Assembly: GCF_000424065.1 (NCBI RefSeq)
Contig: NZ_KE384127.1
Location: forward strand, 63,626-105,966
DNA length: 42,341 bases
Direction of reading: 5' to 3'
From: Selenomonas ruminantium subsp. ruminantium ATCC 12561
Lineage (GTDB): Bacteria; Bacillota; Negativicutes; Selenomonadales; Selenomonadaceae
Below are positions 1 through 42,341 of this stretch, piece after piece. The notes under the pieces were generated by a model. It searched no databases and was not told the origin of the DNA. It was given only the letters and a program-made list of their open reading frames with translations. How positions within the stretch are numbered: the first letter of the stretch is position 1; each line of letters opens with the position of its first letter. A program made the position numbers and the translations under genes.

Positions 1-250
1 GGGGGAGTGCTTTTTCTGTAGGAGCGACTGCCTGAACGCAGTGAAGGCCGGCCCGACGCAGGCAGCAACTAGAAAGCACGTTGAAAGACGCGCCGCTGGC
101 CTGCCCGGCGCATATAGCTAAACAGCGATTTCTGTCAGGGAGGGTCGTTTAGCGGAATCAGAAAAAGTACTCCCCCGTTCGCCCCTGCCCACGTATGAAC
201 AAGATACCTTTACCACGAACTGAACTCCACGACAAACTGCAATTTATTAA
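1..250 (+). repeat. Dispersed structured repeat, copy A
   Basis: First of three related copies (others at 28660-28870, inverted, and 29105-29351). The outer arms pair (GGGGAGTGCTTTTTCTG near 2-18 with CAGAAAAAGTACTCCCC near 158-174). Inside lie two conserved blocks, one at about 21-54 (GGAGCGACTGCCTGAACGCA and following bases) and one at about 90-112 (GCGCCGCTGG, then CTGCCCGGCGCA). The similarity with copy B continues past the hairpin to AAACTGCAATTTA near 236-248. It lies upstream of rnfB in the same orientation as copy B lies upstream of ulaE. It looks like a mobile structured element or RNA. The window starts inside or at its edge, so its left end is uncertain. Confidence 0.75.
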
Positions 251-308
251 AGGCTGGTCCTGGAATATATTCATTTCCTTCAAGAGGTAACGGATGAGGT
301 GGAGATAA

Positions 309-1139
309 ATGGAAAAAGCAATGATGATTATCGTCGTGCTGGTCGGTGTCGGTCTGTTTTTCGGCATCGTACTGGCACTAGCGGATAAGAAATTTTATAT
401 GGCGGTGAATCCGCTGATTAACGAGGTGGAGGAAATCCTCCCCAAAGGGCAGTGCGGCGCCTGTGGTTTTGCGGGGTGTGCCAAATATGCTGAAGCCGTG
501 GTCGAAGACCCCAGCGTTGCCCCGAATCTTTGCGTGCCGGGCAAGGCGGCTGTGGCGGCTAAAGTTGCTGAACTTACAGGCAAAAAAGCCGAAGTGACAG
601 AACCTAAGTATGCTGCGCTAAAATGTCGCGGCACGAAAACCGCTGCCGCCATGGCGGCCCATTACGAGGGTGTGCCGGACTGTGCGGCGGCCAAACTCAT
701 TCAGGGCGGCCCAAAGGGCTGCAAGTTTGGCTGTATTGGTTTTGGCAACTGCGTCAAGGCCTGTCCTTTTGGCGCTATGAGCATGGGGGCAGACGGCCTG
801 CCTGTGGTGGATAAGGATATCTGTACCGGCTGCGGCAAGTGCGTAGCAACCTGCCCGCAGGCGATTTTGACCTTGAAAGGTTTTCATGACCCTGTGGAGG
901 TCTTGTGCAGCTCCCATGATAAAGGCCCGGCAGCCAAGAAACTCTGCAAGAATGCCTGCATTGGCTGTGGCCTGTGTATGCGCAATTGCCCGCATGGCGC
1001 CATTAAGATTGATAATTTTGTCGCGGTAGTGGACAGCAGCAAGTGCCGGGAATGTACGGAAGCAACCTGCCTCGCAAAGTGTCCAACAGGTGCGATTAAG
1101 TCCGTTTTAACAGAAAAAGCAGCCGCTAAGACTGCTTAG
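309..1139 (+). CDS. rnfB: Rnf electron transport complex subunit B
   Basis: This is the iron-sulfur subunit of the membrane Rnf complex, which moves electrons from reduced ferredoxin to NAD and pumps cations. Residues about 5-26 form one N-terminal membrane helix. It is followed by the RnfB four-Cys motif (GQCGACGFAGCAKYAEAV, about 48-65), then Cys-rich 4Fe-4S motifs: CIGFGNCVKACPFGA, CTGCGKCVATCP, CIGCGLCMRNCP and a last C-rich set ending CLAKCPTGAI. The length of 276 residues fits the family. In many anaerobes rnfB closes the rnfCDGEA operon. Here about 300 bp with a structured repeat precede it, so either the operon is interrupted or rnfB has its own promoter. The start follows a purine-rich GGTGGAG stretch and begins with the membrane anchor. 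Confidence 0.95.
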   Translation: MEKAMMIIVVLVGVGLFFGIVLALADKKFYMAVNPLINEVEEILPKGQCGACGFAGCAKYAEAVVEDPSVAPNLCVPGKAAVAAKVAELTGKKAEVTEPKYAALKCRGTKTAAAMAAHYEGVPDCAAAKLIQGGPKGCKFGCIGFGNCVKACPFGAMSMGADGLPVVDKDICTGCGKCVATCPQAILTLKGFHDPVEVLCSSHDKGPAAKKLCKNACIGCGLCMRNCPHGAIKIDNFVAVVDSSKCRECTEATCLAKCPTGAIKSVLTEKAAAKTA

Positions 1140-1149
1140 GAGGGTAAAG

Positions 1150-2385
1150 ATGTTCTGGCGAAAACTATTTTTATTACTGGCAGCACTATGCTATGCAGCT
1201 ACTGGTCAGCTGGTGGAAGCTGTACCGCAGGACGCATTTCACAGTAAGTATCATTTGGTGCAGGCTGTTGTCCTGTCACGGCATAATATTCGGGCACCAC
1301 TGGCCAGTCCGGAGAAACTGGGAAAGATTACCACGCACGAGTGGCATGATTTTGGTGTAAATGGGGGGGAGCTTACCGCCCATGGTGCGCAGCTGGAAAA
1401 AAAGATGGGGGCGTACTGCCGTCTTTATTTCCAAAAGGAAGGACTGTTCTCTGCCGGTTATCAGCCTGAAGCAAGGGATATTCTCTTTTATGCAAATGCG
1501 TTCCAGCGTACCATTGCTACGGCTAAAGGCTTTGCCGCAGGTATGTTCCCCCAGGAGGTGCCGGTCAAGTACAAGGGCCATGTAAATGACGCTGACCCGG
1601 TATTCCTGCCGGGGCAGGGGGGGCATAAGGCGCCCTTTGATGAAAATCTGACAGCAGAACTTGCAGCATTGGGCGGAGATTCTGCCTTGACGCAAAGTGT
1701 GAGCGCTGGCGTGAAGACAGCGGCGGCACTTTTGGACAATCCGGAAATCAACACGGGCGAGTTTAAGGTGACTGTCCAGAATGGTGTCCATTTTGGCGGT
1801 TCTATCCGTCCGCTGATGACCGCCTGCGATGCCCTGACTTTGCAGTATTATGAGCTGGGCGACAGCCGGGCAAGTTTCGGGCATGAGCTGTCGTTTAACG
1901 AATGGCGGGATATTGCGGCGGTCAAGGATTTGGGGATTCATGTCTACCGGCATCTGCCCACCCTTTCCAGGGCTCTGGCACGGCCTGTGCTCTCCATTTT
2001 CCAGGAGGAAATGAACCTTCAGCGGAGAAAGTTCACCTTCCTGTGCGGCCATGATACCAATATTGCCTCGGTGATGGGCGCTTTGGAGGTCAAGCAGGCT
2101 GCCCTGCCGGAAACCATCGAGCAGGAAGCCCCTATCGGCTGCAAGCTGGTGGCAGAAGAATGGCAGAATAAGGAGGGGGAACGTTTTGTGGCCTTAAAGC
2201 TGGTCTATCCTTCGACCAGTCAGCTGCAGGGAAAAACGCCTATCGATGCAGATAATCCGCCACAGGCAGTGCCCTTGCATTTGCAAAATATCCATGCCAA
2301 TCCGGACGGCCTGATGACCATGCAGGATTTCCAGCAGCGGCTTACGGATGCTATTACCAGTGATGCTGAACTAATGAAAAATTGA
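1150..2385 (+). CDS. Histidine acid phosphatase family protein (Agp/phytase-like), secreted
   Basis: The N-terminus is a signal peptide (about residues 1-24, hydrophobic LFLLLAALCYA core, cleavage probably after VEA), so the enzyme should act outside the cytoplasmic membrane. Residues LSRHNIRAP form the catalytic RHxxRxP motif. The Asn version resembles E. coli glucose-1-phosphatase (RHNLRAP) rather than the RHGVRAP of phytase. The proton-donor motif appears later as CGHDTNIAS. The length of 411 residues fits histidine acid phosphatases. It likely releases phosphate from sugar phosphates or phytate; the exact substrate cannot be read. It starts 10 bp after rnfB behind AGGAGGG and ends before a hairpin at 2388-2422, so it is probably co-transcribed with rnfB although functionally unrelated. 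Confidence 0.88.
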   Translation: MFWRKLFLLLAALCYAATGQLVEAVPQDAFHSKYHLVQAVVLSRHNIRAPLASPEKLGKITTHEWHDFGVNGGELTAHGAQLEKKMGAYCRLYFQKEGLFSAGYQPEARDILFYANAFQRTIATAKGFAAGMFPQEVPVKYKGHVNDADPVFLPGQGGHKAPFDENLTAELAALGGDSALTQSVSAGVKTAAALLDNPEINTGEFKVTVQNGVHFGGSIRPLMTACDALTLQYYELGDSRASFGHELSFNEWRDIAAVKDLGIHVYRHLPTLSRALARPVLSIFQEEMNLQRRKFTFLCGHDTNIASVMGALEVKQAALPETIEQEAPIGCKLVAEEWQNKEGERFVALKLVYPSTSQLQGKTPIDADNPPQAVPLHLQNIHANPDGLMTMQDFQQRLTDAITSDAELMKN

Positions 2386-2387
2386 CA

Positions 2388-2422
2388 AAGAACCGGACGT
2401 ATGAGCAGTACGTCCGGTTCTT
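2388..2422 (+). terminator. Hairpin after the phosphatase gene
   Basis: Perfect stem AAGAACCGGACGTA / TACGTCCGGTTCTT with a 7-nt loop, directly after the stop codon. The T-run after the stem is weak, so termination is likely but not certain. Confidence 0.7.
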
Positions 2423-2562
2423 GGCTGTGTATTATATTTTAGGAGAGCTTTAACGAAAGCCTGAATATAATATAGCATTATTGAGAATGAAAATCAATAG
2501 TTTTTTGATATTTTTTCATAAACGAAAAGAGTTTCCAGGCTAAATTTTTATCCAAACCGCCG

Positions 2563-2922
2563 TAAAACCCCTAGCTTTAGCTATGGGGATATAAGGCAGA
2601 CAACTGCTAACTTTCGTAGTATAATAGATTTAACCTAAAGAATACGAAAGAAAGGAGAAGCCCTGCTACGATAGAAACTGGACGAATCGAAAAACAAGGC
2701 CATGGGCAACCAGTTCTTAGCAGGTTGAGGTTGCGTGTATCAACCTGCGGTGATTTAAAGACCTCACCGCTGTAAAGATAACAAGCATTCGCATACACAA
2801 ATACCGTGGGACACACGGGAATCTACGCTTTTGGAGATTGTGTAAGACGAGTTGACTTAGGCCAACTCGCTACGGTCGTTGAATTAAGAATCCCCTGCGT
2901 TTACACATGGGGAGTGTCAAGA
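2563..2922 (+). mobile_element. IS605-type element reduced to its ends (non-autonomous)
   Basis: The left end has the hairpin CCCCTAGC-TTTA-GCTATGGGG (2568-2588) followed by ATATAAGG. The right end has the hairpin CCCCTG...CATGGGG (2892-2912) followed by AGTGTCAA. Both are typical subterminal palindromes of IS200/IS605 elements. Only about 360 bp lie between them, too short for tnpB. No tnpA is present. A further hairpin CGAGTTG/CAACTCG (near 2848-2870) lies near the right end, where TnpB guide RNAs usually come from. It would need a transposase in trans to move. Confidence 0.7.
2626..2920 (+). pseudogene. Remnant of a tnpB C-terminal tail
   Basis: One frame reads RFNLKNTKERRSPATIETGR, continues for about 50 codons, hits TAA at 2773 and 2779, and resumes as NTVGHTGIYAFGDCV and VELRIPCVYTWGVSRIV. 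This resembles the low-complexity tail found after the zinc ribbon of Firmicute TnpB proteins. The RuvC and zinc-ribbon parts are gone, so no working protein is expected. The call rests on family resemblance and on the flanking IS605 ends. Confidence 0.5.
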
Positions 2923-2983
2923 ATTGTCATGGTTTGTGTCCATGAAATAAGTACATTTTTTAGGAAAGATGTGGAAGATATAG

Positions 2984-3020
2984 CACCCCGGCAGAATTGA
3001 CTTTTGCCGGGGTGTTTTTT
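2984..3020 (+). terminator. Rho-independent terminator
   Basis: Stem CACCCCGGCA(A) / TTGCCGGGGTG with a short loop, followed directly by TTTTTT. It lies just right of the IS605 relic and in front of iteron-like repeats. Confidence 0.8.
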
Positions 3021-3032
3021 GTCAGGAGTTGA

Positions 3033-3173
3033 TTCGAACGATTTGATAAAATTTCGAACGATTCTTTATTATGCTAAAGGGGTTAAGAATGCTTATGATG
3101 AAAGGCTTGACGGGCGATATGTGGAAAAACGTGCGTGATTCGTTCGAACGATTCGGCATATTTTTGAACGATT
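3033..3173. repeat. Four iteron-like repeats TTCGAACGATT
   Basis: Copies lie at 3033-3043, 3053-3063, 3143-3153 and, with one change (TTTGAACGATT), 3163-3173. They form two pairs; within each pair the copies start exactly 20 bp apart, about two helical turns, and the pairs are 110 bp apart. The inner TTCGAA is itself a palindrome. Such spacing suggests binding by a dimeric protein on one DNA face, for example a repressor or plasmid initiator. No protein here can be tied to it. Confidence 0.5.
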
Positions 3174-3229
3174 CTATTGGTCAAAAAATGGTTGGAGAGC
3201 CTAAAATGGGGATGGTGTCAGCCTGCTGT

Positions 3230-4250
3230 TAAGGCGTTTCCCGCCCTGCGGTGTCTTTGCTTTGGTGGACAGGAAAGGCGGGGCTGCCTTCGCATTCCCG
3301 CCTTTCCTGTCCACGTCGCCAGAGACACTAACGTATCTCGTCCAAATTGTAGTACTATCCGCACGTAGCTATCAAAGATACGGACATAAATTGACCAGTC
3401 AATTTTGATATGGGTAAATATTTTTCAAAAGTTAATGCGCAAGGGGGCGATTGTGGCGGGACGTGCGGACGCACCTCCCGCGCGTTACTGCTCGGCATCC
3501 GCAGGCCGCAGCTTTGTCGGTCAAAATCTGCAGCAAGGCGGGCGGCACTAAGGGCAGGGGGCCGTCTCTGCACATGGACACATCCGCGTCCATTCTCCGC
3601 CCCCTTTCCCCCTACGGCCCCGACCAGCGGGGCCTACCCTCTTTCCCCCGTTTTCCTGCCCTGCGGTGCTGTGGCTCCTCGGTCAGGAAGGGGAATAAGG
3701 TGCTGCGGATTAGGGGGACAGGGGGCTCGGCAGCCCTCCCTGCGGTCGGGGCGACTATGGCGGCCAGCGAGAGCGGAGCAGGATAACTCGCGCCGCCATA
3801 CCCCCTGCCCTCAGTGCCTATTACTGGTCAGAAGGGGGGGGAGAAGCCTGCTAGTCGTTCATGCGTAATCCCACCCATAGCGGTGTCCCGCTGCTTTGGT
3901 GGACATGGACGCTGGTGCCGACCTTGCGACCGGCACCAACTGTCCCTGTCCACGTCGCAGAAGAACACCGCCCCGCCCTAATAAAAGGCTATGCGTGGCA
4001 GGAAAGGTGGGGGCGGCGGACAGTCCGGCTCTATTCCTGCGGCGTTCCAGTCGTCAATCTCACGCGCCCGACGGGTGCTCAAGTCTTCGCACTATTTCCG
4101 CCGGGGTGTGAGCTTTCCTCCTTCCAGCGCTTAGTCATTCCGCCAGACAGACCGCCGCCGGTGTAACCCGTCACTGGCAACGCGTGTCCATTGCTTTTGG
4201 TGGACAGCTGCGCTATCCACGTCAGCACCGACACGGGGGCGATATCCTTT
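3230..4250. other. GC-rich repetitive stretch with no convincing gene
   Basis: Open frames exist in several phases but lack credible ribosome sites and recognisable domains. The stretch holds hairpins of a common form, (CTTT)GGTGGACA...TGTCCACGTCG, at about 3262-3325 (with the 16-bp stem GGACAGGAAAGGCGGG), 3892-3960 and 4192-4225. A block at 3449-3570 recurs in inverted orientation at 9425-9545. A TTGACCAGTCAA palindrome lies at 3391-3402. It is probably decayed mobile-element DNA or a structured non-coding region. Confidence 0.5.
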
Positions 4251-4516
4251 AGAGAAATTTGGACATAGGAAGGGAATATGATAATATAGGGCGAATAAGG
4301 TAATAAAATATTTCAAACTTAGCAGTTGTAAAACTGTCCAATAATTATTAAATCAGGTTATCTGAAATTAAATAGCAGAGACCTCCTCCGTTTCGTATAA
4401 TGAAGACAACTAATTTTGTTTAGAAAGTATCTCTATGACCTTGGAATTGCTCGTATTTCACAGACGGTACTGTTTTTTTAATATATAGCATTAAACTAAA
4501 GAATGGAGTTGAGAAC

Positions 4517-5458
4517 ATGTCAAGGTTTTGTAAAAAATGCAATATCCATTTAGATAATGATGAAAGTATCTTTTGCCCAAAATGTGGAGAAAAATTAGTC
4601 GATGATGGTTGGCAATGTAAAAACTGCAATACAAAAAACAGAGTGGAAGCGTTATTCTGTCAAAAGTGTGGCTCTCCCAAAGTTCAACCAGATTCTACTA
4701 AGAATTCATGTTTAGAATCTTATAATAAAAACGGGATAACTCCTAAAAAAATTACAGCATGTATTTTAGGTGTAATATTAATACTTGTTATAGGGGGTCT
4801 TGCGAATCAAAAGTATCAAAAACATAAAGAAGAAGTAGAACATCAACAATATATGGAGTGGCAAAAGCAAAATGAGAAAGAGATTGAAGAAAAAAAGACA
4901 ATTTTTTCTGACGACTATGGACTTACTACAATTTATTTTAATAAGGAAAATATAGATATTCTCGATACAAGAGCAATTTATTTTAAAGATATAGCCTTTA
5001 AACTTTCTACAGATTTAAAGGCTATACAACAAAACGATAGCATCGCAGAGTTTTTAGGTTATTCATCGGATGGTGAACATAGGCTTGTAATAGAAGTTCT
5101 TCCCCTAAATGACATTCTAAAAGAATATAAGAAATTAAGCGATATCCCTAAAAAAGATGAAGGAAGAGTTCAAGACGCAATGTCTAATTATATTAAAGAT
5201 TTAGCTGAAAGGAGACATGCCAGAGTCCATCTAAAGAACTCGGAAGCTTTTAAATACAATAAAATAGAATATTATGTAACGCTATCGACACAACAGACAG
5301 ATAAGTCTGAACGACAAACTGTTTATACATACTTAATACTAAATAAAAATGATGCTTATTTTATAACTGAAATATGTCCATATAATGACAATCCTTCTAG
5401 GGTCTCTAATTATTTTTGGGCAGCGGGAGTATTATATACTATTTGGTTAGAACAATGA
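4517..5458 (+). CDS. Zinc-ribbon membrane-anchored protein of unknown function
   Basis: 313 residues. Two zinc ribbons open the protein: CKKCNIHLDNDESIFCPKC (about 5-23) and CKNCNTKNRVEALFCQKC (about 35-52). A single membrane helix follows (about 80-98, ITACILGVILILVIGGLA), then a charged coiled stretch (about 100-128) and an extracytoplasmic domain of about 180 residues that I do not recognise. The layout recalls zinc-ribbon proteins with one membrane helix and a sensor-like outer domain. The start sits 8 bp after GGAG. DNA is much more AT-rich than its neighbours, which suggests transfer. It is the first of three co-directional genes, of which the third is another zinc-ribbon membrane protein. 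Confidence 0.75.
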   Translation: MSRFCKKCNIHLDNDESIFCPKCGEKLVDDGWQCKNCNTKNRVEALFCQKCGSPKVQPDSTKNSCLESYNKNGITPKKITACILGVILILVIGGLANQKYQKHKEEVEHQQYMEWQKQNEKEIEEKKTIFSDDYGLTTIYFNKENIDILDTRAIYFKDIAFKLSTDLKAIQQNDSIAEFLGYSSDGEHRLVIEVLPLNDILKEYKKLSDIPKKDEGRVQDAMSNYIKDLAERRHARVHLKNSEAFKYNKIEYYVTLSTQQTDKSERQTVYTYLILNKNDAYFITEICPYNDNPSRVSNYFWAAGVLYTIWLEQ

Positions 5459-5506
5459 TTAATTGCAATGCTTAATTGAACAAATGAAGGAAGAAGGTGA
5501 TACTTA

Positions 5507-5707
5507 ATGTTACTTTTCTGGATTATATTTGTAATAGGGATGTCATACTATTGTAGAGCAATACGGGCTAGTTATAAACAAAAAAATTATGGCAAAATGT
5601 TTACTTTTACCATTTTGATGTTTATCTTCTTCGGCCTATCTATGGTCATAAAGACAATATCCCAGCAAGCTATTAGAGAATCGGTTAAGCGCTCTATGGG
5701 ACTATAA
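5507..5707 (+). CDS. Small membrane protein, unknown
   Basis: 66 residues with two predicted membrane segments (about 1-16, LLFWIIFVIGMSYYC, and about 31-48, FTFTILMFIFFGLSMVI) joined by a short basic loop. It starts after GAAGGAAGAAGG, 48 bp after the larger zinc-ribbon gene, and ends 6 bp before the next gene, so it is likely in the same operon. No family recognised. AT-rich like its neighbours. Confidence 0.6.
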   Translation: MLLFWIIFVIGMSYYCRAIRASYKQKNYGKMFTFTILMFIFFGLSMVIKTISQQAIRESVKRSMGL

Positions 5708-5713
5708 AAGAAG

Positions 5714-6052
5714 GTGGCTATTTTGTTTTGTCACAAATGTGGTAAAAAGCTTTCAAATGATGTTGATTTCTGTATATACTGTGGTGCAAAAGCAATAAAA
5801 CTAGAGGGAACAATTAGTGATATCACAACGCTACATGATAGCGAGTCTCCCCAAAAGAATACTGCAGAAATAGAAAAGGAAAATATTTCGATAATGAATG
5901 ATTGTACTTCCTTAAATAATTCTAAACAGAGTTTAGATAATTCTGCACAAGAATCAATCAAAGATAGTGATATTACAACAGATGATTATTCGATTTGGTC
6001 TGGTATTGCATTTATCGGTGTAATGCTAATTTATGGCTTACTATTCACATAA
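5714..6052 (+). CDS. Zinc-ribbon protein with C-terminal membrane helix
   Basis: 112 residues from a GTG start preceded by AAGAAGG. One zinc ribbon at the N-terminus (CHKCGKKLSNDVDFCIYCG, about 6-24), a hydrophilic Ser/Asp/Asn-rich linker (about 25-90) and one C-terminal membrane helix (about 94-111). It looks like a tail-anchored relative of the first gene of the cassette, with the two ribbon proteins possibly meeting at the membrane. Function unknown. Confidence 0.65.
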   Translation: MAILFCHKCGKKLSNDVDFCIYCGAKAIKLEGTISDITTLHDSESPQKNTAEIEKENISIMNDCTSLNNSKQSLDNSAQESIKDSDITTDDYSIWSGIAFIGVMLIYGLLFT

Positions 6053-6475
6053 AATTTTTCATACTTAATATGTACAAGAATCATTGAGAAATAAATATTC
6101 TTGCTGATGAACTAGCCTCCGGTAATACACGGTTTACCTTTACCATGAGAGGTAAAGTGGGAGACTGATTGGTCAAATGACTGGTCAGTAGCTTCTTTGT
6201 GCTATTTAGTATGAAATTTATATTGGACAATTTTTTACGTCAGTTTCAAGTGGGGGGCGGAAAAAAATCCTTGCATTTGACCGGTCAACTCCATAATATA
6301 GGAATTGAAAGAACTTTCCCGTGTAAATCCTAACTGAATACATATCGGAAATGACAAATTTTACGCTATCTGGCGCGAGACTGCGCTTAGATATATTTGG
6401 GTTGTCATTCCGCATAGAAGCCGCAGGGGTGATGACCTTGCGGCTTTTATGCGTTTTTATGAAGGAGGGAAAATT
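6053..6475. other. Gap of about 420 bp before the DUF1659 cassette
   Basis: No credible gene. It contains the palindrome-type sites TGACTGGTCA (6178-6187) and TTGACCGGTCAA (6277-6288). The latter belongs to a motif recurring across this accessory region. A terminator-like hairpin lies at the right end. Confidence 0.5.
6418..6449 (+). terminator. Terminator-like hairpin
   Basis: AAGCCGCA / TGCGGCTT with a loop of about 13 nt, then TTATGCGTTTTT. It lies just before the ribosome site of the next gene, so it could be an attenuator rather than the end of an upstream transcript. Confidence 0.55.
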
Positions 6476-6700
6476 ATGCCTACCATTCGTTCGAAACAGA
6501 CCACTACGCTGAAAATCACCCGTGTAAAGGGCACGTCTAGCACAGGTAAGGACACCCATGATTACGTCAATCTTTCCGTCAATCCAGAGCTGGAGGACGG
6601 GGACGTGCTTTCCATTGGGCAGAAGCTCAGCAATTTGCAGAAATATCCCGTTGACGGTATTGGGCGCATTGACGCTAGTTCCTTGGCAGAAGAACATTAA
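6476..6700 (+). CDS. DUF1659 family small protein
   Basis: 74 residues from the ATG 8 bp after GAAGGAGGG (an earlier in-frame ATG at 6449 has no ribosome site). The pattern of beta strands and the stretch YVNLSVNPELEDGDVLSIGQ followed by a Leu-rich helix fit DUF1659, a small family of unknown role in Firmicutes. It is the first gene of a compact series of five (spacings 13, 65, 14 and 12 bp). DUF1659 and DUF2922 genes are commonly found side by side, often with yvrJ. Confidence 0.75.
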   Translation: MPTIRSKQTTTLKITRVKGTSSTGKDTHDYVNLSVNPELEDGDVLSIGQKLSNLQKYPVDGIGRIDASSLAEEH

Positions 6701-6713
6701 GGAGGGCTAGACC

Positions 6714-6926
6714 ATGAAAGAAACGCTTTTGATTGAGTTCGCGGTGGAAAACGGCAAAAATACCACCATTTCCATCCCCGACCCGCGCACGGATGTGACC
6801 AAGGCGGATGTATCTGCGGCGGCAGATGAAATCGTGGCCAAGAAGGCCGTCCTTTCTGCCGGAAATCCGGTGAGCGCCTTCAAACGGGCTTATGTCCGCA
6901 CCATTGAGGAGACGGAGTTGGCGTAA
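6714..6926 (+). CDS. DUF2922 family small protein
   Basis: 70 residues after GGAGGG. MKETLLIEFAVENGKNTTIS followed by IPDPRTDVTKADVSAAADEI is the usual DUF2922 pattern: a beta strand, a Gly-Lys turn, a second strand ending in a P-P motif, then a helix. Partner of the preceding DUF1659 gene. Function unknown. Confidence 0.78.
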   Translation: MKETLLIEFAVENGKNTTISIPDPRTDVTKADVSAAADEIVAKKAVLSAGNPVSAFKRAYVRTIEETELA

Positions 6927-6991
6927 TTGCCGCTGAATAGACGTAGAGGAGGCCGCAGACTAGCGGCCTCTTTTGGTAAGGAGGGACGAGC

Positions 6992-7198
6992 ATGCGCGTG
7001 AATTCGACGACGAACCTGAAAATTGCCTGTGTGATTGGCTGTGAAAATAACCGGGATGTTTGTAAAATTATTCATTTGCGGGTCAATCCCGAGGCGACGG
7101 ACGATGACCTGCTCTTTGCCGGCAAGACCATTGCCGCATTGCAGACACTTCCCCTGCATAGTATTGACCGTGCAGATTGCTGTGATTTGACCGAATAA
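6992..7198 (+). CDS. Second DUF1659-like small protein
   Basis: 68 residues behind AAGGAGGG. It aligns with the protein at 6476-6700 (STTNLKI..., HLRVNPEATDDDLLFAGKTI against NLSVNPELEDGDVLSIGQKL) but is clearly diverged and has four extra Cys residues. It is the second member of a duplicated DUF1659-DUF2922 pair. Confidence 0.7.
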   Translation: MRVNSTTNLKIACVIGCENNRDVCKIIHLRVNPEATDDDLLFAGKTIAALQTLPLHSIDRADCCDLTE

Positions 7199-7212
7199 GG
7201 AGGGGCTGACCT

Positions 7213-7431
7213 GTGGTAGAAACAACGCTGATGATTATTTTTTGGCTGGATAATGGCAGAACCATGACCCTTTCCATCCCGAACCCGCGCAGCGACTTGA
7301 CGCAAAGAGAGGTCAGCATGGCCATGTTTGAACTCTTGAAACGCGGGCTTATCCTGTCGGAAAACGGAGGGCGGGCAACCGCGGTCAAGCACATGTACCT
7401 GCGGATTGTGGATGAACAGCTCCTGCCATAA
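7213..7431 (+). CDS. Second DUF2922-like small protein
   Basis: 72 residues from a GTG start after AAGGAGGGG. VETTLMIIFWLDNGRTMTLS then IPNPRSDLTQREV matches the DUF2922 pattern and the protein at 6714-6926. It completes the duplicated pair and lies 12 bp before yvrJ. Confidence 0.72.
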   Translation: MVETTLMIIFWLDNGRTMTLSIPNPRSDLTQREVSMAMFELLKRGLILSENGGRATAVKHMYLRIVDEQLLP

Positions 7432-7443
7432 GGGGGCGAAAAG

Positions 7444-7593
7444 ATGGAGCAGACCATACTCACCGCCGTTTCGGCTGTGGGCTTTCCCATTGTCGTGACG
7501 TTCTACCTATTGACCAGCTTTCAGAAGTCAATGGATAAATTCACCGATAAGCTGGGGGAGCTGATACAGGAACTTAGGCGGTTTGAAAAATGA
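7444..7593 (+). CDS. YvrJ family small membrane protein
   Basis: 49 residues. One N-terminal membrane helix (about 4-26, including VSAVGFPIVVTFYLLTSF) followed by an amphipathic coiled-coil-like stretch (KSMDKFTDKLGELIQELRRF). This is the YvrJ pattern (GFPI in the helix, then K/E repeats). The ribosome site GGGGG lies 6-10 bp upstream. YvrJ commonly follows DUF1659-DUF2922 pairs; a holin-like role has been suggested only from size and topology. It is easily missed because of its length. Confidence 0.75.
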   Translation: MEQTILTAVSAVGFPIVVTFYLLTSFQKSMDKFTDKLGELIQELRRFEK

Positions 7594-7607
7594 CGAAGGC
7601 GGGCGGC

Positions 7608-7618
7608 TGACCGGTCAA
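7608..7618. promoter_or_regulatory. TGACCGGTCAA palindromic site
   Basis: One of the recurring TGACCGGTCA-type palindromes, in the context GGGCGGCTGACCGGTCAA. The same GGGCGGCTGAC lead-in occurs at 9613-9623 and near 15252. It lies in the gap between convergently arranged yvrJ and the T5orf172 gene. Candidate operator; the binding protein is unknown. Confidence 0.35.
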
Positions 7619-7707
7619 TTTTGACAGTTAGGCGCCCATCTTTTTGCTTTCTACCCATAACTCCGTACCTGTATCCGTAGGATTGTTTCGACTATGCGGA
7701 GTTTGAG

Positions 7708-8892
7708 TTATTGAAAAAGATTTATGGAATTTTCATCATCCCTGCAATCGGGTAAAGAATCTATATAAGAATCTATAATTCTCACTGCATCGTTTAACGA
7801 GATAGAAAAAAACTCTCTATCTTCATTGTATCTATAATCCGATAGTAATTTATGAATAGTTCTCTCACATTCTGTATATTCACTCACTATTCTTTTATAT
7901 GAGACAGTAAATTTGCCTGGTATATTTATCCCTCTTGAAATATCACGAGCTCTTTTGACAGGCTGTTGCTTTGTTTTTCCAATCTTTAATAGCCCTGGCA
8001 TGAACTCATTTTCTAGTATGTATATGTACCCTTTACATCTCAATTCATCCCTATCATTTCTAGACGTTATAATATATTTATCTATACAATCATAATTATC
8101 AACTTCAATATAATCTGTAAATCCAATGCCGCCACCCCTAGAACCGGCTAAAGCATATATTTTTTTACTATTATATTTCATGAATACATTCCAACACATG
8201 GAATGTAACGCTGTTGCAAATTCCTTAGCTTCTATTTCGTTTTCAAAAGGATAATATTTTGTAACATTATATTTTTTTGATATTACAAAAATTTGTTTCC
8301 TTTTTATAGGTGGTTTTTTATCATCACGCATATTAATAATATTATTTTTTGTGATTTCTAGAGCATCTTTTATCTTTATTTTATAAAAATTTCTAGTTCC
8401 TTTTATTAAATAATCAAGCAATAAATCTTTTATGTTTTGTTTTGTCTCGTAAAAATTATAAATTATTTGCTGATACGCCATAATAAATTCTGCTGGCATA
8501 CCTGTGCCGGCGGACATTATTTCTAGGATCTTATTGGGTTCATCTAGTGTAAAACCTAAGTTGATTAGGTCAGGAATTGCAGGGTTGATTAATATATACA
8601 TATATCCAATATCATCTTTATAATTGTAATTTCGGGTAAAACTTGGCGGAGATATAACAAAATCATCATTTTCTTTTGTGTTTCTAGTTACAAACGACCT
8701 AGCTTCTTCTAGACTATTAAATCCTCGTTTTATGATGCTATGATTATTTTTAATAACAACTTTATACATCTTTTCTATTTTCTGATTTACTTTATATCCT
8801 TTATCAGTCCAATGACGCGCATCATATAAGGACTTAAATCCATAACAAAAGTTAAAATCGTAGCATTCGTCAGTCCAACTTATTAAATACAT
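7708..8892 (-). CDS. Protein with two T5orf172 (GIY-YIG-like) domains
   Basis: 394 residues. The C-terminal part (about 285-380) is a good T5orf172/MUG113-type domain: GYIYILENEFMPGLLKIGKT, then RARDIS, and ECERTIHKLLSDYR with a final EFF, the signature of this GIY-YIG nuclease branch. A second, degenerate copy lies at about 95-185 (GYMYILINPAIPDLINLGFT, NILEIMSAGTGMPAEF-type stretch, FYETKQNIKDLL, NFYKIKIKDAL). There the IGKT is replaced by LGFT and the Arg is lost, so the first copy is probably inactive. Before each copy is a short domain with a repeated SLEEARSF/EAKEFA-like helix. Strongly AT-rich, single gene on the minus strand. A nuclease, perhaps defensive, is possible; no more can be said. 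Confidence 0.72.
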   Translation of the reverse strand: MYLISWTDECYDFNFCYGFKSLYDARHWTDKGYKVNQKIEKMYKVVIKNNHSIIKRGFNSLEEARSFVTRNTKENDDFVISPPSFTRNYNYKDDIGYMYILINPAIPDLINLGFTLDEPNKILEIMSAGTGMPAEFIMAYQQIIYNFYETKQNIKDLLLDYLIKGTRNFYKIKIKDALEITKNNIINMRDDKKPPIKRKQIFVISKKYNVTKYYPFENEIEAKEFATALHSMCWNVFMKYNSKKIYALAGSRGGGIGFTDYIEVDNYDCIDKYIITSRNDRDELRCKGYIYILENEFMPGLLKIGKTKQQPVKRARDISRGINIPGKFTVSYKRIVSEYTECERTIHKLLSDYRYNEDREFFSISLNDAVRIIDSYIDSLPDCRDDENSINLFQ

Positions 8893-9745
8893 AATATCAC
8901 CTTTATTGTTCTATAAATAACTACTTTGATATAATCATTTCCAATATGTTTGTTTTTATTACAGAAGTTTATCGGAATATCAATAATGAAGTTCATAACC
9001 ATACTTTTATCTTCGCCATTGACCGCACAAATCCTTTTCCTTAAAAAAATAATCGTTTCCGCCTATAATGGGATATACTATTTTTTTAGAGTGACTATTT
9101 AACATGACAAAAAAGTATAACTCAGTGCATAGACTTCTGAACTGAAATCATAGAAGGACGAAGATGAGTATAAAGAAATGATGGAATAGATGCAGTCCAA
9201 CAATCTGACCGCTAGAGAAATTGGCCGGTAATCCCTGGGGGTTGCTTGCTAACGTGGACGGCGCAGCTGTCCACCAAAAGCGACGGACACCTCGAATCTG
9301 TGACCGCTGTCCTGCCCCGCTTGACGGGTCCACTATGCTCTTGCGGGATAAGCGAACCAGTGACAAGGTTTTACTCCTTTTCCATCAGCAGCCGGACACA
9401 AACCAAATACGCATGACCGACGAGCAGCCTTGCTGCCCGCAGTGCCGTCCTTCTCCCTGTTGATTTTGACCGACAAGGGCACGGCCTGCGGATGCCGGAT
9501 TGTAACGCGCGGGAGGCGCGCAGTACGTCCCGCAAGCAGTTGATGGATGGAAATAAACTTGAGGTGTCAGATTGGAACCTCAAGTTTGAAGACAAAAGTA
9601 ACAGTGGGCGGCTGACTGGTCAATGTCAGCCCCGTCTGTGTACGATGGCGGTATTGGATTCGCAATTAATGTCGGATTTTACGACATTTTACATTGACAA
9701 GGCTGACATGCTCAAGTAAACTGATTATAAAGGTGGTGTGAAATC
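8893..9745. other. About 850 bp without a convincing gene
   Basis: The left part is AT-rich. Near 9160-9235 a broken frame reads DEYKEMME, stop, MQSNNLTAREIGR, stop, SLG, which looks like the relic of a helix-turn-helix protein. From 9248 the DNA turns GC-rich and holds an inverted relative of the GGTGGACA-type hairpin (9255-9290). At 9425-9545 is a block that matches 3449-3570 in inverted orientation. TGACTGGTCAA lies at 9613-9623. Confidence 0.5.
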
Positions 9746-10060
9746 ATGCACGAGAGATTAAAGGCGGCTAGAAAGGCGCTGCATTTGACGCAGGAGTTTG
9801 TGGCCAACCAGATGGGGATGGCACGGACGACAATTGTGGCCATTGAGGCGGGGAAGCGAGAAGTCAGCGCCAGCGAGTTAGCTGCTTTTGCAGAACTGTA
9901 TGGTACCTCTATGGATGAGCTTGTGCATGGAAGGGCACCGGCAGAGGGAAAGACGGCCCGGTTCGCTCGGGAGTTTGCGGAACTGCCGGCTATGGATCAG
10001 GCAGAAATCATCAATCTGATGCAGTTCAAGAAACGCTATCGGGAGAGTATGGGTGGCTGA
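9746..10060 (+). CDS. XRE family transcriptional regulator
   Basis: 104 residues. A helix-turn-helix of the Cro/cI type fills residues about 3-58 (RLKAARKALHLTQEFVANQM, then TTIVAIEAGKREVSASELA). A C-terminal helical tail may dimerise. It starts after GGTGGTG, 5-8 bp from the ATG. It lies 56 bp before a YhcG-type nuclease gene in the same direction, so the two probably form a unit in which this protein controls the pair. Confidence 0.85.
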   Translation: MHERLKAARKALHLTQEFVANQMGMARTTIVAIEAGKREVSASELAAFAELYGTSMDELVHGRAPAEGKTARFAREFAELPAMDQAEIINLMQFKKRYRESMGG

Positions 10061-10116
10061 TTTATTGATAATATGCTCTTGCGGGCCTGTATCCATCATA
10101 ATAAGGAGATTGAATA

Positions 10117-11127
10117 TTGCATATGAAAACAGATAGTGTTGTATCAAGCACTGAGCAATTACAGCTTATAAATACCATAAAGGCTCAAATCCGTCAGGCC
10201 CAGTACCAGACCATTCTGCAGGTCAACAGTCAGCTTATCTTGCTTTATTGGCAGATTGGTACGCTGCTGAATGAAAATGCTGCCTATGGAAACTCTTTTG
10301 TAGAAAGGCTGGCCGCTGAAATAAGAAGCGATTTTCCACGGATGAAGGGCTTTTCTGTGCGTAACCTTTGGTATATGAAGAAATTTGCTGCTATGACGGA
10401 CAAAGAGATTCTGCAGACAGTGTCTGCAGAATTACCATGGTCGCATAATATTGTTCTGATGGAAAAGGTCAAGGATATGGAGCCGCGTTTGTGGTATGCC
10501 CGTAAGGCCATTGAAAATGGTTGGTCCAAAAATGTTTTGACGCATCAGATTGAGGGCCGGCTTTATGAGAGGCAGGAGACGGCGCCGAAGATAAGCAATT
10601 TCTCCAAGCTTTTGTCAAAGCCCCAGAGTGAACTGGCTCGGGATACCATGAAAGATCCGTATATTTTCGATTTTATCGAAATGCGGGAGGATATGCTGGA
10701 GCGGGATATAGAGGATGCATTGGTCAAGGATGTGACCAAGACCATGCTGGAACTGGGTAAGGGGTTTGCATTTGTGGGGCAGCAGTACCATCTGAATGTG
10801 GGTGGCGATGATTTCTTTATTGACCTTTTGTTCTATAACCTGAATCTGCGGTGCTATTTTGTCATTGAGCTGAAAACTGGTGACTTCAAGCCGGAGTATG
10901 CCGGTCAATTGAATTTCTACCTGTCAGCGGTGGACAGCCAGCTTCGTCACGAGTGGGACAATCCTTCCATCGGACTGATTCTCTGCAAAAACAAAAACAA
11001 CGTGGTGGCGGAATACTCCCTGCGAGATATGAGTAAGCCTATGGGCGTCAGTGAGTACCGCCTGACACGGGAACTGCCGGAAGACTTAAAAACACAGCTT
11101 CCTACGGGGGCGGATTTTAACAAATAA
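10117..11127 (+). CDS. YhcG/DUF1016 family PDDEXK nuclease-like protein
   Basis: 336 residues. The N-terminal DUF1016_N domain (about 20-150; YQTILQVNSQLILLYWQIG, FSVRNLWYMKKF, LPWSHNIVLMEKV) is followed by the PDDEXK nuclease domain (about 175-325). Its core reads GGDDFFIDLLFYN, then CYFVIELKTGDFKPEYAGQL, with the D, ExK and Q expected for this fold. The start is either TTG at 10117 (9 bp after AAGGAG) or ATG at 10123. I kept TTG on spacing. YhcG proteins occur with regulators and in restriction or defence islands; the target is not known. A hairpin terminator follows directly. Confidence 0.87.
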   Translation: MHMKTDSVVSSTEQLQLINTIKAQIRQAQYQTILQVNSQLILLYWQIGTLLNENAAYGNSFVERLAAEIRSDFPRMKGFSVRNLWYMKKFAAMTDKEILQTVSAELPWSHNIVLMEKVKDMEPRLWYARKAIENGWSKNVLTHQIEGRLYERQETAPKISNFSKLLSKPQSELARDTMKDPYIFDFIEMREDMLERDIEDALVKDVTKTMLELGKGFAFVGQQYHLNVGGDDFFIDLLFYNLNLRCYFVIELKTGDFKPEYAGQLNFYLSAVDSQLRHEWDNPSIGLILCKNKNNVVAEYSLRDMSKPMGVSEYRLTRELPEDLKTQLPTGADFNK

Positions 11128-11130
11128 ATG

Positions 11131-11176
11131 AGGCGCTGTGGATAAAATGCTTTCGCATTTCATCACAGCGCCTTTT
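11131..11176 (+). terminator. Terminator hairpin (also found at 14040)
   Basis: AGGCGCTGTG...CACAGCGCCTTTT with inner pairing ATAAAATGC/GCATTTCAT. The sequence is almost the same as the hairpin at 14040-14084. It ends the YhcG transcript and could also serve ynfA from the other side. Confidence 0.8.
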
Positions 11177-11186
11177 ATTGATAAAA

Positions 11187-11513
11187 TTAACGAGGCCAGT
11201 ACATGATGACAAAGACACCAATCATGGCAATAAGACCACCAATGATGTCAAAGCGGTCTGGGGTTATATGGTCTATGCCCCAGACCCATAGGAGAGACAT
11301 GACAATGAAAATTCCTCCATATGCAGCGTATATGCGGCCAAAATTTCCTTCAGGTTGAAATGTGGGTATCACGCCGTAAAGGATAAGTATGATAGCGCCC
11401 ATAAGAGCAAAATAGATGCTTTTTCCTTCTCGGAGCCACAACCATATTAGATAGCCGCCACCGATTTCAAAAAGGCCGGCAATTAAGAAATAAGCTAGGG
11501 ATTTCAGTATAAT
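11187..11513 (-). CDS. ynfA: YnfA/UPF0060 family small membrane protein
   Basis: About 108 residues with four membrane helices. [57 protein letters not shown] and [17 protein letters not shown] are hallmark UPF0060 segments, a family related to small multidrug transporters. The frame is open upstream, but no ATG, GTG or TTG fits. Homologues begin just before IIxKS, which points to the ATT at 11511-11513 (after GGGAAG) as start. A start-codon mutation or a small frameshift is the alternative. It lies 90 bp downstream of yeiH on the same strand. Confidence 0.8.
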
Positions 11514-11602
11514 CTCAAACTTCCCACATGCAAAAACCTGACGGCTTCTTGAAAACTGTATACTAAGTTTATTATTAAACTTACCAGCATAAGTATTTGC
11601 TC

Positions 11603-12586
11603 TTATACAATACCAATCAGATACTGTATCAGCAGGGACATGCAGGCCACCGCTGCCCAGCAGCAAAGCCCCAGGAAAATGGGCTTTAAGCCATGCTTTA
11701 CCAGTTCCCCGAGCCGGGTGTTCAGGCCAATGGCCGTCATGGCCATGACAATGGCGAATCTGCCCCAGGTGCCCAGTGCTTGCGAGAGTGCTTCCGGCAG
11801 AATGCCGGTGGTGTTGACAATGGAAGCCACTACAAACCACAGGATAAACCAGGGAAAAATCTTTTTGAAGTTAAAGCCAGCACCACTGCTTGATTTTTCC
11901 CGTGCCATCAGCAGGGCAAAAATCAGGCAGACCGGAACAATCATCAGAGCTCGGGTGAGTTTTACAATGGTGGCAAGGCCACCAGCTGCTTCGCTATAAG
12001 AATACCCCGCAGCTACCACGGAGGAAGTATCGTTTACCGCTGTCCCGGCCCACATGCCAAAGCCCAGGTCAGACATATTCATCAGATGGCCCAAAAAGGG
12101 GAAAATAAATACAGCCAGAACGTTGAAGAGAAAAATGGTGGAGATGGAAAAGGCGATGTCCTTGTCCTTGGCACCAATAACGGGAGCAATCGCTGCAATA
12201 GCTGAGCCGCCGCAGATGGCCGTACCTGCGCCAATAAGGGTGGTGGTATTGCGGTCAAGATGCAGCATTTTGCCTACCACCAAGGCTACCATAAATGCTG
12301 TTAGCAGGGTAAATATCATGACGGAAAAGGACTGGCTGCCAATGTCTAGCACATGAAAGAGGTTCATCTCAAAACCCAACAGGATAATGGCGTATTGAAG
12401 TATCTTTTTGCCTGTAAAGGCGATGCCAGGCTCTAAGGCCGTGGGGCGCTTTATTCCAGCCAGCAGCATGCCCAGCAGGATGCCAAATACCGGCCCGCCG
12501 ATAATAGGAAACTGCTTGCCCAAAAGCCAGGCTGGTATGGCAATGACCAACGCCAGCAAAATACCGCGTATGTGTTCTTTTTTCAT
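11603..12586 (-). CDS. yeiH: YeiH family putative sulfate exporter
   Basis: 327 residues with about ten membrane helices. [49 protein letters not shown] and the helix region [20 protein letters not shown] are the conserved stretches of the PSE (YeiH) family. Annotated sulfate or sulfonate-related export is a family name rather than shown here. Start ATG after GAGGAGG. It lies 92 bp downstream of a LysR-type gene on the same strand, the usual pairing for this family, with a perfect 42-bp palindrome between them. Confidence 0.88.
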
Positions 12587-12660
12587 TTGTTAAGATGCCT
12601 CCTCGAATATCATTATGGAAACATCCTAACATTTGCTGGGGAAATTGTAAAATACTATGA

Positions 12661-12702
12661 TTTGATGATTATCATAGGTTATAACCTATGATAATCATCA
12701 AA
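12661..12702. promoter_or_regulatory. Perfect 42-bp palindrome upstream of yeiH
   Basis: Every base pairs about the centre of GGTTATAACC; the half-site reads TTTGATGATTATCATAGGTTA. It includes the last codons (FDDYHRL, stop) of the lysR gene and ends about 75 bp before the yeiH start. It could be the LysR-type operator for yeiH, a terminator without a T-run, or both. Confidence 0.6.
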
Positions 12703-13554
12703 ATTGCCGCAAAGGTCAATGAAATTCTCCAGGGCTGGCGTCTGATATTTATTGACATGGCAGACAATCCGAAAAGTCCGTGTAAAGGAAATGCCTGGAA
12801 TGTCAAACTTGCTCAGCTTGCCTGCAGCAAGTTCATGGTTGGCAACCCGTTCTGACAGCACAGCTATACCAAAACCTGCCATGACCGCCTGCTTTATGCT
12901 TTCGGAATTATTGTAGGTGCCGATTATCTTAGGTTTTATACCCTGTTCCGTCATAATACGCGTAAAGAGTTCCCGAGTGCCGCTGCCTACTTCACGGGTA
13001 ATGAAAGGCATTTGGGACAGGTCGGAAATAGTACGAGGGATAGGATTATGGGGAGCAGCCAGGAATACCAGTTCATCGGCCATAAAGGGATGTTCCTTCA
13101 GATAGGGAGAATGTATGTTTCCCTCTACCAGGGCCAAATCCAATTCATCATTCAGCAGGGCTTTTTCCAAAGTAGCAGTATTGTGAATGTACGAGTATAC
13201 CCGCTGCCTACAGATTTTGCGGAATCTGTCCAGCAATGGGATAAATATGCTTTCTCCCACAGACAGTGTGGCACCAATTCGCAAGGGCGAGCCGTCAGCA
13301 AAATCCTGCATAGCAGATTCTGACTGGTTAACAAGGCCGGCGATGTGACGGGCATACTGCAAGAGTTCTTCCCCAGCTACGGTCAAAAAAAGCTTCTTGC
13401 CCAGCCGTTCAAAGAGCTTCGTTCCATAATGCTCTTCCATCTCTCGAATGGCCTGACTCACCGAGGGCTGGGAAATATGCAGTTTTTCGGCGGCTCGGGT
13501 CATGCCGCCTTCATCGTGGACATAGAGAAAAATTTGGAAATGACGCAGTGTCAT
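12679..13554 (-). CDS. LysR family transcriptional regulator
   Basis: 291 residues. The N-terminal winged helix (about 1-60: TLRHFQIFLYVHDEGGMTRA, LHISQPSVSQAIREMEEHYG, LFERLGKKLFLTVAGEELL) and the C-terminal substrate-binding domain (about 88-291) are typical. The closest well-known relatives by layout are CysL/YeiE types that govern a neighbouring YeiH exporter. The start follows an AAGGAGC site upstream of the ATG. No metabolic ligand can be deduced. Confidence 0.9.
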   Translation of the reverse strand: MTLRHFQIFLYVHDEGGMTRAAEKLHISQPSVSQAIREMEEHYGTKLFERLGKKLFLTVAGEELLQYARHIAGLVNQSESAMQDFADGSPLRIGATLSVGESIFIPLLDRFRKICRQRVYSYIHNTATLEKALLNDELDLALVEGNIHSPYLKEHPFMADELVFLAAPHNPIPRTISDLSQMPFITREVGSGTRELFTRIMTEQGIKPKIIGTYNNSESIKQAVMAGFGIAVLSERVANHELAAGKLSKFDIPGISFTRTFRIVCHVNKYQTPALENFIDLCGNFDDYHRL

Positions 13555-14039
13555 AAAGATGCTCCTTGTTTCGTGTTTACTTCAATACGGATGAGCTAAT
13601 AAAGAACCCGATAAAAACATATAATAATTGCATAGGGCCTCCCCAAAACAGTTGTAATGAAACATAGTATAATGCGGTTCCTTGGTATCGTCACTTGCGA
13701 ATACTCTCATCCTCTGACAGTGTATTGTGAAGTTGTCATTGTCTATAGACAGGATAAACAGCAGATTGCTTTTTTGTCAAGAGAGGCTTTATATCTTACG
13801 CGATGCCCCAGTATTATCAAGGGAGCGGCTCCATTTTCGTGATGGGAAAGATGAGTATAATCATAAGTTCCTCCTGATAGATGTTCTCAATATAGTTTAT
13901 CGAAAAGGAGGTGGCAAAGCAAGATGTTTGTCAGATTGAGTAAATTTCGGCAGAAAGCGAAAAATCTGTGTCCAATCGCTGAATAAGGCATCAGTGTGAC
14001 ATTCAAGGATTAGACAGCATTTCATATAAAGTAAGAGTT

Positions 14040-14084
14040 GGTGCGTGGATAAAATGATTTCGCATTTCATCACAGCACCTTTTC
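14040..14084 (+). terminator. Terminator hairpin, near copy of 11131-11176
   Basis: GGTGCGTGGATAAAATGATT...CATTTCATCACAGCACCTTTT. It differs from the copy at 11131 by only a few bases and has the same orientation; the two copies flank the ynfA-yeiH-lysR block. Confidence 0.65.
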
Positions 14085-14100
14085 TCTATTCAGGCAAAAT

Positions 14101-14139
14101 AAAAGAGTCTCGCAGGTTACCAAGCTGCAGACTCTTTTA
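14101..14139. terminator. Bidirectional terminator hairpin
   Basis: AAAAGAGTCTCGCAG...CTGCAGACTCTTTTA with A- and T-runs on both sides. On the minus strand it would end the amidase transcript. Confidence 0.75.
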
Positions 14140-14199
14140 TCGGTGAACCCAGTGGGCTACCATCATTACTTCATTTGTAGCTTTATTATACCACCTCAC

Positions 14200-14766
14200 C
14201 TACGCACTGGCAAGAAAATTTGCGTAATCCGTCACGCCCCGGGCAAGGGCTCTTGCTATGTCGTCGCCGTGGCGGGTGAGGAGGTTTACGTCCTCACTGT
14301 CGATAAAGCCGGTTTCGACGAGGACGGCGGGCATAGTGGTGTTGCGCAGGACGCAGAAGGAGGGATGGGCTTTGACGCCGCGGTCTTTGTAGCCTGCGTC
14401 AAAGGGGGAGAGGGTTTTTACGAGCTGGTTTTGGATGCAGGCTGCGAGCCTTCCGCCCGCTCCTTGCAGGTCGTAGCAGTAGGTTTCTGCGCCCCGCCCG
14501 CCGCCGGCGTTGACGTGGATGCTGAGGAAGATATCGGCGGGCCAGTGGTTGGCCGCGTCCACGACGCAAGGGTAGCCGGGGGCTTCGCCGTAGAGGTTAT
14601 GGCTTTGCAGGAGTTTGACTTCTAAACCTGCGGCCTCTAAGTATTTGCCGCAGAGGGAGCCATAGGTCAGGGCCAGGTCACATTCGCGCAGGGTCAGGGC
14701 TGGATTTACGCAGCCGGGGTCGGGGGCACCGCCGAGGGCGTGGCCGGGATTGATAAATATGCGCAT
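14200..14766 (-). CDS. N-acetylmuramoyl-L-alanine amidase (Amidase_3)
   Basis: 188 residues. It cleaves the amide bond between muramic acid and the stem peptide. The zinc ligands appear as INPGHALGG (His), LTLRECDLAL (Glu) and LSIHVNAGGG (His), and the catalytic Glu in AVLVETGFIDS. There is no signal peptide and no binding domain, as in phage lysins and small CwlD-like enzymes. The start at 14766 follows AAAGGAG by 6 bp; a longer version to 14817 lacks such a site. It stands 91 bp after a winged-helix gene in the minus-strand series of the integrated element. Confidence 0.88.
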   Translation of the reverse strand: MRIFINPGHALGGAPDPGCVNPALTLRECDLALTYGSLCGKYLEAAGLEVKLLQSHNLYGEAPGYPCVVDAANHWPADIFLSIHVNAGGGRGAETYCYDLQGAGGRLAACIQNQLVKTLSPFDAGYKDRGVKAHPSFCVLRNTTMPAVLVETGFIDSEDVNLLTRHGDDIARALARGVTDYANFLASA

Positions 14767-14857
14767 GGAACGCTCCTTTCTCTCGTGTACCGCCTCGCCC
14801 AGATTGGCAATAATCATTTTGACGATTGTTTATGCTATCTATGGGCGAGGTGATATA

Positions 14858-15472
14858 CTAGCTCACAATAAAGCCGTCTTCGGTCATTTCCGTCAGATAG
14901 GTGTCCTCGCCTTCGTATTCGTGGGAGTAGACGGTATAGGTGCCGTCGCCTGTCAGGCTTTCGCTGATGTAGATGCAGGCGCCCAGGGCGTTCATCAGAG
15001 CGTCCGTCCATTCGTCGAAGTCGTAGAAGGTGCCCGCGATATGGGGCATGGCGGGGAGAAAGGCGGCGGCAGAGTCGCTGTTTGGCGGTTCTGCCATTGC
15101 AGGGGCAGCGGTGCTTGTATCGTCGGAGGCGGGCGGTGGAGAGGGGGCTGCCTGCGTTCCGGCGGGTGCAGGCGATACCACATGCGGGGCAGGGGCGAGA
15201 CTGCCGCCCGCCGGACTGACCGTAGTGGCCGGACTGACTGCTACGGGCGGCTGACCCGTCAAAGGTGTATCGTTTTGACCCGTCAGCGTATAGTAGAGTT
15301 TCCTGCCCTGTTTGGTCAGTTGCAGCAGCCCCGCCATCTCGAGTTCCTTGCGTCCCGCCACGATACTGCCGTGGCTTAGGCCGGTTTTGTCCCGCAGCAG
15401 GTATTCGTCCAATATGCCGCCGCCTTTTGCCTGAATTACCGCGAGCAGTTTTTCTGCTTTTGCTGATACCAT
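14858..15472 (-). CDS. Winged-helix protein with Pro/Ala-rich linker
   Basis: 204 residues from ATG after GGGGAGG. Residues about 1-62 form a winged helix (KAEKLLAVIQAKGGGILDEY, TGLSHGSIVAGRKELEMAGL). A low-complexity Pro/Ala/Ser/Thr linker follows (about 65-135). An acidic C-terminal domain (about 140-204, FYDFDEWTDALMNALGACIY) is not recognised. It overlaps closely with the gene before it (2-bp gap), so they are co-translated. Probably a DNA-binding protein of the mobile element, perhaps in replication or control. Confidence 0.65.
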   Translation of the reverse strand: MVSAKAEKLLAVIQAKGGGILDEYLLRDKTGLSHGSIVAGRKELEMAGLLQLTKQGRKLYYTLTGQNDTPLTGQPPVAVSPATTVSPAGGSLAPAPHVVSPAPAGTQAAPSPPPASDDTSTAAPAMAEPPNSDSAAAFLPAMPHIAGTFYDFDEWTDALMNALGACIYISESLTGDGTYTVYSHEYEGEDTYLTEMTEDGFIVS

Positions 15473-15474
15473 AT

Positions 15475-15987
15475 TTACGCCTCCCCGCACTTTTGGAACA
15501 CCGCAAATTCCCGCACGCCGCAGGGCGGGCGTTTTTGGATGCCGTGTTCGTGGTCGCGTTTTTCCATGCCATCGGCAAAAAGCCTGCGGCCCTCGATGGT
15601 GGCAAAGTCGATATAGTCTTTGCCGAGCATACTGCAGCGGGGCAGGATTTCCCGCGCCACGTCCCAGGCAAGGCTGGCGTAGAGCTGCGCCCAAAGCCGT
15701 GCCATGTGGGGGTAGCCAAAATCCCCCAATGCCAGGGCAATATCCAAAATATCGCCGCCGGACAGGTCAAACTCGGATGCCAGGTCAATGCCGTGGGGAG
15801 CGATATGCAGGGGCACCCAGAGCATAAGTCCCTCGCGGGTGAGCCGCTGCGCCAAAAGCTGCTGCCAGTAGGCGGCAAGGGACGGTTTTCCCGCAGAAAG
15901 CTGCGCCGCCTGCTCCTCCCGCTTTAGGCAATCTTCGATATAGAGGGCCTGCGGCCCGTCCAGTCGTAATCTCACACTTCGTTCCAT
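15475..15987 (-). CDS. Mobile-element protein of unknown function
   Basis: 170 residues. The start overlaps the preceding gene by 16 bp. It is GC-rich and has no membrane segment. No family recognised; the N-terminal MERSVRLRLDGPQALYIEDC stretch suggests a short beta-helix fold. Position between two DNA-binding genes argues for a real gene of the element. Confidence 0.55.
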   Translation of the reverse strand: MERSVRLRLDGPQALYIEDCLKREEQAAQLSAGKPSLAAYWQQLLAQRLTREGLMLWVPLHIAPHGIDLASEFDLSGGDILDIALALGDFGYPHMARLWAQLYASLAWDVAREILPRCSMLGKDYIDFATIEGRRLFADGMEKRDHEHGIQKRPPCGVREFAVFQKCGEA

Positions 15988-16298
15988 GAAAGACGCGCTC
16001 CTTTCTCGTAGGCGACGCGAGCCACGGGCCTGCCGTTGACCAGTGCCACCATCTTTGACCGGTCAAACCGGACGGGTATCCGCGCCCGCCGGTAGACCTC
16101 CAAAACCACGCATTCGCTGGCAGTTCTGCCGCTAAATAGTCCATAATCTGCTGTTTCTGAATCTTCTATGCTGCTCAATTTGACATCTCCCTTATTTTGT
16201 CGTCTCGCAAAAATGCGCGCGGAATCCGCAAGGGGAAAAGCAATCGCCTCCCGCACCCCTTCACGGGAAATAGCCAAAATCGTTGTGGTGAATCCCAA
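15972..16298 (-). CDS. Small mobile-element protein, start uncertain
   Basis: Either 108 residues from TTG at 16298 (5 bp after the previous stop) or 68 residues from TTG at 16178 behind AAGGGAG. The shorter form begins SSIEDSETADYGLFSG. The C-terminal part (RARIPVRFDRSKMVALVNGR) has alternating strands. An internal TTGACCGGTCAA at 16055-16066 falls in the coding part. No family recognised. Confidence 0.45.
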   Translation of the reverse strand: MGFTTTILAISREGVREAIAFPLADSARIFARRQNKGDVKLSSIEDSETADYGLFSGRTASECVVLEVYRRARIPVRFDRSKMVALVNGRPVARVAYEKGARLSWNEV

Positions 16299-16303
16299 AA
16301 ATT

Positions 16304-16687
16304 TTATGCCAGATGCAATCCGTTTTTCTGTGCTTTCGCTGTCTGTACCGCCTCCCCGCTTTGTTCCACCTGCGGCGCAAGTTTCTGCCCGATATGGATA
16401 TTGGACAAGATGTAATACCCCGCGGGCTTGTTGCCCCCAAACGACTGGTGGCGGATATAGCCGTAATCCTCCAGCTCCCGTCGGGCGCGCTTGACCATCG
16501 TGACCGACATTTTCGTGCCGCCCGCCAGCTCCATGAGCGACAGCCGCAGCGGAAAATGCCAGAACGCCTCATTGCCCCGGTACATCAGATACGACCAGAG
16601 CGCCTGCGCATGGGTGGACAGGGGAAACGATAGTTGCCGCTTGTAAAAATAGCGGATTTCCTGCATCCAGCCGCCAAGCGTATCCAT
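16304..16687 (-). CDS. Helix-turn-helix protein, replication-initiator-like
   Basis: 127 residues. Residues about 9-90 read like the N-terminal winged helix of phage and plasmid replication proteins: LSTHAQALWSYLMYRGNEAF, LRLSLMELAGGTKMSVTMVK, RARRELEDYGYI. Its ATG overlaps the stop of the excisionase-like gene by one base. With the DnaA-box cluster near 17.9 kb it could start replication of the excised element. This role is inference. Confidence 0.62.
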   Translation of the reverse strand: MDTLGGWMQEIRYFYKRQLSFPLSTHAQALWSYLMYRGNEAFWHFPLRLSLMELAGGTKMSVTMVKRARRELEDYGYIRHQSFGGNKPAGYYILSNIHIGQKLAPQVEQSGEAVQTAKAQKNGLHLA

Positions 16688-16899
16688 CAGAGTTCAATGG
16701 AGGGCAGGCACGCGTCCTGATGCGCGGCGCAAGTAGCCAGCCAGTCCTCTGCGGACCGCTTGTGAATCATGATGCGGTGACCGATGCGGATAGCCGGAAA
16801 GCCCTGCACATGCGACAGCCGCCGAATGGACTTTTCCCCAAGCCCTGTGATTTTGGCAAATTCCTGCACCGATAAAAGAATCTTGATTGTTTCTTCCAT
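16687..16899 (-). CDS. Excisionase-like helix-turn-helix protein
   Basis: 70 residues from ATG after GGAAAGGTGTGG. ILLSVQEFAKITGLGEKSIR, then RIGHRIMIHKRSAEDWLA is the usual Xis/MerR-like winged helix. It is the first gene of the minus-strand series and is divergent from the repressor at 17147, so the 250 bp between them should hold the lysogeny-type control region. Confidence 0.75.
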   Translation of the reverse strand: MEETIKILLSVQEFAKITGLGEKSIRRLSHVQGFPAIRIGHRIMIHKRSAEDWLATCAAHQDACLPSIEL

Positions 16900-17146
16900 A
16901 TTTTTTCCACACCTTTCCACTTATTTGGTCGGGATTATCCTACCCACGAGGACACAAATCAACGGAATCCGTTATAATACTAGAATTTGATTGATTGTTT
17001 CCTGATAATCCCCATCTGTTAGTTTATTATACTATTGTTTGTTCGTGTTGTCTACTAAAAGATTGGTATTTTAGCGTATTTTAATAGTATTTTTATGGTA
17101 TTTTGTGCCAGACTATGGTAGAATAGGGGTGAAAGGAGGATTAGAG

Positions 17147-17584
17147 GTGAACGATAAAATAAAAGCATGTGCGGCAAAATCTGACCGGTCAATCCTCGCG
17201 GAACGCCCTGACCTGGCGGAACGGTTCGCCGACCTTGACGCCCAGGATGCCAGCGATAACCTGTTTCCCGGGCGGCTCAAATCCTTGCGGCAGGAGCTTT
17301 CCATCCGGCAAAGTGAGATGGCCAAAATCCTCGGCGTACCGCTGACGACTTATGCCAACTGGGAGCAGGGACGTTCCTTTCCCAGCGTTGACCGCCTGCC
17401 GCGCATCGCGGCCTTCTTCGATGTGACCGTGGACTACCTCATGGGAGCCAACCGGGACACCGTGAACCGCCGCATTGTTGAGCAGCTGGCCGCGCTCTCT
17501 CCGGAGCAGCGCCAGGCTGTGGAGCTCGTTTTATCCAGTATGAACAGCAGCAAGAAAAGCACCAAAAAAAACAGCACAATATAA
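17147..17584 (+). CDS. XRE family repressor of the mobile element
   Basis: 145 residues from GTG, 6 bp after AAAGGAGG. After an N-terminal extension (about 1-42) comes a Cro/cI helix-turn-helix (about 43-105: GRLKSLRQELSIRQSEMAKI, VPLTTYANWEQGRSFP, AAFFDVTVDYLMG). The tail (about 110-145) is a short helix rich in Lys/Ser at the end. The divergent excisionase-like gene and the integrase downstream suggest it keeps the element quiet. The stop codon lies within the TATAACG end of an inserted repeat, so the original C-terminus may have been different. A TGACCGGTCAA site lies inside its early codons (17182-17192). Confidence 0.82.
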   Translation: MNDKIKACAAKSDRSILAERPDLAERFADLDAQDASDNLFPGRLKSLRQELSIRQSEMAKILGVPLTTYANWEQGRSFPSVDRLPRIAAFFDVTVDYLMGANRDTVNRRIVEQLAALSPEQRQAVELVLSSMNSSKKSTKKNSTI

Positions 17585-17718
17585 CGAGGCAAGAAAATGC
17601 CTCTCGCCTCATCAGTGAGGGGCACGAATAGCCAAACAGGCGGCGAGTAAAACTTCCGCCTCGTTGAAACGCCAAGAGGAAGTTTTGCCTACGGCAAAAC
17701 TTGAACAACGGCGTTATA
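17580..17718. mobile_element. TATAACG-bounded element, copy 1
   Basis: Starts TATAACGAGG and ends CGTTATA (inverted ends). Its right half, GCCTCGTTGAAACGCCAAGA, then a hairpin AAGTTTTGCC-TAC-GGCAAAACTT, matches the copy at 35738-35872. The outer stem AACGCC/GGCGTT here is AACGCT/AGCGTT there, a compensated change. No coding capacity. It may be a MITE-like element. Confidence 0.6.
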
Positions 17719-17827
17719 GACCGGTGTTTGGCAGGCGTTCTGCCCACTACTATTATTTATAGGTTATGTCTTCCAATTAGGTACGTCTTAGGGACTCTGG
17801 CAGGCCTTGTGCCCCAAGGGATAGCGA

Positions 17828-17983
17828 CTATCCACAGGGCACAATGTGCCCGCAGTTGTACCCGCACTTGTACCCGAAGATGTATCCGTAATAGTACCAA
17901 CCCTGCCGGTTATCCACCGATTAATCACAAGAAATTCACAAGTTATCCACAGATTTATCCACAATCTGGGGAGTAAATCCACA
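17828..17983. promoter_or_regulatory. DnaA-box cluster, possible element origin
   Basis: DnaA-box-like sequences on the plus strand: CTATCCACA (17828-17836), TTATCCACC (17910-17918), TTATCCACA (17943-17951 and 17955-17963), and a weaker AAATCCACA (17975-17983). Between them lie direct repeats of the type TTGTACCCG (near 17855-17900). Placed between repressor and integrase, it may be a replication origin used by the excised element or a binding region for integration proteins. Confidence 0.5.
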
Positions 17984-18018
17984 TCTTTCCTGTATCTACT
18001 CAAGAGGAGTGACAGGAA

Positions 18019-19239
18019 ATGACAACGCAAAGCAAGTCTACCCATCGCGGTGCCGGTGAGGGCACCATTTACAAGGATACGGCCCGCAATCGCTGGGTGG
18101 CACAGGTCACCGTGGGCTATGATGGCCGGACGGGACGTTTAATCCGGCGGTCAAAATCTGCCCGCACCCGCAAAGAGGCGCAGGCGGCGCTGGCCGCGCT
18201 CAAGGAAAAATATGCCAGCCAGACAGCTATCCTGGCCAGTCGTATGACCGTAGGCCTTTGGCTTGACCGTTGGTTTGACACGTATTCCAGGCCCCATATC
18301 CGTCAGAATACGGCGGCCGGCTATTTGCTCATGATTGATATTGCCAAGGAATATGTCGGCAGGATTGACCTGGAGGCGCTCTGCAGCTTTGACCTGCAAA
18401 ATGTCATCAACAAGCGCCTTTACAACCATTACCGGGAGGCCCAGTATTTTCGTACGGTCATGAAAATGGCCTTTGCGCGGGCGGTCAAACTGAAAATCAT
18501 CCCCGAAAATCCGGCGGAGGATTTGGAACTGCCCAAGAAACCACCCAAGCGGCCCTTTATCGCGCCCACCAAGGAGCAGCGGGAGGCGCTGATTGAGGCA
18601 CCCTCCATTTATTACTGCTGGCGTCAGATGATGCTGGTGGAGTTTATGACCGGCCTTAGGCGCGGGGAACTTTTGGCCCTGCATTGGGAGGATTTGAACC
18701 TGGAGGAAGGCTGGCTCAAAGTTCGTCACGCACTGGTCAACGGCCGGAAGGAAGCGGGCATGGATGCGTATCCCGTCTTTTTGAGTGAACCCAAGACGGA
18801 AAAGAGCCGCCGCCAGCTTTATCTGCCGCCTGCCCTTTGTCGGGAACTTGCGGCTTACAAGGTTCAGCAAATGAAACTTCGCCTGCAGAACGGCCATTGG
18901 GAGCACCCGGAAATGGTGTTCACGGATAAGGACGGGGCCTATATCAGCCCCTGCGTCTTTTCCTCCCAATACGTCAAAGTCCGCAAAAAGCTGGGCATCA
19001 AGACCACGTTCCACATGCTGCGCCACGATATGGCCAGCCGCATGAAAGCCTCACACCGCTTTGACTTCAAGGATATTCAGGAGCAGTTGGGGCATAGCAC
19101 CATCCAGATTACCATGGATATTTATACACATATTAATGAAGAAAAAAAGGCAGCCGTCAGCGACTGGCTTCAAAACGACATGGATAATGTCGTGGACTTC
19201 GGCGAATGTGACAAAAACCAATTACGTCAGATGAAATGA
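18019..19239 (+). CDS. int: Tyrosine integrase (phage type)
   Basis: 406 residues. An N-terminal AP2-like arm-binding domain (about 12-60: GEGTIYKDTARNRWVAQVTV), a SAM-like core-binding domain (about 70-175) and the catalytic domain (about 185-395). Catalytic residues seen: Arg in TGLRRGELLAL, Lys near SEPKTEKSRRQ, the HMLRHD box, His in LGHSTIQIT and Tyr in MDIYTHI. The gene starts after GAGGAGTG. It points toward tRNA-Ser, whose 3' end lies 186 bp downstream, the usual attachment site of this family. Confidence 0.93.
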   Translation: MTTQSKSTHRGAGEGTIYKDTARNRWVAQVTVGYDGRTGRLIRRSKSARTRKEAQAALAALKEKYASQTAILASRMTVGLWLDRWFDTYSRPHIRQNTAAGYLLMIDIAKEYVGRIDLEALCSFDLQNVINKRLYNHYREAQYFRTVMKMAFARAVKLKIIPENPAEDLELPKKPPKRPFIAPTKEQREALIEAPSIYYCWRQMMLVEFMTGLRRGELLALHWEDLNLEEGWLKVRHALVNGRKEAGMDAYPVFLSEPKTEKSRRQLYLPPALCRELAAYKVQQMKLRLQNGHWEHPEMVFTDKDGAYISPCVFSSQYVKVRKKLGIKTTFHMLRHDMASRMKASHRFDFKDIQEQLGHSTIQITMDIYTHINEEKKAAVSDWLQNDMDNVVDFGECDKNQLRQMK

Positions 19240-19244
19240 AAAAA

Positions 19245-19281
19245 GGGACGACCAGCGCAGAAAAATCTGCCTGTTCGTCCC
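19245..19281 (+). terminator. Hairpin after integrase
   Basis: GGGACGA...TCGTCCC with inner GCAGA/TCTGC pairing. It lies just after the integrase stop and has no strong T-run. Further right (about 19342-19362) GTTGCCCGCAAGTTGCCCGC is a direct repeat that could be an integrase arm site. Confidence 0.6.
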
Positions 19282-19424
19282 GACTCATCTAACGAAAAAT
19301 GTCCGAAAAACGGCTATCCGTGCCAAACATAATACTTTCCTGTTGCCCGCAAGTTGCCCGCAGACACCTCAAAAAACACAGCAAAAAAGACCCGCACAAA
19401 AACGCGCGAGCCCTTTAATCTCAA

Positions 19425-19513
19425 TGGCAGAGAGGGTGGGATTCGAACCCACGGTGGCTATTAACCACACTTGATTTCGAGTCAAGCACCTTCGACCACT
19501 CGGACACCTCTCC
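19425..19513 (-). tRNA. tRNA-Ser (anticodon CGA)
   Basis: On the minus strand the sequence starts GGAGAGGTGTCCGAGTGGTC and ends GGTTCGAATCCCACC, then CTCTCTGCCA with the CCA encoded. The anticodon arm CTTGA-CTCGAAA-TCAAG gives CGA. A long variable arm (about GTGTGGTTAATAGCCACC) marks it as a class II serine tRNA. Its 3' end faces the integrase, so it is the likely attachment site. Confidence 0.95.
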
Positions 19514-19690
19514 AAGGTCGTTCATGATTGAACAACAAATATTATAACATAAGGAGGGGGTGAGTGTAAAGAAGTTTATTACAAATTATTGCCTGGCTTG
19601 TCTTGCCTGTTTCGGTGGGGAGGATATTCGAAGTTATATTAGGTGGGAGATTTTGTTCGAGACAGTTTTGGGGGAGCAGGAGGAGTTATT

Positions 19691-19719
19691 TTTAATGAAA
19701 TTTTAATGTTCATTTAATG
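19691..19719 (+). promoter_or_regulatory. Three 11-bp-phased TTTAATG repeats
   Basis: TTTAATG begins at 19691, 19702 and 19713, exactly 11 bp apart, followed by TATAGT (19740-19745) as a possible -10. An 11-bp direct repeat is the binding pattern of OmpR/PhoB-type response regulators. It should control the small secreted protein that starts at 19793. Confidence 0.5.
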
Positions 19720-19792
19720 TGATTTACAGAAATAAGTTGTATAGTAGGTTTCGTAGTTAAGAAATGGTAATTTTAGGTTAGGGGTAGATAAA

Positions 19793-20110
19793 ATGTTAAA
19801 GGTGAATGGTAAAAAGGTTTTGGCATTGGCTTTGGCAGGTATGTTCAGCTTTGGTATCGCAGGTACGGCGATGACTTCGGTTACGGAAGCTGCGGATAAG
19901 CCGGCTTATGAAGATGGTACGCACAATGAGTACAGCCATCGCATGAAAGAGGAAGAACGTACGCACAGACAGAATGTACTGTCGCTGAAGTATCAGAAAA
20001 GGCATGGCGAATTGTCGGAAGAAGAGTTCGACAAGAAGATGAAGCAGGAACAGAAACGTCATGACCGTGTGGTCAGCGAAATCAAAGACGATTACAATCA
20101 TCATAAATAA
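19793..20110 (+). CDS. Small secreted charged protein, unknown
   Basis: 105 residues. A clear signal peptide (about 1-33, [18 protein letters not shown] core, cleavage near TEAA) is followed by a very hydrophilic helical part rich in Lys, Glu, Arg and His ([35 protein letters not shown]). No family recognised. Start after a weak purine site (GGGGTAG). Three phased repeats upstream suggest two-component control, and a terminator follows the stop. Confidence 0.72.
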
Positions 20111-20132
20111 GCTGCGCAGGGTGGTGCAGCAA

Positions 20133-20163
20133 GAGCCTTCTCCTTTTTGGGGAAGGCTTTTTT
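20133..20163 (+). terminator. Rho-independent terminator
   Basis: AGCCTTCTCC / GGGGAAGGCT with a TTTT loop, followed by TTTTTT. It ends the small secreted protein transcript. Confidence 0.85.
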
Positions 20164-20237
20164 GCATGTCCAAAGGGCTTGTGTTACAATGGAAAAGTGA
20201 TGATTTTTACGGTGATATCGGGGATTGGAGGGCGCTT

Positions 20238-21548
20238 ATGTATAAATTGATCAACCGCTTGGTTATCTACCGTGAGGCGGATAAAGAGGGAATCTTGTCT
20301 GACTTGGCAGAAATCTGCCGCTGTGTGGATGCGGGCAGTTTTGACCGTGAGGAGATGGCGGGGAGAACGCTGGCTGTGGTCAATCGTTTGCTCGATGTGG
20401 CAACCCGTTATGGGTTTGATGGCAATTTGTGGCAGGCGTATCTCGCTTTTTTGCTTTCGGTGACGGAAGCGCCGTTCACGTTGGTCTGCGAAAAGCGGGG
20501 GGCGTCTTCGGGCAGTGTGCGCAGCTTTGCCGAAAATGACCTGACGATTTTCCGCAAGCTTTGGGAGTATGATTTTTCCGGGTTGGAAAGGGCTTTGGGG
20601 CTGGATTGTTTTTCCATTTTGACGGATTATCAGGCGGTGGCCAAGTCGGAGCAGATTTACAACAAGAGCGTCAGCGACAAGGTACGTGAACTTGCGGCGG
20701 CTATTGGCGGGGCTGCAGATGGGGCGGCACTTTTTACGGTGGTGACGGATTTTTATGCCAAATATGGCGTGGGCATGTTAGGCCTGAATAAGGCGTTCCG
20801 CGTATCGCCGGAGATAGGTATCACCGGGCAGCTGTTGGAGCCGATTACCACCACGGGGGACATCAAGCTGTCCGATATCGTAGGGTATGAGAGCCAGAAG
20901 GAACGGCTGGTCGCCAATACGGAGGCATTTGTGCAGGGGCGCAAGGCGAATAATGTGCTCTTGTACGGTGATGCGGGGACGGGCAAGTCCACGAGCATAA
21001 AAGCTATCTTAAATGAGTATTATGACCAGGGCTTGCGCATGATTGAGGTCTATAAGCATGAGTTCCAGTATCTCCAGCGGATTATTGCGCGCATCAAGAA
21101 CCGCAATTACAAATTCATCATTTATATGGATGATTTATCCTTTGAGGAATTTGAAATTGAGTACAAGTATTTGAAGGCGGTTATCGAGGGCGGTCTGGAG
21201 GTCAAGCCGGACAATATCCTGATTTATGCCACGAGCAACCGCCGTCATCTGATTAAGGAGCGGGTAGATGACCGGGCCGAGTTTGTAGACCCGGATTTGC
21301 ACCCCAATGATACAGTACAGGAAAAATTGTCGCTGTCCGACCGCTTTGGCCTGTCGATTGGCTATTTCAAGCCGAATCAGAAGGAGTATTTTGCCATTGT
21401 GGAGGCCATTGCGGCGCGTTACCCGCAGATTAAGTTGTCCAGTGAGGAATTGCGGGCCGGGGCTGTGCGCTGGGAGATGAGCCATTCGGGGCTGTCGGGG
21501 CGTACGGCGCAGCAGTATATCAATTCTTTGCTGGGGCGTGTAGATTGA
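20238..21548 (+). CDS. DUF815 family AAA-type ATPase
   Basis: 436 residues from ATG after TTGGAGGG (6 bp spacing). The C-terminal half is the DUF815 P-loop module: Walker [19 protein letters not shown] (about 246-263), Walker [18 protein letters not shown], and a sensor-like [13 protein letters not shown] with an Arg-rich RVDDRAEF afterwards. The N-terminal half (about 1-200) is helical and variable. The family is cytoplasmic, widespread in Firmicutes and of unknown biochemical role. It lies 24 bp before a Cof-type phosphatase gene. Confidence 0.88.
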
Positions 21549-21572
21549 TTGAAGGTTGAGTGAGGAGTTTAT

Positions 21573-22376
21573 ATGATCAAATTGATTCTTTCCGATATGG
21601 ACGGTACGCTTTTGGACGAAAATAATCAGCTGCCGGCAGAGTTTGATGAGGTGATGGCAGAGCTGCATAAGCGCGGCGTGCAGTTTGCGCCGGCCAGCGG
21701 GCGGCAGTATTATTCTCTGCTGAAGAGTTTTCCGCAGTATGAAGACCGGTTTATCTTTGTCAGCGATAATGGCACGATTGTGCGGCAGCATGGCAAAGAG
21801 CTGTTTTCAGATGTTATCGAGCACGATGTGGCGCGGGAAATCTTCAATAGCGTCAATGATGTGGAGGGCGTTTATAATGTGCTCTGTGGCAAGGAGACGG
21901 TGTATCTCTTGAAGGATAAGCAGCCGGAAGCGCAGATGGCAGAACTCAAGAAGTATTTCCGGGCGGTGGAGATTGTGGACAGCTTTGATGATATCGCCGA
22001 TGAGCCGATTAAGATTTCGTTTTTTACGCCGGATGCGGACGCAGAGGAGAAAATCTATCCGTTATTTGCGCCGTATTATGATTCCATGCAGGTCGTGCTG
22101 GCCAGTGCGTATTGGGTAGATGTGACCAATAAGGGGGCCAATAAGGGCATGGCGGTGAAGGCGCTGCAGAAACGGCTGGGGCTGAAGCCGGAGGAATGCG
22201 CGGTATTTGGCGATTATATGAACGATTTGGAAATGATGGGGGCGGCTTATTACAGCTATGCCATGGAAAATGCGTATCCGCCGGTGAAGGAAGCGGCGCG
22301 GTTCGTGGCGCCGAGCAATGCGGAGCATGGGGTGATGAAGACGATTCGCGGCTTTATGGAACAGGGATTGTGTTGA
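21573..22376 (+). CDS. Cof-type HAD phosphatase
   Basis: 267 residues. Motif I is LILSDMDGTLLDE with the nucleophile Asp. Motif III Lys is in TNKGANKGMAVKAL, and motif IV is FGDYMNDLEMMGAA. The cap domain is of the Cof (C2b) type. Such enzymes dephosphorylate small sugar phosphates or cofactors such as flavin or pyridoxal phosphates; the substrate cannot be read here. Start after GAGGAGT. Probably in one operon with the DUF815 gene. Confidence 0.92.
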   Translation: MIKLILSDMDGTLLDENNQLPAEFDEVMAELHKRGVQFAPASGRQYYSLLKSFPQYEDRFIFVSDNGTIVRQHGKELFSDVIEHDVAREIFNSVNDVEGVYNVLCGKETVYLLKDKQPEAQMAELKKYFRAVEIVDSFDDIADEPIKISFFTPDADAEEKIYPLFAPYYDSMQVVLASAYWVDVTNKGANKGMAVKALQKRLGLKPEECAVFGDYMNDLEMMGAAYYSYAMENAYPPVKEAARFVAPSNAEHGVMKTIRGFMEQGLC

Positions 22377-22390
22377 CAGCGAGGCTCTAA

Positions 22391-22844
22391 GGACGCCGAG
22401 AGGACAGGCAATATTTTTCCTCCACTTAGACAGGCTTGTCAAACGTTGCGGAAAAACATCGCCTGTTCTCTCGGCTGGAACTTGGTGATTGATTGGCTTA
22501 CATCCAGGATAAAAGGACGCCGCGGGACAGGTTATATTTTTCCTCCGCCATAGACAGGCTTGTCAAAAGCTGCGGAAAAACACAACCTGTCCCGCGGCTG
22601 GGCTTGGTCGTTTGCTGTTGACAGCGGCGTGCTAAGGACGCCGGGGAGCAGGTAATATTTTCCTTCGTCATAGGCAGGCTTGTCAAAAGCTGAGGAAAAC
22701 ATCACCTGTTCCCTGGCTGGGCTGTACTGATATGATGTTTACATCTATATGCTAAAGACGCCCGCGGGGCAGGTAATATTTTTCCTTCGCCATAGACAGG
22801 CTTGTCAAAAGCTGCGGAAAAACATCACCTGCCCCGCGGGCTGG
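22391..22844 (+). repeat. Four covarying hairpin repeats (array 1)
   Basis: Copies at 22391-22478, 22514-22601, 22636-22720 and 22756-22844. Each reads GGACGCC, a variable GC-rich arm, TATTTTCCTTCGCC-like sequence, CATAGACAGGCTTGTCAAAA, GCTGCGGAAAA, the complementary arm, and GGCTGG. Arms differ between copies but pair within each copy (for example GCGGGACAGG/CCTGTCCCGC and CGCGGGGCAGG/CCTGCCCCGCG). Units are about 120 bp apart and preceded by ACATC-like sequence. They fill the gap between the HAD and queT genes. Confidence 0.85.
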
Positions 22845-22922
22845 GTTTTGTGTACTTGAATTGGACTTGTAACGAGGTGGCGGGATAGGTCTGGATAAGT
22901 GTTTGATAGGAGTGTGAGTTTT

Positions 22923-23408
22923 TTGAAACAGAGAAAATATACGCGGTTTTTGGCGCAGGCGGCAGTGATTGCGGCGGTTTATGTGGTGCTGACGGTGGTG
23001 TTTGCGCCGTTTTCGTTTAGTGAGGTGCAGGTGCGGATTTCGGAGGCGTTGACGATTTTGCCGGTGTTTACGGCAGCAGCGGTTCCGGGGCTGACGGTTG
23101 GGTGCCTGCTGGGCAATATTGTTGGTGGCGCACCGCTGCCTGATGTGGTGTTCGGGACGCTGGCTACTTTGATTGGGGCTGTGGGGACGCGGATACTGCG
23201 CAGCTGGAAGCCTGCGGCGGCAATCTTGCCGCCGATTGTGGCCAATATGCTGATCATTCCCTTTGTCCTGCGTTATGCGTATGATTTGGAACTGCCGATT
23301 CCCTTGATGATGGCCAGTGTCGGCTTGGGAGAGGTGATTTCCTGCGGCGTGCTGGGGCTGCTGCTGCATAAGGCGCTGTATCCGCGCCGCAAGGAGTTGT
23401 TTCGCTAA
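22923..23408 (+). CDS. queT: QueT-type queuosine precursor transporter
   Basis: 161 residues from TTG behind TAGGAG (a GTG at 22899 is also open but has no ribosome site). Membrane protein with five or six helices: AQAAVIAAVYVVLTVVF, TILPVFTAAAVPGLTVGCLL, PDVVFGTLATLIGAVGT, AAILPPIVANMLIIPFVL and MMASVGLGEVISCGVLG. The motif PFSFSEVQVRISEALTILP is a signature of QueT, an ECF-type substrate-binding subunit for queuosine precursors. No preQ1 riboswitch is visible in front. The gene stands alone between two hairpin arrays. Confidence 0.9.
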   Translation: MKQRKYTRFLAQAAVIAAVYVVLTVVFAPFSFSEVQVRISEALTILPVFTAAAVPGLTVGCLLGNIVGGAPLPDVVFGTLATLIGAVGTRILRSWKPAAAILPPIVANMLIIPFVLRYAYDLELPIPLMMASVGLGEVISCGVLGLLLHKALYPRRKELFR

Positions 23409-23424
23409 GAGCTTTCTTGTGCAA

Positions 23425-23762
23425 GGACGCCCGCGACGGCAGGTAGTATTTTCCTTCGCCATAGACAGGCTTGTCAAAAGCTGCGGAAAACACCACCTGC
23501 CGTCGCGGGCTGGGCGTGGTAGCAGATGGGCCTTACATCTCGGTGCAAAGGACGCCCGTGATGGCAGGCAGTATTTTCCTTCGCCATAGACAGGCTTGTC
23601 AAAAGCTGCGGAAAACACCACCTGCCGTCGCGGGCTGGGCGTGGTAGGAGATGGGCCTTACATGTCGGTGCAAAGGACGCCCGTGACGGCAGGCAGTATT
23701 TTCCTTCGCCATAGACAGGCTTGTCAAAAGCTGTGGAAAACACCACCTGCCGTCGCAGGCTG
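23425..23762 (+). repeat. Three covarying hairpin repeats (array 2)
   Basis: Copies at 23425-23513, 23550-23638 and 23674-23762, very alike. The core CATAGACAGGCTTGTCAAAA is the same as in array 1, with arms such as CCCGCGACGGCAGG/CCTGCCGTCGCGGG. CTTACAT-type sequence lies before the second and third copies, 13-17 bp upstream. Confidence 0.85.
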
Positions 23763-23827
23763 AGGTTGATGTACTGGAGATAGGTTTACATCGAGATACT
23801 GAAAACAATAAGATAAAGATAGCATTA

Positions 23828-23907
23828 AGCCCGGTGGCTGCGGGTGCTTTTCCGTCGCGTTTGACAAGCTTGCGCAGAGGAAAAGTACCCGCAGCCACCG
23901 GGCGTCT
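23828..23907 (-). repeat. Inverted, diverged copy of the hairpin repeat
   Basis: Read on the minus strand it starts GACGCCCGGTGGCTGCGGGT, has the loop GCAAGCTTGTCAAA and closes with ACCCGCAGCCACCGGGC. A GGTTTACATC lead-in (minus strand, near 23915-23924) matches that of forward copies. The stem shows no mismatch over about 18 bp. Confidence 0.75.
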
Positions 23908-23930
23908 TTATATTGCGATGTAAACCAAAA

Positions 23931-24716
23931 CTAAATATGCAGCTCGACTACTTCTACGCCGCTGTTTTTGATTGCGGTGAGTTTGTTTTCTTTGCTGCCA
24001 TGGCAGGTAATCAGGCAGTCCACCTGACTGAGGTCGGCGCTGTGGAAGTTGTGCTCGCGCCCGATTTTGTTGTTGGCAGCCAGTACATAGCGTTTTCCCT
24101 GGCAGCGGCGCAGCATGGTGTCGTTGATGGCGGTTTCGGGCAGTACAGAGGTGGTAATACCGCCGTCGGCGCTGATGCCGCCTACGCCGATAAAGGCTTT
24201 GTCGGCGATGATTTTGGTCAGGGTGTGCAGGGCGAATTCGCCGACCAGCGATTTACGGCGCCGGTAAATTTCGCCGCCGGTCATGATGATGTCCACCTGA
24301 GAATCATGGGGGTGATTTAGGGCAAAACCGTTATTGGTTACCACGATGACACGCTTTCCTTTTAAGTAATCCAGCATCAGCAGAGCGGTGGAACTGGAAT
24401 TGATGAAGATGGTGTCGCCGTCTTCCACCAGTTCGGCGGCGTAGCGCGCGATAAGCTGCTTTTGCTCCTTGTTCTCGGTTTCGTGGTTGTCCGTGGGGAT
24501 ATCTTCTTCCCGCAGTGATTCTTCTAATAATGTGGCACCGCCGTGGAAGCGTTCAATTAACTTTTGTTTTTCAAACATAATCAAATCCCGCCGGATGGTG
24601 GTGGGGGAAACGTCCAGCTTTTTGGCTATGGTTTCCACATCAATAGTCTTTTCTTCCCGCAGTTCCTTTAATAAAGCCTGCTGGCGTTTGAAAACGACGC
24701 TTTTGCTATTTTTCAT
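23931..24716 (-). CDS. DeoR family repressor of the ascorbate locus
   Basis: 261 residues. N-terminal helix-turn-helix (about 10-60: RQQALLKELREEKTIDVETI, LDVSPTTIRRDLIMFEKQKL) and a C-terminal sugar-phosphate-binding domain (about 80-250; DTIFINSSSTALLML, VVTNNGFAL, GGEIYRRRKSLVGEFAL, DKAFIGVGGISADGG). It is divergent from ulaG, as the UlaR repressor is from its operon in many bacteria, although UlaR of enterobacteria has its own subgroup. Start after AAGGAGG. Likely ligand L-ascorbate 6-phosphate, by analogy only. Confidence 0.88.
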   Translation of the reverse strand: MKNSKSVVFKRQQALLKELREEKTIDVETIAKKLDVSPTTIRRDLIMFEKQKLIERFHGGATLLEESLREEDIPTDNHETENKEQKQLIARYAAELVEDGDTIFINSSSTALLMLDYLKGKRVIVVTNNGFALNHPHDSQVDIIMTGGEIYRRRKSLVGEFALHTLTKIIADKAFIGVGGISADGGITTSVLPETAINDTMLRRCQGKRYVLAANNKIGREHNFHSADLSQVDCLITCHGSKENKLTAIKNSGVEVVELHI

Positions 24717-24805
24717 GGAGAAAACCTCCTTGTACCTTTATTCCTTATTATTGTGCAAATTTAGCAATATAACAATTTATTTGCTTGATTCTATTATAAA
24801 GTGAA

Positions 24806-24934
24806 AATAAGCATAAATCAAGAGCAAAAATAAACGTAAATTGAGCATTTTATGAATAAAATAGAAAAAAATAAGCATTTTAAGAAAAAATAATTCAAAA
24901 AGGGCTTGAAATAAGCATAAAAGTGTTGTATGAT
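24806..24934 (+). promoter_or_regulatory. ulaG promoter with three AATAAGCAT operator repeats
   Basis: A promoter TTGAAA (24906-24911), 17 bp, TATGAT (24929-24934) precedes ulaG. Direct repeats AATAAGCATAAA lie at 24806-24817 and 24910-24921, and AATAAGCATTTT at 24870-24881. The last copy sits between -35 and -10. They are good candidates for DeoR-protein operators, with looping between sites 64 and 40 bp apart. Confidence 0.72.
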
Positions 24935-25031
24935 ATGAACATCAAATGATTTAGACCAATAACGAACATAACAAAAAGCAAAAAGCCATAAAATGTTCGT
25001 TACGCTTATTTACATCATTAGGAGGGGCAAA

Positions 25032-26135
25032 ATGAGCAAGATTAGTGAAATGACGAGAGAATCCTGGATTAACAGCACGTTCCCGGAATGGGGCACCTGG
25101 CTGGTGGAAGACATCGAGCAGGCGGTTGTTCCGGAAGGTCAGGTTTCCATGTGGTGGCTGGGCTGCACGGGCGTTTGGTTCAAGACGCCGGGCGGTGCCA
25201 ACGTAACGGTTGACCTCTGGTGCGGCAACGGCAAGCGCACGCATGGTGATGGTAAGATGAAGGTTGGTCATCAGATGGCTAACATGTGCGGCTGCCGCAC
25301 GATGCAGCCGAACCTCCGCAACGTGCCGTTCGTCATTGACCCCTTCGCATTCAAGCATGTAGATGCAGTGCTCGCCACGCATTACCATCAGGACCATATG
25401 TCCGCTGAATGGGCAGCACACGTCATCAACAGCGGCATGACCACGACGGACGAGAACGGCAAGGAAATCCCGGTTCCCTTCATCGGCCCGGAAAAGAGCG
25501 TTGAAACCTGGGTGAAATGGGGCGTACCTCGTGAACGCTGCCAGGTGGTAAAACCGGGTGACACGATCAAGATCAAGGATATCGAAATCATCGCCCTCGA
25601 CAGCTTCGACAGAACCTGCATCGTGACCACGGACAGCACCGGCGAGGATCGAGAAGAACTCACCGGCAAGTGCCCGACGGACATGGACGAAAAAGCAGTT
25701 AACTACCTCCTCAAAACGCCGGGCGGCAACATTTACCACTCCGGTGACAGCCACTTCTCCATTTACTTTGCTAAACATGGCAAGGATTATGACATCGATG
25801 TGGCCTTCGGTTCCTTCGGTGAGAACCCGATTGGCATGCAGGACAAGATGACGTCCATCGATATCCTCCGCATGGCTGAAAACCTCCAGTGCAAGGTTGT
25901 TGTTCCTATCCATTGGGATGTATGGACGAACTTCCAGGCAGACTGTGAAGAAATCAAAGTTCTCTATGACTTCAAGAAGGATCGCAACGAATACAAGTTC
26001 CATCCCTTCTTCTGGCAGGTGGGCGGCAAGTACACTTACCCGCAGGATAAAGACAAACTTTATTTCCATCATCGCCGGGGCTTCGAGGATTGCTTCGAGC
26101 ATCCGCAGAATATCCCCTTCCGTTCCTGCCTGTAA
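25032..26135 (+). CDS. ulaG: L-ascorbate-6-phosphate lactonase
   Basis: 367 residues from ATG after TAGGAGGGG. UlaG opens the lactone ring of L-ascorbate 6-phosphate to give 3-keto-L-gulonate 6-phosphate in the cytoplasm. It is a metallo-beta-lactamase fold with the metal motif [17 protein letters not shown] (about 115-131), the later Asp/His in YHSGDSHFS, and [10 protein letters not shown] near the C-terminus. Length is close to E. coli UlaG. It leads a plus-strand operon with the ascorbate PTS genes. The codon choice is very even and typical of a strongly expressed gene. Confidence 0.95.
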
Positions 26136-26162
26136 TAACCAAAACCAGAAAGGTGATCGTAA

Positions 26163-26603
26163 ATGTTCAAAGAATTTGTGGAGAAAAAACACTATTCCTT
26201 CCATGAAGGGTTCGATGATTGGCGTGATGCGGTTCGCGCAGCCTGCGCACCGCTTCTGGCTGACGGGACCATCGAGAAGGAATATCCGGAAATCATCATT
26301 GAAAAGGTGGAGGAGCTTGGCCCCTACATCGTCATTGCACCGAACATCTGCATTCCGCATGCTGAGCGCGGCCGCGGGGTAAACGATACGGCCATGTGCT
26401 TCATGAAGACGGAAAAGCCGGTAAGCTTTGACCCGAATGACCCGGACAAAGATGCCCGCATCTTCGTGGTGCTGGCAGCAACGGATGATGAAGTTCACCT
26501 CAACAATCTGATGGCCCTTTCGGAAACCTTATCCGATGAGGATATTGTGGCGAAAGTTCTGGAAGCAAAAACACCGGAAGATTTGCTGAAAATCGAAGGT
26601 TAA
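26163..26603 (+). CDS. ulaC: Ascorbate PTS component IIA
   Basis: 146 residues after AAAGGTG. IIA of the mannitol/fructose type. The phosphorylated His is in IVIAPNICIPHAERGRGVND (PHA motif). It receives phosphate from HPr and passes it to IIB (UlaB). Co-transcribed with ulaG (27-bp gap) and ulaA. Confidence 0.93.
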   Translation: MFKEFVEKKHYSFHEGFDDWRDAVRAACAPLLADGTIEKEYPEIIIEKVEELGPYIVIAPNICIPHAERGRGVNDTAMCFMKTEKPVSFDPNDPDKDARIFVVLAATDDEVHLNNLMALSETLSDEDIVAKVLEAKTPEDLLKIEG

Positions 26604-26675
26604 GAAAATGTTTTAGCAGGGAGGAGCCGGGGGCGGTTCCTCCTAAGGGGAAAAGAAAGAAGGGGAATCATTTTT

Positions 26676-28163
26676 ATGGATATGTTACTTGCTGTTTGGG
26701 AGTTTTTCCAAAACAACATCTTGACGAAACCGGCCTTCTTTATCGGTTTTATCGTCTTTGCCGGTTATGCCCTGCTCGGAAAGCATTGGTATGAATGTCT
26801 GGCAGGTTTTATCAAGGGTACTGTTGGTTACATGATTTTGAACGTAGCCAGCGGCGGCTTGGTCGGCAACTTCCGTCCGGTGCTTGCAGGGCTCAAGGAC
26901 AGATTTGAACTCTCCGCAGCCGTTATTGACCCGTACTTTGGTCAGGCAGCTGCACAGGCTTCGGTAGAAAATATCGGCCGTTCCTTCTCGATGATGATGA
27001 TGGTACTGCTGATTGCCTTCACCATGAATATCCTTTTGGTATTGTTCCGTAAATATACGAAGATTCGTACGCTCTTTATCACCGGTCACGTTATGGTACA
27101 GCAGTCTTCCACGGCTCTCTGGCTCGTGCTGTTCTGCTTCCCGGGCCTTATGGACCCGCAGGTTGTCGTTATGCTCGGTATCCTCTTGGGTACTTACTGG
27201 GCTGTTGCGTCCAACCTCACGGTTGAACCGGTAGCTAAACTGACCGAAGGCGGCGGCTTTGCAACTGGTCACCAGCAGATGTTTGGTATCTTCCTCGTAT
27301 CCAAGATTGCCAAGAAAATCGGCAACCCGAAAAATTCTTTGGAAAACCTCAAACTGCCCGGTTTCCTGTCCATCTTTAATGAAAACATGGTGGCAACGGG
27401 CGTACTCATGACCATCTTCTTCGGTACGATTATCACGATTCTCGGCCCGGACCTCATGCATCAGATTGATAAGGGCTTCGGTGCTAAGCAGAACTTCGGT
27501 TTCTACATTCTCGAAAAATCCTTGAACTTCGCCGTTTACCTCACTATCCTGCAGCTTGGTGTTCGTACATTCGTATCCGAACTCACCAATTCCTTCCAGG
27601 GTATCTCGGAAAAGCTCCTGCCGGGTTCCGTTCCTGCAGTAGACTGCGCCGCAACCTATGGTTTTGGTCATCCCAACGCAGTAACCTTCGGCTTCCTGTT
27701 CGGTGCTTTCGGCCAGTTCCTGGCTATCATGGGCCTGATTGTCTTCAACAGCCCGATTCTGATTATCTCTGGGTTCGTACCCCTGTTCTTCGATAATGCA
27801 ACCTTTGCTGTATTTGCTAACCGTCTCGGCGGTATCCGCGCTGCAGCCATCATTCCCTTCTGCTCCGGTATCATTCAGGTACTGGGCGGCGGCTTTGCTG
27901 CTTACCACTTCACCACCGGTAACTTCGGCGGCTGGCATGGCAACTTCGACTGGGATGCTGTATGGCCGTTCATCGGTGTGATTATGGAAAACTTCCAGTA
28001 CTTCGGTGTGGCAGCAGTGGTTATCTTCCTGCTGGCGATTCCGCAGATTATCTATCAGAAGAACAAAGATACTTACTTTGTCATTGCTGAGGATTTCGAT
28101 AAGTATAAAGAAATCCTGGCAAAGAAACAGGGCGTGCCTGTTGATCAGGTCGTTATTGATTAA
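26676..28163 (+). CDS. ulaA: Ascorbate PTS permease IIC
   Basis: 495 residues with about eleven membrane helices. The N-terminal FFQNNILTKPAFFIGFIVFA, VGYMILNVASGGLVGNFRPV and later FLSIFNENMVATGVLM, PAVDCAATYGFGHPNAVTFG and GFVPLFFDNATFAVFANR are typical of UlaA. It moves L-ascorbate into the cell while UlaB phosphorylates it. The start ATG lies after GAAAGAAGGGG. It is slightly longer than the enterobacterial protein, with a short cytoplasmic tail. Confidence 0.95.
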   Translation: MDMLLAVWEFFQNNILTKPAFFIGFIVFAGYALLGKHWYECLAGFIKGTVGYMILNVASGGLVGNFRPVLAGLKDRFELSAAVIDPYFGQAAAQASVENIGRSFSMMMMVLLIAFTMNILLVLFRKYTKIRTLFITGHVMVQQSSTALWLVLFCFPGLMDPQVVVMLGILLGTYWAVASNLTVEPVAKLTEGGGFATGHQQMFGIFLVSKIAKKIGNPKNSLENLKLPGFLSIFNENMVATGVLMTIFFGTIITILGPDLMHQIDKGFGAKQNFGFYILEKSLNFAVYLTILQLGVRTFVSELTNSFQGISEKLLPGSVPAVDCAATYGFGHPNAVTFGFLFGAFGQFLAIMGLIVFNSPILIISGFVPLFFDNATFAVFANRLGGIRAAAIIPFCSGIIQVLGGGFAAYHFTTGNFGGWHGNFDWDAVWPFIGVIMENFQYFGVAAVVIFLLAIPQIIYQKNKDTYFVIAEDFDKYKEILAKKQGVPVDQVVID

Positions 28164-28167
28164 ATTG

Positions 28168-28226
28168 AAATCCCATCCGGGGATTTACGCCCGCAGGCGC
28201 CCTTCCTTGGGCGCCGGGATTATCGC
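28168..28226 (+). promoter_or_regulatory. Two hairpins between ulaA and ulaB
   Basis: AAATCCC-ATCC-GGGGATTT (about 28168-28186) and GGCGCCC-TTCCTT-GGGCGCC (about 28196-28217). There is no T-run, so they may set mRNA stability or balance ulaA and ulaB output rather than stop transcription. Confidence 0.5.
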
Positions 28227-28262
28227 TATTGTTCTAGAGTTATATAAAAGGAGTGCTTGAAA

Positions 28263-28550
28263 ATGGCTAAATTGAAAGTTATCGCTGCATGTGGTTCTGG
28301 TATGGGTTCTTCCCAGATCATCAAGATGAAACTCGAAAAGGTCTTCAAGAAACTGGGCCTCGAGGCAGAAATCTATCATACGAATGTTGGCGATGCCAAA
28401 TCGCAGGCCAATAACTACGATGTAGTGTTCTGCTCCGAATCCCTCGTGGGTACATTCACCGGCACCAAGGCTAAGGTTATCGGCCTGAAGAACTTGCTGG
28501 CAGAAAAAGAAATGGAAGAAAAAATCAAAGCCAATATCGTTGACGCATAA
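28263..28550 (+). CDS. ulaB: Ascorbate PTS component IIB
   Basis: 95 residues from ATG behind AAAGGAG (an in-frame TTG 6 bp upstream is less likely). The phosphocysteine P-loop is AACGSGMGSSQIIKMK near the N-terminus. UlaB takes phosphate from UlaC and gives it to ascorbate as it passes UlaA. A strong terminator follows. Confidence 0.93.
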   Translation: MAKLKVIAACGSGMGSSQIIKMKLEKVFKKLGLEAEIYHTNVGDAKSQANNYDVVFCSESLVGTFTGTKAKVIGLKNLLAEKEMEEKIKANIVDA

Positions 28551-28578
28551 GAAACGTTTGGCCGTAAAAGATAGCCAG

Positions 28579-28616
28579 AAAAAGTCCGTTGACGAGAACG
28601 CCAACGGACTTTTTTA
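28579..28616 (+). terminator. Rho-independent terminator after ulaB
   Basis: AAAAAGTCCGTTG / CAACGGACTTTTTT with a 10-nt loop. It should separate the ulaG-C-A-B transcript from ulaE. Confidence 0.88.
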
Positions 28617-28659
28617 TCAAGTGCAGTTTGTTAGTGCGTGCTGAAATATTTTTTGTTAC

Positions 28660-28870
28660 AGCTCAGTGGGGGCGGAGGTGGTAATACTTTTCGCCGTTGC
28701 ACTAAATGGCCCACAAGTAAATGTATGGCCTTTTTAGTAACCTGCGCCGGGCAAGACCGGCGGCGCGTATGTTCAGCTCAATTTTTAGGAACTACCGTTT
28801 GTGGGCCAGTCCTCACTGCGTTCGGACAGTCGTTCCACGGCGAAAAGCATCACCACCTCCGCTCTAAGTG
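28660..28870 (-). repeat. Dispersed structured repeat, copy C (inverted)
   Basis: Outer arms GGCGGAGGTGGTAATACTTT, TCGCCG (28671-28696) and CGGCGAAAAGCATCACCACC, TCCGC (28838-28862) pair. On the minus strand it carries both conserved cores: GGAACGACTGTCCGAACGCA (near 28815-28834) and GCGCCGCCGGTCTTGCCCGG (near 28745-28766). It is less like copies A and B than they are to each other, and its outer stem is quite different in sequence. Confidence 0.65.
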
Positions 28871-28898
28871 ATGTTCGTATCAACTATCATTTTCGCGG

Positions 28899-29100
28899 TG
28901 ACAAGCAGCCAGTACATCGATGTTCCCGTTACAGGAGCAACGAGTTTGTGGCAATAGGCTGAATCGCAGCGGAGAGAATGAACTGTTCCCGCCCAAAGTT
29001 ATGCATGTATCATGTGGCTATGTTGTGATGACAAACAGCAAGTACCGCGATGTTCTTGTGACGGGAGCAACGAGTTTCGTAGCAACAGCCTAATCCGCAA
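28899..29100 (+). repeat. Direct repeat of about 75 bp, two copies
   Basis: Copy 1 at about 28899-28975 and copy 2 at about 29026-29100 share GTGACAAGCAG/ATGACAAACAG, CGATGTTC, GGAGCAACGAGTTT and GCAAT/GCAAC blocks in the same order. They form the left flank of structured repeat B. No gene. Confidence 0.6.
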
Positions 29101-29104
29101 CTTA

Positions 29105-29351
29105 GGGCGAACGGGGAGTGCTTTTTCTGTTAGGAGCGACTGCCTGAACGCAGTGAAGGCCGGCCCCTGTAGGAAGCAGCTAAGCAAATACGCTGAAAGA
29201 AGCGCCGTTGGCCTGCCCGGCGCAGGTAACTGGACAGCTATTTTTTCCGAAGAGGTCGTTTAGCGGGAAACAGAAAAAGTACTCCCCGTTCACCCCTGAC
29301 CACGTATGAACTGGATACCTTTATCACGAACTCGCCAACAAACTGCAATTT
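29105..29351 (+). repeat. Dispersed structured repeat, copy B
   Basis: Close to copy A at 1-250 over its whole length. Outer arms GGGCGAACGGGGAGTGCTTT and AAAGTACTCCCCGTTCACCC pair. Core 1 is at 29133-29166 and core 2 at 29202-29223. The 3' flank (CCACGTATGAACTGGATACC to AAACTGCAATTTA) is also conserved. It ends about 50 bp before ulaE. Confidence 0.75.
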
Positions 29352-29404
29352 AGATGTATCTGTGGGGATTTATGTCAGAAAACATAGGGAAAAGGACGAT
29401 TTTT

Positions 29405-30247
29405 ATGTGTAAATATCAGTTAGGTTTATATGAAAAAGCCATGCCGGGAACGCTTAGCTGGGTGGAAAAGCTGCAGGCGGCGAAAGAGGCTGGCTTTGAT
29501 TATGTGGAAATGAGCATTGACGAAACGGATGCGAAACTGGCTCGTCTTGATATGAGCGAAGGGGAAAGAGACAGCATTCGCGCAGCCATGCGGGCTGTGG
29601 GGGTGCCGTTCCGCTCCATCTGCTTGTCGGGGCATCGCAAGTACCCCTTGGGCTGCCCGGATATGGAGAAGCAGAAAAAGAGTCTGGCCATCATGGAAAA
29701 GGCCGTGAAACTGGCGGCGGACTTGGGGATTCGCACCATTCAGCTGGCAGGGTATGATGTGTATTATGAAGAAAGCACGGAAAAGACGCGGGCAGATTTC
29801 GTGAAGAACCTCAAAATTGCAGCCGAAATGGCCGGCAAAGAGGGGATTCAGATGGGCTTTGAAACCATGGAAACGCCGTTTATGGACAATGTGCAAAAGG
29901 CTATGGAATATGTTAAACTCGTTGATTCGCCGTATCTGGGCGTATATCCGGATTCGGGCAATATCACCAATGCGGCCCTTCTCTATGATGACGATGTGAC
30001 CGAAGATTTGAAACGCGGCAAGGGGCATATCGTGGCGGTGCATTTGAAGGAAACTGTGCCGGGCAAGTACCGCGAGATTCCTTATGGCACAGGTCATGTG
30101 GATTTTGAAACGGTTATCAAGACCAGCTGGGAATTGGGCGTGCGCCGTTATGTAGCGGAATTCTGGTACTTAGATGGACAGGACTACAAGGCAGAACTCA
30201 AGAAGGCCAGTGAATTTATGCGCAGTCGTTTGGATAAGATGAATTAA
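29405..30247 (+). CDS. ulaE: L-ribulose-5-phosphate 3-epimerase
   Basis: 280 residues, a TIM-barrel of the xylose-isomerase-like family. UlaE turns L-xylulose 5-phosphate into L-ribulose 5-phosphate. Conserved pieces: GLYEKAMPGTLSWVEKLQ, FDYVEMSIDETDAKLARL, RSICLSGHRKYPLG, IQLAGYDVYYEEST, GFETMETPFMDNV, YPDSGNITNA and VHLKETVPGKYREIPYGTGH, with metal-binding Glu, Asp, His and Glu. Start ATG after AAAAGGACG. Separated from ulaB by a terminator and about 730 bp of repeats. Confidence 0.94.
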   Translation: MCKYQLGLYEKAMPGTLSWVEKLQAAKEAGFDYVEMSIDETDAKLARLDMSEGERDSIRAAMRAVGVPFRSICLSGHRKYPLGCPDMEKQKKSLAIMEKAVKLAADLGIRTIQLAGYDVYYEESTEKTRADFVKNLKIAAEMAGKEGIQMGFETMETPFMDNVQKAMEYVKLVDSPYLGVYPDSGNITNAALLYDDDVTEDLKRGKGHIVAVHLKETVPGKYREIPYGTGHVDFETVIKTSWELGVRRYVAEFWYLDGQDYKAELKKASEFMRSRLDKMN

Positions 30248-30260
30248 GAGGTGTCATATA

Positions 30261-31307
30261 ATGAAAGCAACGAAAAAAGTTATTGGTGAACTCGAAAAAT
30301 GTTATTCTCTGGCCATGCTCCATTATCAGGGCAAGGACCATTTCCTCTGTGCTGCAGAAAAGGTCAACAACTGCTATCTCATCAGCCTTGACGGCGAGAT
30401 TGAGGAAACGGTCTGGGAAGGCCCCGGCGGGGTTATGACCATGGTGCAGGTGCCGGGCACGGACGGACAGTTCCTGGCTACGCGCAAATTCTATTCGCCG
30501 AATGACTCCAAGGAAGCATCTATTGTCGTGGTTACACCGCGCGGCAAGAACGATTGGGAAGTGCGTACCCTCGTTGACCTGCCGTTTGTTCACCGTTTTG
30601 GCATTTTGCAGGCGGGCGGCAAGAACTACATCATTGCCTGCGCGCTGAAATCCGACCATGAATACAAAGATGACTGGCGTTTCCCCGGAAAGGTGTTCGT
30701 GGCTGAACTGCCGGATGACCTCTCCGGTTACAACGACGATAATCAGCTGGAACTGACGGTGCTTAAGGATAATATGCTCAAGAATCACGGCTATTATCTG
30801 CATGAGGAAAAGGACGGCTCTACTTCGGCTGTCGTATCCTGCGATAACGGCGTGTTCCAGTTCTTCCCGCCAAAAACTGCTGGCGGTGAATGGGAAGTAA
30901 AAGAACTCACGAGCGATGCAGCCAGTGATGCCCTGCTCATGGACCTCAATGGCGACGGTGTGGAAGAACTCTGCGCTCTGGCTCCGTTCCATGGCGATAC
31001 CATAAACATCTACGAGCAGAAAGATGGCAAGTTTGAAGTGGCCTATACCTATCCGGAAAAACTGGAATTCCTGCATGCCATCTTCGGCGGGCAGGTCAAT
31101 GGGGAAAATACCTTTATCATTGGGCACCGCAAGGGTGAGCGGTATTTGCTGGCATTTACGTACAAAGATGGCAAGTATGTGGCTGACAAACTCGATGAAG
31201 GCTGCGGCGCGGCGAATGTGCTGCACTATACCCATGATGGGAAGGAAATCCTCATTGGGGCTAATCGCGAGATTAATGAGATTGCCATGTATGAGTTGAC
31301 GAAGTAA
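30261..31307 (+). CDS. Beta-propeller-like (VCBS/FG-GAP type) cytoplasmic protein, unknown
   Basis: 348 residues with no signal peptide. It has repeated blades of about 45-60 residues and a calcium-loop-like DLNGDGVEELCAL (about 236-248), as in FG-GAP/VCBS repeats. It sits 13 bp after ulaE, behind AAGAGGTG, and before ulaF, so it should serve the same pathway. It shows no resemblance to UlaD, a TIM-barrel decarboxylase. It might be a sugar-binding or lactone/mutarotase-type propeller. I do not know its function. Confidence 0.7.
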   Translation: MKATKKVIGELEKCYSLAMLHYQGKDHFLCAAEKVNNCYLISLDGEIEETVWEGPGGVMTMVQVPGTDGQFLATRKFYSPNDSKEASIVVVTPRGKNDWEVRTLVDLPFVHRFGILQAGGKNYIIACALKSDHEYKDDWRFPGKVFVAELPDDLSGYNDDNQLELTVLKDNMLKNHGYYLHEEKDGSTSAVVSCDNGVFQFFPPKTAGGEWEVKELTSDAASDALLMDLNGDGVEELCALAPFHGDTINIYEQKDGKFEVAYTYPEKLEFLHAIFGGQVNGENTFIIGHRKGERYLLAFTYKDGKYVADKLDEGCGAANVLHYTHDGKEILIGANREINEIAMYELTK

Positions 31308-31334
31308 AGCTGTTGGGTTACATCATGGCATGAA

Positions 31335-31552
31335 GGCCGCCCGCGACAGCAGGTAATATTTTCCTTCGCCATAGACAGGCTTGTCAAAAGCTGCGGAAAA
31401 CAACACCTGCCGTCACGGGCTGGTGCGTGGTGTTTGAGGTTGTGGTTTACATCTAGGTGTAAAGGACGCCCGCGACAGCAGGTAATATTTTCCTTCGCCA
31501 TAGACAGGCTTGTCAAAAGCTGCGGAAAACACCACCTGCCGTCACGGGCTGG
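31335..31552 (+). repeat. Two covarying hairpin repeats (array 3)
   Basis: Copies at 31335-31423 and 31463-31552 with the same CATAGACAGGCTTGTCAAAA core. The arms CCCGCGACAGCAGG / CCTGCCGTCACGGG pair with a few G-T or mismatched steps. TTACATC lies before both copies. Confidence 0.8.
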
Positions 31553-31584
31553 TGCGTGGTGTTTGTGATTGTAGTTTACATTAA

Positions 31585-31677
31585 AGCAGGCAGTAGAGTC
31601 AGGAAATAATACCTTTCGGCAGCGTTTGGCAAGCTTGTCTAAGCGGACGAAAGGTATTATTTCCTGACGGCTTGCCG
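31585..31677 (-). repeat. Inverted, diverged copy of the hairpin repeat
   Basis: Arms GTCAGGAAATAATACCTTTC / GAAAGGTATTATTTCCTGAC pair perfectly over 20 bp. The loop has AAGCTTGTC as in the other inverted copy at 23828. It lies before the ulaF promoter region. Confidence 0.7.
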
Positions 31678-31816
31678 AGTAGAAAATGTGTACGAGCACA
31701 AATTTTCTAAACCTATTGAAATGTCGCTTTTTGTGTTGTATGATATGTGTGTAAGTAATCCTAATGGATACCAATCGGTAATAATGTGTGCATAGCACAA
31801 TGTTGGAGGGGAAGTT

Positions 31817-32518
31817 ATGTTAGAAGAACTGAAAGAGAAAGTCTACGAAGCCAATATGCTTTTGCCGAAGCATCATCTGATTACCTTTACCTGGGGCAAT
31901 GTTTCCGGGATTGACCGGGAGAAGGGGCTGTTTGTCATTAAGCCGTCCGGGGTGGAATATGATGTGATGAAGCCGTCGGATATGGTGGTTGTGGATTTGG
32001 ACGGCAACAAGGTGGAAGGTGACCTCAATCCGTCTTCTGATACCGAAACGCATCGGATTTTCTATAAGGAATTCCCCAACATTGGCGGCGTGGTGCATAC
32101 CCATTCCCGCTGGGCAACGATTTTTGCACAGGCCGGGCAGGGGGTGCGTGCTTATGGCACGACGCAGGGCGATTATTTCTATGGGGAAATTCCCTGCACT
32201 CGCGATATGACCGAGGAAGAAATCAAGGGCGCTTATGAATACAACACCGGCGTAGTGGCAGTGGAACGCTTCAAGAAATACGGCATCAATCCGGATTATG
32301 TACCGGCTGTGCTCGTCAAGAATCATGGCCCCTTCACCTGGGGGACGGATTGCTTCAACGCAGTACACAATGCCGTGGTGCTCGAAGAAGTGGCCATGAT
32401 GGCCTTCCATACCCAGATGCTCACGCAGGACCGCGACCCCATGCCGCAGGTGCTGCTCGACAAACACTTCCTGCGTAAACATGGCCCGAATGCTTATTAT
32501 GGGCAGAAGAAAAAATAA
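31817..32518 (+). CDS. ulaF: L-ribulose-5-phosphate 4-epimerase
   Basis: 233 residues, AraD/FucA class II aldolase fold. It converts L-ribulose 5-phosphate to D-xylulose 5-phosphate, which enters the pentose phosphate pathway. Substrate loop [20 protein letters not shown] (about 30-49); zinc His pair in [12 protein letters not shown] and a further His in [10 protein letters not shown]. Start after TTGGAGGGG. It is separated from the preceding gene by 500 bp of repeats but is in the same direction. Confidence 0.94.
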
Positions 32519-32520
32519 AT

Positions 32521-32575
32521 AGCCGCATAAAAAAACAGCAAGCCTTTTGCATGGCTTGCTGTTTTTTATGCGGCT
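32521..32575. terminator. Strong bidirectional terminator
   Basis: AGCCGCATAAAAAACAGCAA / TTGCTGTTTTTTATGCGGCT, a nearly perfect 26-bp stem between convergent ulaF and ygiT-like genes, with A- and T-runs usable from either side. It reaches into the last codons of the latter. Confidence 0.9.
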
Positions 32576-32790
32576 TCGTAGGAAGAGACGATAATCTCTG
32601 TGGCAGATTTTTTCATTTTTTCAACAATTTTTTCCAAACGCATAACTACGTTTGTATCATAGGAAATCTCACCGCACTGTGTGCAGACATGAGAAGGAAC
32701 ACCTTTTACGATAATAATACAACCATCAACCTCTACCATAAATGTTGTTAATTTATCTTCCACATCTCCGCGGCACATAAAGCAAGTCAT
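32566..32790 (-). CDS. YgiT-type zinc-finger antitoxin-like protein
   Basis: 74 residues. Two CxxC pairs (CFMCRGDVE near residue 3 and CTQCGEISYD near 37-46) form the zinc finger typical of YgiT/MqsA N-terminal domains. A helical tail follows without the usual MqsA DNA-binding domain. Its start overlaps the end of the DUF4258 gene by 4 bp (ATGA), so the two are translated together. Likely the antitoxin of the pair. Confidence 0.85.
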   Translation of the reverse strand: MTCFMCRGDVEDKLTTFMVEVDGCIIIVKGVPSHVCTQCGEISYDTNVVMRLEKIVEKMKKSATEIIVSSYEAA

Positions 32791-33080
32791 ACTTCTGGCC
32801 TCCTTCTAGTCTTCAAGTCGCTTTCCCATTTATCCGGTGTGGGGCTATAAGCTGTTATAATCCAAAGCCTACCTTCACCTACACCGCAAACTACATGCAA
32901 TTTATTGCTTCCTAGTACCAGACAACTGGGGTATGGGTAATCGTCAGGATAATCTTCAATAATTTCTCCAGTCATAATTGCTTCTACGACATCACTGGTG
33001 TGAATACCTCTCTGAATCAGCCGTTGCAAAACATGATTTGTCCAACTAATATTATCTTCTTTGCACAACTTTTTTAGCAT
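32787..33080 (-). CDS. DUF4258 protein, putative toxin
   Basis: 97 residues. SWTNHVLQRLIQRGIHTSDV, then a stretch EIIEDYPDDYPYPSCLVLG and LHVVCGVGEGRLWIITAYSP is the DUF4258 pattern, a fold related to RelE-like or MqsR-like toxins. Gene order toxin-antitoxin, like mqsRA and higBA. The start at 33080 has only a weak ribosome site. Confidence 0.82.
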   Translation of the reverse strand: MLKKLCKEDNISWTNHVLQRLIQRGIHTSDVVEAIMTGEIIEDYPDDYPYPSCLVLGSNKLHVVCGVGEGRLWIITAYSPTPDKWESDLKTRRRPEV

Positions 33081-33141
33081 ACTTTAGTATTCTCCTGCAA
33101 ATCGTATCGTTCAAGTTTATTATAGTTATTATAACGCTGAC

Positions 33142-33174
33142 AAAAACTCCCTGCAAGCCTAAAATTGCAGGGAG
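33142..33174 (-). terminator. Terminator of the short hook gene
   Basis: On the minus strand CTCCCTGCAA / TTGCAGGGAG with a 7-nt loop and then TTTTTG. A similar hairpin follows the long hook gene at 38466-38504. Confidence 0.88.
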
Positions 33175-33183
33175 CTGGTTGTT

Positions 33184-34752
33184 TTACCGTTTCATATTAA
33201 TCATGGTTTCGAGCATTTCATCACTTACGGTGATGACCTTGGAGTTGGACTGGAAACCACGCTGGGTGATAATCATATCGGAGAATTCGTTGGCGATGTC
33301 GACGTTGGACATTTCGAGAGCGGAGGGTGTGATGGAACAGCCGAGGTCAGAAGCACCTTTCACATTTGGTGTGCCGGAGTTGTTTGAGGTTTGATACAGG
33401 CTGCTGCCCGTTTTGGTAAGACCGGCGGCATTAGAGAATTGGGCGATGGCCACCTGAGCTTCCGGCTGTATGACACTATTCGTATATACACCTGTAATCA
33501 CACCGGAACTGTCGATGGAAATGCTCTTGAGTGTACCTGCAGCATTGCCGTCTGGTGTTGCATTAATGGTATTGATGTCTGCGTAGGAGGTTACTGTGCT
33601 GTAATCGAGGACAATACTCTGTGGACGAGTGGAGCCATTAGGTGCGCTGACTGATGCTGTCAGGGAAATAGTCGCAGCACTAGTTGTGCTGACAGCTGTA
33701 GGCGTGTAGCTGAGAGTTGTTGCATCATACGTATCACGATTAAGTGCGGTAGGAGTGCTAAAACTAGTCGCTTCACGTAAAACACCATCTTCGTCAAAGG
33801 TCAATGTATCTCCTCCAAGACTGTATGTCGTTTTAGAACCATCTGCTTCGGTAACTGTGTCGGTAGAACCTAATAATACAGACCAAGCAGTACCTGTTTT
33901 TGTGACAGTATTACCATTAGTATCTAGATATTGCAACGTGCCAACATCAGCTTTTTCTAGCAAAACTGTAGCCGTATGTACAGAACCAAGGCTATCATAA
34001 AAGTTAAAAGAGGTTGTTACCGGCAGAGAACGTCCTACTGTATAAACACCTGAAGTATATGTGGTTTTTGTGCCATCACTAAAAGTTACTGTAACAGGCT
34101 GTGTAGCGGAAGCTCCAACATAATCTCCAGAGTTAGTGCTGGTAGAAGTTTTCGTAGTAGGGGGGGTCGTAGTGGTGTCGGTATATTTAAAAGAATATTG
34201 TGTAACGACCGGGGGATTGGATTTTAGGTTATAGCTGTAAGTGGTTTTTTCTGTAGCTTTTGCAGCCATCGCCTTACCAATCTGAATGGATATGTCTGTA
34301 ACTGCGCCGGAAGTAGACACCACGCCGTCCGTTCCCATCCATCCCTGTACTTTCATGCCGTTGCCGGGCATAACATAATTACCGCTTTCATCAAATTCAA
34401 AGGCGCCATTGCGCGTGTAATAAGTTTCGCTGCCGTTTTTTACAACAAATAAGCCATTGCCGGACAGGCACAAATCGGTATTTTTGCCGGTAGATTGTAC
34501 GGCGCCATCTGTAAACAGCGTATCAATGGTGGATACCCCTACGCCCAAACCAATCTGTTTAGGGTTGGTGCCACCGAGATTCCCCGTAGGTGCAGAGGCA
34601 TTGGCTGTGGTTTGGCTCAAGGTATCGGCAAAGGTCACACGGCCGGATTTGAAACCTGTAGTATTTACATTGGCAATGTTATTGCCAACAACATCCATTC
34701 GGGTCTGATGACCTTTTACACCAGAAACACCGGAATACATTGAACGCATCAT
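33184..34752 (-). CDS. flgE: Flagellar hook protein FlgE, short variant
   Basis: 522 residues. The N-terminal MMRSMYSGVSGVKGHQTRMD, VVGNNIANVNTTGFKSGR region and the C-terminal region ending SNVDIANEFSDMIITQRGFQ and SKVITVSDEMLETMINMKR are the conserved hook/rod domains. The middle (about 145-390) is Thr/Ser-rich and variable, forming the outer hook surface. It is longer than the enterobacterial protein (about 400). The first 130 and last 95 residues are nearly the same as in the long variant at 35965, while the middle differs. Start ATG after AAAGGAG. It is the hook gene facing the promoter in the sequenced orientation of the invertible segment. Confidence 0.93.
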   Translation of the reverse strand: MMRSMYSGVSGVKGHQTRMDVVGNNIANVNTTGFKSGRVTFADTLSQTTANASAPTGNLGGTNPKQIGLGVGVSTIDTLFTDGAVQSTGKNTDLCLSGNGLFVVKNGSETYYTRNGAFEFDESGNYVMPGNGMKVQGWMGTDGVVSTSGAVTDISIQIGKAMAAKATEKTTYSYNLKSNPPVVTQYSFKYTDTTTTPPTTKTSTSTNSGDYVGASATQPVTVTFSDGTKTTYTSGVYTVGRSLPVTTSFNFYDSLGSVHTATVLLEKADVGTLQYLDTNGNTVTKTGTAWSVLLGSTDTVTEADGSKTTYSLGGDTLTFDEDGVLREATSFSTPTALNRDTYDATTLSYTPTAVSTTSAATISLTASVSAPNGSTRPQSIVLDYSTVTSYADINTINATPDGNAAGTLKSISIDSSGVITGVYTNSVIQPEAQVAIAQFSNAAGLTKTGSSLYQTSNNSGTPNVKGASDLGCSITPSALEMSNVDIANEFSDMIITQRGFQSNSKVITVSDEMLETMINMKR

Positions 34753-34758
34753 GATAAA

Positions 34759-34848
34759 TCACTTCTCCTTTATCCCATAAACTGTTGCAACTAAGCGACG
34801 TTCCTTGTCAAAGGCCGTAATGCGAATCCCTGCATAACGGCGAATCAT
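34759..34848 (-). CDS. Short leader open frame before flgE (short variant)
   Basis: 29 codons from ATG, MIRRYAGIRITAFDKERRLV followed by ATVYGIKEK. The end of this frame (FDKERRLxxxVYGxKEK, TGA) is kept upstream of the long hook gene as FDRERRLSLIVYGVKEK, where its start is lost. The stop lies 6 bp before the flgE ATG, and the flgE ribosome site is inside the frame. Its ATG begins at the edge of the inverted repeat. It may be a leader peptide, or merely DNA conserved since duplication. Confidence 0.35.
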   Translation of the reverse strand: MIRRYAGIRITAFDKERRLVATVYGIKEK

Positions 34849-34892
34849 AGTTTTTTCCTATGGAAAGAATGTTTTTATAAACCTATACTTTT
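34847..34892 (+). repeat. Left 46-bp inverted repeat of the invertible segment
   Basis: Begins ATAGTTTTTTCCTATGG and ends TTTTTATAAACCTATACTTT T. It pairs with 35695-35740 in inverted orientation with 42 of 46 positions equal; the four differences are all in the centre (positions 18-25). This is the layout of recombination sites for a Hin-like recombinase, which is encoded between the repeats. Confidence 0.9.
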
Positions 34893-34926
34893 CTGAAAAG
34901 CAGTTTTCCTTCCCAATCTACAATGT

Positions 34927-34953
34927 TTATCGGAGAGAATGCGATTTTTCTTA
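34927..34953 (-). promoter_or_regulatory. Sigma-28-type flagellar promoter inside the invertible segment
   Basis: On the minus strand TAAG (34950-34953), 15 bp, TCCGATAA (34927-34934). This matches the sigma-28 pattern TAAA-N15-GCCGATAA in all but two positions, with exact spacing. It points to the short hook gene, with the inverted repeat in the 5' untranslated part. After inversion it would point to the long hook gene. Confidence 0.75.
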
Positions 34954-34998
34954 AGTAAAAAATTTATTTTCGCAAAAATTCTTTTTTTGTGAAATGTT

Positions 34999-35054
34999 AA
35001 CAAGAAGCGTAACAGCCATAAGTATTGGTATTTGCGGCTGTCACGCTTCTTGTT
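34999..35054. terminator. Large hairpin between recombinase and flagellar promoter
   Basis: Arms AACAAGAAGCGT(A)ACAGCC and GGCTGT(C)ACGCTTCTTGTT, 18 bp, covering the last recombinase codons. It should keep recombinase transcription from running into the hook promoter. Confidence 0.75.
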
Positions 35055-35643
35055 TTATCTGTTTACACTTCACGTAGAACGTGGATATGGGCATGTTGCA
35101 GGCTTTGGCTGCTTGCGTGAGGCTGCATTTTCCACTGTGCCACAGGTCATATTGACCATAAAAATTTTCCGGCAGCGGCTTTCGTGGCCGGCCAAAGCGT
35201 ACACCGCGTTCCTTGGCTGCAGCGATTCCCTCCGCCTGCCGCTGGCGAATGTTGCGGCGTTCATTTTCTGCCACAAAGGACAATAACTGCAAAACCATAT
35301 CGCTGATAAAGGTTCCCAACAGGTTCTTGCTGCGCCGTGTATCGAGCAGCGGCAGGGCGATAACCACGATATCCGCGCCCTTTACCTGCGTAATATAGCG
35401 CCATTCGTCCATAATCTCTTTATAGTTACGGCCTAAACGGTCAATGGATTTGACATACACTACAGAATCCTTAGTCAGCCTGCGCACCATTTTGCGGTAA
35501 TTGGGGCGGTTGAAATCTTTGCCGGAAATTTTATCCATATAAATATTGGCTGCCGAAACTCCTGCCTGTTTCAACGCCACTAACTGACGGTCTGGATTTT
35601 GTTCCTTTGTACTCACTCTTACATAGCCATAAATTTTTGACAT
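35041..35643 (-). CDS. Hin-like serine recombinase (DNA invertase)
   Basis: 200 residues, the size of Hin/Gin invertases. The catalytic Ser is in YGYVRVSTKEQNPDRQ (Ser11). The Arg-rich motif VYVKSIDRLGRNYKEIMDEW and the dimer helix SDMVLQLLSFVAENERRNIR are conserved. A C-terminal helix-turn-helix follows (about 150-195: GVRFGRPRKPLPENFYGQYD, CSLTQAAKACNMPISTFYVK). It starts after TAGGAGG and lies wholly between 46-bp inverted repeats that separate two hook genes, so those repeats are its likely substrate. Confidence 0.95.
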   Translation of the reverse strand: MSKIYGYVRVSTKEQNPDRQLVALKQAGVSAANIYMDKISGKDFNRPNYRKMVRRLTKDSVVYVKSIDRLGRNYKEIMDEWRYITQVKGADIVVIALPLLDTRRSKNLLGTFISDMVLQLLSFVAENERRNIRQRQAEGIAAAKERGVRFGRPRKPLPENFYGQYDLWHSGKCSLTQAAKACNMPISTFYVKCKQIKQEA

Positions 35644-35694
35644 AAATCTACCTCCTAAAAATATATATGGTCTATTGTAAAAGATTTATTGCAA

Positions 35695-35740
35695 AAAAGT
35701 ATAGGTTTATAAAAATGTACTTCCCATAGGAAAAAACTAT
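35695..35740 (-). repeat. Right 46-bp inverted repeat of the invertible segment
   Basis: AAAAGTATAGGTTTATAAAA, centre ATGTACTTCC, then CATAGGAAAAAACTAT. Reverse complement of 34847-34892 with four central mismatches. Its outer edge abuts the TATAACG element that separates it from the long hook gene. Confidence 0.9.
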
Positions 35741-35872
35741 AACGAGGGAGATGCGGTATCCCACTTCCATAAGTGGAGGAATATCTTGGAACAGATGGTG
35801 GAGAATTACCCGCCTCGTTGAAACGCTAAGAGGAAGTTTTACCTACGGCAAAACGGGAACAATAGCGTTATA
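35738..35872. mobile_element. TATAACG-bounded element, copy 2
   Basis: Starts TATAACGAGG and ends CGTTATA. The right half matches the copy at 17580-17718 (GCCTCGTTGAAACGCTAAGA, AGTTTTACCTACGGCAAAAC). It has been inserted between the right inverted repeat and the long hook gene: removing it restores the alignment with the leader of the short hook gene. Confidence 0.65.
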
Positions 35873-35905
35873 ACATACCGTTCGCATGGATTCGCAGTAC
35901 GGTAT

Positions 35906-35934
35906 TTGACAGGGAACGTCGCTTATCTTTGATA
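35906..35934 (+). promoter_or_regulatory. Possible fixed promoter of the long hook gene
   Basis: TTGACA (35906-35911), 17 bp, TTGATA (35929-35934), just before the ribosome site. The TTGACA part is also present before the short gene as conserved sequence, but the -10 is not. If used, the long gene would not depend fully on inversion. Confidence 0.3.
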
Positions 35935-35964
35935 GTGTATGGGGTAAAGGAGAAGTGATTCATT

Positions 35965-38460
35965 ATGATGCGTTCGTTATATTCAGGAGTTTCGGGGCTT
36001 AAAGGGCATCAGACGAAGATGGATGTTGTGGGCAACAACATTGCCAATGTAAATACTACTGGCTTTAAGTCCAGCCGCGTAACTTTTGCAGATACCCTTA
36101 GCCAAACCCAAGCCGGGGCCTCTGCGCCAAGGGGAAATCTTGGCGGTACCAATCCCAAACAGATTGGCTTGGGGGTAAGTGTGGCCAGCATTGATACCAT
36201 TTTTACGGATGGCTCAGTGCAGGCTACGGGGAAAAATACCGATTTGTGCTTGTCCGGCAATGGTTTGTTTGTTGTGAAAAAAGGGGATGAAACGTACTAT
36301 ACTCGTGATGGTGCTTTTGAATTTGATGCAAATGGCAATTATGTCCTGCCGGGGAGTGGTTTGAAAGTACAAGGCTGGATGTTTGAAAATGGCAATATTT
36401 CTACGAATAGTGACCCCACCGATATTGTGATTCAATCCGGAAAGTCCATGAAACCAACAGCCACAACGCTGGCTACCTATGCCAATAATGTAAAGGCAGA
36501 TAGTGCCGTGATAACGAAGGTAAATGGTTGCGATAAAACGAATTGGACTTGCACGAATGGTATGCCCTGTGATTTGGTGTTGACTGGAGATATCAAGGTG
36601 GCGGGAACTCCTGGTACCACTTATAAGCTTGATGATGTTTATTCCACTACCGTTAAGGATTTATCTGCTTCAACTGCACTTGAGGTAAATAAATATCATT
36701 CCCCGGTAACGGTCACACTGAATGGTGGCACAACACATTCGTTTGAAAATACCTCTACGGATAAGACCTGGCGTTATGGATATGTTTTGGATAGTACGAC
36801 AGGTGCTTCATCTAATGATAAAGTTACAGCGAAAAAGGGCATTGTAGATGTTACATTAGAAAAGGACTATGGTGGTGGCAATGTTCGTACAACGACTGGC
36901 GTGGATGGAACAACGTATACCTATGGTGACCTTGTAACGATTGAAAATACGACTATTGGTGATACGGTTACGCAAATGGATGCCAGTGAAACTTTAGTGC
37001 TGACTTTAGCTGATGGTACCACTCATGATGTATCGCCCGTAGGCCCTCCACAGTCGTATGTTATTGGTACGGATACATATACTTATGGTGGTGTTACATC
37101 TAAAGTCGTAGGAGCAAAAATTACGTTCACCCCAGATAAGATGACCGTTACATCTAGTGAAGGTGATGGCACCTCCTTGCGCTTTGGCACAACTACAAAT
37201 ATTAATGAAGGTTATGCACTGGAGGCCGTAACTGGAAGTGCTACCGCCACAGCGACTTCACCATTGGTATTAACGCTTAAGGATGGCAGGACGATTTCTG
37301 TAACAAGCAGCAGCACGCCGCCGGGACCTTATGCTGTTGGTGATAACTATGCAGATGCATTTACCACTACCCCGGCACAAGTACCGAGTGGGACAAAAGT
37401 GCGCATTGAATTGAGTGATGGTACTTTCCATGACGATATGATTCCCACAGGTACTACATATACCGTTGGTGGTTCTTATACCTATACATCAAGTGGTGGT
37501 ACTGGTACGCCAGTGACGGCTACAATTGTACAGTATGCTCCCTTGACCGAAATAACTAATGTTGAGAAACAAACGAAAATAACCGGTGTTAAGTATAATG
37601 ATAATACTCTGGTAGAAGAAATTATTCCGGGAAGTGTTACGGCCTCCGGCACGGAAGCTTTATCACTCACATTTTCTGATCAGACTACGCAGACAGTGAC
37701 ATCCGGAACCTATAATATAGGCCATAGCCTGCCAATTACGACAATCCTCAATGTATATGACAGTGATGGCGGTGTCCATGCTGTTCCGGTGTATTTCACC
37801 AAGACCGCTACAGGTAGTGGCGTTACTGCGAGTGATGGTAATCAGTGGACGATTAATCTGGATGGTTCCAATGTGGCGGGAACAACCAACACGATTACGG
37901 ATTCCAGTGGCACAATTACGGTTGACATGAAGCCCGTTACAGTTCAATTTTCAACCTCCGGGCAAATGTTGACCGGAAGTGGCAATATCGAGTTGACCAT
38001 GACAAATGGTGCAAATCATACCCAAACGGTGGCAATTGATGTTTCACAATTGACGCAGTTTGTTGGTGACAGCACCTTTAATGGTACAACCGATGGTAAT
38101 CCGGCAGGAACGTTGAAGTCTATTTCCATAGATAGCTCGGGGATTATTCAGGCTACTTATACAAATGGTGTGAGACAGGCTGAAGGACAGATTGCCGTGG
38201 CGCAGTTTACAAATGCAGCCGGCCTGACGAAGACAGGAAGCAGCCTTTATCAGGCATCTAATAACTCCGGAACACCCAATGTGCAAACAGCAACTGCACT
38301 GGGGTGTGATATAACGCCTTCCGCCCTCGAAATGTCCAATGTCGACATTGCCAACGAATTCTCTGATATGATTATCACCCAGCGTGGTTTCCAGTCCAAT
38401 TCCAAGGTTATCACGGTAAGTGATGAAATGCTTGAAACCATGATTAATATGAAACGGTAA
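35965..38460 (+). CDS. flgE: Flagellar hook protein FlgE, long variant
   Basis: 831 residues, about twice the usual length. N-terminal MMRSLYSGVSGLKGHQTKMD, VVGNNIANVNTTGFKSSR and the last 49 residues (from ITPSALEMSNVDIANEFSDM on) equal those of the short variant. The middle, about 145-735, is a Thr/Ser/Gly-rich stack of beta-type modules with repeated LxLxDGxT-like strands (ALSLTFSDQTTQTVTSGTYN, LVLTLKDGRTISVTS, LVLTLADGTTHDVS), which suggests internal duplication and a bulky outer domain. Start ATG after AAAGGAG. Convergent with the hydrogenase operon. Confidence 0.92.
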   Translation: MMRSLYSGVSGLKGHQTKMDVVGNNIANVNTTGFKSSRVTFADTLSQTQAGASAPRGNLGGTNPKQIGLGVSVASIDTIFTDGSVQATGKNTDLCLSGNGLFVVKKGDETYYTRDGAFEFDANGNYVLPGSGLKVQGWMFENGNISTNSDPTDIVIQSGKSMKPTATTLATYANNVKADSAVITKVNGCDKTNWTCTNGMPCDLVLTGDIKVAGTPGTTYKLDDVYSTTVKDLSASTALEVNKYHSPVTVTLNGGTTHSFENTSTDKTWRYGYVLDSTTGASSNDKVTAKKGIVDVTLEKDYGGGNVRTTTGVDGTTYTYGDLVTIENTTIGDTVTQMDASETLVLTLADGTTHDVSPVGPPQSYVIGTDTYTYGGVTSKVVGAKITFTPDKMTVTSSEGDGTSLRFGTTTNINEGYALEAVTGSATATATSPLVLTLKDGRTISVTSSSTPPGPYAVGDNYADAFTTTPAQVPSGTKVRIELSDGTFHDDMIPTGTTYTVGGSYTYTSSGGTGTPVTATIVQYAPLTEITNVEKQTKITGVKYNDNTLVEEIIPGSVTASGTEALSLTFSDQTTQTVTSGTYNIGHSLPITTILNVYDSDGGVHAVPVYFTKTATGSGVTASDGNQWTINLDGSNVAGTTNTITDSSGTITVDMKPVTVQFSTSGQMLTGSGNIELTMTNGANHTQTVAIDVSQLTQFVGDSTFNGTTDGNPAGTLKSISIDSSGIIQATYTNGVRQAEGQIAVAQFTNAAGLTKTGSSLYQASNNSGTPNVQTATALGCDITPSALEMSNVDIANEFSDMIITQRGFQSNSKVITVSDEMLETMINMKR

Positions 38461-38465
38461 TATAG

Positions 38466-38504
38466 CAATCCCCCTGCAATTTACTATTGCAGGGGGATTG
38501 TTTT
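38466..38504. terminator. Bidirectional terminator between flgE and hydA
   Basis: CAATCCCCCTGCAAT / ATTGCAGGGGGATTG, then TTTT. It serves the convergent long hook gene and the hydrogenase operon. It is related to the hairpin after the short hook gene. Confidence 0.88.
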
Positions 38505-40242
38505 AGTTGAACGTATACGGTTTATCGACTTTATGGTAGTGCGTATGGAGGAGTTCGTGGGCTTTTTCGCTTAGGGGCTCGCCGAGGAAATCGTGGTAGA
38601 GGGTCTGGATATCCGGGTTTTCGTGGGATTTGCGGATAGGCAGGTTCTTGTCGATTTCGTAGAGGGCGGCCATGCGTTTTTTGCGGATGGCGTTGGTGGT
38701 GCCGATGGGCTGGCCGCCGCCGCCGATACAGCCGCCGGGGCAGGCCATGATTTCGATGAAGTCGTAGGGGCTGGTACCCTTTTTGACCTGTTCCATGATG
38801 GTGCGGGCGTTTTTGAGGGTATGGGCAACGGCGATGCGCACGTCACGGCCGGGCAGGCTGACGGTGCATTCTTTGATGCCGTCAAAGCCGCGCACGTCCA
38901 GGAATTCGAGCTTTTCGAGGGTCTTGCCGGTGACTTTTTCGTAGACGGTGCGAAGCGCCGCTTCCATGACGCCGCCGGTAGCGCCGAAGATGGCACCGGC
39001 GCCGGAGGAGAGGCCCAAGGGGCTGTCAAAGTCGTTTTCGGGCAGTTTGCCGATGGACAGGCCCACGTATTTGATGAGTTTGATGAGCTCGCGGGTGGTC
39101 AGCACAATGTCCACATCGCGGCAGCCGTCGCGGCCCATTTCGGGGCGGGCGGCTTCAAATTTTTTGGCGGTGCAGGGCATGATGGAGACGGTGACGATTT
39201 CCGCAGGCGTTAGCCCTGCTTTTTCGGCGTAGTAGGTTTTGGCAATGGCGCCGAACATGCTCATGGGGGATTTTGCCGAAGACAGGTGGTCGATGCAGGA
39301 GGGGAAGTGCTTTTCCATATAGCTGACCCAGCCCGGGCTGCAGGAGGTCATCATGGGGAAAACTCCACCGTGTTCGAGGCGATGGAGGAATTCGTGGGCT
39401 TCTTCCATGATGGTTAAATCCGCGCCGAAGTTGGTGTCAAATACTTTGTCAAAGCCCAAAAGTTTCAGGGCGGTGACCATCTGGCCTGTGACGATGGCGC
39501 CTGGTTCCAGGCCAAAGGCATCGCCTAAGGCCACGCGGACGGAGGGGGCCACCTGCACGATAACGTGCTTATTTTTGTCCTGTAGGGCATCGAGTACCTT
39601 TTGGGTATCGTCTTTTTCGACGATGGCGCCAGTGGGGCAGACAAGGCTGCACTGGCCGCAGAGAATGCAGTCGGTTTGTTCCATGGGCTTGTTAAAGGCG
39701 GTGGTCACGGTAATGTCGCTGCTGCGTCCGGCGTAGGTCAGGGCAGCAATGCCCTGTACGTCCTTGCAGGCGCGGATACATCTGCCGCAGCGAATGCATT
39801 TTGCCGGGTCACGCACGATGGCGGGGTTCGTCTCAATGCGCGGTTCTTCCTTGACCACGCTGGGCAGGTGGGATTTCAAGATGTTGAAGCGGCTGCAGAG
39901 TTTTTGCAAATCGCAGTTTTGGTTGCGGGGGCAGCTCAGGCAGTCTTTGTGATGGTTGGCCAGCATAAGCTGGAGAATGGATACCTGCGTATCGCGGACA
40001 ATCTGGGTGTCGGTATGGACGTCCATGCCTTCCCAGACTTCGGTGGAGCAGGCGGCCAGGAGTCTCCTTTTGCCGGTGACTTCCACGGAGCACAGGCGGC
40101 AATGCGCTTTGATGCGCTGGTCTTCATGGTAGCACAGGTGAGGAATGTCGATGCCGATTGTCTGGGCGGCCTGCATGATTTTCGTGCCTTTGGGCACTTC
40201 GATGGGGATATTGTTGATGGTCAGATGAATCATTTCGCTCAT
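38503..40242 (-). CDS. FeFe-hydrogenase catalytic subunit (HndD/HydA-like)
   Basis: 579 residues. From the N-terminus: 2Fe-2S domain (CYHEDQRIKAHCRLCSVEV, LLAACST), His-Cys cluster (HHKDCLSCPRNQNCDLQKLC), two 4Fe-4S motifs (CIRCGRCIRAC, CILCGQCSLVCPTGA), then the H-cluster domain with MMTSCSPGWV, IMPCTAKKFE and MACPGGCIGGGGQP. It makes or uses hydrogen, with electrons from the partner subunits. It overlaps the NuoF-like gene by 4 bp. The first H-cluster motif has SCSP where textbook enzymes have SCCP. Confidence 0.94.
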   Translation of the reverse strand: MSEMIHLTINNIPIEVPKGTKIMQAAQTIGIDIPHLCYHEDQRIKAHCRLCSVEVTGKRRLLAACSTEVWEGMDVHTDTQIVRDTQVSILQLMLANHHKDCLSCPRNQNCDLQKLCSRFNILKSHLPSVVKEEPRIETNPAIVRDPAKCIRCGRCIRACKDVQGIAALTYAGRSSDITVTTAFNKPMEQTDCILCGQCSLVCPTGAIVEKDDTQKVLDALQDKNKHVIVQVAPSVRVALGDAFGLEPGAIVTGQMVTALKLLGFDKVFDTNFGADLTIMEEAHEFLHRLEHGGVFPMMTSCSPGWVSYMEKHFPSCIDHLSSAKSPMSMFGAIAKTYYAEKAGLTPAEIVTVSIMPCTAKKFEAARPEMGRDGCRDVDIVLTTRELIKLIKYVGLSIGKLPENDFDSPLGLSSGAGAIFGATGGVMEAALRTVYEKVTGKTLEKLEFLDVRGFDGIKECTVSLPGRDVRIAVAHTLKNARTIMEQVKKGTSPYDFIEIMACPGGCIGGGGQPIGTTNAIRKKRMAALYEIDKNLPIRKSHENPDIQTLYHDFLGEPLSEKAHELLHTHYHKVDKPYTFN

Positions 40243-41483
40243 GCGTGCGTACCTCCAAGGTCAAAAACTTCTGGGAATTTAATCATGGCCGATTGCAAGC
40301 TGTTTTGGGCGGTTTCGCCTAAGCCGCAGAGGGAGGACATGCTCATGACGCGGGCGATGGTGGCCATGGTCTTGATGTCTTCCGGTACAGCGGTGCCTGC
40401 TGCCAATTTGTCGAGGATAATCTTGATATGCAGGTTGCCTTCGCGGCAGGGGGTGCACTGGCCGCAGCTTTCCTCGGAGAAAAATTCCTGATTCATGCGC
40501 AAAAAGTCGAGTACGCTTGTGCGCTTGTCGATGACGAGGATACCGCCGGAACCGACCATGACACCTGCGGCCTGCAAATCTTCGTAGGTGTAGGGGGTGT
40601 CCAAAATGGAACTGTCTGCGACTTTGCCGGAGGCACCGCCAAATTGAATGAGCTGAATCTCCCGGTCGTGCTGTATGCCGCCGGCGAGGTTGTAGACGAT
40701 TTCCCGAATGGTGGTGCCAAACGGGATTTCAAAGACACCGGGCTTGTTGACGTTGCCGGCTACGCTGATCATTTTCGTGCCGATGGATTCGCCCATGCCG
40801 CAGTGCATATAGGTATCGCTGTCCACCAGGAGATGGGGAACAAGCGACAGGCTTTCGACGTTATTCAAACAGGTGGGGCGGGCAAAGAGGCCGCTGACCT
40901 TGATAAAAGGCGGTTTCATGCGGGGGCGGCCGGCCTTGCCTTCGATGGAGCGGATAAGGGCGGTACCTTCGCCGCAGACATAGGCGCCGCCGCCGGAATA
41001 CAGGTGAATGTTGAAGTCAAAGCCCTTGCCCAAGATGTTTTCACCCAGGAAACCGTAGTTTTTGGCCTGACGAATGGCGTTTAAGAGCAGGGGGCGGAAA
41101 CAGGCGTATTCGGCGCGCATATAGATGTAGCCGTCGGTGGCGCCGCAGACGAAGCCGGCGATAATCATGGCTTCGATGAGGTTGAAGGGGTCGTTTTTGA
41201 TGAGTTCGCGGTCTTTGAAGGTGGTGGTTTCGCCTTCGTCTGCATTGCAGATGACGACCTTGTTTTCGCCGCGTACAGCACGCGCCTGACTCCATTTGCG
41301 GCCCAAGGGGTATTCGGCACCGCCGCGCCCTTTGATTTTGGCATCGGAAAGCAGGGTACAGATATCCTCCGGGTCCATGTTGACGGCTTTTTTGAGGGCG
41401 GAAAAACCGCCGATATTCATATAGGAGCCGATGGAGGAGGTGTCGTAGGTACCAAAGTTTTTGGTGAGAAATTTTATGCTCAT
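40239..41483 (-). CDS. NuoF-like flavoprotein subunit of the hydrogenase
   Basis: 414 residues, the size of NuoF, not of the 600-residue HndC/HydB, so the extra N- and C-terminal iron-sulfur domains are lacking. FMN and nucleotide motifs are present but changed: GRGGAEYPLGRKW (usual GRGGAGFPTGLKW), CNADEGETTTFKDR (usual EPGT) and GGAYVCGEGTALIRSIEG (usual CGEETAL). The 4Fe-4S ligands appear in ESCGQCTPCREG and SSLCGLGE. Expected to pass electrons between NAD(P)H and the hydrogenase. Start ATG after AGGAGG. Middle gene of the operon. Confidence 0.9.
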   Translation of the reverse strand: MSIKFLTKNFGTYDTSSIGSYMNIGGFSALKKAVNMDPEDICTLLSDAKIKGRGGAEYPLGRKWSQARAVRGENKVVICNADEGETTTFKDRELIKNDPFNLIEAMIIAGFVCGATDGYIYMRAEYACFRPLLLNAIRQAKNYGFLGENILGKGFDFNIHLYSGGGAYVCGEGTALIRSIEGKAGRPRMKPPFIKVSGLFARPTCLNNVESLSLVPHLLVDSDTYMHCGMGESIGTKMISVAGNVNKPGVFEIPFGTTIREIVYNLAGGIQHDREIQLIQFGGASGKVADSSILDTPYTYEDLQAAGVMVGSGGILVIDKRTSVLDFLRMNQEFFSEESCGQCTPCREGNLHIKIILDKLAAGTAVPEDIKTMATIARVMSMSSLCGLGETAQNSLQSAMIKFPEVFDLGGTHA

Positions 41484-41497
41484 AATCTCCTCCTATA

Positions 41498-42004
41498 TTA
41501 TTGTAAGGAACGAAGCAGGGCTTCGATTTTTTCCGTGGAATCCAGATGGTCATAGACATGGCCGTTGATGCGCACAGAGGGGGCGCGGTCGCAGGCACCA
41601 TAGCAGGTGGTGCGCTCGAGGGTAAAGCGGCCGTCATAGGTGATTTCACCGATTTTGATGTCCAAAAGGTCCTGCAGGGTGGACAGCAGGCGTTCCGTGT
41701 CGATGCGGTTCACGCGGCAGGCCGGTGAGGAGCACACTTGTATGGGGTATTTTGCCCGTGGGGTTGAAGACAGTTCGCTGTAAAAATTCAGGCAGTCGAA
41801 TACGTTGGTCACAGGAATCGAAAGCCGGTCAGCTAAGTAGTAGGCCGTTGGTTCCGGCACATAGTGCCGTTCATGTAAATCCTGAACGTCCAGCAAAATG
41901 CCCACAATCTGCGTTGGGTCGTTGTCGTGGGATTCTAAGACCAAGTCAATCTTGGCCTGTAAATCCGCTGGCAGCGGATATTCTTTGGTCTGAGTCGTTA
42001 ACAT
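41498..42004 (-). CDS. NuoE-like 2Fe-2S subunit of the hydrogenase
   Basis: 168 residues. A helical N-terminal part and a thioredoxin-like domain that binds a 2Fe-2S cluster through CSSPAC (CX4C) and CYGAC (CX3C). Equivalent to HndA/HydC. First gene of the operon, 14 bp before the NuoF-like gene. No clear ribosome site is seen before the ATG at 42004; the region upstream is the decayed end of a tnpB gene, so the original leader may have been altered. Confidence 0.92.
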   Translation of the reverse strand: MLTTQTKEYPLPADLQAKIDLVLESHDNDPTQIVGILLDVQDLHERHYVPEPTAYYLADRLSIPVTNVFDCLNFYSELSSTPRAKYPIQVCSSPACRVNRIDTERLLSTLQDLLDIKIGEITYDGRFTLERTTCYGACDRAPSVRINGHVYDHLDSTEKIEALLRSLQ

Positions 42005-42028
42005 CGCAAAACCGTTACTGAAAACTTA

Positions 42029-42341
42029 TAAAAAGCCATAAACCTTCCGTAGAAAGTTAACTTTTATGTTCCATTCCTCATTCACCGCGTCCGCTTTTGC
42101 CGTCCTGAAGAACAGACTACTCTCACGTTTGATATAACGCTCCAGAGGCTTAAATTCCCGACTAACGAATCGGTACATATCTGCATTGACTTGTTGGTGT
42201 CAGCTTGCAGATTTAGATAGCTCCGCTTCCCCATAGCGTTTGAGATTCAAAGATGCTTGGAAGTCACGGCCTATCACATTGCCACAGACGGGACAGACAT
42301 ATGTCCTGTCTGACAGCTTCAGGTCTTTATTTACATATCCG
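42029..42341 (-). pseudogene. Partial tnpB (IS605 OrfB) with in-frame stop
   Basis: The minus strand enters the window inside tnp[38 protein letters not shown], the second CxxC zinc half and the D..AS.N motif of the RuvC-III part. The frame stops at TGA (42200-42202). The same frame continues as REFKPLERYIKRESSLFFRT and AKADAVNEEWNIKVNFLRKV, which looks like the usual TnpB tail, up to a stop near 42029. So the stop at 42200 may be a nonsense mutation. The rest of the gene lies beyond the window. It faces the hydrogenase operon on the same strand. Confidence 0.72.

Follow-up and report, generated by a model that had tools for sequence, protein, structure and literature searches.

A predicted invertible promoter cassette between two divergent hook-protein genes in Selenomonas ruminantium

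Abstract

The segment at positions 34847–35740 of a 42,341-nt stretch of Selenomonas ruminantium subsp. ruminantium ATCC 12561 is most probably an invertible promoter cassette that chooses between two hook proteins, as judged from its sequence and from related genomes. It encodes a serine recombinase, is bounded by inverted repeats and carries one predicted outward flagellar promoter. The flanking flgE genes encode hook proteins of 522 and 831 aa.

Results

The window, the whole 42,341-nt stretch analysed (NZ_KE384127.1, positions 63,626–105,966), lies within contig C11 of a 3.39-Mb genome that is 99.97% complete. An inverted-duplicate block identified by repeat search spans 33162–38482, and the only ORFs of at least 100 aa in 33184–38460 are two flgE genes and a recombinase gene. 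No Rfam family matched above its gathering score between 33 and 38.6 kb. Elsewhere in the window, tandem arrays with a period of about 120–129 nt and a roughly 90-nt unit (AAGGACGCC...GGCTGG) occupy 22371–22845, 23419–23762 and 31333–31581. Sequence similar to the unit occurs in L039, L040 and L041, and the arrays matched no Rfam family at gathering score. A RAGATH-18 RNA was found at 42074–42148 on the minus strand (63 bits, gathering score 44.9).

The short flgE (33184–34752, minus strand, 522 aa) and the long flgE (35965–38460, plus strand, 831 aa) both read outward from the segment. The original prediction had placed one such gene outside each repeat, and positions and Pfam domains confirmed this. 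Both products contain Flg_bb_rod, FlgE/F/G D1, FlgE_D2 and Flg_bbr_C domains above Pfam cut-offs, and both pass the FlgEFG subfamily model TIGR03506 (232 and 238 bits, cut-off 70). Neither passes the two best NCBIfam FlgE models, the best scoring 392 bits for the short and 381 for the long protein at a cut-off of 469, and this was counted against the switch reading. The long flgE has relatives 95 and 96% identical in L039 and L040. Solved hook proteins are among the best PDB matches of its product, headed by 5jxl, an 851-aa FlgE.

Alignment of the long and short FlgE with seven relatives revealed long invariant stretches at the N- and C-termini and a middle that differs in length and sequence. 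Across the genus, FlgE middles fall into several dissimilar types that are common to different loci. These types also occur in the extra flgE genes of other genomes and, weakly, in operon flgE genes. The flgE genes at these loci encode proteins of 515–522, 668, 790–797 and 808–831 aa. Structures predicted for the two FlgE proteins from 8 and 9 sequences had mean pLDDT values of 34.6 and 37.1, too low for conclusions on how the variable domains fold. The dN/dS of the long flgE is 0.08 (window/G011) and 0.11 (window/G012). That of the short flgE is 0.07 in both comparisons (window/G002 and window/G005), with synonymous change near saturation. For the recombinase, values of 0.04 (window/G011) and 0.06 (window/G009) were calculated, and the comparison with G002 yielded no estimate. 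These ratios point to purifying selection on all three genes. The long flgE has an extra leader (35741–35883, plus strand) that is absent on the short side. The leader of the long flgE thereby exceeds that of the short one by about 130 nt. Equal expression of the two genes is therefore not assured, and this too was counted against the switch. RNA structure in the leader was not significant (z −1.8).

The recombinase gene lies inside the segment at 35041–35643 on the minus strand and encodes a small serine recombinase of 200 aa, supported by Pfam Resolvase (PF00239, 106 bits), PDB matches and dN/dS. Its catalytic RVS and DRLGR motifs align with gamma-delta resolvase. No NCBIfam model scored above its cut-off. 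The best PDB scores were obtained with Sin (98 bits) and gamma-delta resolvase (80 bits), against 60 bits for "DNA-invertase" entries, which we take to be Gin. The original prediction had called the enzyme Hin-type. That description holds for its size, within the ~190–200 aa of Hin/Gin-type switches, and for its position between inverted sites, but not for its subfamily, which is nearer to the resolvases. The closest named relatives of the recombinase are in Selenomonas ruminantium assemblies (96, 94 and 89% identity). A second recombinase elsewhere in the genome is 50% identical, and inspection by eye recognised no adjoining flagellar gene. In 12 of 22 genus genomes, a recombinase of this group and flgE are neighbours on one contig, and G021 presumably has such a pair too, across a contig break. 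Searched family-wide, the recombinase found matches at E 1e-72 or better in 25 of 189 genomes.

Repeats of 46 bp, equal at 42 of 46 positions, had been proposed to bound the segment, and they were found as described at 34847–34892 (left site, minus strand) and 35695–35740 (right site, plus strand). The full arms extend over 34847–34898 and 35689–35740 (52 nt, 88% complementary). In 100 dinucleotide-preserving shuffles of 34847–35740, the best 46-nt inverted match was 29/46, with a mean of 25.9. The repeats are nested in a larger inverted duplication of flgE and its leader, with 5′ arms at 34336–34833 and 35884–36381 (79%) and 3′ arms at 33162–33570 and 38074–38482 (78%). Inverted similarity alone is therefore no proof of recombination sites. 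A 14-base core of the repeat had 15 matches in 12 of the 22 genus genomes scanned, all at flgE loci, and its reversed control had none in the same genomes. The possibility that the repeats are a mere by-product of the flgE duplication was rejected, because recombinase loci that have no inverted flgE pair also contain the core. When related loci were compared by eye, markers inside the sites traveled with the segment and markers outside them traveled with the flgE gene. The two marker sets bracket the exchange to about AAAAGTATAGGTTTATAAA. The putative crossover stretches are 34873–34892 in the left site (minus strand AAAAGTATAGGTTTATAAAA) and 35695–35714 in the right. The site of related mini-invertons closely resembles the palindrome AAAAGTATACTTTT, and crossover would occur at its central AT.

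Inside the segment, a sigma-28-type promoter motif (TTAAG-N16-CCGATA; 34928–34954, minus strand) points toward the short flgE. This motif, TTAAGAAAAATCGCATTCTCTCCGATA, is 35 bases from the left site, and a motif of the same type lies 33–35 bases from the same site in all five intact two-flgE loci and in the naturally locked locus of G005. The genome encodes FliA (252 bits, cut-off 190). It also has seven flagellin-domain matches, and the upstream regions of six were compared. The same motif type, with N15 spacing, precedes two of these six (TTAAGGAATTCCAAAAAGCTCCGATA on C14 and TTAAGAAATTTTCCAAATCACCGATA on C31). Of the flagellin-domain matches, four are tandem genes at L148 (C31:27192–33000), only one of them with the motif upstream; another, on C14, is strong, and two are weaker. 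Counts of the sigma-28 pattern exceeded those of a reversed control mildly, at 12 versus 4 in this genome and 136 versus 87 over 22 genomes, and a looser pattern gave 39 versus 31. The pattern is thus not rare in itself, which was counted against the switch reading. The genome-wide count alone is unconvincing as proof of the motif, and the promoter case rests on motif position and conservation instead. On these grounds the segment likely carries one outward flagellar promoter. A scan for sigma-70 promoters found 3 where 2.8 were expected, so no promoter is claimed for the recombinase. Between the promoter and the recombinase, at the recombinase 3′ end, is a hairpin with 26-nt arms that are 85% complementary (34999–35054). 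It may act as a terminator; a terminator scan found 2 candidates with 1.4 expected, and this hairpin was not among them.

The full arrangement of recombinase, outward promoter motif, two sites and two divergent flgE genes was found in 5 of 22 genus genomes: the window's own, G002, G009, G011 and G012. The second site of G002 was read by eye, and the long flgE of G009 has a run of N near its end. In G012 the linkage is presumed, because the second flgE sits at the end of a separate contig and is cut off there. In the recombinase tree, a branch (99/95) sets these five loci apart from the rest, with the order (G002,(G009,(G012,(window,G011)))). The G009 locus L041 matches the window collinearly on both flanks. 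The left-hand match covers 31669–32518 and both ends of the left flgE, with pieces back to 21501, and the right-hand match covers 35898–41477. The part of the window at about 23.5–31.6 kb is missing from L041. Between these collinear flanks, 34847–35662 aligns on the opposite strand. The G011 locus L039 is collinear in the window's orientation throughout. The comparison of orientation in relatives that had been suggested as a check therefore returned both states. Relative to the long-type flgE, the promoter faces the gene in G009 and G012 and faces the other way in the window and G011; G002 is without a long-type flgE. The two orientations at the same locus are a difference between species, with one orientation per genome. 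At L079:4283–4994, also in G009, about 0.7 kb absent from the window separates the recombinase start from its site.

Two further loci show other changes. In G012 the long-type flgE adjoins the aldolase side of the locus, and the hydrogenase side has a gene that resembles the left genes of G009 and G011. Genes there have therefore also been moved by homologous exchange or by a larger inversion, which was counted against the switch reading. G005 retains a site, the promoter motif and a short-type flgE. Its recombinase survives as a C-terminal remnant at a distance of more than 1 kb, and two fragments are left of its second flgE. As read from these remains, this is the state expected after loss of a switch with the promoter at the short gene.

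A search of the window's genome with the short FlgE found no flgE beyond the two at this locus. Four weaker matches (28–40% identity) lie together at one other place, on contig C28, and are read from their sequence as FlgF/FlgG-like. The flagellar operon on contig C8 contains flgD and matches to fliL, fliM, fliY and fliO, that to fliL falling under the model's cut-off. Between flgD and fliL, no flgE or TIGR02530-like gene is present in the window's genome, G009 or G011. In G002, flgD has no adjoining flgE, and the stretch examined did not contain fliL. Among genomes of the other arrangement, which have a single extra flgE, the genes flgD, TIGR02530-like and flgE are consecutive in all six operons examined (G004, G007, G008, G015, G016 and G018, leaving out G014 and G021). 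Genome completeness is 99.97% for the window's genome, 100% for G002, 68% for G009, 88% for G011 and 83% for G012. The absence of a further flgE is firm for the window's genome and G002 only, because the completeness of the other three is lower. The original prediction had held that the switched product would be the hook protein. The outward motif, the opposite orientation in a relative and the lack of any other flgE in the genome support this.

A related recombinase precedes an extra flgE in eight genus genomes (G004, G007, G008, G014, G015, G016, G018 and G021), of which G021 was counted presumptively, its recombinase being on another contig than flgE. A small gene lies between recombinase and flgE in the seven aligned loci; that of G015, the only one tested, is TIGR02530. 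At these loci, about 100 nt with a sigma-28-type motif lie between a post-recombinase hairpin and a second site. The motif faces away from flgE in all seven readable loci, and that of G008 is degenerate. These loci may be hook invertons of the ON/OFF kind, caught in the OFF state by these assemblies, or switches that have become locked in that state. Seven OFF states in seven would be rare even under random flipping, so this was counted against the switch reading. The single-gene invertons, those before flagellin genes in other genera of the family included, resemble the two-flgE locus in their related recombinase and mostly in a related site core AAAAGTATA and a sigma-28-type motif between sites. 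They differ in having a ~100-nt inverton outside the recombinase gene and one target gene switched ON/OFF.

Among 11 loci with a related recombinase in other genera of the family, flagellin is directly downstream in two. At L172:6040–9877 (G164), a recombinase before flagellin is accompanied by a ~100-nt invertible-looking stretch with a sigma-28-type motif toward flagellin. L176:4823–10468 (G188) has the same layout, with a weaker motif candidate identified by eye. Other relatives of the recombinase stand before glycosyltransferase, acetyltransferase-like, helicase or unidentified genes. Sites of the AAAAGTATAC type accompany the recombinase before a glycosyltransferase gene at L173:5266–8083 (G169) and that before an acetyltransferase-like gene at L174:2785–4707 (G146).

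Discussion

In the proposed mechanism, the recombinase would act on the two inverted sites and flip the segment. One sigma-28-type (FliA) promoter near one end of the cassette would read out through the adjoining site. The 522-aa flgE would be transcribed in the orientation of the assembly and the 831-aa flgE after inversion. With these two as the only flgE genes found in the genome, every motile cell should assemble either the smaller or the larger hook, and there should be no hook-less phase. The terminal D0/D1 regions, the assembly core, are common to both proteins and the middle is different, so the switch would alter the exposed body of the hook. The anatomy, the lack of other flgE genes, the opposite orientations in related genomes and the selection on all three genes are observed; action of the recombinase on these sites, a working promoter and an inversion rate high enough for phase variation are inferred.

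The locus could instead be a fixed inverted duplication around a resident recombinase that no longer flips, with the orientation differences between species being rare events. This would fit repeats embedded in the larger inverted flgE duplication and a single orientation per genome, and on the recombinase tree the promoter-toward-long state need change only once. We nevertheless consider it unlikely. The recombinase is held at a dN/dS of 0.04–0.06, and both flgE genes are constrained though one of the pair would never be expressed. In G005, with its recombinase reduced to a remnant, the promoterless gene has decayed, and the site core is present at flgE/recombinase loci that have no inverted flgE pair.

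A slimmer chance is given to a shuffling device, in which the recombinase and the long inverted homologies would exchange hook variable regions between genomes or positions and promoter choice would be secondary. Dissimilar variable-region types common to different loci and the long-type gene on the other flank in G012 would be in keeping with such exchange. However, all five intact loci retain the promoter cassette and sites, which shuffling would not need, and recombination at the sites would leave the flgE coding sequence in place relative to its flank. That the recombinase is a leftover mobile-element resolvase with no role for flgE is hardly credible, even though the solved structures closest to it are those of two resolvases, Sin and gamma-delta, and the second, 50% identical recombinase has no flagellar neighbour recognised by eye. 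Its group adjoins flgE in 12 of 22 genus genomes, those of the two-flgE loci fall together in the tree, and 33184–38460 has no ORF of at least 100 aa besides the two flgE genes and the recombinase.

An invertible promoter cassette is thus the reading that we prefer, and on balance, though with less assurance, we favor a wider account built on it. The hook would be phase variable, flgE having left the operon for a switch in one Selenomonas lineage. Each cell would make one of two hooks with a common assembly core and about 300 residues of different exposed body. Its origin would lie in a single-gene ON/OFF inverton of the kind that sister species still carry, one of a broader group of promoter invertons in the family that are linked to recombinases and act on genes for flagellin and hook.

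Phase variation of flagella has been described for the filament and as the ON/OFF control of flagellar operons, and the hook is usually regarded as a fixed universal joint. Among the literature matches listed for the hook or its gene in connection with phase variation, promoter inversion, recombinases or Selenomonas, in a search mostly of sources outside subscription journals, no hook-protein switch was found. The word "hook" is absent from the main text of PMC5903667 and of PMC11868660, the latter mentioning Salmonella Hin/fljBA flagellar phase variation. Within the literature searched, promoter inversion is already known and hook switching appears to be new. If the switch is real, hook stiffness, antigenicity or phage and antibody recognition could alternate without loss of motility. 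A switch that swaps hooks and keeps motility would make the role of variable hook domains testable, in mechanics and in immune or phage recognition, with isogenic 522- and 831-residue hooks in one cell type.

In Salmonella, the recombinase gene and the promoter lie within the invertible segment and a repressor relay is used. The likeness to that system is that a serine recombinase and an invertible segment decide between two flagellar structural proteins. The Selenomonas locus differs in that the product would be the hook and that the alternative genes lie on either side of the segment, where a single promoter would drive them directly, with no repressor relay. Its recombinase is also nearer to Sin and gamma-delta than to DNA-invertase entries. 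The sap locus of Campylobacter fetus encodes S-layer protein and inverts by homologous recombination. Like the present locus, it has one flipped promoter between two divergent homologous surface-protein genes, whereas here a recombinase gene lies in the segment and the sites are short. Clostridioides difficile has a flagellar switch upstream of flgB that involves RecV (PMC5903667). It likewise places DNA inversion upstream of flagellar genes but uses a tyrosine recombinase and turns the flgB operon ON or OFF, in contrast to the choice between two hook proteins proposed here.
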